Source: Edaphobacter sp. (GTDB lineage: Bacteria; Acidobacteriota; Terriglobia; Terriglobales; Acidobacteriaceae). From it: a stretch of DNA of 64,000 nt. Every line of letters starts with the position of its first letter. The first letter of the stretch is position 1. Below the pieces are notes generated by a model. That model saw only the letters and a list, made by a program, of their open reading frames with translations, was not told the DNA's origin and searched no databases. The stretch lies in NCBI RefSeq assembly GCF_028283685.1, contig NZ_JAPWKF010000009.1, positions 62,001 to 126,000 on the forward strand, in the 5' to 3' direction. Shown one piece after another: positions 1 through 64,000 of the stretch. A program made the translations under genes and the position numbers.

Positions 1-98
1 TCAACAGCTTTTACTACGATCTGGCGCGGACGGTGGCGGACGATCCGGCGACGCAGCATTATCTGGATTCGAGCTTCTTCAAGCGGTTCGAGAAATAG
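1..98 (+). CDS. C-terminal end of an unidentified protein (partial)
   Basis: The window opens inside a gene. The third frame is open from the first base to a TAG at 96-98 and gives 31 residues ending FFKRFEK, rich in Asp, Tyr and Phe. It reads like a normal protein C-terminus, but too little is present to name a family. A REP-like hairpin follows about 35 bases after the stop. Confidence 0.5.
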   Translation, partial: NSFYYDLARTVADDPATQHYLDSSFFKRFEK

Positions 99-132
99 GC
101 GAAGCTCTTTGCCAGCGCAGGCATCCTGCGAA

Positions 133-158
133 CCCACATCTCAGAGTCGAGATGTGGG
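133..158. repeat. REP-like perfect hairpin in intergenic DNA
   Basis: CCCACATCTC, a six-base loop, then GAGATGTGGG form a perfect 10-bp inverted repeat between the first gene and the HAD phosphatase gene. It is followed by GGCACCC and no T-run, so it is not a classical terminator. It resembles short palindromic repeats scattered in acidobacterial genomes; that it is repeated genome-wide is inference and cannot be seen here. Confidence 0.5.
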
Positions 159-241
159 GCACCCGCTGCAGTCTCCGTCTCCGACTCAGCCCTGCCACCA
201 CCTCGCCTCCGCTTTATTGGCTGACGGTTTAGGGTTAAGGG

Positions 242-937
242 ATGGACTCTATCTCTCCTCGCCTGATTGTCTTCGACCTGGATGGAACGCTGATCGACTC
301 GCGGCAGGATCTTTGTAACTCGGTGAACGCCACGTTGAAGCATGTAGGCAAGCCCGAGCTTCCGGAGGACGTGATTGCGAGCTACATCGGTGATGGCGCC
401 TCGATGCTGGTGCGGCGGGCGCTGGGTGATCCGGAGGGCGATGTTCACGACGAGGAGTCTGTGAGCGGCGCGCTGACGTTCTTTCTGGATTACTACCGCG
501 AGCACAAGCTGGACTACACGTATGTGTATCCCGGCGTGATGGAGTCGCTGGAGGCGATTCGTGCGGCGCGGCCGGAGACGCTGATGGCGGTGCTGACGAA
601 CAAGCCGGTGCATCCTTCGCGGGACATCTGCGATCACTTCGGGCTGTCGGCGTTCTTCTTTCAGAACTACGGCGGCAACAGCTTTCATACGAAGAAGCCT
701 GATCCTCACGGCCTCGTGACGCTGATTGCGGAGGCTTCGGCGATTGCGGGTTCAGCGATCGCGCCGAAGGAGACGCTGATGGTCGGCGATACAGAGGTGG
801 ACGTGCTGACGGCGCGGGCGGCAGGTGCGTGGTCGCTGGGCTGCAGCTTCGGGCTGGCTCCGCATCGGCTGGAGGCGGCAAAGCCGGATTTCATGGTCAG
901 CGCAGCCGCGGAGTGGGCCGGGGTGTGCGGCGTATAG
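242..937 (+). CDS. gph: HAD-superfamily hydrolase, phosphoglycolate phosphatase type
   Basis: A 231-residue protein with the complete HAD signature. Motif I is DLDGTLIDS near residues 11-19, with the nucleophile and acid/base aspartates. Motif II is LTNKP near 118. Motif III is the lysine in KKPDPHG near 150, and motif IV is VGDTEVDV near 181. The helical cap between motifs I and II and the overall length fit phosphoglycolate phosphatases, which remove phosphate from 2-phosphoglycolate formed during DNA repair or oxygenase side reactions. Substrate cannot be fixed from sequence; other small phosphosugars are possible. The protein has no signal peptide, so it is cytoplasmic. It stands alone, followed by about 250 bases of non-coding DNA. 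Confidence 0.85.
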   Translation: MDSISPRLIVFDLDGTLIDSRQDLCNSVNATLKHVGKPELPEDVIASYIGDGASMLVRRALGDPEGDVHDEESVSGALTFFLDYYREHKLDYTYVYPGVMESLEAIRAARPETLMAVLTNKPVHPSRDICDHFGLSAFFFQNYGGNSFHTKKPDPHGLVTLIAEASAIAGSAIAPKETLMVGDTEVDVLTARAAGAWSLGCSFGLAPHRLEAAKPDFMVSAAAEWAGVCGV

Positions 938-1150
938 GGGGTGACCCTTCCGTTCATTTTTGCGCAAAGTCTTGGCGCAAAAGACTTTATTGGCGCGGTT
1001 TACCGAAGTGGTATGCCGGAGCTTTTCGCTGCCGCAGGTGGGGCTATTGCCAGTCTAGCTGGTGGGAGCGAACTGATCGGCAGCGGGGATGTGCTGTGTT
1101 TTGTGGGGAGTAAGACGGGGGAGGGCTTGACAGCTTTTCTGTGTACATCA
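938..1150. other. Intergenic stretch with one short hairpin
   Basis: No convincing gene is present. AAAGTCTT (966-973) and AAGACTTT (981-988) form an 8-bp hairpin just after the phosphatase gene that may end its transcript, although no T-run follows. A short open frame from 941 has no recognisable protein character and runs into the antisense side of the next gene. Confidence 0.4.
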
Positions 1151-1183
1151 GGCCGAGGCGTTCTTGAAGGATGCGCCTCGGCC
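1151..1183 (-). terminator. Hairpin just downstream of the DUF4097 gene
   Basis: GGCCGAGGCG and CGCCTCGGCC form a perfect 10-bp stem around a 13-base loop, eight bases past the stop of the minus-strand DUF4097 gene. The position fits a transcription terminator, but the expected U-tract is missing, so it may only protect the 3' end. Confidence 0.5.
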
Positions 1184-1190
1184 CGATGGG

Positions 1191-2042
1191 TTAGCGGATG
1201 GAGATGTCGCCGGATCCGGTGTTGGCGTGGATGGTGGGGCCGCCGCCGTTGACCGCGCCGGAGATGTGATGGCGGTTGAGAGAGCCCTGCATGGAGATGG
1301 GTTGGGCGACATTGACCGAGCCTGAACCGGTGTCGGCGACGAGGTTGAACTTCGCGCCGCTGCCGAGGGCCATGTTGATGGAGCCGGAGCCGGTGGAGAG
1401 CTTCCAGTCGGTGGCGGGGTTGCCGTTGACCTCGATGTCGCCGGAGCCGGTGGAGGCCTTGAGGGCGCCGTTGACACCAAAGAGACGAAGAGAACCGGAG
1501 CCGGTTTCGGCGCGGAGGTCGCCGGGGCCGGAGAGGTGAATCTCGACATCACCGGAGCCGGAGCCGAGGATGGAAGACCCCTGGATGCCGTTGGCGCGGA
1601 CGGATCCGGAGCCGGTCTGGGCCTTGAGGGTGGCGCCGACGTTGTCGATGGCCATGTCGCCGGAGCCGGTGGCGGCGTCGATGTTGGAGGCGCGGGGGAG
1701 GGTGATGTCGTAGTCGATGGAGATGTTGCGGAAGAGGTCGCCGCCGTGGCGCTCGCCGATGGTGATGACGTTGCCGTTCTGCACGATGGGCGGGTTGTTG
1801 GCAATCTGCTGGACGCGGGACTCAGCGTCGCCGCTCATCCATCCGCTGTTGGAGTGGACGTGTCCGGCGATGTGGATCTGGCTGTCAGAGCCGGGTTTCA
1901 GATGGATATAGCCGGAGCCGGTGGCGACGGAGACGTTTGGCGAGCCGGACACGGAGAGTGTGCGGTCGAAGTGACTGTCGGCGGCATAGGCCGTGGCGGT
2001 GACGCCGAGCGTGGCGGCGATGAGAAGGTGGCGTGCGTTCAT
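1191..2042 (-). CDS. Exported DUF4097 family beta-repeat protein
   Basis: A protein of about 283 residues. MNARHLLIAATLGVTATAYA looks like a cleavable signal peptide, so it is exported. The start at 2042 is chosen because GGAGG sits 7 bases before that ATG; an upstream ATG at 2138 would add 32 residues without signal character. The mature part is built from repeated strands of the type TGSGD/S-hydrophobic-x-hydrophobic (about nine copies, for example TGSGDMAI, TGSGSVRA, TGSGDIEV, TGSGDISI). This is the hallmark of DUF4097, a right-handed beta-helix 'putative adhesin' family. Function is unknown; envelope-stress or surface roles have been suggested for relatives. A hairpin follows the stop. 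Confidence 0.8.
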   Translation of the reverse strand: MNARHLLIAATLGVTATAYAADSHFDRTLSVSGSPNVSVATGSGYIHLKPGSDSQIHIAGHVHSNSGWMSGDAESRVQQIANNPPIVQNGNVITIGERHGGDLFRNISIDYDITLPRASNIDAATGSGDMAIDNVGATLKAQTGSGSVRANGIQGSSILGSGSGDVEIHLSGPGDLRAETGSGSLRLFGVNGALKASTGSGDIEVNGNPATDWKLSTGSGSINMALGSGAKFNLVADTGSGSVNVAQPISMQGSLNRHHISGAVNGGGPTIHANTGSGDISIR

Positions 2043-2139
2043 GAGTTGGCCTCCGTGTATAAAGCGGTTTACGTGCAGAGGAGGGAGTTGGTTCCGTAAA
2101 TTGCGAGAAAGTGTAAGTGTATCTGTGGTGGGGGGCATA

Positions 2140-2189
2140 AGCGGCTGAAGCCGCTCCTTACCGGGATTCTATGGCACGGCTGAAGCCGT
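2140..2189. repeat. Pair of REP-like palindromes
   Basis: AGCGGCTGAAGCCGCT (2140-2155) and ACGGCTGAAGCCGT (2176-2189) are two perfect palindromes sharing the core CGGCTGAAGCCG and separated by 20 bases. They sit between the divergent upstream side of the DUF4097 gene and the 3' end of the metallophosphatase gene. The paired arrangement is typical of REP/BIME-like elements. Confidence 0.6.
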
Positions 2190-2260
2190 AAGGACGACGG
2201 TTTGCGCTTTGCGCGAATACCCATACCTATCTGGGCATGCATGGGCCACCCTGCTGACAC

Positions 2261-3280
2261 CTATGTGATCAGCTTCAACTCGTTATCGGGGGTCTTTGTG
2301 AAGGCATGAATGATATTGCCGTTCTGATCGACATGACGCAGCGTGAGCAACGATTTCGTCACCTCAAGGTGGCTGAAGCCGAAGGTTTTGACGGCGTACG
2401 GCCCACGTTTGTCAGATGGGATGCGCAGGTTATAGAGATCAGAACCTCCGCCACCGGAACAGAAAAAGGAGGTTGGGTGGCCTTCAAACTCGAGATGTTG
2501 AAGGTCGTGATCGTGGCCCGCTAGATAGACGTGCGCGCGGTGTTGCCGAAGCAATGGATCCCAATCGTCAATCAGGCTCTGATTGTCACCATGGGGACCA
2601 TCGGAATAGATCGGGTGGTGGGCCATGACGATGAGAAATGGTGTGTCCAAAGGCTTCTTCAATTCATCGCTTAGCCACTGCAATTGAGCGGCTTTTTGAG
2701 CAGCGCTCATTGTAAAAAAGCCACCACTCTGCGTCGACCCGTCAGCATAAGGGATATTGCTATCCAGCGCGATAAATGTAACCAGCGGATCCAGGGCAGG
2801 AAACAGAAATCGATAGCATTGCGAGGGCATCGTCCAGCGAGTCTGCATCGTTTTGGCATACTGCAGCTCTACGTCATAGCGGAGGATGCCATTGTCTTGT
2901 ATATAGTCGTGGTTTCCCGGGATGGCATAAGCCGGACAGTTGAAGATCGAGCGGGGATACATATCTTCGAACTGATTCTTCCAGCGGCTGGACGAGGTGC
3001 TGCCAAGTTCACCGTAGAAATTATCACCAAGCATCAGCAAGGCTTGGTGATTCAGGACGTGTGTCCGAGTATATGTTTGCATCGCTGCGGCAACGGCAGC
3101 TTGATCGAGATGTTGGCCCGTGGCGCCCCAGTCCCCGAGCATCAGCAGGTGGGCGACGTCGCTCGCCCCGCCGATGATGCCCTTGCCGCAGGAGGTGAGA
3201 GCCCCGGCCAGCGATGCTGCGCTGAAGGCTAATGTTTGCCGAAGAAACTGCCTGCGAGAGTTTGAAGAAAAGTGCTGCAT
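2261..3280 (-). CDS. Tat-exported calcineurin-like metallophosphatase, probable lipoprotein
   Basis: A 339-residue protein. The N-terminus SRRQFLRQ followed by a hydrophobic stretch is a twin-arginine signal, and LTSC around residue 30 is a lipobox, so a Tat-exported lipoprotein is likely. The metal-binding motifs of the calcineurin-like phosphoesterase fold appear in order: GDWGATG (about residue 48), GDNFYGE (about 82), GNHDY (about 121), MAHHP (about 218) and GHDHDLQH (about 255). It resembles purple acid or tartrate-resistant acid phosphatases. The substrate is unknown. Base composition is visibly less GC-rich than in most of the window, as in the divergent CotH-like gene next door. Confidence 0.85.
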   Translation of the reverse strand: MQHFSSNSRRQFLRQTLAFSAASLAGALTSCGKGIIGGASDVAHLLMLGDWGATGQHLDQAAVAAAMQTYTRTHVLNHQALLMLGDNFYGELGSTSSSRWKNQFEDMYPRSIFNCPAYAIPGNHDYIQDNGILRYDVELQYAKTMQTRWTMPSQCYRFLFPALDPLVTFIALDSNIPYADGSTQSGGFFTMSAAQKAAQLQWLSDELKKPLDTPFLIVMAHHPIYSDGPHGDNQSLIDDWDPLLRQHRAHVYLAGHDHDLQHLEFEGHPTSFFCSGGGGSDLYNLRIPSDKRGPYAVKTFGFSHLEVTKSLLTLRHVDQNGNIIHAFTKTPDNELKLIT

Positions 3281-3397
3281 GATCAGACCGCGTTTGAAGC
3301 TTGAGCGTACATCAGAAAACAGGGTCTAAAAAAAAATCTATCTAATGCAACCAGCAGACGAAACTTTTTCGGTCAGAACGGTGTCGATAAAGTTGCG
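3281..3397. promoter_or_regulatory. Divergent upstream region with an A-tract
   Basis: This 117-base gap separates the divergent metallophosphatase and CotH-like genes and is AT-rich, with a run of nine A residues around 3328-3336. It must hold the start signals of both genes, but no clear -35/-10 pair or Shine-Dalgarno sequence could be picked. Confidence 0.35.
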
Positions 3398-4753
3398 ATG
3401 CAAGAACCTACTCCCCCTATGCAGAGTTGTAATAAGTCCCTGTCTATCGCCAGATACGTGAGCTTACTTGCTGCCGTTACATTCCTGTTTGGATGTACTC
3501 AGTCGAGCGTCTTGAGTAGCGGCATCAGTAGCCCCAGCGATACCGCACAGGATCAGATCAAAACAGATGTTCCGGTGATTCGCATTACGACGACGAACGC
3601 CGTGGCGATCACCTCAAAGGATGATTATGTTGATGGGCATATGACGTTGACGCCCCAGGCGGGGAGTTCGTTGTCTGCAGTTGACTCTGATCTGGAGATC
3701 AAGGGGCACGGAAATACTTCATGGGCTTGGGCAAAGAAGCCATACAAGATCAAGCTCTCCAGCAAGACGAGCCTGCTTGGCATGCCTGAACAGAAGAACT
3801 GGATATTGCTGGCCAATTATGACGATAAAACCCTCATTCGCGATGACGTTGCCTTTGAGCTGGGTCGTCGCGTTGGCTTGGCCTGGACACCAAGATCGGT
3901 GTTCGTAGAGCTCTATCTGAATGGGGACTACGAGGGGTCTTACCAGCTTACAGAGTCGATTGAGATCGATAAGAACCGGGTAAATATCGACTCGTTGGAT
4001 GATGATGATATCGATCAGCCCAAAGTAACTGGTGGATACCTGATGGAGGTGGACTACAACGGTATCGCTGATGCCGACTTCCTCATTAATGGCATCATCC
4101 CAATCACAATGCATGACCCCAGCCCCATGGCGGATCAGCAAAAGGCATACATCACCAGCTATTTGGAGCAGGTGCAATCTGTGCTCTACGGATCGAACTT
4201 TGCTGATCCGAACACGGGTTATGCCCAGTACCTCGATGTGGATTCCTGCGTTGACTGGTACCTGGTGAATGAGATTTACAAGAACAACGATGCGATCTGG
4301 TGGAGCAGCGTTTATCTATACAAGGCGAGGAACGGAAAACTGTTTTGCGGTCCGCTGTGGGACTTCGACGTGGGCGCGGGCAATTCGTCAATGAATAACG
4401 ATGCGGACCCGACCGGATGGTGGGTTCGAAATGCCTGGGTTGCAAACGGTCAGTGGATGGCTCGCTTATTCGATGATCCGGCTTTCAGGATGAAGGTTCA
4501 GAGTCGCTGGAACGAGTTGAAGGTAACGCAATTCGATACCTTACCGGCTTATATCGATCAGCGAGCTGCTGCTCTGAATCTGACGCAGCAGAATAACTTT
4601 GCTCGTTGGCCAGTATTCAATGAGGTTGTCTTCACCGAACCAGAGCTGGCAGGCAGCTATGCAGGAGAGATCAACTATATGAAGACGTGGCTCACGACAC
4701 GTATCAACTGGATGGATGCTCAGATCAATTCGTCGACGTATGTCACGCAATAA
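3398..4753 (+). CDS. CotH-kinase-family lipoprotein
   Basis: A 451-residue protein beginning with a hydrophobic signal and a lipobox (LFGC near residue 31), so probably a lipoprotein. The CotH domain is recognisable: KGHGNTSW (about 96), KKPYKIKL, LANYDDKTLIRDD, then ELYLNGDYEGSYQLTE (about 171), and the acidic active-site stretch GPLWDFDVGAGN (about 325). CotH proteins are atypical secreted kinases that phosphorylate spore-coat or surface proteins; homologues in Gram-negative bacteria are largely uncharacterised. An alternative start at 3419 would fit the signal peptide as well. Lower GC than the surroundings, shared with the divergent metallophosphatase, suggests joint acquisition. Confidence 0.85.
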   Translation: MQEPTPPMQSCNKSLSIARYVSLLAAVTFLFGCTQSSVLSSGISSPSDTAQDQIKTDVPVIRITTTNAVAITSKDDYVDGHMTLTPQAGSSLSAVDSDLEIKGHGNTSWAWAKKPYKIKLSSKTSLLGMPEQKNWILLANYDDKTLIRDDVAFELGRRVGLAWTPRSVFVELYLNGDYEGSYQLTESIEIDKNRVNIDSLDDDDIDQPKVTGGYLMEVDYNGIADADFLINGIIPITMHDPSPMADQQKAYITSYLEQVQSVLYGSNFADPNTGYAQYLDVDSCVDWYLVNEIYKNNDAIWWSSVYLYKARNGKLFCGPLWDFDVGAGNSSMNNDADPTGWWVRNAWVANGQWMARLFDDPAFRMKVQSRWNELKVTQFDTLPAYIDQRAAALNLTQQNNFARWPVFNEVVFTEPELAGSYAGEINYMKTWLTTRINWMDAQINSSTYVTQ

Positions 4754-4764
4754 ATTGTTGAGCC

Positions 4765-4823
4765 AACGAAGAGATGCGAGGGACGGGCATGGTTACTGCC
4801 CATTCACCTCGCGTCTCTTCGTT
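4765..4823. terminator. Large compound hairpin between convergent genes
   Basis: A 17-base arm at 4765-4781 pairs with 4807-4823 with a single G-T wobble, and a second small hairpin (GGGCA/TGCCC) lies in its loop. The outer arm begins with A residues and ends with TCTTCGTT, so it can act as a terminator in both directions between the CotH gene and the minus-strand adaptor gene. Confidence 0.7.
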
Positions 4824-4859
4824 CTGTGGAAATCCGCTCGGAGATAAATTCGTCTTGCG

Positions 4860-6068
4860 CTACTGCTGCAGAATGACGGTGTCGCCGGGGTTGAGTCCGG
4901 AGATGACCTCGGTGCGGGTTCCGTTGGAGATGCCGGCCTTGATGTCGACCTTGCGGCGGCCCTTCTTCTGCTTGGGATCGGGAACTTCGACGGAGGCCTT
5001 GCGGTCCTTGTCGTAGATGACGGCCTGCTCGGGGATGGTGAGGACTCCCTTGTGCTCGTCGAGGAGGATCTCGGCGTTGGCGGTCATATTGGCCTTGAGC
5101 TCGCCGCCGGGGTTGTCGATGGAGACGCGGACCTCGAAGGTGGTGACGTTGTCTTTCTCGACGCCGAGGGGAGCGATCTTGGTGACCTTGCCATTGAAGG
5201 TCTTGTCCTTGAAGGATTCGACCTTGATGCGGGCGGGCTGCCCCATGTAGACCTTGCCGATGTCGGACTCGTCGACTTTGCCCTGCACGTAGACCTGGGT
5301 GGTGTCGCCGATGGTCATGACGAGGGTGGCGGTGGAACCCATGACGAGGATGGAGCTGACGGCATCGCCGAGTTCGACGTCGCGGGAGAGGATGACACCG
5401 TCCATGGGAGAGGTGATGGTGGTGTAGGAGAGCTGCTCCTCGAGCTGCATGAGGGAGGCCTGCGACTGCTGGACCTGGGCCTGCGCCTGGTGGAGCTTGG
5501 ACATGTCGACGGTGATCTGCGCGACGTTCTTATCGCGGGTGTTGGCGGCAGCGAGGTACTTTTGCTGCGCGTCGTCGAGGGTCTGCTGGGAGACGACGCC
5601 GTCCTTGGACATGGAGAGGGCGCGCTCGTAGGTGTTTTTGTACATAGGCAGGTCGGGCGCTTCGGCGTTGACCTTGTCGTACTGGATGGCGGCCTCGGCG
5701 GCGCGGGCGTTGGACTCGGCCGCGGCGAGCTGCGCCTTCTGGGCGTTGACCTGGGCGAGGATCTCGATCTGATCGAGCTGGGCGAGGACCTGTCCCTGCT
5801 TGACGTGCTGGTTGATGTCGACCATGAGCTTGGTGACGATACCGGAGGCCTTGGACTTGGCTTCAACCTTGGTGATGGGCTGGACCTTGCCGGTGGCGAC
5901 GACGGAGCGGGCGATGTCGCCGCGCTCGACCTTGGCCAGCTGCGATGGCTCGAGCTTGGCGCTGTTGCCGCGCGCTGCCACGGCAACGCCGAGGATAACG
6001 GCTACGACGAAGGCGCTGAGGCCTGCCCAGATCCAGAATTTGCGCTTTTTGTTTCGCTGTGTCGCCAA
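4860..6068 (-). CDS. HlyD/MacA-type periplasmic adaptor subunit
   Basis: A membrane-fusion protein of about 402 residues: a short basic N-terminus, one membrane anchor (FWIWAGLSAFVVAVILGVAVA), a lipoyl/barrel-sandwich half (KVQPITKVEAKSKASGIV), a long coiled-coil hairpin rich in Ala/Gln (about residues 95-200), the second lipoyl half (ITSPMDGVILSRDVELGD) and beta-barrel segments. Such adaptors link an inner-membrane ABC or RND pump to a TolC channel. No transporter gene lies next to it; a TolC-family gene is at 35.5 kb. The start is placed at a TTG (6068) because GGAG precedes it by 7 bases. An ATG at 6143 in the same frame has no Shine-Dalgarno sequence. Confidence 0.85.
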   Translation of the reverse strand: MATQRNKKRKFWIWAGLSAFVVAVILGVAVAARGNSAKLEPSQLAKVERGDIARSVVATGKVQPITKVEAKSKASGIVTKLMVDINQHVKQGQVLAQLDQIEILAQVNAQKAQLAAAESNARAAEAAIQYDKVNAEAPDLPMYKNTYERALSMSKDGVVSQQTLDDAQQKYLAAANTRDKNVAQITVDMSKLHQAQAQVQQSQASLMQLEEQLSYTTITSPMDGVILSRDVELGDAVSSILVMGSTATLVMTIGDTTQVYVQGKVDESDIGKVYMGQPARIKVESFKDKTFNGKVTKIAPLGVEKDNVTTFEVRVSIDNPGGELKANMTANAEILLDEHKGVLTIPEQAVIYDKDRKASVEVPDPKQKKGRRKVDIKAGISNGTRTEVISGLNPGDTVILQQ

Positions 6069-6270
6069 GGTCCTGCTCCATTTCTTTCCGATGCGGTGAG
6101 GCTTCGGATCTAGATTACGCAGGGAGAGGAGCTCCGGTTCCATGAACAGGAGAAAAAGAAGGGAGGCGGAGCGGGGCTTGTCCCCGGTGATTTACAGTCG
6201 GGCCCACCTGAGAGACGGTGGTGGAAAGAAAGGGATAGCCGCGGCGATGTTTCTGCGTGCGGGAACTCTC

Positions 6271-6876
6271 TCAGGCGTACTTGCGCAGCACGCCCAGTAC
6301 CTTGCCCTGGATGGCGACGTTATGGGCGGGAGCGTAGATGGGGGCCATCTCGGCGTTGGAGGGCTGGAGGCGGATCATGTCTCCCTCGCGATAGAAGCGC
6401 TTGAGAGTAGCGTCGGTGCCGTCGACCAGGGCAACAATGATCTCTCCTTCGCGGGCGGTGCGGGTGCGCTCGACCAGGACGTAGTCGCCGGAGACGATGT
6501 GCTCGTCGCGCATGGAGTCGCCTCGAACTTCAAGGGCGTAGACCTCGCGGGTGCCGATGATGTCGCCGAGAGAGATGGTCTCCGCGGTTTCGATGGCCTC
6601 GACGGGCTTGCCGGCGGCGATGCGGCCGAGCAGGGGCAGGCGCTCGGGGCTGCGGCGCGCGGCGCGGGCGGGAAGGACATCGATGGACCGGCTGCGGTTA
6701 TGCGCTCGTTGCAGGAGGCCTTTGTTCTGAAGGTTGGTGATGTGCTTGTGCACGGTGGCGAGCGAACTGAGGCCCAGGCCGCTGGCGATCTCCTCGTAGG
6801 ACGGCGAGTAGCCGTTCTTCTGGGTAAAGCTGGAGAGAAAGTCGATGACCTCTTTTTGTCGTCGCGTGATAGCCAT
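6271..6876 (-). CDS. lexA: LexA repressor, SOS response regulator
   Basis: A 201-residue LexA. The N-terminal winged helix-turn-helix (residues 1-65) carries SPSYEEIASGLGLSSLATVHKH. The autocleavage site is Ala88-Gly89 in RIAAGKP, the catalytic serine is Ser121 in RGDSM, and the lysine is Lys159 in DATLKRF, all in the S24 peptidase fold. RecA filaments stimulate its self-cleavage and so induce DNA-repair genes. The ATG at 6876 has no Shine-Dalgarno sequence and lies right at the predicted transcription start of the promoter at 6883-6910, so a leaderless mRNA is likely. The promoter spacer holds a direct repeat that may be its own operator. Confidence 0.96.
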   Translation of the reverse strand: MAITRRQKEVIDFLSSFTQKNGYSPSYEEIASGLGLSSLATVHKHITNLQNKGLLQRAHNRSRSIDVLPARAARRSPERLPLLGRIAAGKPVEAIETAETISLGDIIGTREVYALEVRGDSMRDEHIVSGDYVLVERTRTAREGEIIVALVDGTDATLKRFYREGDMIRLQPSNAEMAPIYAPAHNVAIQGKVLGVLRKYA

Positions 6877-6882
6877 GCGGGA

Positions 6883-6910
6883 ATTGTAGCGAATAAAAAG
6901 CGAATTGCAA
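6883..6910 (-). promoter_or_regulatory. lexA promoter with overlapping direct repeat (candidate LexA box)
   Basis: On the minus strand TTGCAA (6905-6910) and TACAAT (6883-6888) are separated by 16 bases, a good sigma-70-type promoter. Within it ATTC-N7-ATTC (6891-6905) repeats with an 11-base period, the same geometry as the alphaproteobacterial GTTC-N7-GTTC LexA box. A further GAAT lies at 6881-6884. The -10 ends seven bases before the lexA ATG, implying a leaderless transcript. That LexA binds here is inference. Confidence 0.6.
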
Positions 6911-6959
6911 TAGACATTCTTGATTCCTGCGATTTAGCGGGGATTGTGGGAGGGTCCGG

Positions 6960-6983
6960 GCTGTTGTCGAAAGAGACAACAGC
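6960..6983. promoter_or_regulatory. Inverted repeat between lexA and the response regulator
   Basis: GCTGTTGTC, six bases, GACAACAGC: a perfect 9-bp inverted repeat in the 263-base divergent region between lexA and the response regulator gene. No T-run follows on either side, so an operator for a dimeric regulator is more likely than a terminator. The binding protein is unknown; the adjacent OmpR-type regulator is an obvious candidate, although that family usually binds direct repeats. Confidence 0.4.
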
Positions 6984-7139
6984 GCTTCCCATTTTGAAAT
7001 TCATGTCGCAAAAAGCTGCATGAATGGCTTGAACCTGTCCGGCGGGTGCTTCAAGGTAAGGGCACACCACACTTGTTGCGCGAACAGTTGTGAAGATTCG
7101 ACGAGGGTGTGGTTGCGCTGTGCCAAGGAGAAAACGGGA

Positions 7140-7886
7140 ATGCAGGTCTTGATCGTGGAAGATGATGCTGCGTTGGGGCTGTTTCTGGAGAAGGGGCTGA
7201 AGCTGGAGGGCCACGAGGTGGAGCGGGTCGGTGATGGCGAGGCGGCGCTGGAGTATCTGCGCGTCCGCCAGCCGGACCTGATGGTGCTGGACCTGAGCCT
7301 GCCGAAGAAGGACGGCATCGAGGTACTGGAGGAGATGCGCGGGCAGGTGACGGGCATGGCGGTGCTGGTACTGACGGGCAGGAGCATGGTGGAGGATCGT
7401 GTGCGCTGCCTGAACCTGGGCGCGGACGACTGCCTGCTGAAACCGTTCAGCTTTCATGAGCTGACGGCGCGCTGCCGGGCCTTGCTGCGGCGCAAGGACC
7501 GTTACGCCGATCCCATGCTGCGGCAGGGGGACGTCGAGCTGAACCGGATGGAGCGCAGGGTCAAGCGGGCAGGGCAGAGTGTCGAGCTGACGACGAAGGA
7601 GTTTCACCTGCTGGAGTACCTGATGCAGCGCGCCGGGCGTTGCGTAGGGCGTGGGGAGCTGTTGCGCGAGGTGTGGCAGATGTCGCCGGACGCGGGCACC
7701 AACGTGGTGGATGTGTATGTGAATTACGTGAGGAAGAAGCTGGGCGCGGCGACGTCGGAGCAGGGCGACGGCCACTCGGTGATCGAGACGGTGCGCGGCG
7801 AGGGGTATCGCGTGAGTCTGACGGCGGGGAAGAAGGCAGTGGCGAGTGTGAGCTTCCTGACGCCGGCGGCGGTGGCCGGTGTTTAG
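7140..7886 (+). CDS. OmpR-family response regulator (receiver plus winged helix)
   Basis: A 248-residue two-domain regulator. The receiver domain (1-115) has the acidic pair Asp8-Asp9, phospho-acceptor Asp51 in VLDLSLPKKDG and the conserved Lys101 in LLKPF. The C-terminal winged-helix DNA-binding domain (about 125-230) shows VELTTKEFHLLEYLMQRAG and NVVDVYVNYVRKKL, typical of OmpR/PhoB proteins. The start at 7140 has AAGGAG nine bases upstream; the frame is open 40 codons further but without protein-like sequence. The gene overlaps the next one by eight bases. No full sensor kinase is nearby; only a HisKA-like miniprotein follows. Its place directly upstream of the flagellar activator suggests a role in motility control, which is inference. 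Confidence 0.92.
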   Translation: MQVLIVEDDAALGLFLEKGLKLEGHEVERVGDGEAALEYLRVRQPDLMVLDLSLPKKDGIEVLEEMRGQVTGMAVLVLTGRSMVEDRVRCLNLGADDCLLKPFSFHELTARCRALLRRKDRYADPMLRQGDVELNRMERRVKRAGQSVELTTKEFHLLEYLMQRAGRCVGRGELLREVWQMSPDAGTNVVDVYVNYVRKKLGAATSEQGDGHSVIETVRGEGYRVSLTAGKKAVASVSFLTPAAVAGV

Positions 7887-8145
7887 CGCGCAGGGGGAGC
7901 AGGGGCTGGTGGAACGGATCGATGAGGTGCTGCATGATCTCTCGCAGCCACTGACGGTGTTGCAATGCCGGCTGGCGCTGGGCGAGATGGATGGGAAGCC
8001 GGAGTCGATGCGGGCGGCGATCAGCGCGGCGCTGAGCGAGTGCAGGCGGATCAACCGCTCCGTCGAGGCGATGCGCGAGGTGTTGCTCGCCTCCGCGAGT
8101 GGAGCGACGCATGAGGCGGCGATGGCGGTTGCTGCGGCTCGGTGA
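7879..8145 (+). CDS. HisKA-only (dimerisation/phosphotransfer) miniprotein
   Basis: An 88-residue protein starting at a GTG that overlaps the end of the response regulator gene by eight bases, so translation is probably coupled. LVERIDEVLHDLSQPLTVLQ matches the H-box region of histidine kinases (HD-L-x-QPL, candidate phospho-histidine His19), and the rest forms the second helix of a HisKA hairpin. There is no ATP-binding HATPase domain, sensor or membrane segment. It could relay phosphate to the neighbouring regulators, accept it from an orphan kinase, or act as a kinase inhibitor. The protein is small and its function is inferred only from this motif and context. Confidence 0.7.
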   Translation: MFSAQGEQGLVERIDEVLHDLSQPLTVLQCRLALGEMDGKPESMRAAISAALSECRRINRSVEAMREVLLASASGATHEAAMAVAAAR

Positions 8146-8195
8146 GCCGGGAATGAAGTGTGGGAACGAGTTGGGCTGACAGACGGAGGATTGCG

Positions 8196-9428
8196 ATGGA
8201 GCAGCGAGGGATGGCCGGAACATTTCAGGATGTGGCGGCGATGAGGACGGTGGTTCTGGCGAGTGCGGATGCGGCGCTTCGTTCGCGGCTGCGCAGCTCG
8301 CTGACGGGTTTGCGTTGGGAGGTGTACGAGGCGGCAGGTGGAGCGGAGGCTCTCGAGCGGCTGGAGCGCGAGCGGCCGGAGGCACTGATGGTGGACAGTT
8401 GGCTTCCCGATCTGGAGGCGGGTGAGTTTGTCGGGCAGATTCGCACGATGTTTCCCGCGGTGGAGCTGATCGGGATGGATGGAGGTGTGGAGCATTCGGT
8501 GCGCAGCCCCCGACGACATGAGCTGCTGCATGCGCTGCGCGAGGCGCAGGACGCTGGAGGAAGCGATACCGCGGCGTGGAGAGTGGCTCCGGTCGCGGTT
8601 CCCACTGCCGCGCCGATGGGGGATGTTGCTCGTCGCACCACGCGAGAGAGCCTGCCTGCGATGACGATGCTGCTGCCGGAGATGGTGGGCGCGAGTGCGC
8701 CGATGAGCGAGCTGGCTGAGCTAATCAGGCTTGTAGCGCCGCGTACGGCGACGGTGCTGATCGAAGGGGAGACGGGAACAGGCAAGGAGGTTGTGGCGAA
8801 GGCGATCCACAAGCTGAGCGAACGCGCGTCGAAGCCGTTTGTGGTGCTGAACTGCGCGGCGATCCCGGAGTCGCTGCTGGAGGCGGAGTTGTTCGGTCAC
8901 ACGCGCGGAGCGTTTACCGGCGCGGTGCAGTCGCGTACCGGGCGCATCGAAGCGGCGCATGGCGGGACGCTGTTTCTGGATGAGATCGGCGAGATGCCGC
9001 TGGCGCTGCAGGCAAAGATGCTGCGCTTCCTGGAGTATGGGGAGTTGCAGCGGGTGGGCGACAACGAGACGATGCGCGTGGATGTGCGGGTGGTGGCGGC
9101 GACGCATCAGCCGCTGGAGAAGAGGTCGGAGGAGGGAAGCTTCCGGCTGGATCTGTATCACCGGCTGGCGGTGTTTCCGGTGGAGGTTCCACCGCTGCGC
9201 GAGAGGATGGAGGATCTGCCGATGCTGGCCGAGCACCTGCTGGCAGCCCTTGGGCAGCGGGCACCACGCAAGCATCTGCACGCAGATGCGCTGGAGAGGC
9301 TGCGGGGACATCACTGGCCGGGCAACGTGCGCGAGCTGATGCATGTGCTGGAGCGTGCGGCGATTCTTTCGGCGGATCGCATGGAGATCGGCGCGGACGA
9401 GATCCGCTATCGCCGGGCGACGCGTTGA
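8196..9428 (+). CDS. Sigma-54-dependent flagellar activator without a DNA-binding domain
   Basis: About 410 residues. Residues 1-115 look like a degenerate receiver: the aspartate in LMVDSWLPD is kept, but the acidic pair and conserved lysine are missing. The AAA+ domain (about 165-400) is complete: Walker A GETGTGKE (near 190), GAFTGA sigma-54 contact loop (near 238), Walker [14 protein letters not shown] (near 258), R-finger region and sensor [10 protein letters not shown]. The protein ends about 25 residues after sensor II, so the usual Fis-type helix-turn-helix is absent, as in Helicobacter FlgR. The start at 8196 has GGAGGA five bases upstream. It lies just before the flagellar cluster, where three -24/-12 promoters occur, so it is the likely activator of those operons. 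Confidence 0.92.
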
Positions 9429-9541
9429 GGACTGAGGCTGCCGGAGTCGGTGAACGATAAACTTGCCCGCAGAGGTACTGATGACCGGCTGCGATGTGGC
9501 CGATCTTCTGGATAAACACAACCAGGTTCATTCGCTTAGAG
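9429..9541. other. Gap before the flagellar promoter
   Basis: A short non-coding stretch between the activator gene and the terminator/promoter region of flgB. No gene, convincing promoter or repeat was recognised in it. Confidence 0.4.
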
Positions 9542-9568
9542 CGCTCTCATCCGAGGGCGTTTTTTTTT
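9542..9568 (+). terminator. Hairpin plus T-run ending the regulatory block; also holds a conserved 14-mer
   Basis: CGCTCTC, ATCC, GAGGGCG form a 7-bp stem with one G-T pair, followed directly by nine T residues, a classical intrinsic terminator for the upstream regulator genes. The same bases contain CGCTCTCATCCGAG (9542-9555), which recurs with one mismatch before the fliK promoter at exactly the same distance from the -24 element, so the sequence may have a second, regulatory role. Confidence 0.7.
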
Positions 9569-9583
9569 GGCGCGTGGAGTGCA
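9567..9583 (+). promoter_or_regulatory. Sigma-54 (-24/-12) promoter of flgB operon
   Basis: TTGGCGCG-N4-GTGCA matches the sigma-54 consensus, with the invariant GG at 9569-9570 and GC at 9581-9582 separated by exactly ten bases. The predicted start (about 9594) lies just before the GAGGAG ribosome site of flgB, giving a very short leader. The activator gene immediately upstream supports it. Confidence 0.75.
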
Positions 9584-9608
9584 TATGTCCATTGCAGAGG
9601 AGCTAACC

Positions 9609-9968
9609 ATGCAGGTGACAACCGCATTGAGTGAGGCGCTGGGCCGCTACCTGGACCTGACGAGCGAACAGATGAAGCTGACGGCGGGGAACCTGGCCAA
9701 CGTCGACACGCCGGGGTTCAAGACGCAGGGCTTCGACTTCGAGCAGGAGCTGGCGCGCCAGATGAGCACGCCGTCGGAGGCGGGGTTTACGGCCGCGGTG
9801 GCGCAGGAGGTCGATGGGCTGGTGGCGAGGCCGGATGGGAACAACGTGTCGTTGGACCGGGAGGGGATGGAGCTGGCGAAGGCGCAGCTGAAGTTCCGGA
9901 TGGGGATCTCGCTGCTGAAGCATGAGTACTCGACGGTGATGAGTGCAATTCACGCGGAGACGAAGTAG
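9609..9968 (+). CDS. flgB: Flagellar proximal rod protein FlgB
   Basis: A 119-residue rod protein. It has the family's N-terminal amphipathic helix and the rod/hook signature LTAGNLANVDTPGFKTQGFDF near residues 20-40, ending with the C-terminal helix that packs in the rod (FRMGISLLKHEYSTVMSAI). FlgB forms the first rod segment on the MS ring and is exported by the flagellar type III system, so it has no signal peptide. The ATG at 9609 is chosen for GAGGAG seven bases upstream; in-frame ATG 9585 or TTG 9567 would overlap the sigma-54 promoter. It is the first gene of the flagellar cluster, two bases before flgC. Confidence 0.93.
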   Translation: MQVTTALSEALGRYLDLTSEQMKLTAGNLANVDTPGFKTQGFDFEQELARQMSTPSEAGFTAAVAQEVDGLVARPDGNNVSLDREGMELAKAQLKFRMGISLLKHEYSTVMSAIHAETK

Positions 9969-9970
9969 CT

Positions 9971-10462
9971 ATGAATCTTTTTGGAGTGATGGATGTAAGT
10001 GCGTCGGCGTTGAAGGCCGAGCGTGTGCGCGCAGAGGTGGTGGCCGCCAACATGGCGAACGCGGAGACGACGCGGACGGCGGACGGCGGACCGTATCAGC
10101 GTCAGCATGTGGTGTTTTCAGCTGCGACGGAGGAGAACAGCTTTGCGCAGTCGCTGGTGGACGAGATGTCCGGTTCGGCGATGAAGCCAATGCGCAGGCT
10201 GGGGAGTTCGATCACGGCGGATACGACGGTGAATGGCGGCGTTGCGGTAACGGGCGTGATTGCCGATCAGAGTGCGCCGCTGCGGCGGTATGACCCGCAG
10301 CATCCGGATGCGGGCGCGGATGGTTATGTGTCGTATCCGGACATCAACCCGTTGACGGAGATGGTGGACCTGATGGGAGCGCAGCGGTCGTATGGGGCCA
10401 ATGCGTCGGCGGTGCAGGCCGAGAAGGGCATGCTGGTTTCGTCGCTGGACATTTTGAAGTAA
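9971..10462 (+). CDS. flgC: Flagellar proximal rod protein FlgC
   Basis: A 163-residue FlgC. The N-terminal rod signature is MDVSASALKAERVRAEVVAANMANAETT, in which the usual ANxxT motif is kept, and the C-terminus has the conserved PDINPLTEMVDLMGAQRSY and a final helix. It polymerises with FlgB in the proximal rod. The length is slightly above the common 135-150 residues because of an insert around residues 45-60. It follows flgB by two bases and precedes fliE by 22. Confidence 0.94.
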   Translation: MNLFGVMDVSASALKAERVRAEVVAANMANAETTRTADGGPYQRQHVVFSAATEENSFAQSLVDEMSGSAMKPMRRLGSSITADTTVNGGVAVTGVIADQSAPLRRYDPQHPDAGADGYVSYPDINPLTEMVDLMGAQRSYGANASAVQAEKGMLVSSLDILK

Positions 10463-10484
10463 CGAAAGAAAACGGAGGAGAGAG

Positions 10485-10814
10485 ATGAGCGTTGCGGGAA
10501 GTCTGACGAGTGCGGTGACACAGGCGATGGGATCGGCGATGACGGATGCCATCACGGATACGAAGACGAGTGCTGGCGGTGGAACGACGGATGGGACGCC
10601 ATTTGCCGGACTGCTGCAATCGATGGTGGCGCAGACTGGGGAGCTGGATCGCAAGGCCTCGGATGCGGTGACCGGAGTGATGAACGGATCGGGCACGGAG
10701 ATTCACGATGCCATGATCGCAACGCAGAAGGCGGATATGGCGTTCGAGCTGGCACTGCAGGTGCGTAACAAGGCCGTGGGCGCCTACCAGCAGATGATGA
10801 GCATGCAGTTTTAG
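10485..10814 (+). CDS. fliE: Flagellar hook-basal body protein FliE
   Basis: A 109-residue FliE. The N-terminal half is Ser/Thr/Gly-rich and flexible, and the C-terminal half carries the family signature: VTGVMNGSGTEIHDAMIATQ, then KADMAFELALQVRNKAVGAYQQMMSMQF, the helical part that joins the MS ring to the rod. GGAGGAGAG precedes the ATG. FliE is the rod adaptor secreted first. It sits in the usual order flgB-flgC-fliE-fliF. Confidence 0.92.
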   Translation: MSVAGSLTSAVTQAMGSAMTDAITDTKTSAGGGTTDGTPFAGLLQSMVAQTGELDRKASDAVTGVMNGSGTEIHDAMIATQKADMAFELALQVRNKAVGAYQQMMSMQF

Positions 10815-10854
10815 ACCGTTGTGAACGGCACCGAAGCAAAAAACTTTTTGCGGA

Positions 10855-12648
10855 TTGAGTGAGGCGATGGCAGAGACAGAAGATCGGCAGACAACGGGGC
10901 TGCAGGCGGTCGAGCGGACGGTAAGTTCACCCCTGGGGGTAGCAGACAGAGTGACGCGGGTCTTTGCGATGCTGCGCGAGCGGGTGATGGGGCTTTCGCC
11001 GGCGCGGCGGACATGGCTGACCGCTGGAGTGGTCTTTGTCGCGGCGATGGCGGCGGCGATCGCCTGGTATGCGGGACGAACGGATTGGAAGCCGCTGTTC
11101 AACGGGCTTGAGGGCAAGGACGCGCAACAGGTCTCGCAGGAGCTGTCGGCGGCTGGCATTCCATTTCGTCTGGCGGAGGGAGGCGCGATCGAGGTGCCAT
11201 CGGAGCAGCTGAGCAAGGCGCGGATGGAGGTTGCGGTGAAGGGGATGCCGCAGAGTGGACGGCTGGGTTTCGAGCTATTCGACAAGCCCAACTGGGTAGG
11301 CAGCGAGTTCGACGAGAAGGTCAACTATCAGCGCGCTCTCGAGGGAGAGCTGGAGCACACGATCATGACGCTGGCGGCGGTGCGTTCGGCTCGTGTGCAC
11401 CTGGTGCTGCCGGAGCACTCGCTGTTTACGTCGGAGGATCGCGCGGCGAAGGCCTCGGTGGTGCTGAAGCTGAAGCGCTCTTCGCTGAGCGATGAGCAGG
11501 TGGAGGCGATTCGGAACCTGGTGGCGGGGGCGGTGGACTCGCTGAGTCCGGAGAACGTGGCGCTGGCGGATGCGGATGGACGTGTCAGCTTCAAGCCGCG
11601 TTCGCAGACGGGAATGGAGGCGGACGCCGAGCAGGCGATGGAGTCCAAGCTGGTGGCGATGCTGGAGCCGCTGGCCGGGCGCGACAACGTTCGCGCGACG
11701 GTAAATGTGAGCTATGAGCAGGGCACGGAGGAGCACACTGACGAGATTTACGATCCGACACAGTCGGCGACGCTGAGTCTGCAGAAGAGCGAGCAGACGC
11801 AGACACAGCCGGTGCGGGCGACGGGAGTTCCGGGGACGGCGAGCAACTCGCCTGCGGGTGCGCCTGCGGGAGCGGTGCAGGGGTCGCAGGCGGCAGCTGC
11901 GCCGGGAACGCCGCCTCTGCTGCAACGCGAGGCGCTGCCGGTGTATCCGCAGCAGAATGCGGGAGCGGGCCAGAGCCTGCGCCAGGAGAATGGCACCTAT
12001 GGTGTGACGAAGCACATGGTGCATGCCGAGCTGGCGCCGGGCAGGGTTCGCCGGGTGACGGCGGCGGTGCTGGTCAACGATCGTGGGCTGATGGAAGGAA
12101 CGGGGAAGAACGAGCACAGGGTATGGCATGCGCGCAGCGCGGACGAGATGCGTCGGCTGGAGCAGCTGGCGCAGGCTGCGGTTGGGTACGACTCGCGGCG
12201 TGGGGACCAGGTGGTGGTGGAGAACGTCAGCTTCGACGGGAATGCGCCGCAGGTCAAGCCTCCGGTGGTGGAGCAGCTGATGGAACAGGCCCGCACGCTG
12301 GCGGGAACGCAGCCCGGGCTGGTGCGGTCGCTGGTGATCGGAGCGCTGGGTGTGTTGCTGCTGCTCTTAGTGCTGCGGCCAATGACGAAACAGATGGCGG
12401 CGGCATTGAAGGAGCCGCGAATGTTGAGTGCAGGGGAACAGATGCCTGCGTTGGAAACATCGGTGGTGGAGAGCGGGATGTTTCCGCCGGTGGTCACGGA
12501 GGCATTACCGGAGCCGTTGAGAAGGAAGGATGCGATGCAGCAGCGTGGAATCTACGAGCAGGTGGCAGAGCATATTCGTCGTGAACCGGCACAGAGCACG
12601 CGGCTGTTGGAGGCGTGGATCGGATCGGGAGAGGACGCGGAGGTTTAG
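10855..12648 (+). CDS. fliF: Flagellar MS-ring protein FliF
   Basis: A 597-residue FliF. The first membrane segment is about residues 55-75 (TWLTAGVVFVAAMAAAIAWY). Ring-building motifs 1-3 follow in the periplasm (for example DWKPLFNGLEGKDAQQVSQEL and ARVHLVLPEHSLF), with a Gly/Pro/Ala-rich disordered loop around 310-370. A second membrane segment (about 490-508, SLVIGALGVLLLLLVLRPM) leads to a cytoplasmic tail that binds FliG. It forms the MS ring that houses the export gate. The start is uncertain: TTG 10855 or ATG 10867, neither with a well-spaced Shine-Dalgarno site. The last bases lie two before fliG. Confidence 0.94.
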   Translation: MSEAMAETEDRQTTGLQAVERTVSSPLGVADRVTRVFAMLRERVMGLSPARRTWLTAGVVFVAAMAAAIAWYAGRTDWKPLFNGLEGKDAQQVSQELSAAGIPFRLAEGGAIEVPSEQLSKARMEVAVKGMPQSGRLGFELFDKPNWVGSEFDEKVNYQRALEGELEHTIMTLAAVRSARVHLVLPEHSLFTSEDRAAKASVVLKLKRSSLSDEQVEAIRNLVAGAVDSLSPENVALADADGRVSFKPRSQTGMEADAEQAMESKLVAMLEPLAGRDNVRATVNVSYEQGTEEHTDEIYDPTQSATLSLQKSEQTQTQPVRATGVPGTASNSPAGAPAGAVQGSQAAAAPGTPPLLQREALPVYPQQNAGAGQSLRQENGTYGVTKHMVHAELAPGRVRRVTAAVLVNDRGLMEGTGKNEHRVWHARSADEMRRLEQLAQAAVGYDSRRGDQVVVENVSFDGNAPQVKPPVVEQLMEQARTLAGTQPGLVRSLVIGALGVLLLLLVLRPMTKQMAAALKEPRMLSAGEQMPALETSVVESGMFPPVVTEALPEPLRRKDAMQQRGIYEQVAEHIRREPAQSTRLLEAWIGSGEDAEV

Positions 12649-12650
12649 AG

Positions 12651-13739
12651 ATGGCGGCACAGGCGACGATGACGATGATGCAGGGAGGGATGCGCAATCC
12701 GCTTCTGCTTCCCGAGGAGGCAGGCTTTGCGGCGGCGGAGCTGCCGGGGCTGCGGAAGGCGGCGATTCTGCTGGTGGCGCTGGGCGATGAGCTGGCCAAG
12801 ACGCTGCTGCAGTCGCTTTCGGAGAACGATGTTCACCGGGTGACGGAAGAGATTACGAGGCTGGGAGAGATTCCGGCGCAGCAGCTGACGCAGGTGATGA
12901 CGGAGTTTTACGGTCTGCTGGAGACACAGCAGTATATGGTGCGCGGAGGGCCGGACTATGCCATGCGCGTGCTGACGGAGGCCTTCGGAGCATCGAAGGC
13001 GGAGAGCCTGCTGTCGCAGGTGAAGCGCATCCGCGAGCGTGCCAACAGCAACATGGCAGTGCTACAGCGGATGGACCCATTGCAGCTGAGCAAGTTCCTG
13101 GAGAGCGAACATCCGCAGACGATCGCGCTGGTGCTGGCGCACGTTGATGCCAAGCGCGGATCGACGATCCTGATGGAGCTGGAGCCGGTTCTGCGGGTGG
13201 ACGTGGTGAAGCGGCTGGCGGAGATGCGGCACTTCTCGGCGGAGATGGCGCAGAAGGTGGCGTTTGTGCTGCATCGGCGGATGGAGGGCATGGGGAGCGG
13301 CGCGAGGAAGTCATACTCGGGCTTCAAGGCGGTGGCCGAGCTGCTGAACCGCATCGACCAGACGGCGAGCAAGACGATTCTTGAAGAGATTGAACAAAAA
13401 GAGCCGCAGCTGGCGATCGGCATTCGCAACCTGATGTTCACCTTTGAGGATCTGCTGACGGTACCGCAGGAGAGCATTCGCGAGCTGTTGGCCGCCTGTG
13501 ACAAGCGCACGCTGGCGGTGGCGCTGAAGGGAAGCCGCGACAATCTGCGGGCATGGCTGTTCAAGGCGATGAGCTCTCGCGCGGTGGAGATGCTGCAGGA
13601 GGATATGGACGTGATGGGGCCGGTGCGGATGAAGGAGGTCGGCGTGGCGCAGCAGGAGATGCTGGCGCTGGCGCGGCAGCTGGAGGCGGAGGGCAGGATG
13701 ATGCTGAAGCTGGGGGCCGACGATGATCTCGCCGTTTGA
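12651..13739 (+). CDS. fliG: Flagellar motor switch protein FliG
   Basis: A 362-residue switch protein. The N-terminal domain, which binds FliF, has LRKAAILLVALGDELAKTLL. The middle armadillo domain includes the EHPQTIALVLAHV motif. The C-terminal domain has the charged torque helix region VAVALKGSRDNLRAWLFKAMSSRA, in which the residues that contact MotA lie. The start at 12651 has GGAGG eight bases upstream; an in-frame start at 12615 lies inside fliF. It overlaps fliH by 17 bases, indicating coupled translation. Confidence 0.95.
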   Translation: MAAQATMTMMQGGMRNPLLLPEEAGFAAAELPGLRKAAILLVALGDELAKTLLQSLSENDVHRVTEEITRLGEIPAQQLTQVMTEFYGLLETQQYMVRGGPDYAMRVLTEAFGASKAESLLSQVKRIRERANSNMAVLQRMDPLQLSKFLESEHPQTIALVLAHVDAKRGSTILMELEPVLRVDVVKRLAEMRHFSAEMAQKVAFVLHRRMEGMGSGARKSYSGFKAVAELLNRIDQTASKTILEEIEQKEPQLAIGIRNLMFTFEDLLTVPQESIRELLAACDKRTLAVALKGSRDNLRAWLFKAMSSRAVEMLQEDMDVMGPVRMKEVGVAQQEMLALARQLEAEGRMMLKLGADDDLAV

Positions 13740-14403
13740 GGAGAGGGAGAGCCTGGACGAGGCGCTGGTGCTGCCGTTGGAGTTCGTCTCGCTGGATGAA
13801 CCGGAGGAGGATGGTCTGCTGCTGGCAGCGGAACGCGAGGCGATGTTGCGGGAGCGAGCTGCGGCTCTCGAGAGCAGGATCGTGGAGGTGCAGGAGGAGG
13901 CGCAGCGGACGCTCTCGGAGGAGCATGACCAGGCAAAGTCAGAACGGGATGAACTGGTTGAGATGCAGGAGCGAGAGCTTGCTGCCGTGAGGCAGCAGGT
14001 GGCCGCGGCGGTGGCGGCCTTCGAGCGGGAGCAGGATCGTTATCTGCGCGAGGTGGAGCATGAGGTGGTCTCGCTGGCGCTGGCGATTGCGGGGCAGGTG
14101 TTGCATCGCGAGTCGGTGATGGACCCGATGTTGCTGCGTGGTGTGGTTCGCGTTGCGCTGGAGAAGGTGGCGGCGGAGAACAACGTGACGCTGCGGGTGC
14201 CTGCGGGGCAGGGTGAGACCTGGCGCAGCGCCATGATGGCGGAGGAGAGGACGGGCGTGAACGTCGTCGAGGATCGCCAGCTGGGGAGTGGAGATGCTGT
14301 GCTGGATACGGCCGTAGGCAGGATTGGACTGGGGATCACGGAGCAGCTGAGAGAGGTGGAGCGCGGCTTCTTCGATCTGCTGGCCAAGAGGCCGGCGCGA
14401 TGA
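13723..14403 (+). CDS. fliH: Flagellar export ATPase regulator FliH
   Basis: A 226-residue protein. Its long Glu/Arg/Ala-rich coiled coil (about 30-115) and C-terminal globular part (LALAIAGQVLHRESVMDP, then the region ending TEQLREVERGFFDLL) fit FliH/YscL. FliH dimers bind FliI and hold it near the export gate until needed. It overlaps fliG upstream by 17 bases and fliI downstream by four (ATGA), so the three are co-translated. Sequence alone gives moderate similarity; the position between fliG and fliI makes the call safe. Confidence 0.9.
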   Translation: MISPFEERESLDEALVLPLEFVSLDEPEEDGLLLAAEREAMLRERAAALESRIVEVQEEAQRTLSEEHDQAKSERDELVEMQERELAAVRQQVAAAVAAFEREQDRYLREVEHEVVSLALAIAGQVLHRESVMDPMLLRGVVRVALEKVAAENNVTLRVPAGQGETWRSAMMAEERTGVNVVEDRQLGSGDAVLDTAVGRIGLGITEQLREVERGFFDLLAKRPAR

Positions 14404-15707
14404 GCGGAACACTTGCGCCTTACTTTGCCAGGCTGAAGCGGCGACCGAGTTGGCGCTGGAGTGGCCGGGTGGTGGAGGCCAATGGGCAGACGCTGGAGTC
14501 GGAGGGGCCGCTGTGCTCGGTGGGCGAGTGCTGCGAGGTGATCGATGCGGAGGGGGAGCATCACGCGGCGGAGGTGATCGGCTTTCGGGGGAGGCATGTG
14601 CTGGCGATGCCTTTGGAGGCGACGCGGGGCATCCGCTACGGCGATGCGCTGGAGGCGATGGGAGAGTCACCGACGATAGCGGTCAGCGAAGAGCTGCAGG
14701 GGCGCATTCTGAATGCGGTGGGCGATCCTCTGGATGGCATTGCTGCACCGAAGTCGGCGATGCGCTGGCCGCTTGACGGCAGGGTGCCGGACCCGATGGA
14801 GCGGCTGCCGATTCGCGAGGCGCTGGGCACGGGGGTTCGTGTGATCGACGGTCTGTTGACGGTGGGTCGTGGGCAGCGCATTGGGATCTTCGGCGGATCG
14901 GGCGTCGGCAAGAGCACGCTGATCGGCATGATGACGCGCAACACGCAGGCGGACCTGACGGTAGTGGCGCTAGTGGGCGAGCGCGGACGCGAGGTGCGTG
15001 AGTTTGTGGAAGATTCGCTGGGAGAGGAGGGGCTGCGCCGGTCGGTGGTGCTGGTATCGACCTCGGACCAGAGCCCTCTGCTGCGGATGCGGGCGGCGCA
15101 GGCGGCGACGGCGGTCGCGGAGTTCTATGCGGCGCAGGGACGGCATGTGCTGCTGGTGCTGGATTCGCTGACGCGCTATGCGATGGCGGCGCGCGAGATC
15201 GGGCTTGCGGCGGGGGAGCCTCCGACGAGCAAGGGATATACGCCGTCGGTCTTTTCGCGGCTGGCCAAGCTGGTGGAGAGGACGGGCAACTTCGAACGGG
15301 GAAGCATCACGGCGTTCTACACGGTGTTGATGGAGGGCGATGATCAGCAGGATCCGATCGTGGATTCGGTGCGTTCGTATGTCGATGGCCACGTCGTGTT
15401 GTCGCGCGCGCTGGCTGGGGCGGGACGGTACCCGCCGGTGGATGTCGTCGATTCGCTGAGCCGGTTGATGCCTGCGGTGACGACGCGGAGGCACCAGGCG
15501 CAGGCGACGACGGCGCGCAGTCTGCTGGCTGCCTATGCGCGATCGGAAGACCTGATGCGCATTGGAGCGTATAAGGCAGGGACCGATCCCGAACTGGATC
15601 GCGCCATTCGCGCGTTGCCGGTGTTGAAGCGGTTTTTGGAGCAGGAGAGCATGGAGCGGCCGACACTGGACGATGCGATCGAGCGGCTTTGCGCGATGGA
15701 GCTATAG
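14400..15707 (+). CDS. fliI: Flagellum-specific ATPase FliI
   Basis: A 435-residue ATPase of the F1-beta/type III secretion family. Walker A GGSGVGKST (about 165-173), the conserved VALVGERGREVREF just after it, Walker B HVLLVLDSLTRYAMAAREIGL (about 250) and the GEPPTSKGYTPSVFSRL signature are all present. It energises substrate unfolding and release at the cytoplasmic face of the flagellar export gate together with FliH and FliJ. The ATG overlaps the fliH stop as ATGA. fliJ starts three bases after its stop. Confidence 0.96.
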   Translation: MSGTLAPYFARLKRRPSWRWSGRVVEANGQTLESEGPLCSVGECCEVIDAEGEHHAAEVIGFRGRHVLAMPLEATRGIRYGDALEAMGESPTIAVSEELQGRILNAVGDPLDGIAAPKSAMRWPLDGRVPDPMERLPIREALGTGVRVIDGLLTVGRGQRIGIFGGSGVGKSTLIGMMTRNTQADLTVVALVGERGREVREFVEDSLGEEGLRRSVVLVSTSDQSPLLRMRAAQAATAVAEFYAAQGRHVLLVLDSLTRYAMAAREIGLAAGEPPTSKGYTPSVFSRLAKLVERTGNFERGSITAFYTVLMEGDDQQDPIVDSVRSYVDGHVVLSRALAGAGRYPPVDVVDSLSRLMPAVTTRRHQAQATTARSLLAAYARSEDLMRIGAYKAGTDPELDRAIRALPVLKRFLEQESMERPTLDDAIERLCAMEL

Positions 15708-15710
15708 GGA

Positions 15711-16181
15711 ATGCGCGATCGACTGAAGGGGCTGCAGCGGCTGCTGAAGGTGTATGAGGGGATCGAGGGAATGCGCGAGTCGGAGGCGCATCGCGCCAAC
15801 GGCGAGGTGCGCGTGGCGGAGATGGCGGTCGGACAGCAACAGGAGATCGCCCGCGAGGCGACGGGTGCTGAGCGTGAGAGCCGGGCTGAGGCGGAGCGCC
15901 TGGGCTGGTTCGATGCGACAGCTTCTCTGCAGATGTCGGCGGTCAAGGAGGCGCGCCTGAATCATGTCCTGCAGGAGCGTGCCCGTGCCGGTGATATCGC
16001 AAACCGGAGGCATCGTGACAGCAGGGTGTGGAGCGAGAAGATGAAGACGCTGGTGGAAGGTGTGCAGTCCGATGTGGTCAGGCAGGACGAGCAGCGCCTT
16101 CAGTCGCTGGCGGAGGAAGGCCATCTCTTTCGTCTGCAAAGGGGCCGCCGGCCGAAGCGGGATGGCGCGACGCCGAGATGA
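15711..16181 (+). CDS. fliJ: Flagellar export protein FliJ
   Basis: A 156-residue, highly charged and almost wholly helical protein (two long antiparallel coiled-coil segments, about 1-75 and 80-140). Low sequence identity is normal in this family, and the call rests on length, coiled-coil character, the FliJ-like start (LKGLQRLLKVYEG) and its place directly after fliI. FliJ is the central stalk of the export ATPase and escorts chaperones. A second sigma-54 promoter begins right after its stop. Confidence 0.8.
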   Translation: MRDRLKGLQRLLKVYEGIEGMRESEAHRANGEVRVAEMAVGQQQEIAREATGAERESRAEAERLGWFDATASLQMSAVKEARLNHVLQERARAGDIANRRHRDSRVWSEKMKTLVEGVQSDVVRQDEQRLQSLAEEGHLFRLQRGRRPKRDGATPR

Positions 16182-16184
16182 GGA

Positions 16185-16227
16185 CGCTCTCATCTGAGCC
16201 GGGACGTCTTTGGCATGGCGGTTGCAG
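16185..16227 (+). promoter_or_regulatory. Sigma-54 promoter of fliK with upstream conserved element
   Basis: TTTGGCAT-N5-TTGCA has the invariant GG at 16212-16213 and GC at 16224-16225, ten bases apart, and is an almost ideal -24/-12 promoter. Upstream, CGCTCTCATCTGAG (16185-16198) repeats, with a single change, the 14-mer before the flgB promoter. In both cases the element starts exactly 27 bases before the -24 GG. TAGGAGG for fliK lies just downstream. Confidence 0.8.
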
Positions 16228-16257
16228 TAAGAAGAGATCGAAGTAGGAGGTGCCTGC

Positions 16258-17676
16258 GTGAGGGTAAGGACGGCGGATGTGAAGGCACTGCTGATGCGAA
16301 TTCACGTTGAGACCAAGGCTGAACCGGTATCGGGCGATGAAGAGGATTCCTCGTTCGCGGCGAGCCTGCATACGCAGATGGGCGAGATGGAGGATCTTCC
16401 CGCGGTGAAGTCTGCTGCCTCGCAGCCGGATAAGACGCAGGTGCTGAAGCAGCTTCCTCAGAAGGCGGAAGCGGTAGCGGAGGGGCATGCAGCAGCACAG
16501 GATGCTGACGCGGTCGCAGCTGAAGGCAGTCTTCCTGCCGTGAGCACTGGCGATACGAAGGTCAAGGGGACCACGCCGGATGACCGCCCGATCGATCTGT
16601 CCTTGCGCGACCGGGAGCCGGAGAAGATGCCGCCTGTGCCTGCAGGTGACGCGAAGAGTGCGGGCGAGAAGGCGACGCTGCCCGCGTTCCTTCGATCTGC
16701 TTTGGCGAAGAATGCTTCGCCTGTGAGCGGCAAGAAGAAAGACGACTTGTCGAAGGTCGAGGATAAATCTTCGGTTCATGTGAAGGATGCCGTCGCCGGG
16801 GAGAACGGTGCTCTTGTGGCCGCAGGTTCAAGTGTGGGGCAGCACTTGCAGCATGTGCATGCAGCTGTTGCTGTGCCGGTCAACGTCCCAATGAAGAGCG
16901 GTTCTTCACCACAGACAGAGACCGAAGGGAACGATGCTTCCCCGGTGATGCGTGTGCGGCAGGCCTCGCGAGGGAGCGTCGCTTTGGCCGCGCCTGCCGG
17001 CAGGGGGGCAACGCAAGAGGCCTCGTCGGGCAACGCTGCTGCGTCCTCTGCGGGGAACGAGGGAGCACCGCGCGCTGGCGAGAAGGACGATCACGGCAAG
17101 GCGAATGGCGCGACGATGACGGGAGTTGCATCGGCGGATAAAGCGGTGGCGGGAGCAACGGTTGAGAGTATCGATGGTCGCGGCGGACATGAGCGTGTGG
17201 TGTCGCCGGTCCAGGGTGTGGATGCGGAGCGCAATGCAGGGACGGCTGGAGGAGCCGCTGCCGGCGGGGCTGTGATGGTTGTGCCGGTCGCGGCGGATCG
17301 TCCGTTGTCATCGCTGCACCAGGCAGTGAACGCCCAGGCGAGCCAGCTTCCGGTGCATGCGGAGGCTCATGCCGAGCAGGAGGCCATGCGTGCGGGCGGC
17401 CTTGCGGCGGAGGGGCGAACGATTGTGGCAACGCCATCGTCGCTTGAGGTCGGTTTGGCGAACGGCACGCACGGCTGGCTGAAGATTCGCGCCGAGATGT
17501 ACGGAGACAGGGACGGTGACCGCGCAGCTGACCTCGAGTACGGCGGTGGGGGAGCAGATACTGCATGGCCAGCTCCCGGCGATCTCGCACTTTCTGGAGC
17601 AGGAGCATCTGCCGGTGTCGAGCCTGGTGGTGCACCATGCCGCGGATACCTCGGGACTCGCTTCAGGCGCCGATAG
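16258..17676 (+). CDS. fliK: Hook-length control protein FliK, N-terminal part (frame changes near 17510)
   Basis: Starts at a GTG with a strong GGAGG five bases upstream. About 400 residues rich in Ala, Gly, Lys, Ser and Val, with little order, as expected for the ruler part of FliK. The conserved C-terminal domain begins in this frame (LEVGLANGTHGWLKIRAEMYGD, about residues 398-419) but then turns into an Arg/Gly-rich sequence that stops at 17676. The rest of the FliK domain continues in the +1 frame (see the next entry). A single extra base near 17505-17516 would explain it. FliK measures hook length and switches the export gate through FlhB. If the shift is real, this copy would lack a working switch domain. 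Confidence 0.75.
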   Translation: MRVRTADVKALLMRIHVETKAEPVSGDEEDSSFAASLHTQMGEMEDLPAVKSAASQPDKTQVLKQLPQKAEAVAEGHAAAQDADAVAAEGSLPAVSTGDTKVKGTTPDDRPIDLSLRDREPEKMPPVPAGDAKSAGEKATLPAFLRSALAKNASPVSGKKKDDLSKVEDKSSVHVKDAVAGENGALVAAGSSVGQHLQHVHAAVAVPVNVPMKSGSSPQTETEGNDASPVMRVRQASRGSVALAAPAGRGATQEASSGNAAASSAGNEGAPRAGEKDDHGKANGATMTGVASADKAVAGATVESIDGRGGHERVVSPVQGVDAERNAGTAGGAAAGGAVMVVPVAADRPLSSLHQAVNAQASQLPVHAEAHAEQEAMRAGGLAAEGRTIVATPSSLEVGLANGTHGWLKIRAEMYGDRDGDRAADLEYGGGGADTAWPAPGDLALSGAGASAGVEPGGAPCRGYLGTRFRRR

Positions 17677-17842
17677 CGGCGACCGGAGCGGAGGGCAGGC
17701 TCCTCAGAGCGATGGAGGAGGTTCGGAGCGCCGGTACTCCGTTGCCGAGACGGATTCTAGCCGGATGGCTGAAGGTCTTTTCGAGGTACAGCAGGGAGAG
17801 GCCTCTGAAGGTGGCGGCGGATGGCTGAGTGTGAGGGCCTGA
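17516..17842 (+). CDS. fliK: FliK C-terminal (Flg_hook) domain, out of frame with its N-terminus
   Basis: In the +1 frame relative to the preceding gene the sequence reads VTAQLTSSTAVGEQILHGQL then PAISHFLEQEHLPVSSLVV, which is the hydrophobic core of the FliK C-terminal domain (beta-strand, then L-x-x-x-L helices, then V-x-V strand). It directly continues the strand GWLKIRAEMYGD found in the other frame. The GTG at 17516 has no ribosome site and lies within the domain, so independent translation is unlikely. It is best read as the second half of one fliK gene. The tail after residue 50 is Ser/Gly-rich and variable. Confidence 0.65.
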   Translation: MTAQLTSSTAVGEQILHGQLPAISHFLEQEHLPVSSLVVHHAADTSGLASGADSGDRSGGQAPQSDGGGSERRYSVAETDSSRMAEGLFEVQQGEASEGGGGWLSVRA

Positions 17843-17896
17843 GGCCACAACGTTGTAAAGCGCTACAGGACAGCAGCAGGAGAACGGAGAAAGCGG

Positions 17897-18262
17897 ATGG
17901 ACCTTTCAGGATTATTTACGACGGCGGGAGAGAGTGCATCGTCGCGCGTGGCGATGGCACTTGCTCCCAAGACAAGCAATGCGACAGCAACGGCAAAGGT
18001 AACAGCAAAAGATACGACGACGGGGACGGATAGCTCTGGAGCAACCGACGGCTCGACGTCGAGCACGACGGATGCGGATAACAGCATGATTACGTCGAAT
18101 GACTTTCTGACGCTGCTGGTCAGTGAGTTGAAGAACCAGGATCCCACGCAGCCGACCGATCCGACGACGTACATCAACCAGCTGGTCGGCGTGAACAGCC
18201 TGCAACAGCTGATCTCGATTAACCAGGGTCTGTCGACGTTCGAGGATTCGATCCTCGGCTGA
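17897..18262 (+). CDS. flgD: Hook-capping scaffold protein FlgD (short form)
   Basis: A 121-residue protein. Residues 1-60 are Ser/Thr/Ala-rich and flexible, then comes the FlgD signature DFLTLLVSELKNQDPTQPTDPTTYINQL with LQQL following. The large beta-rich C-terminal domain of enterobacterial FlgD (about 230 residues) is absent. Short versions of similar size exist in Firmicutes (YlxG type). FlgD caps the growing hook and is lost when filament growth begins. Ribosome site AGGAGAACGGAGAAAGCGG lies before the ATG. It sits between fliK and flgE as in Bacillus. Confidence 0.9.
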   Translation: MDLSGLFTTAGESASSRVAMALAPKTSNATATAKVTAKDTTTGTDSSGATDGSTSSTTDADNSMITSNDFLTLLVSELKNQDPTQPTDPTTYINQLVGVNSLQQLISINQGLSTFEDSILG

Positions 18263-18330
18263 CGCACGACGGGTGCAGCAACGACACCGGGCTTCTGAGG
18301 AAGACGGCGAGAGAGCAAGGAGAGAAACGG

Positions 18331-19563
18331 ATGGCATCTTTTTCGATTGCAGTAAGCGGACTTCAGGCGGACACGATTGCGCTGGATACGATCGGCAATA
18401 ACCTGGCGAACCTTAACACGACGGCCTTCAAAGATCAGAGCACATCGTTTGAAGACCTCTTCTACCAGCAGATGGGCGTCTCGGGCACGAACAATCCGAT
18501 CCAGGTCGGCGTCGGTACACGTGTCTCGGGGACCGAGGCGAATTTTCTGCAGGGCACGATTCTGCCGACCGCCGGTCAGCCGAGCAATATGGCGCTGAGC
18601 GGCGATGGCTTCTTCGTGACGGAGCAGGACGGTATACAGACGCTGACGCGGGCGGGCGACTTCCAGCTCGATCAGAGCGGCAACCTGATCTCGACCAGCG
18701 GCTCGAGCGTGATGGGTTATCCGGTGAATAACGGCGTTGTCAATACAAACGCTGCACTGGTTCCGATTACGCTTCCGGTGGGTGTGACGGAGGCCGCGCA
18801 GGCGACGAGCCAGATCGACATCACGGCGAACCTGAATGCGGGCTCGACTGTGGGCACAAGCTTTACGACGCCTGTGACGATCTACGACTCGCTGGGGCAG
18901 AGCCACGCGCTGACCGTGACCTATACGAAGACGGCAGCCAACAGCTGGGACTACAGCGTGGGTCTGCAGTCGGGCGACGCAACGGGAACACCGACAAACA
19001 CGACGGGAACGCTGACGTTCGATTCGAACGGCAATCTGGTCTCGCCGTCCGGAGACGTTACGGGGATCACCTTTCCCGGACTGACGAATGGCGCGAGCGA
19101 TCTGTCGGTCAGCCTCGATCTGTTCGGCAGCAACGGCAACTCGACGCTGACGCAGCTGACATCGCCTTCGACGAACACGGCGACGTTGCAGGACGGCTTC
19201 GCCAGCGGGACCTATTCGAGCTTCTCGGTGGACAACGACGGTGTGATCTCGGCGCTTTACACCAACGGTCACAAGGCAGTTGTAGGTCAGGTGGCGGTAG
19301 CGCGTGTGACCAATCCCGACGGGCTGGCGATGATTGGGAATAACTCATATGCGACGACGAATGCCTCGGGCAATGCCATCTACGGCACACCCGGCACCGG
19401 CGGTCGTGCGACGATCGAGGATTCGGCGATCGAGCAGTCGAACGTCGATATCTCGCAGGAGTTCTCGAACCTGATCGTGGCACAGCGCTCGTTTGAGGCG
19501 AACTCGAAGACGATTACGACCTTCGATTCGGTGACGCAGGCTGCGATGAGCATGATCCGGTAA
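18331..19563 (+). CDS. flgE: Flagellar hook protein FlgE
   Basis: A 410-residue hook subunit. The N-terminal SIAVSGLQADTIALDTIGNN-LANLNTTAFK is the rod/hook motif. It is followed by the DGFFVTEQDG beta-domain (about 90), a variable surface domain rich in Thr/Ser/Gly (about 150-300), and the C-terminal NVDISQEFSNLIVAQRSFEA and final helix (SVTQAAMSMIR). FlgE builds the universal joint between rod and filament. AAGGAGAGAAACGG precedes the ATG. A stem-loop follows the stop. FlgG is shorter and lacks the central variable domain, so FlgE is preferred. Confidence 0.95.
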   Translation: MASFSIAVSGLQADTIALDTIGNNLANLNTTAFKDQSTSFEDLFYQQMGVSGTNNPIQVGVGTRVSGTEANFLQGTILPTAGQPSNMALSGDGFFVTEQDGIQTLTRAGDFQLDQSGNLISTSGSSVMGYPVNNGVVNTNAALVPITLPVGVTEAAQATSQIDITANLNAGSTVGTSFTTPVTIYDSLGQSHALTVTYTKTAANSWDYSVGLQSGDATGTPTNTTGTLTFDSNGNLVSPSGDVTGITFPGLTNGASDLSVSLDLFGSNGNSTLTQLTSPSTNTATLQDGFASGTYSSFSVDNDGVISALYTNGHKAVVGQVAVARVTNPDGLAMIGNNSYATTNASGNAIYGTPGTGGRATIEDSAIEQSNVDISQEFSNLIVAQRSFEANSKTITTFDSVTQAAMSMIR

Positions 19564-19581
19564 ATCGCATGTGATGTGGTT

Positions 19582-19614
19582 GCGAACGCCGCTCCTGTGT
19601 GGGGCGGCGTTCGC
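19582..19614 (+). terminator. Stem-loop after flgE
   Basis: GCGAACGCCGC and GCGGCGTTCGC form a perfect 11-bp stem around an 11-base loop, 19 bases after the flgE stop. There is no T-run, so it may only weaken read-through or stabilise the upstream mRNA. The next promoter follows within 50 bases. Confidence 0.6.
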
Positions 19615-19661
19615 GCATGCGGCAGGGGATGAAGAATCCCTAATCTTTCCCCCGTTCTAAT

Positions 19662-19677
19662 TGGCGTTTCGATTGCA
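19662..19677 (+). promoter_or_regulatory. Sigma-54 promoter of fliL
   Basis: TGGCGTTTCGATTGCA, preceded by T, has GG at 19663-19664 and GC at 19675-19676 exactly ten bases apart. It lies 30 bases before the fliL ATG and just after the flgE stem-loop, so it would start a second transcript for fliL and the export-gate genes. The upstream 14-mer seen before flgB and fliK is only partly matched here (ATCCCTAATC at the same distance). Confidence 0.7.
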
Positions 19678-19706
19678 CAGGTAGAGGCATCGAGGTCAGA
19701 ACGAAT

Positions 19707-20237
19707 ATGTCGAATACTCCTGCGGTTGCTTCCAATGATCTGCCGATCCAGGCGAAGGTTCCGGTCGTCTCGCTGGGGATGGCGATTGTTTTAGGCGTTG
19801 TGGTGTCTGTGTCGGCGGTGGGCGGCGCGGGCTATTACCTGATTCACTCCGGCAAGCTGCGCCTGCAGACGATGCCGCCAGCGGTCGTCAGCTCCGGGCA
19901 AAAGACTCGCTCCATTCAGATGGAGCCCATGGTGGTGAACCTGGCAGACAGCACGGGTGAGGCTTATCTGCGTGCGTCGATTGAGCTGCGCGTGGCCGAT
20001 GCTGTGGGCGAGACGGATAAGGAGAGCAAGAAGCCGGAAGAGGCGAAGGACAAAGGCGCTGATGCGGCGGTGCGGGACACGGTGCTGGCGGTGTTGAGCG
20101 GTGAGACCTCGCAGGCGCTGCTGACGCCTGACGGCAAGGAGACGCTGAAGAAGTCACTGAAAGACGCCCTGGCAGAGCGCAATCCGGAGCTGAAGGTCGT
20201 CGATCTCTACTTCACTGAGTTTCTGGTTCAGCGATAG
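19707..20237 (+). CDS. fliL: Flagellar basal-body associated protein FliL
   Basis: A 176-residue protein with a short cytoplasmic N-terminus, one membrane span (about 20-45, VSLGMAIVLGVVVSVSAVGG) and a periplasmic domain related to stomatin/SPFH proteins: MEPMVVNLAD then AYLRASIELRV, and the C-terminal KDALAERNPELKVVDLYFTEFLVQ. An Asp/Lys/Glu-rich linker sits around 100-115. FliL rings surround the stator units and help torque under load. The ATG is 30 bases downstream of a sigma-54 promoter, and the gene starts a block coding for switch and export-gate parts. Confidence 0.9.
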   Translation: MSNTPAVASNDLPIQAKVPVVSLGMAIVLGVVVSVSAVGGAGYYLIHSGKLRLQTMPPAVVSSGQKTRSIQMEPMVVNLADSTGEAYLRASIELRVADAVGETDKESKKPEEAKDKGADAAVRDTVLAVLSGETSQALLTPDGKETLKKSLKDALAERNPELKVVDLYFTEFLVQR

Positions 20238-20262
20238 ATCGCAAACGGGGGAGCGGGGAACG

Positions 20263-20604
20263 ATGGCGGATGTGGAGCTGGTCAAGGCCGAGGTGGAGGT
20301 GGAGATGGAGCAGAGGATCGACGCTGCGAAGGCCGAGCCGCCCGCCGGGCCGGGGATGAAGCGGATCGAGAAGCACATGGCGTGGCCTGTGCTCTCCGTG
20401 CTTGAGATGTCGGTCAGCGCGGAGATTCCGCTGGAGGACTTCAAGGTGCGCGATCTGCTGGCGCTGGAGAGCGGACAGCTGATCGCAAGCGCATGGCCGG
20501 AGACCGAGGATGTGACGGTAATGGCCGGAGGCGTGCAGGCGGGCTGGAGCGAGTTCGAAGTGGAAGACCAGAAGCTGCTGGTGCGACTGACGCGGCTGGC
20601 GTAA
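20263..20604 (+). CDS. FliN-like SpoA-domain switch protein (second copy)
   Basis: A 113-residue protein. After a charged N-terminal segment (1-38) it has one SpoA (FliN/FliM C-terminal) domain: WPVLSVLEMSVSAEIPLEDFKVRDLLALESGQLI and a hydrophobic strand ending DQKLLVRLTRL. It occupies the place where Bacillus has fliM-fliY, between fliL and fliO, whereas the true fliM and fliN lie 7 kb downstream. It could form heterodimers with FliN in the C-ring, or be a derived FliY/FliN that only helps the export apparatus. The ATG follows GGGGAGCGGGGAACG. A role other than switching is possible. Confidence 0.8.
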   Translation: MADVELVKAEVEVEMEQRIDAAKAEPPAGPGMKRIEKHMAWPVLSVLEMSVSAEIPLEDFKVRDLLALESGQLIASAWPETEDVTVMAGGVQAGWSEFEVEDQKLLVRLTRLA

Positions 20605-20640
20605 CGACGAGCGGATGTGAGGAGAGGGAGAGCGTTACCG

Positions 20641-20904
20641 ATGATGGAGAAGAGTACGACCTTCGAGCAGCAGGGACTGGTGGGACAGCTGGTTGCGGCC
20701 TGGAGAACTCGCCGCAGTCTGCGGAGCCGCTCGCCGCGCCTGCTGCAGCTGATCGAGACGCTTCCCCTGGGGGCGAAGCGTCAGTTGATGCTGATTCGTT
20801 GCGGTGAGGAGTTCTACCTTGCGGGCGGCGGCGTAGAGAGCATCGAGACGCTGATGAAGGTGGATGCGGCATCGTTGCCGGCTGAGGGGCTGCGATGCGG
20901 TTGA
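20641..20904 (+). CDS. fliO: FliO-like protein lacking a membrane segment
   Basis: An 87-residue protein. The C-terminal half contains the FliO signature: LQLIETLPLGAKRQLMLIRC then a Gly/Phe/Leu strand (EEFYLAGGGVESIETL), typical of FliO proteins upstream of fliP. The transmembrane helix that normally precedes this domain is missing; residues 1-35 are Arg-rich and soluble. FliO helps assemble the FliP ring of the export gate. The ATG is chosen for the GAGAGGGAGAG upstream. A GTG at 20617 in frame adds only a basic stretch. It overlaps fliP by ten bases. Confidence 0.75.
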   Translation: MMEKSTTFEQQGLVGQLVAAWRTRRSLRSRSPRLLQLIETLPLGAKRQLMLIRCGEEFYLAGGGVESIETLMKVDAASLPAEGLRCG

Positions 20905-21785
20905 AGAGTGGACTTCTGACGATCGTGCGCTGGGCGGCGGTGGCGGTCTTGCTCGCCGGGCCGCTGGCGGCTCATGGTGCAGCGCCGACAAGGTCATTCT
21001 GGGTGAAGCATGATGCTGCTGCGCTGCGTGCGGGGCACGCTGCGGCAAAGGCTGCAGCGGCCCATCGCAAAGACAGTAAGCCGTCGGCTGCGTCGGGCTC
21101 TGAGCGGGATGACCTGGCTGCCGCTGCGCAGCAGTCGATGGAAGACAGTATCAAGGCAAATCGCAGCGTGCCGTGGTCGATCGTCGTTGGACTGACGCTG
21201 TTGACGCTGCTTCCTGCGCTGCTGCTGTCGATGACACCGCTGGTTCGACTGCTGGTGGTCTTTCACTTTCTGCGCCAGGCGCTGGGAACGCAGACAGCTC
21301 CTTCGAATCAGGTGTTGATGGGGCTGGGGCTGATGATGACGTGGTTCCTGATGCAGCCTGTTCTGTTGCAGGTGGAGCAGACGGCGGTGACGCCGTATCG
21401 CGCGGGAGCGATTGCGGGCGATGAGGCGATTGCCCGAGGCATCGAGCCGGTGAAGCAGTACATGCTGCGCTACGCACGCCAGAAGGACCTGGAGCTGTTT
21501 GCCTCGGCTGGAATGGGGAACCGTCCGGCGACGAAGAACGATCTTCCATTCCAGGTGGTGGTGCCTGCTTACATCCTGAGCGAGTTGAAGGCGGGATTCC
21601 AGATCGGAGCCGTTCTCTTCTTTCCGTTTCTGCTGGTGGATCTGATGGTCGCGAGCGTGACGACCTCGATCGGCATGATGCAGCTGCCGCCGGTGGTGAT
21701 CTCAACGCCGCTGAAGATTCTGCTGTTTGTGATGGTCGATGGCTGGAACCTGCTGGCCGACCAGTTGTTGAAGAGCTTTTCGTAG
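20895..21785 (+). CDS. fliP: Flagellar export gate protein FliP
   Basis: A 296-residue inner-membrane protein. It has a cleavable signal peptide (KSGLLTIVRWAAVAVLLAG...AHG), an unusually long Ala/Lys-rich periplasmic insert (about 30-85), then the FliP core: VGLTLLTLLPALLLSMTPLV, FHFLRQALGTQTAPSNQVLMGL and FLMQPVLLQV, a periplasmic loop, and the C-terminal FQIGAVLFFPFLLVDLMVAS. FliP5-FliQ4-FliR1 make up the export gate. The start overlaps fliO by ten bases. fliQ follows 17 bases later. Confidence 0.96.
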   Translation: MRLKSGLLTIVRWAAVAVLLAGPLAAHGAAPTRSFWVKHDAAALRAGHAAAKAAAAHRKDSKPSAASGSERDDLAAAAQQSMEDSIKANRSVPWSIVVGLTLLTLLPALLLSMTPLVRLLVVFHFLRQALGTQTAPSNQVLMGLGLMMTWFLMQPVLLQVEQTAVTPYRAGAIAGDEAIARGIEPVKQYMLRYARQKDLELFASAGMGNRPATKNDLPFQVVVPAYILSELKAGFQIGAVLFFPFLLVDLMVASVTTSIGMMQLPPVVISTPLKILLFVMVDGWNLLADQLLKSFS

Positions 21786-21802
21786 AGAGAGTGTGGAGCG
21801 CG

Positions 21803-22075
21803 ATGAGTCCGGACCAGACGGTGGAGATGATGCGTCGGCTTTTGATTGAGGCGGTGTTGCTGAGCGCGCCGCTGTTGCTGAGCGCGTGCATGGCGAGCCT
21901 GCTGGTGAGTCTGGCGCAGACGCTGACCAGTGTGCAGGAGCAGACGCTGACGGCGGTGCCGAGGCTGGTGGTGGTCTTCGTGGTGACGATGGTCTCGCTG
22001 CCGTGGATGGTGCATCGGCTGATCGGCTATACGCTCCATCTCTTTGCCGGCGGATTTCACAGGTTTCTGGGATAG
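21803..22075 (+). CDS. fliQ: Flagellar export gate protein FliQ
   Basis: A 90-residue, two-helix membrane protein. MSPDQTVEMMRRLLIEAVLL starts the first hydrophobic helix (about 12-38), followed by the conserved SLAQTLTSVQEQTLTAVPRL loop and a second span (about 55-75) ending HRLIGYTLHLF. This matches FliQ in length and order. The ATG at 21803 aligns with the family start; a GTG twelve bases earlier is possible. It is one base pair short of touching fliR. Confidence 0.93.
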   Translation: MSPDQTVEMMRRLLIEAVLLSAPLLLSACMASLLVSLAQTLTSVQEQTLTAVPRLVVVFVVTMVSLPWMVHRLIGYTLHLFAGGFHRFLG

Positions 22076-22077
22076 CG

Positions 22078-22860
22078 ATGCAGGGAGCGACGACAGCGAC
22101 GATTGCAGACTGGCCGCAGTATCTGGCCTCGGGGCTGCTGGTGATGATCCGCCTGAGCGGGCTGATGGTGTTTGCTCCGGTCTTCTCCTCGTCGGCCATT
22201 GCGCCGCGCATCAAGGTGGGTTTTGTCGTTGCGATGACGATCATGCTGGCGCCCGTGGTGGGTGCTGTGACTCATCAGCCCGTGGAGCTGGGCGGAGCGG
22301 CGATCGTGGGAGAGCTGAGCGTCGGGTTTGTCTTCGGGCTTTCGTTGATGCTGCTGAACGAGGCGCTGCTGTTTGCGGGGACGCTGCTGGGGATGCAGTT
22401 CAGTTTCTCGCTGGTGAACCTGATGGACCCGAACTCGATGATTGAGACGCCGGTGCTGGGGCAGATGCTGGGCTGGCTGGGCGTCCTGGTATTGATCGGC
22501 GCGGGGATGGACCGCACGATGCTGGCAGCGATGATGCGAAGCTTTGTCGCAGTGCCGGTGGGGCATGCGGCGATGGGAGCAAAGACCGGCGCTACGCTGG
22601 CGGCGATGGGTGGCGGCATCTTTCTTGCCGGGCTGCAGCTGGCTGCTCCGGTGATGGCGGCCGCGATGACCGTCGAGATGACGATCTCGCTGATTGGAAG
22701 GCTGTCTCCGCAGCTGCCTGCGATGGTCGTTGGGATTCCGTTGAAGACGATGGCCTCGTACGTGGTGCTGATTGCGAGCCTGGCGGTGTGGCCGGGGTGG
22801 ATCGAGCACCACTTTACGTTACTGCTGGAAGCTGCAGGCCGGTTGGTAGGGATGCCATGA
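22078..22860 (+). CDS. fliR: Flagellar export gate protein FliR
   Basis: A 260-residue membrane protein with six hydrophobic segments. FliR features are the N-terminal LVMIRLSGLMVFAPVFSSSA (about 18), GFVFGLSLMLLNEALLFAGTLLG, and the RLSPQLPAMVVGIPLKTMAS signature in the C-terminal half. The ATG at 22078 lies two bases after fliQ; the frame is open farther upstream, but that portion overlaps fliQ and looks unlike FliR. Its stop overlaps the flhB start (ATGA). FliR completes the helical FliPQR export gate. Confidence 0.94.
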   Translation: MQGATTATIADWPQYLASGLLVMIRLSGLMVFAPVFSSSAIAPRIKVGFVVAMTIMLAPVVGAVTHQPVELGGAAIVGELSVGFVFGLSLMLLNEALLFAGTLLGMQFSFSLVNLMDPNSMIETPVLGQMLGWLGVLVLIGAGMDRTMLAAMMRSFVAVPVGHAAMGAKTGATLAAMGGGIFLAGLQLAAPVMAAAMTVEMTISLIGRLSPQLPAMVVGIPLKTMASYVVLIASLAVWPGWIEHHFTLLLEAAGRLVGMP

Positions 22861-23999
22861 GCGATCAGAAGACAGAACAGGCGACACCGCAACGGAAGAA
22901 GAAAGCGAAGGAGCAGGGCGATGGCGTGCGCAGCCGCGATCTACTGTCGGCGCTGGCGATGCTGGGAGGAACGCTGGTGCTGGGCGCGATGGCGCCGGGC
23001 TTCATCGCGGGGTGGAGGCAGGTCTATCGGGAGAGCCTTCGCGCGGCTGCTGTGGGTGAGGTGACGGGAGACCGTCACTGGATCGCCGCGGCGCAGCATC
23101 TGGTCCTGCCGTCGTTGTTTCCCCTTGCGGCGATTATGGCGGCGAGCTTCGGTGCGGCGTTGTTTGGCGGGATTGCGCAGGGCGGCGGTGTGACCTTTCA
23201 TGCGCAGGCGCTGGAGTTGAAGATGTCGCGCTTGAACCCGGTGGAGAACGTGAAGAACCTGTTCAGCCTGCGTTCGGCGACTCGGCTGGTGAAGTCGCTG
23301 GTGCCGGCGGCGGTGATGGGCGCGCTGGGCTGGACGGCGTTGAAGGAGCTGATGACCTCGGCTCCTGTGATGAGCATGATGCGTCTGCCGGCGACGTTTT
23401 CGACGGCGTATGGGCTTGCGCTGGATGCGGCGTGGGTGACGCTGGCCTGGTCGGGACTGGACTACGCGATGGAGTGGAGAGCGTGGAACCAGCGGCTGCG
23501 CATGTCCAAGCAGGAGATCCGCGAAGAGAGCAAGGAGCAGATGGGCAATCCCGAGGTGAAGGGACGGATCCGTCAGATTCAGCGCGCCATGCGCAAGCGC
23601 AAGGTGAAGGCCGATATGTCGCGCGCCAGCGTGGTGATTACGAACCCGACGCACTATGCCGTGGCGCTGGAGTTCAGCTTCGAGACGATGGCCGCGCCGG
23701 TCGTGATTGCGAAGGGGCGCGATCTGCATGCTGCCGAGATTCGCGAAGAGGCCCGCTGGGCGGGGATTCCTCTGGTCGAGAATCCTCCGCTGGCAAGGAG
23801 TTTGTACCGCTCGGTTGAACCGGGGCAGGCGATTCCGTTTGAGTTGTATGCATCGGTTGCGGGCATTCTGGCGTACCTGTACCGGCAAAAGATGGAAGAG
23901 CGGATGCGCCGCGAGAGACAGGCAGAGGCGGCGCGACGCGTGGCGTCGGCCCGATCGACGAGGCCGATGACAATGTACGGATTTGGAGGCGGAGTATGA
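22857..23999 (+). CDS. flhB: Flagellar export specificity switch protein FlhB
   Basis: A 380-residue protein with a typical start (MSDQKTEQATPQRKKKAKEQG), four membrane segments (about 30-210), a basic linker and the soluble C-terminal domain with the autocleavage motif Asn263-Pro264-Thr-His (NPTHYAVAL). Autocleavage between N and P, together with FliK, lets export switch from hook to filament proteins. The fliK gene of this cluster looks frameshifted, which makes this partnership worth testing. Overlaps fliR by four bases at the start and flhA by four at the end. Confidence 0.96.
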   Translation: MSDQKTEQATPQRKKKAKEQGDGVRSRDLLSALAMLGGTLVLGAMAPGFIAGWRQVYRESLRAAAVGEVTGDRHWIAAAQHLVLPSLFPLAAIMAASFGAALFGGIAQGGGVTFHAQALELKMSRLNPVENVKNLFSLRSATRLVKSLVPAAVMGALGWTALKELMTSAPVMSMMRLPATFSTAYGLALDAAWVTLAWSGLDYAMEWRAWNQRLRMSKQEIREESKEQMGNPEVKGRIRQIQRAMRKRKVKADMSRASVVITNPTHYAVALEFSFETMAAPVVIAKGRDLHAAEIREEARWAGIPLVENPPLARSLYRSVEPGQAIPFELYASVAGILAYLYRQKMEERMRRERQAEAARRVASARSTRPMTMYGFGGGV

Positions 24000-26092
24000 G
24001 TGAAAAACGAGCAGGGTCGGGGTGGTCGCCGCGAAAGCTGCAGGCGTTAGTGCTGCCGACGACGGCGATCAGCATGGTCTTCGTGATGCTGATTCCTGTG
24101 CCCGGCGTGGTGCTGGATATTTTGCTGGCCATATCGATTACGGCGTCGGTGATCGTCTTCCTGACGGCGGTGCAGGTGCGTCGCGCGGTGGACTTCTCGG
24201 TCTTCCCGACGCTGCTGCTGCTGCTGACGTTGTTTCGGCTGTCGCTGAACCTGGCCTCGAGCCGCAGGATCCTGCTGCATGGCCATGAAGGAACGGGTGC
24301 AGCGGGATCGGTGATCGAGTCGTTCGGCCAGTTCGTGGTCGGCGGCAACTATGTCGTGGGCTTCGTGCTCTTCCTGGCTCTGATCGCGATCCAGTTTCTG
24401 GTGGTGAGTCATGGCGCGGTTCGCACGGCCGAGGTGACGGCGCGATTCACACTCGACGCACTGCCGGGCAAACAGATGGCGATCGATGCGGATATGAACG
24501 CTGGCCTGATCGATGAGCAGGGTGCGCGCAAACGGCGCGAGGCGATCGCACGCGAGGCGGAGTTCTACGGCGCGATGGACGGCGCGGCGCGATTCAATCA
24601 GCGCGACTCCATGGCGACGATTCTCATTACGGTGATCAACATCGTGGCGGGGTTGTTGATCGGCGTGGTGCAGCAGGGCGTGGATGTTGCGACCGCAGTG
24701 AAGACGTACACCATTCTGACGGTGGGCGACGGTCTGGTGACGATGATTCCCAGCCTGCTGGTCTCGGTTGCAGGCGGCATGGTGCTGACGCGGGCCTCGT
24801 CGTCGGGGACGCTTGATAGTGAGCTGGGAGCGCAGCTGTTTCGACGGCGCAACACGCTTTGGATCGCCTGCGGGGTGCTGGTTGCGCTGGCACTGGTTCC
24901 TGGGCTGCCCAAGCTGGCGTTTCTGCTGCTGGCGGGCGCGGTAGCGTTGATCGCACGCAGGCTTCCGGCGGAGAAGGCGCCGGAGGCGCTGGAGCTGGTG
25001 TCGGCGAAGACCTCTGCGAAGCAGCAGGATGCTGCCAGGGGCGAGAACCTGGCGGCGCTGCTGAAGATCGATGAGCTGACGCTGGAGATCGGCTTCCAGC
25101 TGATTCCGCTGGTGGATGAGAAGCAGGGCGGCCAGATGCTGAACCGGGTTCGCGCGCTTCGGCGTCATCTGGCGACGGAGCTGGGTTTCATCGTTCCTCC
25201 GATCCACATCACCGATAACCTGCGGCTGCGGCCACGGGAGTATGTGGTGAGCCTGCGCGGCATCGAGATCGCACGCTGGCAGACGGAGCAGAACCGGCTG
25301 CTTGCGGTGAACGCCGATCCGAAGGCAAGACCGCTGCAGGGGCAGGAGACGAAGGAGCCTGCGTTCGGGGTCTCGGCGCGATGGATCGAGCCGGGGCTGG
25401 AGGAGCAGGCGCTGGCGTCGGGCTATTCGGTGGTGGATCAGACGACGGTGATTGGAACACATCTGGGCGAGTTGATCCGGCGTCATGCGCACGAGCTGCT
25501 GAGCCGGCAGGAGGTCAAGCGTCTGCTCGACAGCATGAACGACAGCCATCCCAAGCTGGTGGAGGAGTTGGTGCCGAAGCTGATGTCGCTGGGTGAGGTG
25601 CAGCGCGTGCTGCAGCAGCTGCTGCGGGAGCAGGTGTCGATTCGCGATCTTGGGTCGATCCTCGAGGTATTGGTGGAGGCATCGCAGCAGTCGAAGAGCG
25701 TGGTGCATCTGGTGGAGAGCGTGCGCCAGGCGCTCGGTCGCGGACTGGTGCGTCCGCTGCTGGATGCAGATGGCGGGTTGCGCGTGATGATGCTGGATCA
25801 GGCGATTGAGAACGAGCTGGTTGGCACCTTCGATCCGCAGAGCGCTGCACCGCTGTTGCTGGGCGATGGCGCGCGAGCGATGCCGCAGGATTTTCTGCGT
25901 CGGCTTGTGGAATCTGTGAAACGTCTAACCGGGCCGGGCATGACATCGGCCCTTCCCGTGCTCCTCTGTCCGAGTCCGGCGAGATATCACGTAAGGCGCT
26001 GGCTGGAGCCCTTTCTGCCGAAGGTGACGGTGCTTGCGCCGGTCGAGATTCCTCCGGAGGTCAGGGTGCAGAACATGGGAACGATTGGCTGA
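23996..26092 (+). CDS. flhA: Flagellar export gate protein FlhA
   Basis: A 698-residue protein of the FlhA/InvA family. Eight membrane segments lie in the first 330 residues with the FHIPEP-like region RRAVDFSVFPTLLLLLTLFRLSLN and the proton-path segment AEVTARFTLDALPGKQMAIDADMNAG. The cytoplasmic nonamer-forming half (about 350-698) contains ELTLEIGFQLIPLVDEKQGGQ and VPPIHITDNL. It forms the ring that receives substrates beneath FliPQR. The gene starts within the flhB stop (ATGA). flhF and flhG, which often follow, are absent here; fliA comes next. Confidence 0.96.
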   Translation: MSEKRAGSGWSPRKLQALVLPTTAISMVFVMLIPVPGVVLDILLAISITASVIVFLTAVQVRRAVDFSVFPTLLLLLTLFRLSLNLASSRRILLHGHEGTGAAGSVIESFGQFVVGGNYVVGFVLFLALIAIQFLVVSHGAVRTAEVTARFTLDALPGKQMAIDADMNAGLIDEQGARKRREAIAREAEFYGAMDGAARFNQRDSMATILITVINIVAGLLIGVVQQGVDVATAVKTYTILTVGDGLVTMIPSLLVSVAGGMVLTRASSSGTLDSELGAQLFRRRNTLWIACGVLVALALVPGLPKLAFLLLAGAVALIARRLPAEKAPEALELVSAKTSAKQQDAARGENLAALLKIDELTLEIGFQLIPLVDEKQGGQMLNRVRALRRHLATELGFIVPPIHITDNLRLRPREYVVSLRGIEIARWQTEQNRLLAVNADPKARPLQGQETKEPAFGVSARWIEPGLEEQALASGYSVVDQTTVIGTHLGELIRRHAHELLSRQEVKRLLDSMNDSHPKLVEELVPKLMSLGEVQRVLQQLLREQVSIRDLGSILEVLVEASQQSKSVVHLVESVRQALGRGLVRPLLDADGGLRVMMLDQAIENELVGTFDPQSAAPLLLGDGARAMPQDFLRRLVESVKRLTGPGMTSALPVLLCPSPARYHVRRWLEPFLPKVTVLAPVEIPPEVRVQNMGTIG

Positions 26093-26148
26093 GCGAACAG
26101 AGTTGCAGGCGATAGCAGGGCGATGGCGCAAGTGAGCGGAGGGTGTGG

Positions 26149-27120
26149 ATGGAAGCAGGACGTCTGATGGCGGTGAGCGTGACGAGAGCACCCGAGCCGG
26201 AGTGGATCGCCGACGCGGCAATGGTAGCGGGAACGACGGTCTCGGGAACGACGAGACGAGGAGAGGCGATGCAGGTGTTTACGCCCTTTACCGAGGCGGA
26301 CCAGGAACAATCCGGCGATCATCACGCGAAGATGGAGTCGGACGCCGAGCGGGACCGGTTGTTGATGGAGCATCTGCCGACGGTGCGTTACATCGCACGG
26401 CGCATCCATGAGCGACTGCCGCAGCATGTCGAGCTGGACGATCTGATCTCGGCTGGCGTGGTGGGGCTGATCGACGCGTTCTCGAAGTTCGATCACGCCA
26501 AGAAGGTACAGTTCAAGAGCTATGCGCAGTTTCGTATTCGCGGCGCGATCCTCGATTCGCTGCGCACGCTGGACTGGAGCCCTCGCGAGCTGCGGCGGAA
26601 GGGCCGCGCGGTGGAAGAGGCGATCCGCACGGTGACGCAGCGCATCGGCCGTGCACCGTCGGACCAGGAGATTGCAGCGGAGATGAAGCTGACACTCAAC
26701 GAGTATCAGCAGCTGCTTGGAGACCTGAAGGGGCTGGAGATCGGCAGCCTGCACATGGAGCGCTCGGAGGATTCGGGCGATGAGGAGCTGGCATACATTC
26801 CGGGATCTCCGGAGGAGGACCCGCTGTTTCGCTGTCTGAAGGGGGAGATGAAGCAACGGCTGATCGATGCGATTGACGACCTGCCGGAGAAGGAGCGCAT
26901 GGTGCTGACGCTCTACTACTACGAAGAGCTGACCATGAAGGAGATCGGCCTGACGCTGGGAGTTGTGGAATCGAGGATCTCGCAGATTCATTCTTCGGCG
27001 GTGTTGCGGCTGCGTTCGGCGCTGGCGGGGCTGAAGTCCTCGGAGACAGGGAAGGGCATCCGCAAGCGCAAAGATGCTGTGACGGGGCGACGTAAAGAAG
27101 ATCGGCATGAGGCGAGGTAG
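26149..27120 (+). CDS. fliA: Flagellar sigma factor FliA (sigma-28 type)
   Basis: About 323 residues. Sigma region 2 is clear: LPTVRYIARRIHERLPQHVELDDLISAGVVGLIDAF with YAQFRIRGAILDSLRTLDWSPRELR. Regions 3 (ssDNA/-10 element side, RIGRAPSDQEIAAEM) and 4 (LPEKERMVLTLYYYEELTMKEIGLTLGVVESRISQIHSSAVLRLR) follow, as in WhiG/SigD/FliA. It would recognise class-3 promoters for filament, chemotaxis and stator genes elsewhere. GGAGG supports the ATG at 26149. A second good site (GAGGAG before ATG 26269) would remove 40 low-complexity residues and gives the more usual length. A basic tail extends the C-terminus. fliM starts three bases after the stop. Confidence 0.94.
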   Translation: MEAGRLMAVSVTRAPEPEWIADAAMVAGTTVSGTTRRGEAMQVFTPFTEADQEQSGDHHAKMESDAERDRLLMEHLPTVRYIARRIHERLPQHVELDDLISAGVVGLIDAFSKFDHAKKVQFKSYAQFRIRGAILDSLRTLDWSPRELRRKGRAVEEAIRTVTQRIGRAPSDQEIAAEMKLTLNEYQQLLGDLKGLEIGSLHMERSEDSGDEELAYIPGSPEEDPLFRCLKGEMKQRLIDAIDDLPEKERMVLTLYYYEELTMKEIGLTLGVVESRISQIHSSAVLRLRSALAGLKSSETGKGIRKRKDAVTGRRKEDRHEAR

Positions 27121-27123
27121 GCG

Positions 27124-28101
27124 ATGGAAAAGAACCTGGGACAAGAGGATATCGATGCATTATTTGCCGCGGCAAACTCGTCGGCGAAGGCCATGCAGCC
27201 AGAGAACGAACAACCTCCCGAGACGTATGTCTTCAGCCGGGCGGGCAAGATCAGCAACGATCAGATGCGAGCGATCAGCACGGTCAACGACCTGTTTGCG
27301 CGCAACCTGATGCATGCGCTGAGCGTCTGGCTGCGCGTGCCGTTCCGGGCGAAGCTGGTTGCGGGTGAGCAGCTTCCCTTCAGCGAGTTTCTGGAACGGC
27401 TGTCGTCGATGGCGTACCTGTGTTCGGTGCGCCTGGAGCCTCTGGGAGCCGTGGGGCTGATGGAGATGGATCTCTCGCTGGCGGGGCCGATCGTCGATGT
27501 GCTGCTGGGTGGCACCGGGCAGGCGGCAGATCCTCGTGAGCTGACGGACATTGAGGAGTCGATTATGTCGTCGGTGATGGAGCTGGTGGTGCATGAGTTG
27601 ACCCTGGCGTGGCAGCCGGTAGGGCTGCAGTTCACCATCGAGAAGCGCGAGACCGAGGCACAGGCGGCGAGGACGATGACGCTGGGCGAGAAGACGCTGT
27701 GCGTGAGCTTCGACCTCAAGATGCAGGACGTGCAGGGGGTGTTGAATCTCTGCCTGCCCGCGGTGGTTCTGAATGCGATCCTGCGCAAGCTGATCTCAGA
27801 GGGCGACCGTCCGCGAAGGCGATCCGAGGATGCCGCAGTGAGAATCCGCGAACTGATGTCCAGGGCCAGGGCAGGCGTGTCGCTGCAACTTCCGCCGATA
27901 CGTTTGCGTGCTTCTGAGATTGCGGCGCTGACACCTGACACGATCCTTCGCATGCCGATGGCGTGCCACGAGCCGCTGGAGCTGCGTATCGGAGGTCTGC
28001 CGTTCGCGCGTGCGCGCGCCGTACGCAGCCGCGAACATCGCGGCGCGCGGCTGGAGTCTGACGCTGAAGGGAAAGCCCAGGCAGCAGCACAAATTAATTA
28101 A
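27124..28101 (+). CDS. fliM: Flagellar motor switch protein FliM
   Basis: A 325-residue switch protein. LGQEDIDALFAAA at the N-terminus is the CheY-P binding motif, followed by a flexible linker, the middle domain (about 45-225, with SSMAYLCSVRLEPLGAVGLMEMD and LTDIEESIMSSVMELVVHELTLAW), and a C-terminal SpoA domain (about 240-310, RARAGVSLQLPPIRLRASEIAAL). It links FliG to FliN in the C-ring and sets rotation direction. It starts three bases after fliA, so both are in one transcript. Confidence 0.94.
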   Translation: MEKNLGQEDIDALFAAANSSAKAMQPENEQPPETYVFSRAGKISNDQMRAISTVNDLFARNLMHALSVWLRVPFRAKLVAGEQLPFSEFLERLSSMAYLCSVRLEPLGAVGLMEMDLSLAGPIVDVLLGGTGQAADPRELTDIEESIMSSVMELVVHELTLAWQPVGLQFTIEKRETEAQAARTMTLGEKTLCVSFDLKMQDVQGVLNLCLPAVVLNAILRKLISEGDRPRRRSEDAAVRIRELMSRARAGVSLQLPPIRLRASEIAALTPDTILRMPMACHEPLELRIGGLPFARARAVRSREHRGARLESDAEGKAQAAAQIN

Positions 28102-28102
28102 A

Positions 28103-28118
28103 AGGATCGTGCGATCCT
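28103..28118. other. Short palindrome between fliM and fliN
   Basis: AGGATC-GTGC-GATCCT is a perfect 6-bp hairpin right after the fliM stop, in a 50-base gap that also holds an AT-rich stretch. It has no T-run, so it is more likely an mRNA-processing or stability element than a terminator. Confidence 0.4.
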
Positions 28119-28151
28119 CGCAGAAATGGATGAAGGACAAAGGAGAACGAG

Positions 28152-28442
28152 ATGGCCGAAGAGACGGCGACGACGACGCGGATCGACATGCTGAACGATA
28201 TCGATCTGGATGCAACACTTCGATTCGGTTCACGCGAGATGACGCTGGAAGAGGTCCTGAACCTGGGGCCGGGTTCGGTGATTGAGCTGGATAGGCACAT
28301 CAGCGAACCGGTGGACCTGGTGGTTGGGGATCGGATCGTTGCGCGGGGAGAGGTGGTCGTGATGAGCGGCAACTTTGCGCTGCGTGTGACAGAGGTTGCT
28401 GCGCCGCAGCTGCGGCTGGAGAGTATCCGATGCTTTTTGTAA
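28152..28442 (+). CDS. fliN: Flagellar motor switch protein FliN
   Basis: A 96-residue protein that is essentially one SpoA domain: DIDLDATLRFGSREMTLEEV-LNLGPGSVIELDRHISEPVDLVVGDRIVARGEVV is the canonical FliN signature (the VDVxVxxxxxG, LGxGSVIELD, VDLxVxxxxxAxGEVV pattern). It forms the lower C-ring with FliM and docks FliH. GGAGAACGAG precedes the ATG. The final 13 bases overlap the start of the MshEN-like gene. A second SpoA protein lies at 20.3 kb, so the C-ring of this organism may have an extra component. Confidence 0.93.
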   Translation: MAEETATTTRIDMLNDIDLDATLRFGSREMTLEEVLNLGPGSVIELDRHISEPVDLVVGDRIVARGEVVVMSGNFALRVTEVAAPQLRLESIRCFL

Positions 28443-29392
28443 ATCGAAGGGCAAGTCTCGCTGCAGTGCCTCCGCAGGCATCGATGGCGGACGCGCTCAC
28501 CTGGGCGACAGGGACCTATGAGCTTCCTCAGGCAGCGTTAAACCCGCCGGTGGTGACGACCACGAAGCGTCTTTGCGGCAGCGTGCTATGCACCACATCG
28601 AGGATCTCGCCATTTCGCAGCCGGAAGCGGCCGATCTTTGAAGAGCAATGGGGGTGCAGCGGGCGGTGTGTGCTGGCCATGGTGCAGGCCGCGGTCCGGC
28701 GTGAGATTGCGGGCGGCCTGGAGACCTCGGTCGCGCAGCATCGTCATCGTCTGCCGCTGGGGCTTCTGATGCTGGGGCAGGGATGGATTACGCAGGCGCA
28801 GCTGCAGTATGCGCTGGCGGTGCAGAAGCTGCATGGCGGCCGTATCGGCGACTGGCTGGTGGCGGAGTGCGGCGTGGCCCCGGAGCATGTGACGCGCGGC
28901 CTGAGCCTGCAGTGGAGTTGTCCCGTGCTGACGGCACGCGGATTTTCTCCGGCGGCGATGGCCCTGATTGTTCCGAAGCTGTTTGTCGAGGAGTTCGGCC
29001 TGGTTCCACTGCGAATCGCGGGATCGCAGCTGCTCTACGTGGGCTTTGAGGAGCGGCTGGATGCCTCGGCGGCGCGGGGGCTGGAGCAGATGATGAATCT
29101 GAAGGTGGAGAGCGGGCTGGTGGGGACACTGGAGTACAGCACCATCCGGCAGAGCCTGCTATCGCAGCTTGTGGCGCCTGCGAAGTGTGAGGTGGCGGCC
29201 GATGCAGATGCGCTGGCTGCGCGGATCACCGCGATCCTGGAGCAGAAGCAGCCGATCGGAGCGAAGGTGGTGCGGATGCATCGCTACCTGTGGCTTCGCC
29301 TGTGGCTGGAGAAGGCCTCGCGCGCGAGCAGGGGCGCAGCACCCCGGGACCACGAGGACATTCTGGATTACATCTTTACCGTGGGACGATAG
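28430..29392 (+). CDS. Stand-alone MshEN-like protein, putative c-di-GMP effector of the flagellar cluster
   Basis: A 320-residue protein that overlaps fliN by 13 bases. Residues 110-132 (LGLLMLGQGWITQAQLQYAL...Q) and 139-161 (IGDWLVAECGVAPEHVTRGL...Q) are two tandem copies of the LG-x-x-L-x-x-x-G...L-x-x-x-L-x-x-Q motif that binds c-di-GMP in MshEN/GspE_N domains. The PILZ-like alpha/beta part (about 162-250) follows, as in the N-terminal domain of pilus ATPases. The ATPase domain itself is absent; residues 1-85 are unrecognised and 250-320 are helical and basic. MshEN domains normally control type II secretion and pilus ATPases. Here a soluble c-di-GMP sensor for the motor or export apparatus is inferred from context. 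A strong terminator follows. Confidence 0.75.
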   Translation: MLFVNRRASLAAVPPQASMADALTWATGTYELPQAALNPPVVTTTKRLCGSVLCTTSRISPFRSRKRPIFEEQWGCSGRCVLAMVQAAVRREIAGGLETSVAQHRHRLPLGLLMLGQGWITQAQLQYALAVQKLHGGRIGDWLVAECGVAPEHVTRGLSLQWSCPVLTARGFSPAAMALIVPKLFVEEFGLVPLRIAGSQLLYVGFEERLDASAARGLEQMMNLKVESGLVGTLEYSTIRQSLLSQLVAPAKCEVAADADALAARITAILEQKQPIGAKVVRMHRYLWLRLWLEKASRASRGAAPRDHEDILDYIFTVGR

Positions 29393-29412
29393 ATGAGAAG
29401 AAGATGAGAGTA

Positions 29413-29445
29413 AAACGAGAGCGCCTGTTCCGGGCGCTCTCGTTT
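29413..29445. terminator. Bidirectional terminator ending the flagellar cluster
   Basis: A 13-bp stem (AAACGAGAGCGCC / GGCGCTCTCGTTT) with a 7-base loop, followed by TCGTTACT on the plus strand and A-rich sequence on the other, lies between the last flagellar-cluster gene and the convergent peptidoglycan-binding gene. It can end transcription from both sides. Confidence 0.8.
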
Positions 29446-29447
29446 CG

Positions 29448-29876
29448 TTACTGTTGGCCGACGTTGGCGGTCTCGGTGACGGGGCGGGGTGGCTCTGTCG
29501 CGAGAGCGCTTGCTGCGGAGGAAGCCGGCTTCGAGGGACCGAGGCCAAGCTTGATGATGGCGCGGGAGTCGGGCATCAGTTTGGTCTGCCAGCCGTTATC
29601 AGATTGAAACTTCTGCATCGCGGTCTCGGTGGCGGAGTCCCAGTGGCCGCTGGGCTCTGACATGTAACCGGACTTTACCAGAGCGGTCTGGATCTGAGCG
29701 GCACGGGCATCGTCGATCGAACGCTGACCGGAGGTGTGCTTCGCTGCCGGAGCGCTGCTCTTGGTGTGTTTGTTGCTGTGTGCCGTAGGGCCGCGGCGCA
29801 TGCGCGTCATGGCGACGCATGGCGGGAGGGTTGTTGCAAGAAGCGCGGCGATACAGAAAATGCGGCCAAGCTGCAT
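29448..29876 (-). CDS. Exported peptidoglycan-binding-domain protein
   Basis: A 142-residue protein. MQLGRIFCIAALLATTLPPCVA is a signal peptide, then a basic/Ser-rich linker (25-50). A PG_binding_1 domain follows, with AAQIQTALVKSGYMSEPSGHWDSATETAMQKFQ and NGWQTKLMPDSRAI (about 58-110). The tail (115-142) is Pro/Ala/Thr-rich. This domain binds cell-wall peptides and is often fused to hydrolases, but no catalytic domain is present here. The ATG at 29876 is chosen because the hydrophobic signal follows directly; the same frame continues upstream without protein-like sequence. It converges on the flagellar cluster and may form a unit with the protease gene upstream. Confidence 0.8.
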   Translation of the reverse strand: MQLGRIFCIAALLATTLPPCVAMTRMRRGPTAHSNKHTKSSAPAAKHTSGQRSIDDARAAQIQTALVKSGYMSEPSGHWDSATETAMQKFQSDNGWQTKLMPDSRAIIKLGLGPSKPASSAASALATEPPRPVTETANVGQQ

Positions 29877-30070
29877 TGGCGAAAGAACCTCGCGTGTTGG
29901 TTTGGCAGGGTGACGAATCGCGCTGCCGACCCCTTCTTCAAAGGTTATCGGGGAATAATAGACCGCGCAAGAGCGGCTGGCGAGAGAATACGCAACTTTC
30001 ATGGTGCGCCGTGAGGTATCTTCCTCATCCTTAGGTCCGAATAGGGATCGACCGAAAGCTGAGAAAGATA

Positions 30071-30098
30071 AAGCGGGAGGCGATGACGCCTCCCGCTT
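30071..30098 (-). terminator. Terminator after the HtrA-like gene
   Basis: AAGCGGGAGGCG-ATGA-CGCCTCCCGCTT is a perfect 12-bp stem. On the minus strand it is followed by TTATCTTTCTC, a moderate U-tract. It lies 25 bases beyond the stop of the protease gene. Confidence 0.8.
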
Positions 30099-30123
30099 CG
30101 GGGTTAGAAGTGACGATTGAAGA

Positions 30124-30909
30124 CTACGGCAGGGTTCCACCGACGTAGGAGTTGCCGCCACCCTTCTGGAAGGGCGAGTGGACGACGAAGACCACGTCAT
30201 CCTTGGACTTGAGGCTGGTGACGACGGCCCTGTAGGAGGCTTCGTCTGTGACGGCCTTGCGGTTGATCTCCGTGATGATGGTTCCCTTGACGAGGTTGAT
30301 GTCGTCGGCGAAGGACCCTGGACGGACGGTGGTGACGATGACGCCCTTGGCGATGCCGGTCTTCTGAGCAACAGCTGGGGGAATCGTGGAGACCGTGATG
30401 CCGAGCTTGGTCTGTCCGGCATCGGACTCCTGCGGCGAGTTGTCATCGTCGTCATTGTTGCCTGCGAGATCGGAGTAGGTTTTGGCGCGGTCTCCGATGA
30501 CGACATTAGCGGCGTTCTGCTTGCCGTCGCGCAGGTAGCCGAGCTTGACGCTGGTTCCGACCTTGCGGGCGGAGATGTCGGCCACGAGATCGTCGCCGTC
30601 CTTGATGGAACGTCCGTCGATGGAGATGATGACGTCACCCGGCTGGATACCCGCCTTGGAGGCGCCGCCAGCAGGTGTGACGGTCGAGACGATCACGCCG
30701 TTCTTGAAGCCGTACATGCGTCCCACCGCCGAGCTCATCGACGCCTGGAAGCTGATGCCGATGGAGCCGCGAACGACCTTGTGTTCCGGTCCGATCAGCA
30801 TGTTGTAGACGTTGGCGATGATGCTGGACGGCATGGCGAAGCCGACGCCCTGCGAGCCCATGGACTGCGTGTAGATGGCGGTGTTCATGCCGATGACCTG
30901 GCCGGACAT
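30124..30909 (-). CDS. HtrA/Do-like serine protease, C-terminal part (serine motif and PDZ domains)
   Basis: A 261-residue open frame that begins mid-domain. Just before its first ATG the same frame reads [18 protein letters not shown], the catalytic-serine motif of HtrA proteases. It continues [28 protein letters not shown], then two PDZ domains ([24 protein letters not shown] and [21 protein letters not shown]). The His and Asp of the triad lie in the other frame upstream. It is therefore the second half of one protease gene broken by a frame change near 30995-31012, not an independent gene. HtrA proteases degrade misfolded envelope proteins. Confidence 0.75.
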
Positions 30910-31793
30910 ATCGACCAGCGGACCGCCGGAGTTACCGGGGTTGATGGCGGCGTCGGTCTGGATGAACTTCTGGAACTGCGACTGCGAGATGCCGGTCGGC
31001 CTGAAGGCTCGTCGATGGAGCGGTTCTTCGCCGAGACGATTCCTGCGGAGACGGTCTGCGAAAGACCGAACGGGCTGCCGATGGCGAGGACCCAGTCGCC
31101 GACCTGTGCGCTGTCGGAGTTGCCCAGCTTGATGGTGGGCAGGGGCTTATCGACGTCGATCTTGATGACGGCGATGTCGGTGTCCTTATCGGAGCCGATG
31201 AGCTTCGCCGGCCGGCCTTCGGCCTCGGGGCCGTTGTCGGGATCGGTGGAGAGCTTGACGTAGATCTTGTCGGCCTTGTCGATTACATGATTGTTGGTGA
31301 TGATGTAGCCGCTGGGATCGACGATGAAGCCTGAGCCCAGGGCACGGCGCTCGGCGCCCGGCATACCGCCGTCGTCATCATCATCGCCGCCACCCTGGCC
31401 GCCCTGACCGCCGAAGAAGCGGTTCAGGAAGTCCTGCATATCGCCCTGCTGATCGCCGCTGCCGCCGCCCTGTCCAGGCGTGCGCTGACCGCGGCCTTTC
31501 TTGTTGGTGGACTGCTTGGGGAGCGATTCAGTATTGATGTTGACCACGGCAGGGCCAACCTGTTTGACGATCTGCGCGAAGCCGTTGGAGAGGGTCTGAG
31601 CCGCGGGAACGACAAGGGGCTTGGCGTTGGAGGTGTCGATAGGCTCCTGTTCCTTGCCGCTGACGCCGTGGGTGAGCACGGAGCCGACGAGGATGCCGGT
31701 CGAGAGCGTCGCAAGGAGAGCAAAGGTAGTCGTCAGGCGGTGGCTGCTCATGCGTTCCAGCCAGGTCTGTTTTGTGCTGGTCGATGTATCCAT
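30885..31793 (-). CDS. HtrA/Do-like serine protease, N-terminal part (frameshifted)
   Basis: About 302 residues from ATG 31793. There is a membrane anchor ([20 protein letters not shown], about 21-40), a Gly/Asp-rich linker (100-146) and the first half of the protease fold with catalytic His169 (TNNHVID) and Asp206 (DTDIAVIK). The frame then runs through [23 protein letters not shown] and turns into an Arg/Ser/Pro-rich sequence that ends at 30885, while the true continuation with the catalytic serine lies in another frame. One missing base near 30995-31012 explains this. If real, the product lacks its serine and PDZ domains and is inactive. An ATG at 31865 in the same frame adds 24 basic residues. 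Confidence 0.75.
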
Positions 31794-31865
31794 CAGTAAA
31801 TCAAACCTCTTTCGTTTGCTGCGTGTCGCCCGCGTGCCGACGCGGGAATAGTTCGGCAAGGTCAA

Positions 31866-32005
31866 GTATAAGACTTTCCGCCTACCGAAATGTTCCGTTT
31901 AGAGCATCTTCGGTCATCATCAGGTTGGTTAGACGCGATGTTACGGCAAATGTATTCCTGTGAATCGGCAGGAGTTTGAGGTGTTCGGGCGCGGCTTTTG
32001 TTACA
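31866..32005. other. Upstream region of the protease gene
   Basis: This gap follows the DMT transporter stop and precedes the protease gene on the minus strand, with a stretch AAGACTTTCC...TAGAGCATCTTCGG. No clear promoter or hairpin was identified. Confidence 0.3.
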
Positions 32006-32932
32006 TCAGGATGCGGGATAGGTGGGTACCGGCTCGGCGGTGGGAAGCAGTTCGGTGATGAGAATTCCGGCGAAGATCAGCGCGGCTCCGGCGAGGGAGC
32101 GGGAGCCGAGGCGCTCTCCCAGGAAGAGAAACGAGATCAGCCAGGCAAAGACGGGCTCCATCGTGAGCAGAAGAGCTGTGTGCGTCGGCGGAAGGTGTTG
32201 CTGGGCCCAGCTTTGGATGGTGAAGGCGGCAGCGGTGGCGATGAGGCTGGTGATCCCGAGGGCGATCAGCAGGCGCGGCGTGAGATGCAGGTGAAGCGGA
32301 CCGCCGAGCGGCAGCGTGATCGCCATGATGAGTGCGGCAACGGTGATCTGCAGGGTCGCCAGCTGGGCGATGGGGACGCGAGGCGAGGTGTGCGCCAGAG
32401 CCAGCAGGTGGCCGGCGAAGGCGATGGCACAGAGGAGGGTGAGCAGGTCCCCAAGGCCGATGGAGGCGAAGAGGCCGCTCCAGGCGGTTCCGGCGGGCGT
32501 GGTGAGCAGAAGCAGGCCGCAGAATGCCAGCAGGGCTCCGAGGAGCGCTGTCCAGCGGGGTGCGTGCGCCGAGGCGGGACGGATGGCCGGGATTGCGGTC
32601 AGCAGAGGGACGAAGACGACGACCAGGCCGGTGATGAATGCAGACTTCGCGGCGGTCGTGCGCGCGAGGCCCGCGGTCTGGAACTGGTAGCCCGCCGCGA
32701 GAAAGATGCCGACGACCAGACCGGAGAGCAGCGTATTGCGATTGAGGTTCCGCAGGCTGCGGTGGTTGATGACGATGAGCGCGAGCGCGGCGATGCTCAT
32801 GCGCAGCATATTGAAGAGCAGAGGAGAGGCATCCTGCAGAGCGTCTTTGACGAGGGCGAAGGTCGCGCCCCAGACGGCGACGACGAAGAGCAGCAGGAGA
32901 TGCGCGATGGTCGAAGGACGAAGTCGAATCAT
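32006..32932 (-). CDS. EamA/DMT-family transporter
   Basis: About 308 residues with ten hydrophobic segments, arranged as two EamA repeats. The first repeat starts AHLLLLFVVAVWGATFALVK, the second around residue 150 (WSGLFASIGLGDLLTLLCAIAFAG). The sequence WAQQHLPPTHTALLLTMEPVFAWLISFLFLGERL near the C-terminus is a typical DMT signature. Such proteins export metabolites, amino acids or drugs; the substrate is not predictable. The ATG at 32932 is preferred over an in-frame TTG at 32938. It is alone on its strand, between the M20 peptidase and the protease genes. Confidence 0.9.
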   Translation of the reverse strand: MIRLRPSTIAHLLLLFVVAVWGATFALVKDALQDASPLLFNMLRMSIAALALIVINHRSLRNLNRNTLLSGLVVGIFLAAGYQFQTAGLARTTAAKSAFITGLVVVFVPLLTAIPAIRPASAHAPRWTALLGALLAFCGLLLLTTPAGTAWSGLFASIGLGDLLTLLCAIAFAGHLLALAHTSPRVPIAQLATLQITVAALIMAITLPLGGPLHLHLTPRLLIALGITSLIATAAAFTIQSWAQQHLPPTHTALLLTMEPVFAWLISFLFLGERLGSRSLAGAALIFAGILITELLPTAEPVPTYPAS

Positions 32933-33033
32933 GGGCAAGACGCGTCAGGAAAGCGATGGTGGTGCGGCTTGGTTTTCAGTGGATTTACTGATTCGAGTGT
33001 AGATGGTCCTGCCGTGTGCGATGCAGGCGGATT

Positions 33034-34308
33034 TTACGGGGTAGTTTGGATCGCTGCGCCGGAGTCGTGTGCGGCGGCCTCGAGGGAGAGCTGCGGCGCG
33101 ATCTGGGTGCAGGCGAGAAGCAGCAGCAGAATGCGGCGCAGTGCGATCTCGCGGCCGCTGGGGTCGTACCACTCGTCGAGCGTGTGAATGCTGCCGCCGA
33201 TTCCGCCGGTGCCGATGGCGATGGCGGGAATGCCGAGCGAGAGGGGCAGGTTCGCGTCGGTCGACCCGAGGCGCTGCTCGGTGGAGAGGTTGAGGTGACG
33301 GTCGACGGCGTGCAGCATGGTGAGCAGCCCGGATTGCTTGGGCAGGGCGGCTGCCGGGCGGTCGCCGATGGCTTCGATGTGAAGGATGATGGGCGCGGAG
33401 AGGCCGGTGTAGGGGGCGACGGTCTCCTCGAGGATGCAGCGGATGCGGGCGGCGGTCTCCTGCATGTGAGGCGAGGAGGTGGAGCGCAGCTCGATGAGGG
33501 CAGTCGCGGAGGAGGGAATGGAGTTGACCGAGGTTCCTCCGGAGATGTAGCCGACGTTGAGGGTGGTGAGTGGCTCGACGGAGAGGGGCAGCTCGGCGAT
33601 GGAAGACAGCGCGGTGCTGAGCAGGAGAATCGGGTTGGGCGCCCCGGCATCGGACCAGGAGTGACCGCCGGGGCCGGTGACGGTGACGCGGAAGCGCATG
33701 CTGCCGAGGCCGCTGGTGACGACGGCGGTTGTGCCGCTGCCCTCCAGCGCGATGGCCGCGGCGATGCGTCCGCGATAGGCTCCCCGGGTGAAGAGGTGAC
33801 GCATACCGCGCAGATCGCCCTCGCCTTCTTCGCCGACGTTGGCGGCAAACAGGATGGTTGCCGGGGTATGGATACGGGCGAACTGCAGCGCGGCGGCGAG
33901 GGCGAGCAGCGCGGAGAGACCGGCGGCGTTGTCGCAGACGCCGGGGCCGAGGATGCGGGAGGAGTCGGCGTCTTCGACGGGCTCGCAGTCGGTTCCCGGC
34001 GGGAAGACCGTGTCGAGGTGCGCGGAGATGAGAATGACGGGGCTGTCGGGCTCGGCGTCTTCGCAGGTGAGTTCGCCGAGGGCGTTGCCTTCGGCGTCGA
34101 TGTGCAGGTGAGTCAGGCCGAGCTGGCGGAAACGCTCGAGAAACCATGCAGCGCGCTCCTGCTCGGCGAAGGGGGGCGCGGGGATGCGAACGGCTTCGAG
34201 CAGCCAGCGGCGCACCTGCAGCTGATGCAGATGAAGCCAGTAAAACGCGCGGTGCACTGCCGTCATGGTGGCGAGACGGGTAATGCGCTGATAGGTCGAT
34301 GCGGACAT
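33034..34308 (-). CDS. M20-family zinc aminoacylase/peptidase
   Basis: A 424-residue cytoplasmic protein of the M20/M25/M40 metallopeptidase clan. The metal-binding motif SAHLDTVFPPG (about 94), the second ligand region GPGVCDNAAGLSALL (about 121) with VGEEGEGDLRG (about 156), and the dimerisation domain containing GPGGHSWSDAG (about 215) are all visible. The closest styles are tripeptidase T-like or carboxypeptidase/deacetylase members; the exact substrate is unknown. It starts 50 bases beyond the truA stop on the same strand, so the two may be co-transcribed. Confidence 0.88.
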   Translation of the reverse strand: MSASTYQRITRLATMTAVHRAFYWLHLHQLQVRRWLLEAVRIPAPPFAEQERAAWFLERFRQLGLTHLHIDAEGNALGELTCEDAEPDSPVILISAHLDTVFPPGTDCEPVEDADSSRILGPGVCDNAAGLSALLALAAALQFARIHTPATILFAANVGEEGEGDLRGMRHLFTRGAYRGRIAAAIALEGSGTTAVVTSGLGSMRFRVTVTGPGGHSWSDAGAPNPILLLSTALSSIAELPLSVEPLTTLNVGYISGGTSVNSIPSSATALIELRSTSSPHMQETAARIRCILEETVAPYTGLSAPIILHIEAIGDRPAAALPKQSGLLTMLHAVDRHLNLSTEQRLGSTDANLPLSLGIPAIAIGTGGIGGSIHTLDEWYDPSGREIALRRILLLLLACTQIAPQLSLEAAAHDSGAAIQTTP

Positions 34309-34362
34309 GCTCTCTTCTGGAAGAGTAGCGCGAGGCGCAAGGGGGAAGCGACAGCGGGGCCA

Positions 34363-35160
34363 CTATTCGTAGTCGACGTTGACCAGGAAGAGTCCCTGCG
34401 GTGGTGCCGTGGGGCCGGCGGCGGAGCGGGCCCGGGCGGCGAGGATGGAGGGGAGATCTGCGGCAGGGGTGCGGCCGCGGCCGACCTCGACGAAGGTGCC
34501 GACCAGGTTGCGGACCATGTGATGCAGGAAGCCGGAGCCTGTGATGCTGTAAATGATGAGGTCGCAGCCCTGCGGATCGGAGCGCCGCTCCCATGTGGAG
34601 GTGAAGATATGGCGGACGGCGGAGTGCGGCGGATGGGGTTTGCCATCGGCAGGATCGTCATTGCGGGTAGCGAGATCGGGGTCGACGGCGGCGAAGGAGG
34701 TGAAGTCGAAGCTGCCGACGATGAAGGATGCCGCCTGCTGCATGGCGGAGACGTCGAGCGGCCGGAGGCAGTTCCAGACGAAGGGGGCGAGAGTCGGCGG
34801 ACAGACCGTGGCCGGGCAGATGCGGTACTCGTAGGTCTTACGGCGCGCACTATGACGGGCGTGGAAGTGGTGGTGGGCGGGCTCAATGGAGACGATGCGG
34901 ATACTGCCCGGCAGCCTGTTGTTGAGGGCGCGCTGCAGGTTGGAGGCGGGGATCGTGGCTGCGATCGAGATGGAGACGACCTGACCCAGGGCGTGAACGC
35001 CGGTGTCGGTGCGGCCCGAGCCCTGAGGCAGGATGGTCTCGCCGGTGACGCGTTGGATCGCCTCGGCCAGGGTGCCCTGGACGGTGGAAAGACCCGGCTG
35101 AACCTGCCAGCCATGATAGGGGGTGCCGTCGTAAGCGACGATGAGCTTCCAGTGGAACAT
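34363..35160 (-). CDS. truA: tRNA pseudouridine(38-40) synthase TruA
   Basis: A 265-residue TruA. It has LIVAYDGTPYHGWQVQPG at the N-terminus, the catalytic Asp52 in GSGRTDTGVHALGQV, FHARHSARRKTYEYRI (about 104) and the C-terminal FLHHMVRNLVGTFVEVGRG motif. It isomerises uridines at positions 38-40 in the anticodon arm of tRNAs. The ATG at 35160 begins right at the family start; an in-frame ATG at 35223 adds 21 Pro-rich residues of no known domain. It is followed on the same strand by the M20 peptidase gene. Confidence 0.95.
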   Translation of the reverse strand: MFHWKLIVAYDGTPYHGWQVQPGLSTVQGTLAEAIQRVTGETILPQGSGRTDTGVHALGQVVSISIAATIPASNLQRALNNRLPGSIRIVSIEPAHHHFHARHSARRKTYEYRICPATVCPPTLAPFVWNCLRPLDVSAMQQAASFIVGSFDFTSFAAVDPDLATRNDDPADGKPHPPHSAVRHIFTSTWERRSDPQGCDLIIYSITGSGFLHHMVRNLVGTFVEVGRGRTPAADLPSILAARARSAAGPTAPPQGLFLVNVDYE

Positions 35161-35519
35161 ACGACTAATTGGGACGGTAACACGAAAGGAAGGCGGGACG
35201 GGGAAAGGGGGGTGCTCAGGCAACAGCAGGGATTGCTATACTTAGCCGGTCGTAACTCCGTGAAAATTTGGCCGGGCAGGGAACGAAGACGGGAACGCGT
35301 GCGTATCAAAGGCCATCCCCGCCCGCTGCCGGTACAAAGAGCGGGCGAGGCTCATCTTTTTCGCGTCTTCAGCGGGGCGATGAACGTACTAAAACTACGT
35401 CATCAAGAACGACTGAAGTCACCCCTGGTTTTAGCGGACAGGGAAGAGGCACCGGGAGTATGCGTCCGGGGAGATCTCTGTCCGGTTGTACGGTACTGAG
35501 AAGAGTTGGAGAGCTTATC
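35161..35519. promoter_or_regulatory. Long divergent gap before the TolC-family gene
   Basis: About 360 bases between divergent truA and the outer-membrane channel gene. It contains TGCTATACT near 35233-35241, a good extended -10, but no well-placed -35. An open frame runs through the last 250 bases in phase with the TolC gene; it reads as Arg/Gly/Thr-rich filler without protein character, so it is regarded as leader. Confidence 0.35.
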
Positions 35520-37634
35520 GTGAGATTAAAGGATTTGCAGGCGGCGACAAGTGTTGTTTTGCTGCTGATGAGTGTGACCACCCCATCGTCGCTGGCTCAG
35601 CAGACCCAGACCAGTCCAACGGTCCCTGCCGCATCGCAGCCGACGGTGATCGATACGACGGGCAATCCGGCATTTCCCCAGGCCCCGGCGCCAAAAGCGA
35701 CGGAGCCGCTCTATCTCAGGGATACGAAGGTCGATTACACGCAGCCCAAGAGCCACCTCTGGAACCCCATTGCGCCGTACACGCCGCGCTCGCTGGAACA
35801 GCCTCGGCTGGGCAATACGCCACGGCTGGATCAACTGCTTCGCGACGGCAAGATCTACCTGAGCCTGGCGGATGCGGTCCAGCTGGCTCTGGAGAACAAC
35901 TACGATATCGAGATCGCGCGCATCAACCTGGATATCGCCGATACCGACATTCTGCGCACCAAGGGCGGATCGACGCTGCGTGGTGTCTCGACCGGCCTGG
36001 TGACGAACACCCTGGGCGGGACGACCTCGACGGTCAGCGGGGGCGGCGGACCGGGCGGCACCTCCAGCGCATCGGGTGGCAGCGGCACCGGCGCCTCGGG
36101 CCTGGTGCTGAGCACCAACGCCGGCGGTCCTGCGGTCGAGCCGCTTGATCCTGTGCTGACGGGCACGCTGCAGTACGAGGCGGCGAACACGCAGCAGGCG
36201 ACGACCTTTATTACCGGCACCAATACCCTGAATCAGAACACCGGGTCGTACAACTTCGGCTATCAGCAGGGATTCCGCACAGGTACTCTGTTCAACTTCA
36301 CCTTCAATAACTCGCGGACGACGACGAACAGCTTGCGGTCGAACTACAGCCCGCAGGTGAACTCGACCTTTCAGGCGCGGGCGACGCAGCACCTGCTGCA
36401 GGGGTTCGGCCTGTGGCTGAACAGCCGTTACATCATCCAGGCGAAGAACGACCGCCGCATTACGGACTCGGCCTTCCGGCAGCAGCTTCTGTACACGGTG
36501 AGCCAGGTTGAGAATATTTACTGGGGGCTGGTGAGCGCGTACGAGGACGAGCAGGCGAAGGAGCGCGCGCTGGCGCAGTCCACGCAGCTGACCTCCGATA
36601 ACCGCAAGCAGCTGGAGATCGGCACGCTGGCTCCGCTGGATGTCGTCAACTCTGATGCCGCGGTGGCTACGGACAAGCAGGCGCTGGTGGCGTCGAAGAC
36701 GAATCTTGAGTACCAGCAGCTGCTGATGAAGCAGGCGGTTGCGCGCAACCTGAATGATCCTCAGCTTTCCAACGCTCCGGTTATTCCGACGGATCGCGTG
36801 AGTCTCGACCGTCTTCCTGAGGAAGACACCCCGATCGAGGATCTCGTCAAGCAGGCCTACGCGAACAATCCCCAGATCGAACAGGCTTCGCTGAACATGA
36901 AGAACAACGAGATCACGATCAAGGCATTCAAGAACAATCTGCTGCCGACGGTCGATGCGTATGCCTTCTATGGCGGTTCGGCCCTTGGCGGCGCACAGAA
37001 CCCTGCCCTGCAGTGCACGGATGCGAGCGGAAACGCGACCGGCCCGTGCCCTCCAGGAACCAGTCCGAATGCATCCTACGGCAATACTCTTAAGAACACC
37101 TTTAACAACTCCTTTCCGGATAAGGGTGTCGGCGTGAACATTACGATTCCGTTGCGCAACCGGGTGGCCCAGGCCGATCAGGCGCGTTCGCAGCTGGAGT
37201 ACCGGCAGTCGCAGATGCGTCTGCAGCAGCTCTACACGCAGATCCGGATTCAGGTGATCAACGGGCAGTATGCGTTGACCAACGACCGTGCGCAGGTGCA
37301 GTCGGCGCAGGCCTCGCGTGACTATGCGGCGCAGAGCCTGGATGCCGAGCAGAAGAAGTACCGCCTGGGAGCTTCGACCACGGCCCTGGTCCTGCAGCAG
37401 CAGCGTAGTCTGGCGACGGCGGACAATACGCTGATCTCGGCGACGGCGGTTTACGCCAATGACCGTGTCGCGCTGGGACAGCTGCTCTCCAATCTGCTGG
37501 ACAAGTACGGCGTTCGTATCGAAGAGGCCGCCAGCGGGGACATCTCCACGCAGCCTGCGATCCCGGGGCTGACGGCTCCAAAGGCGCCGGCTCCTCCAAA
37601 GCCGATTACCGCGCCGTCTGCTCCTCCGAAGTAA
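35520..37634 (+). CDS. TolC-family outer-membrane efflux channel
   Basis: About 704 residues. VRLKDLQAATSVVLLLMSVT is a signal peptide; the GTG at 35520 has GGAGAG about seven bases upstream. An N-terminal Pro/Gln-rich region (30-110) is followed by the two outer membrane efflux repeats: LADAVQLALENNYDIEIARI (about 118) and a second one around 370-420 with long helices, and the coiled-coil segments SQVENIYWGLVSAYEDEQAK and YRLGASTTALVLQQQRSL. A Gly/Ser/Thr-rich insert sits around 165-200. It forms the outer-membrane tunnel of tripartite pumps. Its partner here is not adjacent; the HlyD-type adaptor at 4.9 kb is one candidate. A strong terminator follows. Confidence 0.85.
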   Translation: MRLKDLQAATSVVLLLMSVTTPSSLAQQTQTSPTVPAASQPTVIDTTGNPAFPQAPAPKATEPLYLRDTKVDYTQPKSHLWNPIAPYTPRSLEQPRLGNTPRLDQLLRDGKIYLSLADAVQLALENNYDIEIARINLDIADTDILRTKGGSTLRGVSTGLVTNTLGGTTSTVSGGGGPGGTSSASGGSGTGASGLVLSTNAGGPAVEPLDPVLTGTLQYEAANTQQATTFITGTNTLNQNTGSYNFGYQQGFRTGTLFNFTFNNSRTTTNSLRSNYSPQVNSTFQARATQHLLQGFGLWLNSRYIIQAKNDRRITDSAFRQQLLYTVSQVENIYWGLVSAYEDEQAKERALAQSTQLTSDNRKQLEIGTLAPLDVVNSDAAVATDKQALVASKTNLEYQQLLMKQAVARNLNDPQLSNAPVIPTDRVSLDRLPEEDTPIEDLVKQAYANNPQIEQASLNMKNNEITIKAFKNNLLPTVDAYAFYGGSALGGAQNPALQCTDASGNATGPCPPGTSPNASYGNTLKNTFNNSFPDKGVGVNITIPLRNRVAQADQARSQLEYRQSQMRLQQLYTQIRIQVINGQYALTNDRAQVQSAQASRDYAAQSLDAEQKKYRLGASTTALVLQQQRSLATADNTLISATAVYANDRVALGQLLSNLLDKYGVRIEEAASGDISTQPAIPGLTAPKAPAPPKPITAPSAPPK

Positions 37635-37657
37635 GCCAGGAGCAGGCAGCAAACTCA

Positions 37658-37692
37658 GCAAAGCCCGGGCAATGGCCTGGGTTTTGCTTTTT
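37658..37692 (+). terminator. Intrinsic terminator of the TolC-family gene
   Basis: A 13-bp stem (37658-37670 with 37675-37687, two G-T pairs) with an AATG loop is followed by five T residues. It lies 24 bases after the stop. Confidence 0.85.
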
Positions 37693-37761
37693 GGGAAGCG
37701 CGGCTGTTGCATCGACCGCGAGAAGGATTGCGGGCAGCCAAGTCGACTACACTTGAAGGAT

Positions 37762-39921
37762 ATGGATCAGGGACAGCAGACCAGCACGTTGAACGGACTT
37801 TCCCGCTCGGCCTCGGCGTATCTTCGCTCGGCCATGCATCAGCCGGTGATATGGCACGAGTGGGGCGAAGAGGCGTTTTCGCTGGCTGAAGAGCAGGGGA
37901 AGCCGATTCTTCTGGATATCGGCGCCGTCTGGTGTCACTGGTGTCATGTGATGGATCGCGAGTCTTACGAGAACGAGACGACGGCGCAGATCATCAATGA
38001 GCACTTTATTGCGATCAAGGTGGATCGCGACGAGAGGCCTGATGTCGATACGCGGTATCAGGCAGCGGTATCGGCGATCAGCGGACAGGGAGGATGGCCG
38101 CTCACGGCTTTTCTGACTCCCGATGGCAAGCCGTATTTTGGCGGCACGTATTTTCCGCCGGAGGATCGTCATGGACGTCCGGGACTGCCGCGCGTGCTGC
38201 TGACGATGGCGGAGTCGTTTCACACGCGGCGCAGCGAGGTGTACGAGTCGGCCGAGAGCGTAATGGCTGCCGTCGAGCACAACGAGAGCTTCATGGGGCG
38301 CGCGGGCAATCCGGGACCGGAGCTGGTGGCCAAGATCGTCTCCTCCATCCTGCAGCAGTTCGATGCTCGCTCGGGCGGCTTTGGATCGCAGCCGAAGTTT
38401 CCGCACTCGGGGGCGATCGATCTCCTGATGGATGCCTCGTCGCGCGTCTCGGTGGGCGCGGGAGCGGTGAAGGGAGAGGATGTGCGTACGGCTGCCTTCT
38501 CTACGCTGCAAAAGATGGCGCGAGGCGGTATCTACGACCATCTGGCGGGAGGATTTCATCGCTACTCGGTGGACGAGCGGTGGGTGGTGCCGCACTTCGA
38601 GAAGATGTCGTATGACAACAGCGAGCTTTTAAAGAACTACGTCCATGGATTTCAGAGCTTCGTCGATCCCGAGTTTGCCCGCATTGCGCGGGAGGTGATC
38701 GGCTGGATGGACGAGTGGCTGAGCGACCGCGAGCGCGGAGGTTTCTACGCCTCGCAGGACGCTGATTTTTCGCTCGACGACGACGGAGATTACTTCACCT
38801 GGACCTACAACGAGGCGGCGAAGGTGCTGACGGCGCAGGAGCTGTCGGTGACCAGCTCGTACTACGACATCGGCGAGATCGGTGACATGCACCACAATCC
38901 GGCGAAGAATGTGCTGCACGTGCGGGGAACGCTGGAAGGGGTCGCCAAGGCGAATGCGCTTCCACTGGAGCGGGCGAAGGAGCTGCTGGCTTCCGGCAGG
39001 AAGAAACTGTACGCGGCCCGGCTGGAACGGCCGGCGCCATACATCGATAAGACGATCTATGTTGGCTGGAACGGCATGTGCATCTCGGCGTATCTCGAGG
39101 CGGGCCGGGTGCTGGACATGCCGGAGGTTCGCCAGTTCGCGCTGAAGTCGCTGGACCGCATTCTGTCCCAGGCCTGGGATCCGCTGATCGGGATGTCGCA
39201 CGTCGTCGCTTATGGTGATGGTGAGCCTGCGGCACGTCGGATTGCAGGCGGACTGGATGATTATGTCTTCGTCGGAAACGCCGCGGTGGATGCCTGGGAG
39301 GCGACCGGAGAGATGCGCTACTACGAAGCGGCTACTGCGATCGCCGACGCGGTCATCGGGCGCTTCTACGACACGGCGGGCGGGGGCTTCTTCGATACCG
39401 AGGCCAACAGGGATGGTGAGAAGCGCTATGGTGCGCTGACGACGCAGCGTAAGCCGCTGCAGGACTCGCCCACACCGGCCGGAAACTCGATTGCGGCCAC
39501 TTTGCTACTGCGGCTGGAGGCGCTGAACGACCGGGAGGACTACGCAGTGAAGGCGCTGGAGACGCTGGAGACCTTCGCGGGAGTTGTCGAGCACTTCGGT
39601 CTGTATGCGTCCAGCTATGGCCTGGCGTTGCAGCGGATGGTGCAGCGCTCGGTGCAGATCTGCATCATCGGAGAGGACGCGGAGGCTCGCCGCATGGAGT
39701 CTGTCGCGCTGGCGCGGTATGCGGTGAATAAAAGCGTGATCCGGCTTCGGCGTGAGCAGCTGACGACGTTGCCGCCGGCGCTGGCGGAGTCGCTGCCGCA
39801 TCTGCCGGGACTGCAGGACGCAGGGCATGGCACCGTGGCCGTGGTGTGCAGCAATAACGGCTGTCTGCCTCCGGTGACGACGGTGGATGAGCTGATCGCT
39901 GCGATGAACCAGGTGCTCTAA
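37762..39921 (+). CDS. DUF255 thioredoxin-fold protein (YyaL/SPATA20 family)
   Basis: About 719 residues. The N-terminal thioredoxin-like DUF255 domain (about 20-180) has the signature PILLDIGAVWCHWCHVMDRE, with cysteines at 58 and 61, and GGWPLTAFLTPDGKPYFGGTYFP. An alpha/alpha toroid domain like that of N-acylglucosamine epimerases follows (about 190-600), with EKMSYDNSELLKNYV and GFYASQDADFSL. The family is widespread but its reaction is unknown. Position 37762 begins the first protein-like stretch; a weak GAAGGA lies just before it. The next gene starts six bases after the stop, so they form an operon. Confidence 0.88.
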   Translation: MDQGQQTSTLNGLSRSASAYLRSAMHQPVIWHEWGEEAFSLAEEQGKPILLDIGAVWCHWCHVMDRESYENETTAQIINEHFIAIKVDRDERPDVDTRYQAAVSAISGQGGWPLTAFLTPDGKPYFGGTYFPPEDRHGRPGLPRVLLTMAESFHTRRSEVYESAESVMAAVEHNESFMGRAGNPGPELVAKIVSSILQQFDARSGGFGSQPKFPHSGAIDLLMDASSRVSVGAGAVKGEDVRTAAFSTLQKMARGGIYDHLAGGFHRYSVDERWVVPHFEKMSYDNSELLKNYVHGFQSFVDPEFARIAREVIGWMDEWLSDRERGGFYASQDADFSLDDDGDYFTWTYNEAAKVLTAQELSVTSSYYDIGEIGDMHHNPAKNVLHVRGTLEGVAKANALPLERAKELLASGRKKLYAARLERPAPYIDKTIYVGWNGMCISAYLEAGRVLDMPEVRQFALKSLDRILSQAWDPLIGMSHVVAYGDGEPAARRIAGGLDDYVFVGNAAVDAWEATGEMRYYEAATAIADAVIGRFYDTAGGGFFDTEANRDGEKRYGALTTQRKPLQDSPTPAGNSIAATLLLRLEALNDREDYAVKALETLETFAGVVEHFGLYASSYGLALQRMVQRSVQICIIGEDAEARRMESVALARYAVNKSVIRLRREQLTTLPPALAESLPHLPGLQDAGHGTVAVVCSNNGCLPPVTTVDELIAAMNQVL

Positions 39922-39927
39922 AAGGTA

Positions 39928-40473
39928 GTGGAACCAAGACTGATTGTTATCACCGGAGGCCCCGGCGCGGGGAAGACGGCGCTGCTCGACGAGTTGCAGC
40001 AGCGCGGTTTTGCGGTTGCGCCGGAGGTGGCACGGGAGATCATCCGCGAGCAGATGGCGTCGGGTGGCGATGCTGTGCCCTGGAGCAACAGGGAGGCCTT
40101 CGCTCGCCAGATGCTGGTGCGTTCCATCGGGCAGTGGCAACAGCTGCAGTCTGCCGAGGGGCTGGTGTTTGTAGACCGGGGAATTCCCGATACGCTCTGT
40201 TACGCACGGCTTGCCGGACTCTCACGGGAGATGCAGCAGGACGCTTATGCCGCCTGCTGCGAGATGCGTTATGCGACTCCTGTATTTATTGCGCCGGCGT
40301 GGCAGCAGATCTATGAGACCGACATGGAGCGGAAGCAGAGCTTTGAAGAGGCGGAGGCGACCTTCGAGCGCATGCGGGAGACGTACGAGGACTGCAGCTA
40401 TAGCCTGAAGCAGCTGCCGCTTGTCTCCGTCGGAGAGCGGGCGGATTTTGTGCTGCATGCGCTCGCTCTCTGA
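39928..40473 (+). CDS. P-loop ATPase/kinase of the AAA_28 type
   Basis: A 181-residue protein starting at a GTG. Walker A is GGPGAGKTALLDEL (about 10-23), and FVDRGIPDTLCYARL (about 80) is the Walker B/DRG-like segment of the AAA_28 family, in which a nucleotide monophosphate kinase-like fold is predicted. No signal peptide or membrane segments are present. It follows the DUF255 gene by six bases, so they are probably co-transcribed, but no functional link is known. A small-molecule kinase activity is possible. Confidence 0.75.
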   Translation: MEPRLIVITGGPGAGKTALLDELQQRGFAVAPEVAREIIREQMASGGDAVPWSNREAFARQMLVRSIGQWQQLQSAEGLVFVDRGIPDTLCYARLAGLSREMQQDAYAACCEMRYATPVFIAPAWQQIYETDMERKQSFEEAEATFERMRETYEDCSYSLKQLPLVSVGERADFVLHALAL

Positions 40474-40494
40474 CGGAGAGGTCCAGAGAGGTCT

Positions 40495-41436
40495 TCAAGC
40501 ACCGATGGACGGGGCGGCTGGGGGTGCGGTCGGGTCCGGCTTCTGTTGCATGATGAGCATGTTGGAGGAGACGCCGAGAGGGATGCCTTCTTTTTCGAAG
40601 GTGAGGATGATCCTTCGGCGCAGTTCGCGCAGAACGCCGTCGCGCTGATTGGCGCGGACGCGGATATTGACCGGGTAGATGACTTCGCGGCCGCGGATGT
40701 CGTTGACGCCGAGGATGTCGGGGTTGGAGATTGCGATATCGCGGAAGGCAGAGTCGTCGCGTACGTCCTGGGCCAGCGTTCGCAGCAGATCCATGACGCG
40801 GTCGGGGTTGGCGCTGGCGTCGACGGAGACGGACAGCGTTGCTACGGAGAAGTCGCGTGACTGGTTGGAGACAGTGCTGATCTGGCTGTTGGGGATGACG
40901 TAGAGGGTGCCGTCGCCGTCGCGCACGCGGGTGCAGCGCAGGGAGAGATCCTCGACGGTACCCTTGAGACCGGCGATAGCGACGACCTCGCCGACGTTGT
41001 ACTGGTCTTCAAGCAGGATGAGGATGCCGTTGATCATGTCCTTGAAGATGGACTGCGCGCCCAGGCCGATGCCGACACCGAGGATTCCGGCAGAGGCCAG
41101 GATCGGCTGGTAGGGAATGTCGAAGATCGTTAGTACCTGCAGAAAGGTTAGAAATCCGAGGATGCCGTAGGCCGTTGCACGGATGATGGAGGCCATCGTC
41201 CGCAGCTGCGCGGCGCGATGGAAGTTGCCCACCTGAAGCTCAGCGCGCTTTTTCAGGCGATTGACAAAGAACTGGACGATTCTCCAGAGAATGAAGGTAA
41301 CGATCAGTACAAACGCCAATTTGGGAAGCTTGGAGCTGACGAACACCGTGATGTCCTGGTGCCATTCCGTAGAGAGCATGTGAGATAGCTTTTCTTCCTG
41401 TGGGGCGTATTGCAGTAGCGCGGCCAGAAGATGCAT
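40495..41436 (-). CDS. Small-conductance mechanosensitive channel (MscS family)
   Basis: About 313 residues. There are three hydrophobic segments (about 35-55, 85-105 and 115-140). The last contains the pore helix ASAGILGVGIGLGAQSIFKD with the alternating Gly/Ala pattern that seals the channel, followed by the MscS beta domain (YNVGEVVAIAGLKGTVEDLSLRCTRVRDGDG) and a C-terminal alpha/beta domain. It opens under membrane tension to release osmolytes. The ATG at 41436 is preferred; a TTG at 41448 would add four residues. It converges on the AAA-type gene, whose stop is 21 bases away. Confidence 0.92.
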   Translation of the reverse strand: MHLLAALLQYAPQEEKLSHMLSTEWHQDITVFVSSKLPKLAFVLIVTFILWRIVQFFVNRLKKRAELQVGNFHRAAQLRTMASIIRATAYGILGFLTFLQVLTIFDIPYQPILASAGILGVGIGLGAQSIFKDMINGILILLEDQYNVGEVVAIAGLKGTVEDLSLRCTRVRDGDGTLYVIPNSQISTVSNQSRDFSVATLSVSVDASANPDRVMDLLRTLAQDVRDDSAFRDIAISNPDILGVNDIRGREVIYPVNIRVRANQRDGVLRELRRRIILTFEKEGIPLGVSSNMLIMQQKPDPTAPPAAPSIGA

Positions 41437-41534
41437 GATTACAGGCAACTCGCTTTCATTGAAGATTCCTGCTCTCAGAGTGCAGGATGCATAGGGTTGG
41501 ATGCAAAGCCGGAGTTGGGAAGGAGGGTGCGCTG

Positions 41535-41939
41535 ATGATTACGATCAGAACCGGTTTCCTTACCGCGGTGGTGCTTTGGGGGGCATCAGGAGCTGTGGCG
41601 CTGGCACAACGGCAGTCGACGCCGGTGGCACCGCAGCCGTCGCAGCTCGGCGGTTCGATGAGTCCGATGAACTCCGGGCGAGGCAACTTTCCCATGGACT
41701 CCACCGGCTCGAGCATGCCGGACGTGTTGAGCGGTCGCATGACCGAGCAACAGACGAAGACGAGAAATAACGAACGGCAGAAGCGGTTGGAATCCGACAC
41801 GGATAAGCTGGTGGGCCTGGTGAATGATCTGAAGAACCAGGTTGGCCAGGAAAAGTCGTTGACCCCGGAAGAGCTGAACAAGCGAGCGGAAGAGATCGAG
41901 AAGCTCGCACGAAGCGTGAAGGACCGGATGAAGGGGTAG
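41535..41939 (+). CDS. Small exported coiled-coil protein, copy A
   Basis: A 134-residue protein with a signal peptide (MITIRTGFLTAVVLWGASGA...), a Ser/Pro/Met-rich spacer and a helical C-terminal half. The end (RQKRLESDTDKLVGLVNDLK, then LTPEELNKRAEEIEKLARSV) is closely related to the next gene's product. GGAGGG lies seven bases before the ATG. Function unknown; it is likely periplasmic. The pair of genes suggests duplication. Confidence 0.7.
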   Translation: MITIRTGFLTAVVLWGASGAVALAQRQSTPVAPQPSQLGGSMSPMNSGRGNFPMDSTGSSMPDVLSGRMTEQQTKTRNNERQKRLESDTDKLVGLVNDLKNQVGQEKSLTPEELNKRAEEIEKLARSVKDRMKG

Positions 41940-42164
41940 GGCGTGCGTTTCCCGGCGCATTGGTGTCTCTTCTCTTCTGTCCGTTCAGGGCTTCCCGATA
42001 AAAGATGGCCGGATGGTGCCCGCCAGCGGACTTGTGCGGTATGGGCGAGCAGTGCTAGTGTAGGCAGCCGGTTTTGAAATCCAGGAAGCGGAGGGCGATC
42101 CCTTCCTGGAAGAAGCGTCGACTTCCCGTGTGACCACGACGCCGCATGGGTGAGGTCCAAGACG

Positions 42165-42521
42165 ATGAGACAAGCAGTGTGTTCGCTTACATGTTGCCTG
42201 CTCCTGGCAGGCTCGACCACCTTCTCCGGATCGCAGGGAGTACCTATCTCCATTGTGCCCGCCCAGGACGGCGGGCATTTCTACGCGATGAATGCTTATT
42301 TCAGCGTGCTGAGCAAGCAGATGGATGGATATCGCAGAGATGCAATAAATAAGGACCGACAGAAGCATCTTGAAGACGACGCCGATAGGCTGATGGTGCT
42401 GGTAACCGATCTGAATCGAGAGATGAGCTCGAAGACGGAGCTGACGCCGCTGGACCTGAGCCGGAGGGCGGCTGAGATCGAGCGGCTGGCGCACTCGGTG
42501 CAGCAGCGGATGCGTGGCTGA
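42165..42521 (+). CDS. Small exported coiled-coil protein, copy B
   Basis: A 118-residue protein with a signal peptide (MRQAVCSLTCCLLLAGSTTF). The C-terminal half (DRQKHLEDDADRLMVLVTDL, LTPLDLSRRAAEIERLAHSV) is a paralogue of copy A 225 bases upstream. GAGG lies nine bases before the ATG. The N-terminal spacer differs from copy A. No known domain; the helical tail may self-associate. A 29-base inverted repeat at 42081-42109 lies in the gap between the two genes. Confidence 0.65.
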   Translation: MRQAVCSLTCCLLLAGSTTFSGSQGVPISIVPAQDGGHFYAMNAYFSVLSKQMDGYRRDAINKDRQKHLEDDADRLMVLVTDLNREMSSKTELTPLDLSRRAAEIERLAHSVQQRMRG

Positions 42522-42846
42522 GGCAAGGCGTCAGCGATAGACAGAGCAACATCTGTAGGCAGGCTGAATCTGTAGGCAGGCTGAGGATCGGTGCAGGGAG
42601 CGTCGCGGTTGCGGGCAGGCGATGGTGCGTCGCCGCAAGTCATCGTATGCCTCTGCCGGCCAGCCACCGTACAGCGCCACCATAGGCTCTATCGGCACAG
42701 CATGGCGGTACAGGGGCAGGCACCTCTTCGCGAAGAGATTGACCCGATTTGCAAACCCATGCTCTAATTCGCCTTCGATGAGGAAGCGCAGTCGCCGATA
42801 CATGTAACATTGCCGATTTATTGCCGATCTATAAGGAGACCATTGC
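42522..42846. other. 325-base gap with a tandem repeat and the hppA promoter region
   Basis: No gene is recognised. It contains a perfect 17-base tandem duplication (42551-42584, listed separately). Near its end TTGCCGAT occurs twice within 20 bases (about 42810-42830), and AAGGAG lies eight bases before the hppA ATG. No convincing terminator was seen. Confidence 0.4.
42551..42584. repeat. Perfect 17-bp tandem repeat (two copies)
   Basis: ATCTGTAGGCAGGCTGA occurs twice in immediate succession in the gap after copy B of the small exported proteins. The exact identity suggests a recent slippage duplication. Confidence 0.9.
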
Positions 42847-45156
42847 ATGCTTGGAGCAGGCCGTGTGGCTTTGTGGTTGCAGGATCAGGCGCCTTTTACG
42901 CCTGTTGTGGCAGATGGAAGTGATGGCAGGATCTGGCTTTGGATCGCATTGGCCGTGGGTGTTCTGGCGCTGACTGCAGCGTGGATGCTGGCGAGGCGCG
43001 TGATCGCCTCCGATACCGGAACGCCCGACATGCAGATGATCTCGAATGCGATCCGTGAGGGCGCCGAGGCCTTTCTGAGCCGACAGTACCGGACGATTGG
43101 AGTGATTACCGTCGTGCTCGCGGTGATCGTCTTTATCGGCTATCACCTCTCCGATCGAACATCCGCTTACGCAGGAAGAACCGTCATCAGCTTTTTGACG
43201 GGGGCAGTCTGTTCCGCGCTGGCTGGCTATACGGGGATGTACTGCTCGATCCGCGCCAACATCCGGACAGCTTCAGCAGCCCGCTACACGCTGAACGGTG
43301 CTCTGAACATGGCGCTGCGAGGCGGCGCTGTAACGGGACTGGTTGTCGTCGCGCTCTCGCTGCTGGGCGTCGGGGTGCTGTTTCTCTTCTTCGGTGGACT
43401 GGAGAATCCTCAGGCGGTGCCGTACCAACTCGTCGGCTTCGGGTTCGGAGCCTCGCTGGTGGCCCTGTTTGCGCAGCTTGGCGGCGGCATCTACACCAAG
43501 GCTGCTGACGTGGGCGCCGATCTTGTGGGCAAGGTGGAGGCGGGGATTCCCGAGGACGACCCGCGCAATCCTGCGGTGATCGCTGACCTGGTGGGAGACA
43601 ATGTGGGCGACTGCGCTGGCCGTGGTGCGGATCTGTTTGAGTCGACCGCGGCTGAGAATGTGGGAGCGATGATTCTTGGCGCGGCGCTCTATCCAGTCTT
43701 CGGTGTGAAGGGGATTCTGTTTCCGCTGATCGTGCATGCGATCAATCTCATCGCCAGTACGGCAGGTGTCTTCGTCGTGAAATGCAGGGAGAACGAAGAC
43801 CCGATGCATGCGCTGAATCGCGGCTTCTATCTGACCTCGGCGCTGGCGCTGGTCGGCTTCGCGGGCGCCGTGTATCTGATGCTGAATGGGCCGGGAGTCG
43901 AACCGCTGTGGCTGCTGGGCTGCGGTGTGATTGGGCTGGCTACGGCGTTTCTGTTTGTGTGGATCACGGAGTATTACACCGAGTCGGTCTATCGGCCGGT
44001 GAAGTCGATCGCCGAGGCCTCGCTGACTGGCCCGGCGACCAACATCATCAGCGGCCTTGCGGTGGGTATGGAGACGCCTGCGTTGCCGGTGATCGTGATC
44101 TCGGCGGCGCTGTTGCTGAGCTACTACTTCGGCGTGCGCGGACTGGCGGCGGTCGGCGGAATCAGCGACTACGAGAAGGGTATCTACGGAACGGCGATCG
44201 CCACGATGGGCATGCTCAGCTGCGCGGCGTACATCCTGGCGATGGATACCTTTGGACCGATCACGGACAACGCCGGCGGCATCATCGAGATGTCGCATCA
44301 GCCGCATGAGATCCGCGAGCGTACCGACAAGCTGGACTCGGCGGGCAATACGACCAAGGCGCTGACGAAGGGTTATGCCATCGGCTCGGCATCGCTGGCG
44401 GCGTTTCTTCTGTTCTCGGCGTATCTCGAGGAGATCAAGACGATCGTCACCGATAAGGTGACCCATGCCGGCGGCTACATGCCACAGGGCTGGAGCTTCA
44501 CCAACATAAACCTGGCGCAGATTCCTGTCTTCGTCGGAGCCCTGCTGGGCGCGATGCTGACATATCTTTTCAGCTCGCTGGCGATCAAGGCGGTGGGGCG
44601 CACGGCGCAGATGGTGGTGCAGGATGTGCGGGCGCAGTTCAAGGAAAATCCCGGCATTATGGCGGGCACGTCCAAGCCGAATTACGGACGCTGCGTGAGC
44701 ATTGTGACGGGGGCTGCGTTACGCGAGATGGTGGTGCCTGGCGTGCTCGCTGTGGGACTGCCGGTTGCTGTCGGCCTGATCTTCAGGCACTTCAGTCCGA
44801 GCTATCATGCCAGCACGGAGGTGTATCCTCCGGGGACGATTCTGCCGGTGCCTGCGATTGCAGGTAAGGTGGTGAATCTTGCGGGAGCGGAGGCGGTTGC
44901 CGGGCTGCTGATGGTGGGAACGATCTCCGGTGTGCTTCTGGCGATGTTGATGAACAACGGCGGCGGCGCCTGGGACAACGCGAAGAAGTTTATCGAGACC
45001 GGACAGTACGGCGGCAAGAAGAGCGAGGCCCACAAGGCGGCTGTCGTGGGCGATACGGTCGGCGATCCGTTTAAAGATACAGCTGGCCCGAGCCTGCACG
45101 TACTCATCAAACTGCTGGCGACGATCACGCTTGTGCTTGCGCCGTTGTTTGTTTAG
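42847..45156 (+). CDS. hppA: Membrane proton-translocating pyrophosphatase
   Basis: A 769-residue integral membrane protein with about 15 hydrophobic segments. The catalytic motif GGGIYTKAADVGADLVGKVE with GIPEDDPRNPAVIADLVGDNVGD (about 215-260) is the membrane pyrophosphatase signature, and EAHKAAVVGDTVGDPFKDTAGP (about 735) is the second. Lys504 in GNTTKA replaces the alanine of K+-dependent enzymes, so it is predicted to be K+-independent and to pump protons. It hydrolyses pyrophosphate and stores the energy as a proton gradient. The ATG has AAGGAG about eight bases upstream. The next gene follows after 140 bases. Confidence 0.96.
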   Translation: MLGAGRVALWLQDQAPFTPVVADGSDGRIWLWIALAVGVLALTAAWMLARRVIASDTGTPDMQMISNAIREGAEAFLSRQYRTIGVITVVLAVIVFIGYHLSDRTSAYAGRTVISFLTGAVCSALAGYTGMYCSIRANIRTASAARYTLNGALNMALRGGAVTGLVVVALSLLGVGVLFLFFGGLENPQAVPYQLVGFGFGASLVALFAQLGGGIYTKAADVGADLVGKVEAGIPEDDPRNPAVIADLVGDNVGDCAGRGADLFESTAAENVGAMILGAALYPVFGVKGILFPLIVHAINLIASTAGVFVVKCRENEDPMHALNRGFYLTSALALVGFAGAVYLMLNGPGVEPLWLLGCGVIGLATAFLFVWITEYYTESVYRPVKSIAEASLTGPATNIISGLAVGMETPALPVIVISAALLLSYYFGVRGLAAVGGISDYEKGIYGTAIATMGMLSCAAYILAMDTFGPITDNAGGIIEMSHQPHEIRERTDKLDSAGNTTKALTKGYAIGSASLAAFLLFSAYLEEIKTIVTDKVTHAGGYMPQGWSFTNINLAQIPVFVGALLGAMLTYLFSSLAIKAVGRTAQMVVQDVRAQFKENPGIMAGTSKPNYGRCVSIVTGAALREMVVPGVLAVGLPVAVGLIFRHFSPSYHASTEVYPPGTILPVPAIAGKVVNLAGAEAVAGLLMVGTISGVLLAMLMNNGGGAWDNAKKFIETGQYGGKKSEAHKAAVVGDTVGDPFKDTAGPSLHVLIKLLATITLVLAPLFV

Positions 45157-45297
45157 CAAATGTTACGACGGCGATATGTACCAGGGTCTTCAGCTTTTGT
45201 ATACCGTTGCGTGAGGAGGCGCGGAGGCATTTCAGGCTGTTGAGACGGTACAATCGAGCTTGGCGGCGCAGGTTTCGGCCGCAGGGAAGAAGAGAGA

Positions 45298-47481
45298 ATG
45301 GCTCGTCACTCAGGCAACACGATTGAGAAGAAGAAGTCTGCGGGCGCGGTGGCAGGAACGTCGCTCACGCGCGAGCAGCTGGTGGAGTTCTACCGGCTGA
45401 TGTACCTCTCGCGACGCACGGATGATCGCGAGATCGTCCTGAAGCGTCAGCAGAAAATTTTCTTTCAGATATCGTGTGCTGGGCATGAGGCCTTGCTGGT
45501 TGCGGCGGGCATGGCGATGAAGCCAGGCTACGACTGGTTCTTCCCGTACTATCGCGATCGTGCGATCTGCCTGGCGCTTGGCAACACGGTTGAAGATCAG
45601 CTGCTGCAGGCGGTAGGCGCGGCGGATGATCCGGCAAGCGGCGGGCGCCAGATGCCATCGCACTGGTCGAGCACGAAGCTGCATATCGTCAGTCCTTCGT
45701 CATCGACGGCAACGCAGTGCCTGCATGCGATCGGATGCGCCGAGGCAGGGCGATACTTTTCGAATCACCCTGAGGCGGCGAAGAAGCATGACGGCGACTA
45801 TCGGGAGTTCAAGGACGTTACCTTCCACGGCGATGAGGTCGTCTATGTCTCGATCGGCGAGGGCTCGACCAGCCAGGGTGAGTTCTGGGAGTCGCTGAAT
45901 ACGGCGAGCAACGGTAAGCTGCCGGTGCTGTATGTCGTCGAAGACAACGGCTACGCGATCTCGACGCCGGTTGAAGCGAATACGCCGGGCGGCAACATCT
46001 CGAAGCTCATCGCCAATTTTCCTAATTTTCACTTTGCAGAGATCGACGGTACCGATCCGATTGCGAGCTACAACGCCATGGTCGAGGCGGTGGCGTACTG
46101 CCGTTCAGGAAAGGGTCCGGCGCTGGTGCATGGTCATGTCATCCGACCGTACTCGCATTCGCTGAGCGACGATGAGCGTCTTTATCGCACGGCGGCAGAG
46201 CTTGAGGCGGATGCGCTGCGCGATCCGATCTCGCGCATGCAGATGTGGTTGCTGCGTGAGGGCATCCTGGACGCGGAGGCGATCAACAAGCTGGAGCGTC
46301 AGGTGGACGACGAGGTGCAGCGTGCTGCAGACAAGGCCGTCATGGCCACGCTGCCGACGCCGGACACGATTCTGAAGCATGTTTATTCGGAAGATCTGAC
46401 GCCAATGGATGCGCGTTTTGACCGCAGGCCCGAGTCGACAGCGGATCAGACGGAACGCACGATGGCCGATCTGATCAACGCCTGCCTGAAGGACGAGATG
46501 CGGCGCGACGAGCGCATCGTGGTCTTCGGCGAAGACGTCGCCGATGTGACTCGCGACGAGGCGTTGCGGGCAGGGCACCTCAAGGGTAAGGGCGGTGTCT
46601 TTAAACTGACGTCGGGGCTGCAGCTTGAGTTCGGCAACGATCGCGTGTGGAACTCGCCGCTTGCGGAGGCCAACATCGTTGGTCGCGCCATTGGAATGGC
46701 GGCACGCGGGTTGAAGCCCGTGGTGGAGATTCAGTTCTTCGACTACATCTGGCCCGCGATGCACCAGATGCGCAATGAGATGTCGGTGCTGCGCTGGCGC
46801 TCGAACGGTACATGGAGCTGCCCGCTGGTGATGCGCGTGCCGATCGGCGGCTATCTGACCGGAGGCTCAATCTATCACTCGCAGTCGGGCGAGAGCATCT
46901 TCACGCACACGCCGGGCGTTCGGATCGTGATGCCGTCCAATGCGCTCGATGCGCTGGGACTGCTACGCACGGCGATTCGCTGCGACGATCCTGTGATCTT
47001 CCTCGAGCACAAACGGCTTTATCGTGAGACCTTCGGCCGTGCGATGTATCCGGGACCGGACTACACCATCCCCTTCGGGAAGGCGAAGATCGTTCGTCCC
47101 GGCAAGCACATGACGTTTGTGACGTACGGTGCCGTGGTGCCCCGCGCGTTGCAGGCGGCGCAGAAGATTCAGCGCGAGAAGGGAATCGACGTGGAGGTCA
47201 TCGACCTGCGCAGTTTGACGCCGTATGACTGGGAGTCGATTGCGGAGAGCGTGCGCCGGACGAATCGCGTGATTGTGGCGCACGAAGACATGATGAGCTG
47301 GGGCTATGGCGCGGAGATTGCTGCGCGCATCGCCGACGAGCTCTTCCATGATCTCGACGCCCCGGTGCGGCGTGTGGCGTCGATGGATACGTTTGTGGCG
47401 TATCAGCCTCTTCTGGAAGACGTTATCCTTCCGCAGCCGGATGCGATCTATCAGGCGATGGCGGATCTCGCAGCGTTTTAG
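45298..47481 (+). CDS. Fused E1 alpha/beta 2-oxo acid dehydrogenase (branched-chain/pyruvate type)
   Basis: A 727-residue fusion. Residues 25-345 are the E1-alpha part, with the thiamine diphosphate motif [15 protein letters not shown] followed by [13 protein letters not shown] (about 185-220). Residues 390-727 are the E1-beta part ([27 protein letters not shown]-type [27 protein letters not shown], and the [13 protein letters not shown] end). It decarboxylates a 2-oxo acid and passes the acyl group to an E2 component, probably that of the branched-chain 2-oxo acid dehydrogenase complex. In many bacteria the halves are separate genes. No E2 or E3 gene is in this window. Confidence 0.88.
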
Positions 47482-47559
47482 GCGCGGGACCGCAACTGAC
47501 TCTTCAGTTGTGGGTCACTATCTTCGTGCGTTGCAGTAGGGGCGCCGGCGAGGCGGCGA

Positions 47560-49632
47560 ATGGTCCATCAGAGCAGGCAGACGAAATCCATCCGTCGTTC
47601 GCTTGAGGCAGCGATTGCGGCCATGCTGTCGGCGGTTCTCGTATTGCAGCCTTTGCCTGCGTGGGCAGCGAAGCGCAAAGTGGTGAAGCTGCAGGGGGAC
47701 GAACGGATCGTTCATGCTTTGAACCGTCTGACGTTCGGTCCGCGGCCGGGTGAGGTTGCAACGGTGCGGCGCATCGGGCTCGATCGCTGGTTCGCGCTGC
47801 AGCTGCATCCAGAGTCGATCGACGATTCCGCCCTCGAAGCGAGACTGGATCAGTATCCGGCGATGAGGCTGCAACAGGCAGATCTTCTGCAAAAGTATCC
47901 GACGCCACAGATTCTGCGCCTGGTCGATCAAAAAAAGCTGCCTATGCCAGCCGATCCGATGGAGGTCGCAATCTATCGCGATGGAATCGCTCGTCTGCAG
48001 CAGAAGAAAGAACAGAAAAAAGAGATGGCCGCACCGAAAGCGGCTCTGCCGGGCGACGGTGTTGATCCTGCGACACCGTCCATGGCAGTGCATGAGCAGC
48101 AGCTGTATCGTGGCCTCGATACGGTGCGGATCGTCAATCTTTCGCCATCAGAGCGCATGCAGGCGATCATCTCGCTTGCGCCGGAGCAGGTGGCAGCGTT
48201 TCAGGGAAGTCTTACGCCGGTAGAACGGAATGCGATGCTCAACGGGCTTGCTCCGGAGCAGCGCGAGGTTGTTCTCGCTATCACGCAGGGTCCGCAGTTT
48301 ATAGACAATGAGGTGACGCAGACGAGGCTGCTGCGCGATGCCTACAGCAGCCGTCAGCTGCAGGCGGTGATGACGGACTTCTGGCTGAACCACTTCAACG
48401 TGTATGCGCGGAAGAATCAGAACGAGCCCTGGCTGCTGACTGCCTATGAGCGGGATGCGATCCGTCTGCATGCGCTGGGACGATTCGAGGATCTGCTGGT
48501 GGCGACGGCGAAGAGTCCGGCGATGCTGGAGTACCTGGATAATGCGCAGAGCCTCGGGCCGAACTCCCCGGTTGCGTTGCGTAATGCACGCGGGCAACGC
48601 GCGGGGCCGAACAGACCGCGTCCGCAGGGCGTGAATGAGAACTACGCGCGCGAGCTGATGGAGCTGCATACGCTCGGAGTGAATGGAGGCTACACGCAAG
48701 CCGATGTGACGGCGGTGGCCAGGGTCTTCACGGGATGGACGGTCGAGCCGCAGCGTGGGGGAGAGTTCAGCTTCGATGCGCGGCGGCATGAACCGGGGCC
48801 GAAGACGGTGATGGGCAAGACCATTCCTGCGGGTGGGGAAGACGAAGGGCTTCAGGTCTTGCACCAGCTGGCCGCCAGTCCCGCGACGGCAAGGTTTATT
48901 TCGAATAAGCTGGCGGTGCGTTTTGTCAGCGACACGCCATCGCCTGCGTTGGTCGACAGGATGACGAAGGCGTATCTGAAGAGTGATGGCGATATTGCTG
49001 CGGTGCTGAAGGCGATGTTCTCCGCACCGGAGTTCTGGTCGCAGACAAACGAATATGCCAAGGTCAAGACGCCGCTTGAATTTGTTATCTCGTCCATTCG
49101 TGCGACGAATGCGGAAGTCACAGACCCGCTGCCACTCGTTCGGACACTCGACCGGCTGGGGATGCCGCTGTATGGCATGCAAACGCCAAACGGTTACAGC
49201 TGGCAGGCCGAACCGTGGGTGAGCACCGGCGCGCTGGTCAATCGTATGAACTTTGCAGTTGCGTTGAGCGGCAATCGCCTTCCAGGCACGACGATCCGAT
49301 GGCCTTCGCTGCTGAACGAAGAGCAGGGCGTCGTTCGCACGGCCGCTCTAAGCTCGGAGGAAGACGAAAAGAAGGAGGCGCGCCTGGAGCTGCTGTTACT
49401 GGAACGAGCGGCACCGGCGCAGACACGTTCGGCTGTGCTGGCGCAGGTCGTCAACCGGCCTGCACAGATGGAGGCGGAGAAGCGCTTTCCTATTCGCCTG
49501 AACGATAACGATCCGATGGGGAGAGCGCTGAATCCTGACACCGGGAGGCCGCAGGCGCAGGTGCCTGTGGATCGCGACGCTGCTCTGATGGGCGGCCTTC
49601 TGTTGGGATCGCCGGAGTTTCAGCGTCGTTGA
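47560..49632 (+). CDS. Exported DUF1800 family protein
   Basis: A 690-residue protein with a signal peptide (SIRRSLEAAIAAMLSAVLVL...AWA). Characteristic DUF1800 segments are ALNRLTFGPRPGEVATVRRI (about 55), MTDFWLNHFNVYARK (about 270), NENYARELMELHTLGVNGGYTQADVTAVARVFTGWT (about 350) and KTPLEFVISSIRAT. The N-terminal part has a charged insert of about 120 residues. The family nearly always lies beside a DUF1501 gene, as here, 11 bases downstream. The function of the pair is unknown; it is often thought to act in the cell envelope or in secretion. Confidence 0.9.
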   Translation: MVHQSRQTKSIRRSLEAAIAAMLSAVLVLQPLPAWAAKRKVVKLQGDERIVHALNRLTFGPRPGEVATVRRIGLDRWFALQLHPESIDDSALEARLDQYPAMRLQQADLLQKYPTPQILRLVDQKKLPMPADPMEVAIYRDGIARLQQKKEQKKEMAAPKAALPGDGVDPATPSMAVHEQQLYRGLDTVRIVNLSPSERMQAIISLAPEQVAAFQGSLTPVERNAMLNGLAPEQREVVLAITQGPQFIDNEVTQTRLLRDAYSSRQLQAVMTDFWLNHFNVYARKNQNEPWLLTAYERDAIRLHALGRFEDLLVATAKSPAMLEYLDNAQSLGPNSPVALRNARGQRAGPNRPRPQGVNENYARELMELHTLGVNGGYTQADVTAVARVFTGWTVEPQRGGEFSFDARRHEPGPKTVMGKTIPAGGEDEGLQVLHQLAASPATARFISNKLAVRFVSDTPSPALVDRMTKAYLKSDGDIAAVLKAMFSAPEFWSQTNEYAKVKTPLEFVISSIRATNAEVTDPLPLVRTLDRLGMPLYGMQTPNGYSWQAEPWVSTGALVNRMNFAVALSGNRLPGTTIRWPSLLNEEQGVVRTAALSSEEDEKKEARLELLLLERAAPAQTRSAVLAQVVNRPAQMEAEKRFPIRLNDNDPMGRALNPDTGRPQAQVPVDRDAALMGGLLLGSPEFQRR

Positions 49633-49643
49633 GTGGAGGAGAG

Positions 49644-50897
49644 ATGATGGCAGGGAAGACGACAAGACGCGGATTTATGAGGAACGGTGCCCTGGCGCTG
49701 GTCGGTACATCGGCGATCCCGGCATTTCTGTCGCGTAGCGTGATGGCGGAGATGACGGCTGCGGCGCAGCGAAGCAAGAAGCTGGTCGTGCTCTTTCAGC
49801 GGGGAGCGGTCGATGGCTTGAACATGGTCGTCCCCTACCGCGAGTCGAACTACTACGCGATGCGTCCGACGATCGCGATCCGGCAGAACGAGGTGCTGGA
49901 TCTGGACGGCTTCTTTGGATTGCACCCCGCCATGGCATCCTTGCAGCCGCTCTACCGGCAGGGACATCTTGGGATCGTGCATGCTGCGGGATCGCCGGAC
50001 AACACGCGCTCGCACTTCGACGCACAGGACTATATGGAGAGTGGCACGCCGGGAATAAAGATGACGCAGGACGGCTGGCTGAACCGTGCGCTGCAGGCAG
50101 AGAGACTCTCCGCGACGCCGTCGGCGTTTCGCGCGGTCGCGCTGGGGCCGCAGGTGCCCAGGACGCTGCAGGGAAGCGTCTCGGCCATCGCGGTCAACAA
50201 TCTGGCGGAGTTTTCGGTGGCTGGAGGAGGTCCCAGGACGTCCCCGACGAGCGACGCCTTTCAGGCGATGTACGATTCCAGCTCGGACACCGTGCTGCAC
50301 GGGACCGGGCAGGAGACCTTCGAGGCGGTGAAGATGCTGAAGGCGGCCGATCCGGCGAAGTACAAGCCGGCTGCGGGGGTGGTCTACCCGAATACGGTAT
50401 TCGGTAACAACCTGCGGCAGATCGCGCAGCTGATGAAGGCCAATCTCGGGGTGGAGGCCGCCTTCTCCGAGGTTGGGGGCTGGGATACGCATCAGGACCA
50501 GGGAAACTCCCAGGGGCAGCTGGCGAACCGTCTCCGCGAGTTTTCGGATGCGATCGCCGCCTTCTGGCAGGACCTGGGGGATGGCGCCGAGGATGTCACC
50601 CTGGTCACCATGTCGGAGTTCGGTCGTACCGCCCGCCAGAACGGGACCGGGGGGACCGATCACGGCCATGCCAATGTCATGTTCGTGCTGGGAAGCCAGG
50701 TTAAGGGCGGGAAGGTCTATGGCCGGTGGCCGGGGCTGGCCAATGAGCAGCTCAACGAGGGACGGGACCTGACGGTGACCACGGACTTCCGGGCGGTGCT
50801 GGGTGAGGCGGTCTACCGGACGATGGCCCCGAGAGGGCTGGATACGGTCTTTCCGGGGGCCGATCTGAGGCCAAACGGCTTTTTAAACTTCCTGTAA
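49644..50897 (+). CDS. Tat-exported DUF1501 family protein
   Basis: About 417 residues. TTRRGFMRNGALALVGTSAI is a Tat signal peptide, followed by the DUF1501 domain (sulfatase-like fold): LVVLFQRGAVDGLNMVVPY, FGLHPAMASLQPLY, HAAGSPDNTRSHFDAQDYME, VGGWDTHQDQGN and VTMSEFGRTARQNGTGGTDHGHA. It forms a conserved pair with DUF1800, 11 bases upstream. The product is predicted to be folded in the cytoplasm before export, consistent with a bound cofactor or metal. GGAGG precedes the ATG. Confidence 0.9.
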   Translation: MMAGKTTRRGFMRNGALALVGTSAIPAFLSRSVMAEMTAAAQRSKKLVVLFQRGAVDGLNMVVPYRESNYYAMRPTIAIRQNEVLDLDGFFGLHPAMASLQPLYRQGHLGIVHAAGSPDNTRSHFDAQDYMESGTPGIKMTQDGWLNRALQAERLSATPSAFRAVALGPQVPRTLQGSVSAIAVNNLAEFSVAGGGPRTSPTSDAFQAMYDSSSDTVLHGTGQETFEAVKMLKAADPAKYKPAAGVVYPNTVFGNNLRQIAQLMKANLGVEAAFSEVGGWDTHQDQGNSQGQLANRLREFSDAIAAFWQDLGDGAEDVTLVTMSEFGRTARQNGTGGTDHGHANVMFVLGSQVKGGKVYGRWPGLANEQLNEGRDLTVTTDFRAVLGEAVYRTMAPRGLDTVFPGADLRPNGFLNFL

Positions 50898-51225
50898 TGG
50901 AATTTTTCCACAGGACAAGTTTCTGCGATAAAAGGTTTTCCGGGGAAATACGTTTTTTTGAAGGCTGATTTCTCAATAATTCAAAAAAATGGAAAGATGG
51001 AACAACTTTTCTCTTCGGGGCGCGTCATATTGGATGTAACAACAATTGCTGAGGTCAGAAGTTCCCACGACCACGGCTTCCTCTATCCGCAACGCAACTC
51101 CCCACCACATACGGGGCCCCCAGCTAACCGGGGGCCTTCTCTCCTTAAGGCCACCACTGCCCAAGAAACAGTTCGGCTCGGTCGCTTTGTACGGGCGATG
51201 GCGGGGGAGACGGTCTGTAAAGGGG
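50898..51225. other. AT-rich gap with two hairpins after the DUF1501 gene
   Basis: No gene recognised. TTTTTTTGAA (50953-50962) and TTCAAAAAAA (50980-50989) form a 10-bp A/T-only inverted repeat in a notably AT-rich stretch. GGCCCCC-N8-GGGGGCC (51115-51136), followed by TTCTCTCC, is a good terminator-like hairpin. The two could end the DUF1501 transcript, or bound a small RNA; the sequence does not decide. Confidence 0.45.
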
Positions 51226-51624
51226 CTAGGAGATGCCGAGCTTGTTATCGAGCGCCAGGGTTCCGCCGCCGTAGAAGAGCAGCATGAAGGCGACCGCTGC
51301 CAGGGCGAGAATGTAGTTGTAGATTCCGAACCCCTGATGAATGCCGACGGTGAAGAAGGCGACCATCATGTTGATGGCGATCAGCCCGGCGCTCAGGCGG
51401 GTCAGCAGGCCCAGAATCAGGAGAACTCCGCCGATAAGCTCTGTGAATGCAGAGATATATCCCATCCAGTAGGGCAGCCCCAGGCCTGCGACGGTGTGCG
51501 CGAAGTGATGCAGGGCCCCGTTGGGGATGACCTTCTCATAGCCGTGTACCGCCATCGAGATGCCAAGTGCGAGGCGCAGCAGGAGTGCGCCGAGCGGTTG
51601 CATGCTGTCGAGCCATCGGGTCAT
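51226..51624 (-). CDS. DoxX-family membrane protein
   Basis: A 132-residue protein with four membrane segments. PLGALLLRLALGISMAVHGYEK at the N-terminus and GYISAFTELIGGVLLILGLLTR (about 54) are the DoxX signature, followed by INMMVAFFTVGIHQGF and a final hydrophobic stretch. DoxX proteins are small subunits or helpers linked to respiratory or thiosulfate-quinone oxidation systems; the role of this copy is not predictable. It lies 35 bases downstream of the hydrolase-like gene on the same strand. Confidence 0.88.
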   Translation of the reverse strand: MTRWLDSMQPLGALLLRLALGISMAVHGYEKVIPNGALHHFAHTVAGLGLPYWMGYISAFTELIGGVLLILGLLTRLSAGLIAINMMVAFFTVGIHQGFGIYNYILALAAVAFMLLFYGGGTLALDNKLGIS

Positions 51625-51659
51625 GGGGGCAATTCCTCGGGTGTTTGGTCCAGTCTAAC

Positions 51660-52532
51660 TTACTTAGACTGCGGGAGATATTGATCAACGAAGCGCCTGA
51701 CGGCATCAGCGAAGACGGGGCCGGAGGGCTGTGGCAGCTCGACGGTCATCTTCGGTGTGGCAGCCTGCGAAAAGACCTTCGGAGTCTGCCCGCTCTCTCC
51801 AATCAACAGCTTCGGCGTTGGTAGGGCGGACAGTGTCTCCGCCATGGGGAACCGTTCGTGAAAGAGCATTCCCGCGGGAAGGAGCCCGGAGCGGGGATCG
51901 GCTTTGGCGAAGTCGAGCAGATCGGTGTGCGGCCGGTCGAGGATGACGGCTGGAATCTCGTGGTGGTCATTTGCCAGTCGCGTGGCCAGCGAGGCGCCGA
52001 CTCCGCTGCCGTAGGGGATGATGCTGCCGGGGGAGATACCGCGCGAGGTGGTGAGATAGCGCCAGACGGTTTCCGAGTCTTCGACCAGATGTTGCTGACT
52101 GGGATGGATGGGGGCACTCAGGCCGTAACCGCGGTAGTCGAAGCTGAAGACGTTGAAGCCGAGGTCGTGCAGGGTGTGAGCGGTCTCCTGCAGGTTCATC
52201 CGGGAGCCGTCGCCACCTGGAAGCAAAAGAATGGTCAGCGTGCCATAGTGGCTGCCTTCGCCGGCGGCGAACCATTCTCCGGTGAGCTGGGGTCGGCCGG
52301 ACTCATCGGTGCCGAAGTGGATCAGGCCAGTGGGGGGCGTCTGTTTGCGGGCCGCCGGATCGGGATGCAGCACGATCTGCCACTGGCCCTGGGAGTAGAG
52401 AAACCCGAGGCTGATATAGCTGCAGATCAGCGCAGCGAAGATAAGGATACCGAGGGCTTTCAGAAGCCAGCGAGCGCTGACGACCTCTGGGGGAGCGTTG
52501 GCATCAGCTGGTTTTGGGGCAGGACGAGGCAT
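51660..52532 (-). CDS. Membrane-anchored alpha/beta-hydrolase-fold protein without a canonical nucleophile
   Basis: A 290-residue protein. One membrane anchor (about 22-45, WLLKALGILIFAALICSYIS) is followed by an alpha/beta-hydrolase domain: oxyanion region LLLPGGDGS (about 102), the strand FNVFSFDYRGYGLSA (about 126) typical of BEM46-like proteins, and the elbow region IIPYGSGVGA (about 171-180). In relatives the elbow is G-x-S-x-G. Here the nucleophile position is Gly177 (GSGVG), and no obvious histidine is found in the C-terminal tail. It may be catalytically inactive or use Ser176. It is followed on the same strand by the DoxX gene. Confidence 0.8.
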   Translation of the reverse strand: MPRPAPKPADANAPPEVVSARWLLKALGILIFAALICSYISLGFLYSQGQWQIVLHPDPAARKQTPPTGLIHFGTDESGRPQLTGEWFAAGEGSHYGTLTILLLPGGDGSRMNLQETAHTLHDLGFNVFSFDYRGYGLSAPIHPSQQHLVEDSETVWRYLTTSRGISPGSIIPYGSGVGASLATRLANDHHEIPAVILDRPHTDLLDFAKADPRSGLLPAGMLFHERFPMAETLSALPTPKLLIGESGQTPKVFSQAATPKMTVELPQPSGPVFADAVRRFVDQYLPQSK

Positions 52533-52624
52533 CGCGCTTACTTCTACGAGAGTAGCACCTGGGCCACGGACGATGTTTGTTGTTTGGCGACGTTTAAGAT
52601 GGAGAGGAGACGGAGGAGAATGTT

Positions 52625-52936
52625 TTGGCGAAGTGGGTAAAGGTGTGTGCGCTGACGGAGGCTCCCAGGCCGGGTGGCGTTGCGGAGGCAGAGGCCGAAG
52701 GGATTGCGCTGTGTCTCGCGAATATCAATGGAGAGCTCTCGGCGCTGGATAACTGGTGCCCGCATCGCCGCGGTCCGCTGGGACAGGGCTGGCTTGAGGG
52801 AGAGCTGGTGGTCTGTCCGTGGCATTCGTGGATGTTTCATGCGAAGACGGGTGTCGCCGAGTATCCGAAGAATGAGCGCGTGGAGGCATTTCCGGTTCGC
52901 GTGGACGGCGAAGACGTTCTCGTCGATATCGAATAA
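52625..52936 (+). CDS. Rieske [2Fe-2S] ferredoxin-like protein (NirD type)
   Basis: A 103-residue protein with both Rieske cluster motifs: CPHRRGPL (Cys46, His48) and CPWHSWMF (Cys65, His68). The length and the lack of a signal or anchor fit small cytoplasmic Rieske proteins such as NirD or dioxygenase ferredoxins. It starts at a TTG about seven bases after GGAGGAGA. No nitrite reductase or dioxygenase gene is near, so its partner is unknown. It could be an electron carrier for an oxygenase. Confidence 0.88.
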   Translation: MAKWVKVCALTEAPRPGGVAEAEAEGIALCLANINGELSALDNWCPHRRGPLGQGWLEGELVVCPWHSWMFHAKTGVAEYPKNERVEAFPVRVDGEDVLVDIE

Positions 52937-52968
52937 GAGCGTGCTTTGTGTGCGATCTTCGGCGCGAA

Positions 52969-53062
52969 ATGGATTTCAAATTCAATGTTCTCAGTTGTGA
53001 GGCAAATCCATACGCGAATTCACGTCCCCGAAGCCAAATCCGGCTCTCATAACTGGTAGAAT
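52969..53062 (+). promoter_or_regulatory. Upstream region of carA with an inverted repeat and a -10 box
   Basis: ATGGATTT (52969-52976) and AAATCCAT (53004-53011) form an 8-bp inverted repeat. TAGAAT (53057-53062) is a plausible -10, though the -35 is weak. The gene begins at 53091 after GGTGAGG. Pyrimidine or arginine control of carAB is common in bacteria; whether this repeat serves it is unknown. Confidence 0.4.
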
Positions 53063-53090
53063 CTATTAAATCCACTCACTCGGTGAGGCA

Positions 53091-54224
53091 ATGCAGGCAA
53101 TTCTGGCGCTCGAAGACGGGCGCATCTTTCGCGGCAAGAGTTTTGGCGCACCAACGGAGTGCGCCGGCGAAGTCGTTTTCAATACATCTTTGACCGGTTA
53201 CCAGGAGATCTTTACCGATCCTTCCTATGCGGGTCAGATTGTTGTTCTGACGAATCCTCACATCGGCAACTACGGCACGACACCTTCCGACGCCGAGTCG
53301 AGAAAGCCATTTATAGAGGGACTGGTGACGCGAGAGTTTTCTCCTGTCAGTTCCAACTGGCGTTCGACGCAGGTCGCGGATGAGTACCTTGAGCGCTATG
53401 GCGTTCCGGTGATCGCCGAGGTCGACACGCGCGCTATTGTGCGCCACCTGCGCGCCAATGGCGTGATGCGTGGCGTCATGGCGAGCGGCGACAACCTCGA
53501 CGCCGATGCTCTCGTCGCCAAGGCTCGATCCATCCCGAAGATGGAAGGCACGGACCTGGCCAGCGTCGTCTCGACGAAGGAAGCCTACAAGTGGGACGCG
53601 ACGGAGCCGAAGAACCAGACCGGCGATTTTCTTCTGAAGCCGACCGCTGAAGGCGATGCGCTGCATGTGGTCGCTTACGACTTCGGCATCAAGGAGAACA
53701 TCCTGCGCATGCTGGCTCGCGAGAATATCGATGTCACGGTGGTTCCGGCGAAGACGTCCGCAGAGGACGTTCTTGCGATGAACCCCGACGGGGTCTTCTT
53801 CTCGAACGGCCCCGGCGACCCGGAGCCGCTCGACTACGCGATTGAGAATGTGCAGAAGCTCAAGGGCAAGACGCCGCTGTTTGGCATCTGTCTTGGCCAC
53901 CAGGTCTTCGGCCTGGCGCTGGGCGGCAAGACCTACAAGCTGAAGTTCGGTCATCACGGCGGCAATCATCCGATCATGAACCACCAGACGGGCAAGGTGG
54001 AGATTACGGCGCAGAACCACAACTTCAACGTCGATCCGGACACACTGCCTGCGGATGTTGAGAAGACGCACACCAATCTGAACGACCAGACGCTGGCGGG
54101 TTTGAAGCACAAGACCGATCCGATGTTCAGCGTGCAGTACCACCCCGAGGCCAGCCCCGGGCCGCACGACTCGCACTATCTCTTCAAAGACTTCCGCAAG
54201 ATGATGGAAGAGTGGAAGAAGTAG
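53091..54224 (+). CDS. carA: Carbamoyl-phosphate synthase small subunit
   Basis: A 377-residue glutamine amidotransferase. The N-terminal CPSase domain (LEDGRIFRGKSFGAPTECAGEVVFNTSLTGYQEI) is followed by the class I glutaminase with catalytic Cys267 in FGICLGHQVFGLAL and the His of VQYHPEASPGPHD near 345. It supplies ammonia to CarB for carbamoyl phosphate used in pyrimidine and arginine synthesis. It starts 155 bases after the Rieske gene, with its own promoter region. carB follows 106 bases later. Confidence 0.97.
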   Translation: MQAILALEDGRIFRGKSFGAPTECAGEVVFNTSLTGYQEIFTDPSYAGQIVVLTNPHIGNYGTTPSDAESRKPFIEGLVTREFSPVSSNWRSTQVADEYLERYGVPVIAEVDTRAIVRHLRANGVMRGVMASGDNLDADALVAKARSIPKMEGTDLASVVSTKEAYKWDATEPKNQTGDFLLKPTAEGDALHVVAYDFGIKENILRMLARENIDVTVVPAKTSAEDVLAMNPDGVFFSNGPGDPEPLDYAIENVQKLKGKTPLFGICLGHQVFGLALGGKTYKLKFGHHGGNHPIMNHQTGKVEITAQNHNFNVDPDTLPADVEKTHTNLNDQTLAGLKHKTDPMFSVQYHPEASPGPHDSHYLFKDFRKMMEEWKK

Positions 54225-54246
54225 CTTTTGATTTCAGTGATTCAAC

Positions 54247-54271
54247 AAAGGGCGCGGAGTAAGCGCCCTTT
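54247..54271 (+). terminator. Hairpin between carA and carB
   Basis: AAAGGGCGC-N7-GCGCCCTTT is a perfect 9-bp stem after the carA stop, followed by GAAACG instead of a T-run. It may adjust the ratio of CarA to CarB or be an attenuator. carB has no visible own promoter in the remaining 60 bases. Confidence 0.5.
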
Positions 54272-54330
54272 GAAACGCGCGCAGAGTTCGCAGGTGAGCG
54301 CACAGATTTCGTAACGAGAAAGATGTAAAG

Positions 54331-57300
54331 ATGCCACGCAGAAATGACATCACGAAGATTCTTGTGATCGGCTCCGGCCCGATCGTGATTGGCCAGTCGG
54401 CGGAGTTCGACTACTCGGGCACGCAGGCTTGCAAGGCGCTGAAGGCTGAGGGCTACGAGGTCGTTCTTATCAACTCGAACCCGGCGTCGATTATGACGGA
54501 CCCCGAGGTCGCCGACCGCACCTATATCGAGCCGCTGAGCGTCGCGTATCTCGAAGAGATCATCCGCGTCGAAGCCGCGATGTTGAAGGAAGGCGACGGA
54601 AAGTTTGCCGTGCTGCCAACCGTTGGTGGACAAACGGCACTGAACCTTGCGGTGGATCTGGCTGACTCGGGTTTTCTTGAGAAGCAGAACGTCGAGCTGA
54701 TCGGCGCGAAGCTGGAGGCGATCAAGAAGGCTGAAGATCGTCTGCTGTTCAAGGATGCGATGAACAAGATCGGCCTCGACATGCCGAAGTCGCAGCTGGT
54801 CACGACGGTGAGCGCTGGACTTGAGTTCGCCGCGAAGATCGGTTTCCCCGCGGTCATTCGTCCGAGCTTCACGCTGGGCGGATCGGGCGGCGGCATCGCT
54901 TACAACCGTGAGGAGATGACGGAGATTCTCTCGCGCGGTCTCGATCTGAGCCCTGTGCACGAGTGCCTGATCGAAGAGAGCGTGCTGGGCTGGAAGGAGT
55001 ACGAGCTCGAGGTCGTCCGCGATCTGAATGACAATGTCATCATCATCTGTTCGATTGAGAACTTCGACCCGATGGGCGTTCATACGGGCGACTCGATTAC
55101 GGTTGCTCCTGCGCAGACGCTGACCGATCGCGAATATCAGGTGATGCGCGATGCGGCGATCCGCGTGATCCGCGAGATCGGTGTTGAGACCGGCGGATCG
55201 AACGTGCAGTTCGCAGTGAATCCGCTGACGGGACGTATGACGGTGATCGAGATGAATCCGCGCGTCTCGCGTTCTTCGGCGCTGGCCTCGAAGGCGACGG
55301 GCTTTCCTATTGCGAAGATCGCTGCGCGTCTCGCCGTGGGCTACACGCTGGACGAGATTCAGAACGACATCACCAAGGCGACGCCGGCCTGCTTTGAGCC
55401 GACGATCGACTATGTTGTCGTCAAGATTCCGAAGTGGCAGTTTGAGAAGTTTCCCGGCGCAGACGAGACGCTGGGCCCGCAGATGAAGTCGGTGGGCGAG
55501 GTAATGGCGATTGGACGCACCTTCAAGGAAGCGATGATGAAGGCGGTGCGTTCGCTGGAGACGGGTAAGAAGGCGACGGCCGATGACATCGAACCGCGCC
55601 GCCTGACGCAGCGTCTGGTGACGCCGCATCCGGAGCGTCTCGCTTATGTCCGCTATGCCTTTGAACGCGGCATGACCGTGCGCGAGGTGGCCCGCATCAC
55701 GACGATGGACCCGTGGTTCCTCCACCAGATCAAGCAGATTACGGATGAGATCAAGGCCATCGGCGGCGTAGGCATCCACGAGGTTACTTCCGAGCAGCTG
55801 CGCACGGCGAAGCGTATGGGAATCTCCGACGAGCGGCTGGCCGCTGTGTGGGGGCTGACCGGAGCCGATGGCGTCGCGAAGGTTCGCGCGCTACGCAAGA
55901 AGCTGGGCGTGATGCCTGTCTTCAAGCTGGTCGATACCTGCGCGGCGGAGTTCGAGAGCTTCACGCCGTACCTCTACAGCTGCTACGACGAAGAGGACGA
56001 GGCCGCGCCGACGGACAAGAAGAAGATCATCATCCTGGGCAGCGGGCCGAACCGCATCGGGCAGGGCATCGAATTCGACTACTGCTGCTGCCACGCGGCA
56101 TTTGCGCTGCGCGAGGATGGCTACGAGACGATCATGGTGAACTGTAATCCGGAGACGGTTTCGACCGACTACGACACATCGGATCGCCTGTACTTCGAAC
56201 CGCTGACGCTGGAAGACGTGCTCGCTGTCTATGAGCATGAGGCTTCGGCGGGCGCGGAGATCGGCATGATTGTGCAGTTTGGCGGGCAGACGCCGCTGAA
56301 CCTGTCGCTTCCGCTGAAGAGCTCCGGCGTGCCGATCATCGGTACTTCGCCGGAGTCGATTGACCTGGCAGAGGACCGCAAGCGCTTCGGCAAGCTGATC
56401 GAGGATCTTGGTATTCCTCAACCGCAGGGCGCGATGGCGACCAACGTCGATGACGCGGTCGCCGGTGCGAACCGCGTGGGTTACCCGGTGCTGGTGCGAC
56501 CTTCGTATGTGCTGGGTGGACGCGCCATGGTCATCGCGTATGACGATGCTTCGGTGGTGAGCTACATGACGACGGCGATCGAGTACTCGCAGGAGCGGCC
56601 GGTGCTGATCGACCACTTCCTGGAGGACGCGACCGAGGTGGACGTGGACGCTCTGTGCGACGGCGACGACGTCGTTATCGCGGGCATCATGCAGCATATC
56701 GAAGAGGCCGGTATTCACTCGGGTGACTCGTCGTGCGTACTGCCAGCCGTCGATCTGACCCCTGAGGTGCTGGAGACGATCCGCGACTACACGCGCAAGC
56801 TGGCGATCTCGCTGAGCGTGCGCGGCCTGGTCAACATCCAGTTCGCGATTCAGCGCGGCACGGTGTATGTGATCGAAGTAAATCCTCGCGCCTCGCGTAC
56901 GGTGCCGTATGTCTCGAAGGCGACGGGTATTCCGCTGGCGAAGATAGCCTCGCGCATCATGGTGGGACAGAAGCTGCGGACGCTGCTTCCTGCCCAGGTG
57001 GCCGCGGGCAAGGATCTGGATACGGGCGCGCACTTCTTCGTGAAGTCGCCGGTCTTCCCGTGGGGCAAGTTCCAGGGCGTCGATCCGGTTCTGGGACCGG
57101 AGATGCGTTCCACCGGTGAGGTGATGGGTGTGGCCGATAACTTCGGCGAGGCCTTTGCCAAGGCGCAGATTGCTGCCGGACAGGTGCTGCCGACCAAGGG
57201 AACGGTCTTCCTGAGCGTCAACGATCACGACAAGGCCGGTGTTGCGGTCCTGGCGCGGCAGTTTGTCGAGATGGGCTTCCACCTGGTGGCGACGCACGGC

Positions 57301-57612
57301 ACGGCAGCGGTGCTTGAAGAGGCCGGGCTGCAGCCGGAGCGCGTGTACAAGGTGAAGGAAGGCCGTCCGAACGTGGTTGACTTTATCAAGGGCGAACGCA
57401 TTCAGCTCATCATCAACACGCCGCGCGGACAGGACACGTTCTTCGATGAGAAGGCGATCCGGCGAGCGGCGGTGCAGGGACGCATCCCTACGATCACGAC
57501 CATCGCTGCGGCTCGCGCTGCGGCTGAGGGCATCTCGGCGCTGCAGCGTGGCACGCTGAATGTGCAGGCGCTGCAGGCTCTGCATGCCAGCCGAGGAGAA
57601 GTGGTGGTCTAG
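54331..57612 (+). CDS. carB: Carbamoyl-phosphate synthase large subunit
   Basis: A 1093-residue CarB with the expected duplicated layout. The first ATP-grasp half begins [27 protein letters not shown] and contains [14 protein letters not shown] central oligomerisation region (about 410-560) is followed by the second synthetase half beginning [27 protein letters not shown] and containing [17 protein letters not shown]. The C-terminal allosteric domain (about 950-1093) has [20 protein letters not shown]. It makes carbamoyl phosphate from bicarbonate, ammonia and two ATP. A strong terminator follows. Confidence 0.98.
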
Positions 57613-57628
57613 CCTGAACAAGTAGCAA

Positions 57629-57660
57629 AAAGAAAGCCCCGCTTTGGCGGGGCTTTCTTT
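57629..57660. terminator. Bidirectional terminator after carB
   Basis: A perfect 14-bp stem (57629-57642 with 57647-57660) with a TTTG loop, rich in A on the left side and T on the right, lies between carB and the convergent small membrane-protein gene. It can end both transcripts. Confidence 0.9.
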
Positions 57661-57688
57661 CTGCCCTGGGAGAGGCAGTGGGGAGAGC

Positions 57689-58174
57689 TTATTTTTTGCT
57701 GAGGCCGAAGCGGGCTCCGAAGGCGTAGCCGAACATGGAGAGAGGAATCCAGGCTCCTGCCATGAGGCCGTCGCCGGCCATCAGGCCGCTGCCGTGCTCG
57801 ATGTCGAAGAAGGTGCGCCAGAGTTTTTCGAGGGCTCCGCAGTTTTCGCAGAGGCCGTTGCCGGTGGGAAGGTCGAGCACCCAGACGCAGACGATGGAAA
57901 AGATGATGAGACCGGAGATCCAGACGTAGCTGGAGAGATCGTTCTGCGTCCTGCGGGCGATGATCCAGCCGCCGATCATGGGGGCGAAGAAGGCGAGCGC
58001 GGTTGCCAGAAGCTTGGGATTGATCGAGTCGGGGTCGGGATGATTCATGGTCATCACGACGATGACGGCGACCAGGAAAAGGGCTGCCAGCGCGGAGTGG
58101 AAGAGGAACCAGAAGGCCTCGCGCCAGAGGTCGCCGACAGACTTGCCCTGCGTGATGTCGTGGTAGCCGTTCAT
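57689..58174 (-). CDS. Small four-helix membrane protein of unknown function
   Basis: A 161-residue protein. Hydrophobic segments lie at about 24-42, 58-75, 84-100 and 135-155. A conserved-looking motif CENCGALEKLWRTFFDIEHG (with two cysteines) sits in the loop before the last one. No known domain recognised. It is alone on its strand between the convergent carB and the divergent DapA-like gene. Confidence 0.65.
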   Translation of the reverse strand: MNGYHDITQGKSVGDLWREAFWFLFHSALAALFLVAVIVVMTMNHPDPDSINPKLLATALAFFAPMIGGWIIARRTQNDLSSYVWISGLIIFSIVCVWVLDLPTGNGLCENCGALEKLWRTFFDIEHGSGLMAGDGLMAGAWIPLSMFGYAFGARFGLSKK

Positions 58175-58283
58175 CTCTCTGAAAGGGTACTCGAAAGCTG
58201 GTGGGAAGGTTTACGTCTTTTGTGGCATGCCCTGCGACAGGAGTGGAAACGACTCGCTGGCGCCGGAACGGTAGAATAGGGGC

Positions 58284-59324
58284 ATGCTTCTTGAAGGACT
58301 TTTTCTTCCGATTGCAACACCGTTTTACCCGGATGGGCGGCTGAACCTCCGTAAGATTGAGCACAACGTTGACCGCTACTCGCGTACACCCGCCGCCGGT
58401 CTGGCGGTGCTGAGTGACGTGGGCGAGCCGGAGATGTTGACGGACGCGGAGACGCGGGAGGCGCTGACCTCTGCGATCTCGCTGGCCGTGGATACGAAGG
58501 TGATGCTGGCGGGGGTCTCGCGGGCGAGCGTTTTTGCCACGCTGGAGCTGGTGGAGCATGCTGCGGCGGTTGGTTACGATGCCGTGCTGATCAAGCGCCC
58601 CGGCGCTTCGGTCGAACGGCCGCAGGAGCTGTTGACTTACTTCCAGGCGATCGCAGACCGTTCACCGCTGCCGATCGTGTTGTACTCGACGCGGCTGGAG
58701 GCGATGCCGGTGGAGGCGATCGCTGCGTTGGCATCGCATCCGAGGATTATCGGGTTGGTGGATGAGGACAGCGCGGTCAACCGGATCACGCAGCTGCAGG
58801 CAGCGACGGTGTCGCTCCGTCATGACGTGACGGTGACGACGGTCTTTGCTGCCGTCACCGGACGCATGCTGGCGGTGAAGGAGGCTGCGGGCGCGGCGAC
58901 CTTTGTCTCGGCCGAGATGCTGGGCGCGGGTGCGGCGGTGGCTACTGCACCGCCGAAGCCGGCGATCAAGACGCGCACGAAGCCGGTTGGTTTTCAGATC
59001 ATCACTGCCAGTTCGACGGGCATGCTGGACGGGCTGCGGGCCGGAGCGGTGGGCGCGATGCCTGCGTTCGCGGCGAGCGCTCCTCAGGCGAGCTACGAGG
59101 TCTATGCAGCGTGGAAGGACGGAGACCAGGCGCTGGCAGATGTGAAGCAGGCGCGGCTGGCTTCGGCGATCGAGGTGGTGGAGCAGCGGTTTGGGCTGGC
59201 TGGCGTCCGCTATGCCTCGGAGCTGACGGGTTATTTCGGTGGACGTCCTCGGCTTCCGGTGCTTCCGTTGAGCGGTGACGCTCGCGAGGCGGTGGAGCGG
59301 GTGATGAAGGGCATCCGGAACTAG
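58284..59324 (+). CDS. DapA-fold (dihydrodipicolinate synthase family) protein without the Schiff-base lysine
   Basis: A 346-residue TIM-barrel protein of the DHDPS/NAL family. The start LFLPIATPFYPDGRLNLRKI is typical, and the tyrosine of the active site is kept (Tyr134 in PLPIVLYSTR). The GTTGE motif is changed to SDVGE (about 44-48), and the segment that should read GIKEAS is GLVDEDS (about 157-163), so the substrate-binding lysine is replaced by Val159. The enzyme cannot form the usual Schiff base, so it is likely not a DHDPS and may be a non-catalytic or altered member. A 13-C run follows its stop. Confidence 0.85.
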   Translation: MLLEGLFLPIATPFYPDGRLNLRKIEHNVDRYSRTPAAGLAVLSDVGEPEMLTDAETREALTSAISLAVDTKVMLAGVSRASVFATLELVEHAAAVGYDAVLIKRPGASVERPQELLTYFQAIADRSPLPIVLYSTRLEAMPVEAIAALASHPRIIGLVDEDSAVNRITQLQAATVSLRHDVTVTTVFAAVTGRMLAVKEAAGAATFVSAEMLGAGAAVATAPPKPAIKTRTKPVGFQIITASSTGMLDGLRAGAVGAMPAFAASAPQASYEVYAAWKDGDQALADVKQARLASAIEVVEQRFGLAGVRYASELTGYFGGRPRLPVLPLSGDAREAVERVMKGIRN

Positions 59325-59441
59325 ACCCTCCCCCCCCCCCCCATATTTTGTAAATTCTTTGGTATCAGTGATTTGGCGTGATGGTGCAGCGCAAAATCTT
59401 CGAAACAGGATACTTAGCGGCAAAATATTGATTCTAAAAGA
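59325..59441. other. Gap after the DapA-like gene with a poly-C tract
   Basis: The gap holds the poly-C tract described next and an AT-rich stretch without a gene; the terminator lies at 59442-59474. No promoter was recognised. Confidence 0.4.
59330..59342. repeat. Homopolymer run of 13 C
   Basis: Thirteen consecutive C residues follow CCCT just after the stop of the DapA-like gene. Such runs are very unusual in coding or short intergenic DNA; the exact length is error-prone in sequencing and in replication. Confidence 0.9.
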
Positions 59442-59474
59442 GAAATCCCCGGCGATTGGCCGGGGATTTCTTTT
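59442..59474 (+). terminator. Strong intrinsic terminator
   Basis: A perfect 12-bp stem (GAAATCCCCGGC / GCCGGGGATTTC) with a 5-base loop is followed by TTTT on the plus strand and preceded by AAAAG, so it works for the plus strand and probably both. It lies 118 bases after the DapA-like gene. Confidence 0.85.
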
Positions 59475-59632
59475 GTGTGTTTCTACTGCTGGTTTAATTC
59501 TAGCGGTTGCGGCTGAATTGACCGGCAGGTTGTATTTCCTTTGTATGGTTCGGTTTATCCGGACCCGGCTCTTGACAGCGTTCGGCTGAGGACTCAGCCC
59601 TTCTGCCCCGGCTCAGCCCTTCGGCTCCCAGA
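59475..59632. other. Short gap with repeated CAGCCCTTCGGCT
   Basis: Downstream of the protease gene on the minus strand the motif GAGCCGAAGG(G)CTGA occurs twice in a row, the first copy including the protease stop codon, the second in the gap. No gene recognised. Confidence 0.4.
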
Positions 59633-61717
59633 TCAGCCTTCGGCTCCGAGCTCGCGAAGGAGGAAGGCGTAGTCGAAGGCGATCTCCTTGAGGTAGTCGT
59701 AGCGTCCGGAGGCTCCGCCGTGGCCTGCGTCCATGTTGATGTGAAGGAGCAGGGGGAGCTGGTTGGTCTTGAGGGTGCGGAGCCGGGCGACGTACTTGGC
59801 GGGCTCCCAGTACATGACCTGCGAGTCGTTGAGGCTGGTTTTGACGAGCATGGCGGGGTAGGCGCCGGGCTTGAGATTGTCGTAGGGGGAGTAGGAGCTC
59901 ATGTAGGCGAAGGCCTCGGGCTCGTTGGGATTGCCCCACTCTTCGTACTCGGCCACGGTGAGGGGGAGCGAGGCATCGAGCATGGTGTTCATGACGTCGA
60001 CGAAGGGGACGTGGGAGAGAACGACGCGGAAGAGGTCGGGGCGGAGGTTGGTGACGGCCCCCATGAGGAGTCCGCCGGCGCTGCCGCCCTCGATGGCGAC
60101 GCGATCTTTGGCTCCGTAGCCCTGGGCGACGAGATGCTCGGTGATGGCGATGAAGTCGGTGAAGGTGTTGCGCTTGACCATCATCTTTCCGGCGTCGTGC
60201 CAGTTGTCGCCGAGGTCGCCGCCGCCGCGGATGTGGGCGTAGGCGAGGACGACACCGCGGTCGAGCAGGGAAAGGCGGGAGGCGCTGAATCCGATGGGTA
60301 GAGGATACCCATATGACCCATATCCATAGACATAGAGTGGATTGCTCGAGTTTTGCTTGAAGGTTTCGCGGCGGTAGACGATCGAAACGGGGATGCTGAC
60401 GCCATCGGGCGCGGTGGCCCAGATGCGTTCGGATGCATAGCGGCTGGAGTCGAATCCTCCGGGGACCTCCTGCTGCTTGAGGAGGGTCGAGGTTCCGCCG
60501 GCGACGTCGTAGTCGTAGATGGAGGCGGGGGCGACGAGGGACTGGTAGCTGTAGCGGAAGACGGTGGTCTCGAACTCGCGGTTGATGTTTCCTGCGGCGG
60601 TGTAGGCGGGCTCGGGGAAGCTGATGCTGTGAGGGGCGGCGAGGGTGCTGTCGGGGTTGAAGCGTGCGACGGCGAGGGTGGTGAGGCCGAGTTCGCGGCG
60701 GGAGAGGACGCAGAAGCCGGCGAAGACGTCGAAGTCCTCGAGCGGGATGTCCTTGTCTTCGGGGACGAGCTCCTTCCATGCCTCGCGTCCGCCTCCGTCG
60801 ACGGGGACGGTGACGACGCGGAAGTTCTTGCCGGTGTCGTTGACGCGGATGTAGAAGAGGCCGTCGCGGTGGTCGACGGTGTACTCCTGCTCGTCGACGC
60901 GAGGGGCGATGACGAGGAAGACGCCGCCGGGGGTATCGGAGGGGAGGTAGCTGGACTCGCTGGTGGTGTGGCTGCCTGCTTCGAGGATGAGGTACCTGCC
61001 GTCGCGGGTTCTGCCGACGCCGATGTTGAAGCGCTCGTCCTTCTCTTCGAGGATGAGGGCGTCTTCGGCGGCAGGGGTTCCGAGCCGGTGGCGGAAGAGC
61101 TTGTCCTGGCGCTTGGTGACCTCATCTTCTGTTGTGTAGAAGAGGGTGCTGGAGTCGGCGGCCCAGACGAAGGAGCCGACGCGCTCGGCGGTGTCGGAGA
61201 GGTCGTTGCCGGTTTCGAGGTCGCGGATGTGGAGGGTGTACTGGCGGAAGCCGGTGTTGTCGGTGGAGTAGGCGAGGAGCCTGCCGCTGGGGCTGACGAC
61301 CATGCCGCCGACGGCCATGAAGGCCTGTCCGACGGCGAGCTGGTTGACGTCGAGCATGACCTGCTCGGGCTGGGCGGCGTCGTAGGCTCCGTCGACGGCC
61401 TGGCGGCGGCAGTGGATGGCGTACTGGCTGCCTTCGACGGTGCGGGTGTAGTAGAACCAGGGGCCGTAGCGGAAGGGAACGGACTCGTCGGTCTCCTTGA
61501 TGTGGGAGAGCATCTCGGCGTAGAGCGTGGCCTGCAGCTGCTCGGTGGGCTTCATCGAGGCGGCGGTGTAGGCGTTTTCGGCTTCGAGGTAGGAGGTGAC
61601 TTCGGGCGAGCCTTTTTCGCGCATCCAGCGATAGTCGTCTTCGAGCGTGTGTCCGTGCAGCGTGGTGGGAGTCGGCTCGCGTCGCGCAACCGGAGGCAGC
61701 AGAGTGCTTTCAGTCAT
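59633..61717 (-). CDS. ptrB: Prolyl-oligopeptidase family serine protease, oligopeptidase B type
   Basis: About 694 residues. The N-terminal beta-propeller (about 20-410) starts with TTLHGHTLEDDYRWMREKGS, followed by the alpha/beta-hydrolase domain. The nucleophile lies in AIEGGSAGGLLMGA (about 545), the acid in a downstream strand, and the catalytic His in DAGHGGASGRYDYLKEI (about 663). Oligopeptidase B cleaves after basic residues in peptides. The YGSYGYPLPIGFSASRLSLLDRGVVLAYAHIRGGG signature (about 480) is typical. GGAG lies eight bases before the ATG at 61717; an in-frame ATG at 61795 adds 26 residues. No signal peptide, so cytoplasmic. Confidence 0.9.
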   Translation of the reverse strand: MTESTLLPPVARREPTPTTLHGHTLEDDYRWMREKGSPEVTSYLEAENAYTAASMKPTEQLQATLYAEMLSHIKETDESVPFRYGPWFYYTRTVEGSQYAIHCRRQAVDGAYDAAQPEQVMLDVNQLAVGQAFMAVGGMVVSPSGRLLAYSTDNTGFRQYTLHIRDLETGNDLSDTAERVGSFVWAADSSTLFYTTEDEVTKRQDKLFRHRLGTPAAEDALILEEKDERFNIGVGRTRDGRYLILEAGSHTTSESSYLPSDTPGGVFLVIAPRVDEQEYTVDHRDGLFYIRVNDTGKNFRVVTVPVDGGGREAWKELVPEDKDIPLEDFDVFAGFCVLSRRELGLTTLAVARFNPDSTLAAPHSISFPEPAYTAAGNINREFETTVFRYSYQSLVAPASIYDYDVAGGTSTLLKQQEVPGGFDSSRYASERIWATAPDGVSIPVSIVYRRETFKQNSSNPLYVYGYGSYGYPLPIGFSASRLSLLDRGVVLAYAHIRGGGDLGDNWHDAGKMMVKRNTFTDFIAITEHLVAQGYGAKDRVAIEGGSAGGLLMGAVTNLRPDLFRVVLSHVPFVDVMNTMLDASLPLTVAEYEEWGNPNEPEAFAYMSSYSPYDNLKPGAYPAMLVKTSLNDSQVMYWEPAKYVARLRTLKTNQLPLLLHINMDAGHGGASGRYDYLKEIAFDYAFLLRELGAEG

Positions 61718-61846
61718 TGTCAAAGCTCCAGAGGACAGGATACAGTGCGTGGGCTCCGGTTTCGGGTGAAGCAACCCGCCCCCGGCGATGGACATTAAAG
61801 CAAAGGGACGAGGGGTTTACCTGAGGGCCTGAAAGGGAGAACGAAC

Positions 61847-62518
61847 GTGAGAACGATAGAGCTCCGCACAACGTTGTTGCTGGCAAGCATGCCGCTTTTT
61901 TGTTCGACTGCGCTGATGGCGCAGAATGTCGATCCGATGAATCCGAACTCGCAGCAGATGCAGACAAACCAGCCGGGGCGCCCGCAGACGCCGACGGCTT
62001 CGATGCGGGATTCTGCGGGCGCTCCGAATGAGACGCCGGAGGAGATGAAGGACAAGATGTTTCTGCGCAAGGCGGCGGAGGGGGGACTGGCGCAGGTGGA
62101 GATGGGGCAGCTGGCTTCGAGCAACGGGGGATCGCAGGAGGTGAAGGATCTTGGCCAGAAGCTGGCGGAGGATCACGCCAAGCTGAACACGTCGATGGCT
62201 TCGGTGGCGGATTCGATTGGGGTGAGGCTGCCGAAGAAGATGAACAAGGCCGACCAGGCGACGTACGACCGGCTGAAGGGACTCTCCGGGCCGGCCTTCG
62301 ACAAGGAGTATCTGACCTGCATGGTGCGGGACCATCACGAAGACCTGCGGGAGTTTCGGATCGAGTCACAGTCGACGACGGATACGGAGCTGAAAGAGAC
62401 GGTGGACCAGGGCGCGAAGATTCTGCACGATCATCTGCGCGAGGTGAGCAGGCTGGCGGAGCAGAACGGGGTTCCTCTGCCGAAGCACGAGAGCAAGCAG
62501 CAACCTCCTCCGCAGTAG
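61847..62518 (+). CDS. Exported DUF4142 family protein
   Basis: A 223-residue protein with a signal peptide (RTIELRTTLLLASMPLFCST...AQ) and a Gln/Pro-rich spacer. The ferritin-like helical DUF4142 domain (about 62-205) begins DKMFLRKAAEGGLAQVEMGQLAS, with two Glu/His-rich helix pairs (KLAEDHAKLNTSM; HHEDLREFRIES). The fold suggests metal binding or protective roles but function is unknown. It starts at a GTG with GGGAGA six bases upstream. It is separate from the TPM-type gene that follows after 46 bases. Confidence 0.85.
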   Translation: MRTIELRTTLLLASMPLFCSTALMAQNVDPMNPNSQQMQTNQPGRPQTPTASMRDSAGAPNETPEEMKDKMFLRKAAEGGLAQVEMGQLASSNGGSQEVKDLGQKLAEDHAKLNTSMASVADSIGVRLPKKMNKADQATYDRLKGLSGPAFDKEYLTCMVRDHHEDLREFRIESQSTTDTELKETVDQGAKILHDHLREVSRLAEQNGVPLPKHESKQQPPPQ

Positions 62519-62564
62519 GCAGGCTCGGCGGCAGCTGGAGTAGCGGGCGTAGAATGGCTGGAAG

Positions 62565-63356
62565 ATGAATCGTCTAACGCGTTGGCTGAGCATCGTTGTG
62601 CTTCTGCTCGCTCCGGCTGCCTGGTGTGGCGCCGAAACTGTTAAGTCCCTTCCTGCGCCTACGGGCTATATCAACGACTTTGCCGGGGTGCTCTCGGGGA
62701 CGACCAAGGACAACCTGGAGTCGCTGTGCACGCAGGTGGATCGCCAGGCGCATGCGCAGATCGCGGTGGTGACGATCAACACGCTGGATGATGGGCAGTC
62801 GATCGAAGAGTTTGCCACGGAGCTTGAGGATAAGTGGGGCGTCGGGAATAAGGACGACCGCGGCGTGCTGATGGTCTTCGTGATGAAGCCGCGGAAGGGG
62901 CGCATCGAGGTGGGGTATGGCCTCGAAGGAATTCTGAATGACGCCAAGGTGGGCGACATCGGGCGGTCGATGGTGCCGGCGGCCAACCAGGGTGACTACA
63001 ACGCGGCGATCCCGACGGGCGTGCGTCAGATTGCGACGGTGATCGCGGACGATGCCGGGGTGGCCATCGGCATGAACGGCGGCCACGTCTACCGGCGGCA
63101 GAGGGTGGCGGAGCAGCAGCCGGTTCAGCTGTCGTTGACGCAGGTGCTGATCGGCGGGGGAGTGATTCTTCTTCTGCTGGTCTTCCTGGCCCGGACGGGT
63201 AACCTGGGGATCCTGTTCTTCCTGCTGGGGAACCTGATGGGCGGCGGTGGAGGCAGGGGCGGCTACTACGGCGGCAGCGGTCGTGGCGGCGGAGATGATG
63301 GCGGCTTCGGAGGATTTGGCGGCGGCCGTTCCGGTGGCGGCGGCGCGGATTTTTAG
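62565..63356 (+). CDS. TPM domain membrane protein (YgcG family)
   Basis: A 263-residue protein with a signal peptide (SIVVLLLAPAAWC...), a TPM domain (about 32-165, with TGYINDFAGVLSGTTKDNLESL and KGRIEVGYGLEGILNDAKVGDI), one membrane segment (about 195-225) and a Gly-rich tail. TPM domain proteins are found with LemA-type proteins, as here; a role in membrane-protein repair or biogenesis has been suggested for relatives. The next gene encodes LemA 145 bases downstream, a typical order reversed in some bacteria. Confidence 0.88.
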   Translation: MNRLTRWLSIVVLLLAPAAWCGAETVKSLPAPTGYINDFAGVLSGTTKDNLESLCTQVDRQAHAQIAVVTINTLDDGQSIEEFATELEDKWGVGNKDDRGVLMVFVMKPRKGRIEVGYGLEGILNDAKVGDIGRSMVPAANQGDYNAAIPTGVRQIATVIADDAGVAIGMNGGHVYRRQRVAEQQPVQLSLTQVLIGGGVILLLLVFLARTGNLGILFFLLGNLMGGGGGRGGYYGGSGRGGGDDGGFGGFGGGRSGGGGADF

Positions 63357-63501
63357 CGAATGCAGGGTATTGGTTCAGGGCCAGGTAAAGCAGGTCGGAT
63401 GGAGAAGGGGAAGGAATCGTGACGCTGGAGTGGTACAGTACAGCGGATAAGACCATCCCGTGCATAACGAGTAACTCTAGAAGAAGGGGCGTTTGAAAGA
63501 C

Positions 63502-64000
63502 GATGAAACCTTTATGGATTGTGCTGGGCGCTGTCGGCCTGATTATTATTCTGCTGCTCTTTGTAGGCGGCAGTTATGTGAGCACGAAGAACACGCTGGT
63601 GGAGAAGAATGAGGCGATCAACCAGTCCTTCTCGCAGGTCAACGTGGTGCAGCAGCGCCGGTTGGATCTGATACCGAATCTTGTGGCTTCGGTGAAGGGA
63701 TATGTGGCGGAAGAATCAACGGTGTTGACCAATATCGCCAATGCGCGCGCCGGAGTTCTGGCGGCGGGCGGCGATCATGGCGCGAACATCGAGGCCAACC
63801 GCAAGCTGGATGTTGCGCTGGGTCCGTTCTTCCGGCTGCAGGAGCAGTATCCCAACCTGAAGAGCAACGAGCAGTTCATGCGTTTGAACGATGAGCTGGC
63901 GGGGACGGAGAATCGTATCGCGGTCGAGCGCCAGCGGTATAACAAGGTGCTCGAGGACTACAATGTTTACGTTCGGCAGTTCCCCAACAGCATCTGGGCC
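63502..64000 (+). CDS. lemA: LemA family protein (cut by the window end)
   Basis: The first 166 codons of a LemA protein. It has an N-terminal membrane anchor (WIVLGAVGLIIILLLFVGG), then NTLVEKNEAINQSFSQVNVV, QQRRLDLIPNLVASVKGYVA and NEQFMRLNDELAGTENRIAV, ending in YNVYVRQFPNSIWA, all typical of the helical LemA fold. The normal length is about 190-200 residues, so only about 30 are missing. The protein is exposed to the periplasm; its function is unknown. It pairs with the TPM gene upstream. Confidence 0.92.

Follow-up and report, generated by a model that had tools for sequence, protein, structure and literature searches.

Classical enhancer sites of sigma-54 promoters lie about 100–150 bp upstream and are flexible in position. 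Sigma-54 activators without a DNA-binding domain are represented by FlgR of Helicobacter and Campylobacter, CtcC and FleT, classified as type Ic, and H. pylori FlgR is enhancer-independent according to the title of a work cited in the same source (PMC3162934, consulted in part). In Borrelia, BosR binds beside the -24/-12 region of the sigma-54 promoter of rpoS, which it serves with Rrp2 and RpoN; the activator Rrp2 shows no specific DNA binding and its recruitment via BosR has been proposed, BosR itself being a Fur-family protein with the direct repeat TAAATTAAAT and a single target gene (PMC3037356, in the portion consulted). For the known cases, FlgR and Rrp2, it is unclear by what means activators of this kind select promoters. 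BosR reportedly is an RNA-binding protein that acts on rpoS RNA stability, as the title of a later paper has it. Among OmpR-family regulators, CtrA (PMC6180460) and HP1043 of H. pylori (PMC5253667) use half-sites 11 bp apart near promoters, the full CtrA site in alphaproteobacteria being TTAA-N7-TTAA, and CtrA controls flagellar genes too (PMC6180460; both sources consulted in part). The promoters considered here differ from those of both regulators in being sigma-54 promoters. Activating CtrA sites lie near the -35 region, and HP1043 works with the housekeeping sigma factor.

Here, we analyse flagellar genes in a window of 64,000 nt from Edaphobacter sp. (GCF_028283685.1, NZ_JAPWKF010000009.1, positions 62,001–126,000, forward strand); all features are on the plus strand and are given in window coordinates. 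The sigma-54 activator (8160..9428) consists of a degenerate receiver and an AAA+ domain with GAFTGA (Pfam Sigma54_activat, 9.6e-70), a motif that is invariant in 19/19 aligned activators. The first-pass annotation had called this protein HTH-less, and Pfam, the alignment of 19 and an AlphaFold2 model agree that it is without a DNA-binding domain: no HTH family is among its Pfam matches, the protein ends after the AAA lid, and the model (pTM 0.44, mean pLDDT 70) contains the receiver, a low-confidence linker, the AAA+ domain and nothing further. Among the best 80 of 430 confirmed loci, which we call the named loci, an HTH is absent by eye in 67 of 69 activators, those whose ends were readable; the other two are L177 (gap) and L185 (misread). 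The protein is thereby like FlgR, CtcC and FleT, of which FlgR and FleT serve flagellar genes too; unlike FlgR, as far as the parts of the literature consulted describe it, the system studied here has a fixed upstream element at every promoter class studied, and its activator gene has that of a second regulator, one that binds DNA, as a linked neighbour.

This regulator (7020..7886) is of the OmpR/PhoB type, with a receiver (Response_reg, 1.4e-26) and a winged helix (Trans_reg_C, 1.1e-24); it reaches no equivalog cut-off, its DNA-reading helix is nearly invariant, and it is our candidate binder of the element. It is encoded upstream of the activator in 65/65 testable named loci, i.e., those among the best 80 of 430 in which 2 kb or more of sequence precedes the activator gene; the named loci overlap partly with the same-genus set used below. 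The linkage could be an inherited neighbourhood, lexA likewise being retained beside the regulator/activator pair in L267. In the regions examined, no other regulator has a comparable linkage to the activator.

The sigma-54 promoters of flgB (9568..9583), fliK (16211..16226) and fliL (19662..19677), with the sequences TGGCGCGTGGAGTGCA, TGGCATGGCGGTTGCA and TGGCGTTTCGATTGCA, have GG and GC ten bases apart in a TGGC/TTGC-like context. Relatives retain GG-N10-GC at the equivalent positions, in a search that itself demanded both pairs, and rpoN has one match in the own genome and a match in 55/61 genomes. Upstream of two of these promoters, the first-pass annotation had noticed a pair of 14-mers, CGCTCTCATCCGAG (9542–9555) at flgB and CGCTCTCATCTGAG (16185–16198) at fliK, which indeed differ by one base; the -24 GG is found at 9569–9570 and 16212–16213, and therefore the offset is 27 nt for both, as had been stated. 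The corresponding pattern CGCTCTCATCYGAG has two exact and six one-mismatch matches in the own genome, and 76 matches with up to two mismatches compared to 39 for the reversed-pattern control. When a 27-nt offset to GG-N10-GC is required and up to three mismatches are allowed, 14 matches are obtained (reversed control, 3); the flgB and fliK 14-mers have no mismatch and the other 12 have three each, leaving no further match at this spacing with two or fewer in the own genome. Within the 64-kb window, the 14-mer at up to three mismatches is not enriched (14 compared to a shuffle mean of 25.7).

The 14-mer had been taken as the functional unit, which it is not: at up to two mismatches it is missing from the fliK position of 16 same-genus relatives, where CTNA(T/C) stands in its place, as it does at 22/26 same-genus fliK promoters at spacing 16/17, own genome included; and its 3' letters at flgB are terminator stem. 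The outer CGC and YGAG of the flgB-fliK identity belong to this stem at flgB and are apparently a coincidence at fliK. The shared unit is smaller than the 14-mer and bipartite: TNA-N8-TNA with the right half CTNAY, ending 16–17 nt before the TGG of the -24 box. It is found at flgB (TTAGAGCGCTCTCAT, 9536..9550, promoter-proximal) and at fliK (TGAGGACGCTCTCAT, 16179..16193), in each case containing the left part of the 14-mer, and at fliL (TGAAGAATCCCTAAT, 19630..19644). The left TGA of the fliK element is the fliJ stop codon. The fliL site had been considered a partial match only; it is a full member of the group and carries the conserved core.

For element counts, promoters were picked by sigma-54 score alone, and the left half of the element played no part in site selection. 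At scores of at least 14.5, the same-genus set comprises 26 flgB, 26 fliK and 23 fliL promoters, without fliL rows from L117, L124, L125 and L126, a flgB row from L126 and a fliK row from L125. The full element occurs at spacing 16/17 in 21/26, 22/26 (own genome included) and 22/23 of these, respectively, with a mean of at most 0.01 in shuffled controls. From the named loci, 63, 78 and 53 picks were reduced to 39, 71 and 39 by requiring a sigma-54 score of at least 15 and a distinct upstream sequence; among these, again from the best 80 of 430 loci, the full element is present at 20/39 flgB, 49/71 fliK and 25/39 fliL promoters. The T of the left half is present at 30/30, 32/33 and 34/34 near sites and at 41/43 distant fliK sites. 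The element is found across the Acidobacteriaceae, a family of soil bacteria. None was found at many distant flgB promoters. At nearly all same-genus sites the element ends 16–17 nt before TGG, which is not the geometry of a classical sigma-54 enhancer; some elements are displaced by about one helical turn, at spacing 26/27. In the literature searched, with few subscription journals among it, no paper seemed, judged by title and abstract opening, to describe the element.

The element also precedes two further, unlinked promoters (on another contig), those of flgF and fliD, again at this spacing: 17 is the best value for both in a tried range of 5–44. An association with other sigma-54 promoters, by which the original proposal was to stand or fall, is thus lacking for the 14-mer and present for the core. 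The five strict-consensus sigma-54 sites elsewhere in the genome (L289–L293) have element scores of -17.5 to -42.3 at spacing 16/17; since the strict pattern has hardly more matches in the own genome than in the control (5 compared to 4), most of these sites may not be promoters, and sigma-54-like sites near other activators in this genome are too few to serve as a control. In L271, L273 and L278, the element adjoins the OmpR/PhoB-type regulator gene and precedes a sigma-28-like gene, and in L278 the regulator is present with no activator within 20 kb. Nine of the 12 regulator/activator regions examined have no element match, among them L276, although a similar sigma-28-like ORF is present there.

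At flgB the element is overlapped by an intrinsic terminator (9538..9568), which has an 11-bp stem (9538–9563) and a T run to 9568, and which extends into the -24 box. That the flgB 14-mer doubles as a terminator hairpin was correctly recognised (-14.8 kcal/mol, z -3.5, followed by nine T), as was the inability of the fliK copy to form the same stem; folded alone, the fliK copy pairs GATGAG with CTCATC. The flgB hairpin and T run, retained in 19/26 genomes, and the loss of the exact 14-mer at fliK might suggest that flgB has a conserved terminator only and that the fliK copy arose by chance. A terminator accounts for flgB only, and not for the cores at fliK, fliL, flgF and fliD, of which the conservation at fliK and fliL contradicts this explanation; we reject it as extremely improbable because the core persists at spacing 16/17 in 6/7 of the genomes that lost the hairpin. 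The earlier suggestion of a regulatory meaning beyond chance thus stands for the smaller core, whose meaning exceeds that of a terminator, and not for the 14-mer as such.

Of the remaining explanations for an element that goes with an HTH-less activator, a DNA-binding partner is the best, and the element probably lets such a partner bring in an activator that is unable to bind DNA alone. We slightly favour the view that the element is bound by the OmpR/PhoB-type regulator, through which the activator gains its contact with DNA at the flagellar sigma-54 promoters of the Acidobacteriaceae, as suggested by the fixed spacing over several operons, the independence from the hairpin and the linkage of the two genes. 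In this model the promoters would combine -24/-12 boxes with the bipartite activator site TNA-N8-TNA, some 51 bp upstream of the expected start, the helical face being constant. The regulator would bind there as a dimer and bring the AAA+ activator to the promoter-bound sigma-54 polymerase, so replacing both the missing DNA-binding domain and a distant enhancer, and at flgB the terminator of the preceding gene happens to incorporate the site as well. Binding of the element, contact between regulator and activator, the position relative to the start and any role of phosphorylation are predicted here from sequence. The arrangement resembles that of BosR and Rrp2 in placing a second DNA-binding protein, here a putative one, beside -24/-12 for recruitment; it differs from what the consulted part of the BosR literature describes in its OmpR/PhoB-type candidate, its several operons and its one fixed spacing.

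A genuine activator site bound by another DNA-binding protein, encoded elsewhere or being the adjacent LexA, is an unlikely alternative. In its favour, the site is equally readable as an inverted repeat, and L254, whose examined cluster lacks the regulator, has perfect palindromes. Against this, no comparably linked regulator was seen in the regions examined, and LexA, adjacent in 52/65 named loci (among the best 80 of 430), is disfavoured by its absence from the remaining 13/65 and from L271, L273 and L278, where element and response regulator both occur. The constant distance from -24 and the position directly upstream of the polymerase boxes would also suit an extra contact of the sigma-54 polymerase itself, made either by sigma-54 or by the alpha C-terminal domain and involving no separate activator; this is improbable given that the halves are sequence-specific and not merely A+T rich, that exceptions lie one helical turn away, and that the element is not seen at the five strict-consensus sites, themselves perhaps mostly chance sites. 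HTH-less activators that need no enhancer are known, such as FlgR (PMC3162934, consulted in part), and the activator might likewise act from solution, with the element as a repressor or fine-tuning site. We consider this very improbable on the argument that so regular a promoter-proximal site at several operons is more readily explained by a required step than by occasional repression.

Binding by the OmpR/PhoB-type regulator is consistent with the half-sites: the two TNA (element positions -15 and -4) are 11 bp apart as in a tandem site of this family. OmpR/PhoB regulator sites are usually direct repeats, a geometry not favoured here; direct and inverted readings score alike, the inverted one being higher at flgB (direct/inverted match means in five groups, 0.36/0.67, 0.40/0.51, 0.39/0.54, 0.49/0.47 and 0.44/0.39). 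The palindromic versions in genome L254 lie at spacings 21 and 7, and the cluster examined there has no OmpR/PhoB-type response regulator of this kind.

More tentatively, and a little short of an even case, the two proteins may be the halves of a split enhancer-binding protein, an HTH-less AAA+ ATPase and an OmpR/PhoB-type DNA-binding protein, encoded by linked genes and joined via a fixed site near -51 of sigma-54 promoters. If true, this would be an architecture of sigma-54 activation that resembles a promoter-proximal sigma-70 activator. With a clear cis-element, a candidate partner next door and natural variants in which the hairpin is missing, the spacing differs by one turn or the activator is encoded elsewhere, the question of promoter choice becomes testable. 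Possibly a small phospho-acceptor protein stands between the halves: an ORF of 88 aa with a GTG start (7879..8145) has a histidine phospho-acceptor-like domain (HisKA, 4.3e-5, 23.9 bits, under the 26.9-bit cut-off) and is too short for a kinase ATPase domain. Sequence similar to this ORF is present in 24/65 named loci (among the best 80 of 430).

The two near-identical 14-mers before the sigma-54 promoters of flgB (9542-9555) and fliK (16185-16198) were re-read in the sequence and lie, as the first-pass annotation had it, 27 nt ahead of the -24 GG. In the organism's own genome (4.79 Mb, window at G000:C3:62001-126000), CGCTCTCATCYGAG has two exact copies and six with one mismatch. Searching this genome at the 27-nt offset to GG-N10-GC returned only the flgB and fliK copies at up to two mismatches; 12 further matches all had exactly three mismatches, and a backward control gave three. 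The equal-offset pair is thus unusual, but the suggested search for further partners of the 14-mer found none in the genome. In 16 same-genus relatives (L087 lying on a short contig), a scan of 1,500 nt at fliK revealed no 14-mer match within two mismatches.

A core, CTNA(T/C), is conserved at a spacing of 16 or 17 nt ahead of the T of TGG: among same-genus promoters, 25 of 26 at flgB have it there, as do 22 of 26 at fliK and all 23 at fliL. Box score was the sole criterion for choosing sigma-54 sites, so this spacing is not built in. Upstream lies a second half, T-N-A, exactly 11 bp ahead of the T-N-A of the right half, giving a bipartite element TNA-N8-TNA. Its left-half T is present in near sites of flgB (30/30), fliK (32/33) and fliL (34/34) and in distant fliK sites (41/43); the left half played no part in site choice, which required at least three of the four right-half positions. 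Among same-genus promoters the full element stands at spacing 16/17 in 21/26 (flgB), 22/26 (fliK) and 22/23 (fliL); the corresponding counts for the named set (from the best 80 of 430 loci) are 20/39, 49/71 and 25/39, the two sets having assemblies in common and related sequences being non-independent. Dinucleotide shuffles gave a mean of at most 0.04 and a maximum of 1. Spacing outliers lie near 26/27, one helical turn further away, and at fliK of locus L112 an equally scored alternative sigma-54 site gives a spacing of 16. Distant family members carry TGACAATGCTCTAACC-like versions at fliK; in many of their flgB regions and most of their fliL regions, neither a convincing sigma-54 site nor an element turned up. 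The fliJ stop codon TGA (16179-16181) doubles as the left half-site of the fliK element.

With a matrix built from 126 sites, a scan of 104 kb gave scores of 36-38 bits to the three promoters of the window, everything else staying at 15.3 or less. Family searches located the organism's own flagellar genes on contig C9, of which 62 kb were taken for scanning; only two sites reached the printing limits, upstream of flgF and fliD (identities assigned by reading translations), and the best element match of each was at spacing 17 (5-44 tried). The flgF site has a sigma-54 score of 18.9 and a modest element score of 7.9, the fliD site 17.0 and 13.9.

Folding agrees with the earlier reading that the flgB 14-mer doubles as a terminator stem, which the fliK copy is unable to form: the stem spans 9538-9563 and is followed by a T run leading directly into the -24 box. 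Of 26 flgB promoters, one from the organism's own genome and 25 from other members of the genus, 19 keep hairpin and T run and seven do not; among the seven, L112 has a displaced hairpin. Six of these seven have CTNA(T/C) at spacing 16/17; in the seventh, L112, the spacing is 27.

In family searches, the activator encoded by the gene preceding flgB (8160-9428) matched a sigma-54 interaction domain and an AAA lid, plus a receiver weakly and below cut-off; no HTH family was found. GAFTGA is invariant across 19 aligned relatives, and the AlphaFold2 model (mean pLDDT 70, pTM 0.44) contains only a receiver fold, a low-confidence linker and an AAA+ domain. By eye, no HTH was seen in 67 readable ends from the 69 gene-bearing loci among the best 80 of 430. 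Upstream lies an OmpR/PhoB-type response regulator gene (7020-7886), whose DNA-reading helix, TN[VI]VDVY[VI]NYLR[RK]KL, is nearly invariant. Between them, a small plus-strand ORF (7879-8145) encodes a phospho-acceptor domain resembling HisKA (4.3e-5, below cut-off) and lacks an ATPase domain. Among the best 80 of 430 loci, the regulator precedes the activator in 65/65 named loci, LexA is the next gene along in 52/65 and a sequence similar to the small ORF separates regulator and activator in 24/65; in each of these 65 the activator gene is present with 2 kb or more ahead of it, the other 15 being left out for contig ends or an activator not found near flgB (L193, L194). In genome G011, lexA, regulator and activator stay together about 112 kb from the flagellar cluster, and flgB retains the element. 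Regulator and activator also adjoin in G008, G017 (twice), G022, G020, G030 and G009.

Assuming a start 24 nt after GG, the element occupies about -58 to -44, a position too close, as previously argued, for a classical enhancer acting by looping. A split enhancer-binding protein is the likeliest arrangement: a regulator dimer would bind at the element and present the HTH-less activator to sigma-54 polymerase; here we infer binding, contact and effect alike. The 11-bp half-site distance resembles that of OmpR-family sites, namely CtrA (TTAA-N7-TTAA; PMC6180460) and HP1043 (PMC5253667), a likeness of distance; read as direct or as inverted repeats, the halves score alike, with the inverted reading higher at flgB. 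Activators without a DNA-binding domain are described as a recognised minority (PMC3162934). The closest known case of a further protein binding DNA next to -24/-12 is that of Borrelia, where BosR acts with Rrp2 (PMC3037356), the role of BosR having since been revised (PMC11109971).

Twelve regions around regulator/activator genes away from flgB were scanned with the matrix. Two of them, L271 and L278, each gave a match that reached the set threshold, in either case at spacing 17 (2-47 tried), and L273 gave a weaker one at a lower threshold; all three elements precede a sigma-28-like gene (sigma-70 regions 2, 3 and 4). In L278 both the regulator and the small HisKA-like ORF are present and no activator match was found within 20 kb, a combination that points to the regulator as the element's binder. 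Against that pointer count the nine of 12 regions where the element was not found, including L276 with a similar downstream ORF. In L271, L273 and L278 the regulator stands beside the sigma-28-like gene, itself preceded by element and sigma-54-like box, and the activator accompanies it in two of them. G008 and G017 are otherwise without an intact flgB of this type.

The comparison also took in 13 flagellar loci belonging to other clusters or to other families. L254 has two perfect palindromic versions, TTAGAAGCTTCTAA and TTAGAGACTTCTAA, ahead of the fliK and fliL sigma-54 boxes (oriented 10504 and 13671) at spacings 21 and 7, and L265 has a near match at spacing 8; the regulator was not found in the fetched stretch of either. 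Judged by eye, the activators of L258 and L266 have a Fis-like HTH; the sites scanned in these two loci showed no element of this kind. Second flagellar clusters of some same-genus genomes (L260-L264) have an HTH-less activator and a regulator only 39-48% identical, and the element-plus-promoter combination was not found there; the regulator-activator neighbourhood alone is therefore no predictor of the element. In those of these loci that were read at that end, flgB appears to be immediately preceded by another activator, one that has a Fis-like HTH.

Elsewhere in the window, two FliMN_C (FliN-like) genes (20263-20604 and 28152-28442) occur in one flagellar cluster, and the gene after the second (28430-29392) matches a c-di-GMP-binding MshE-type motif model above cut-off (3.1e-11).
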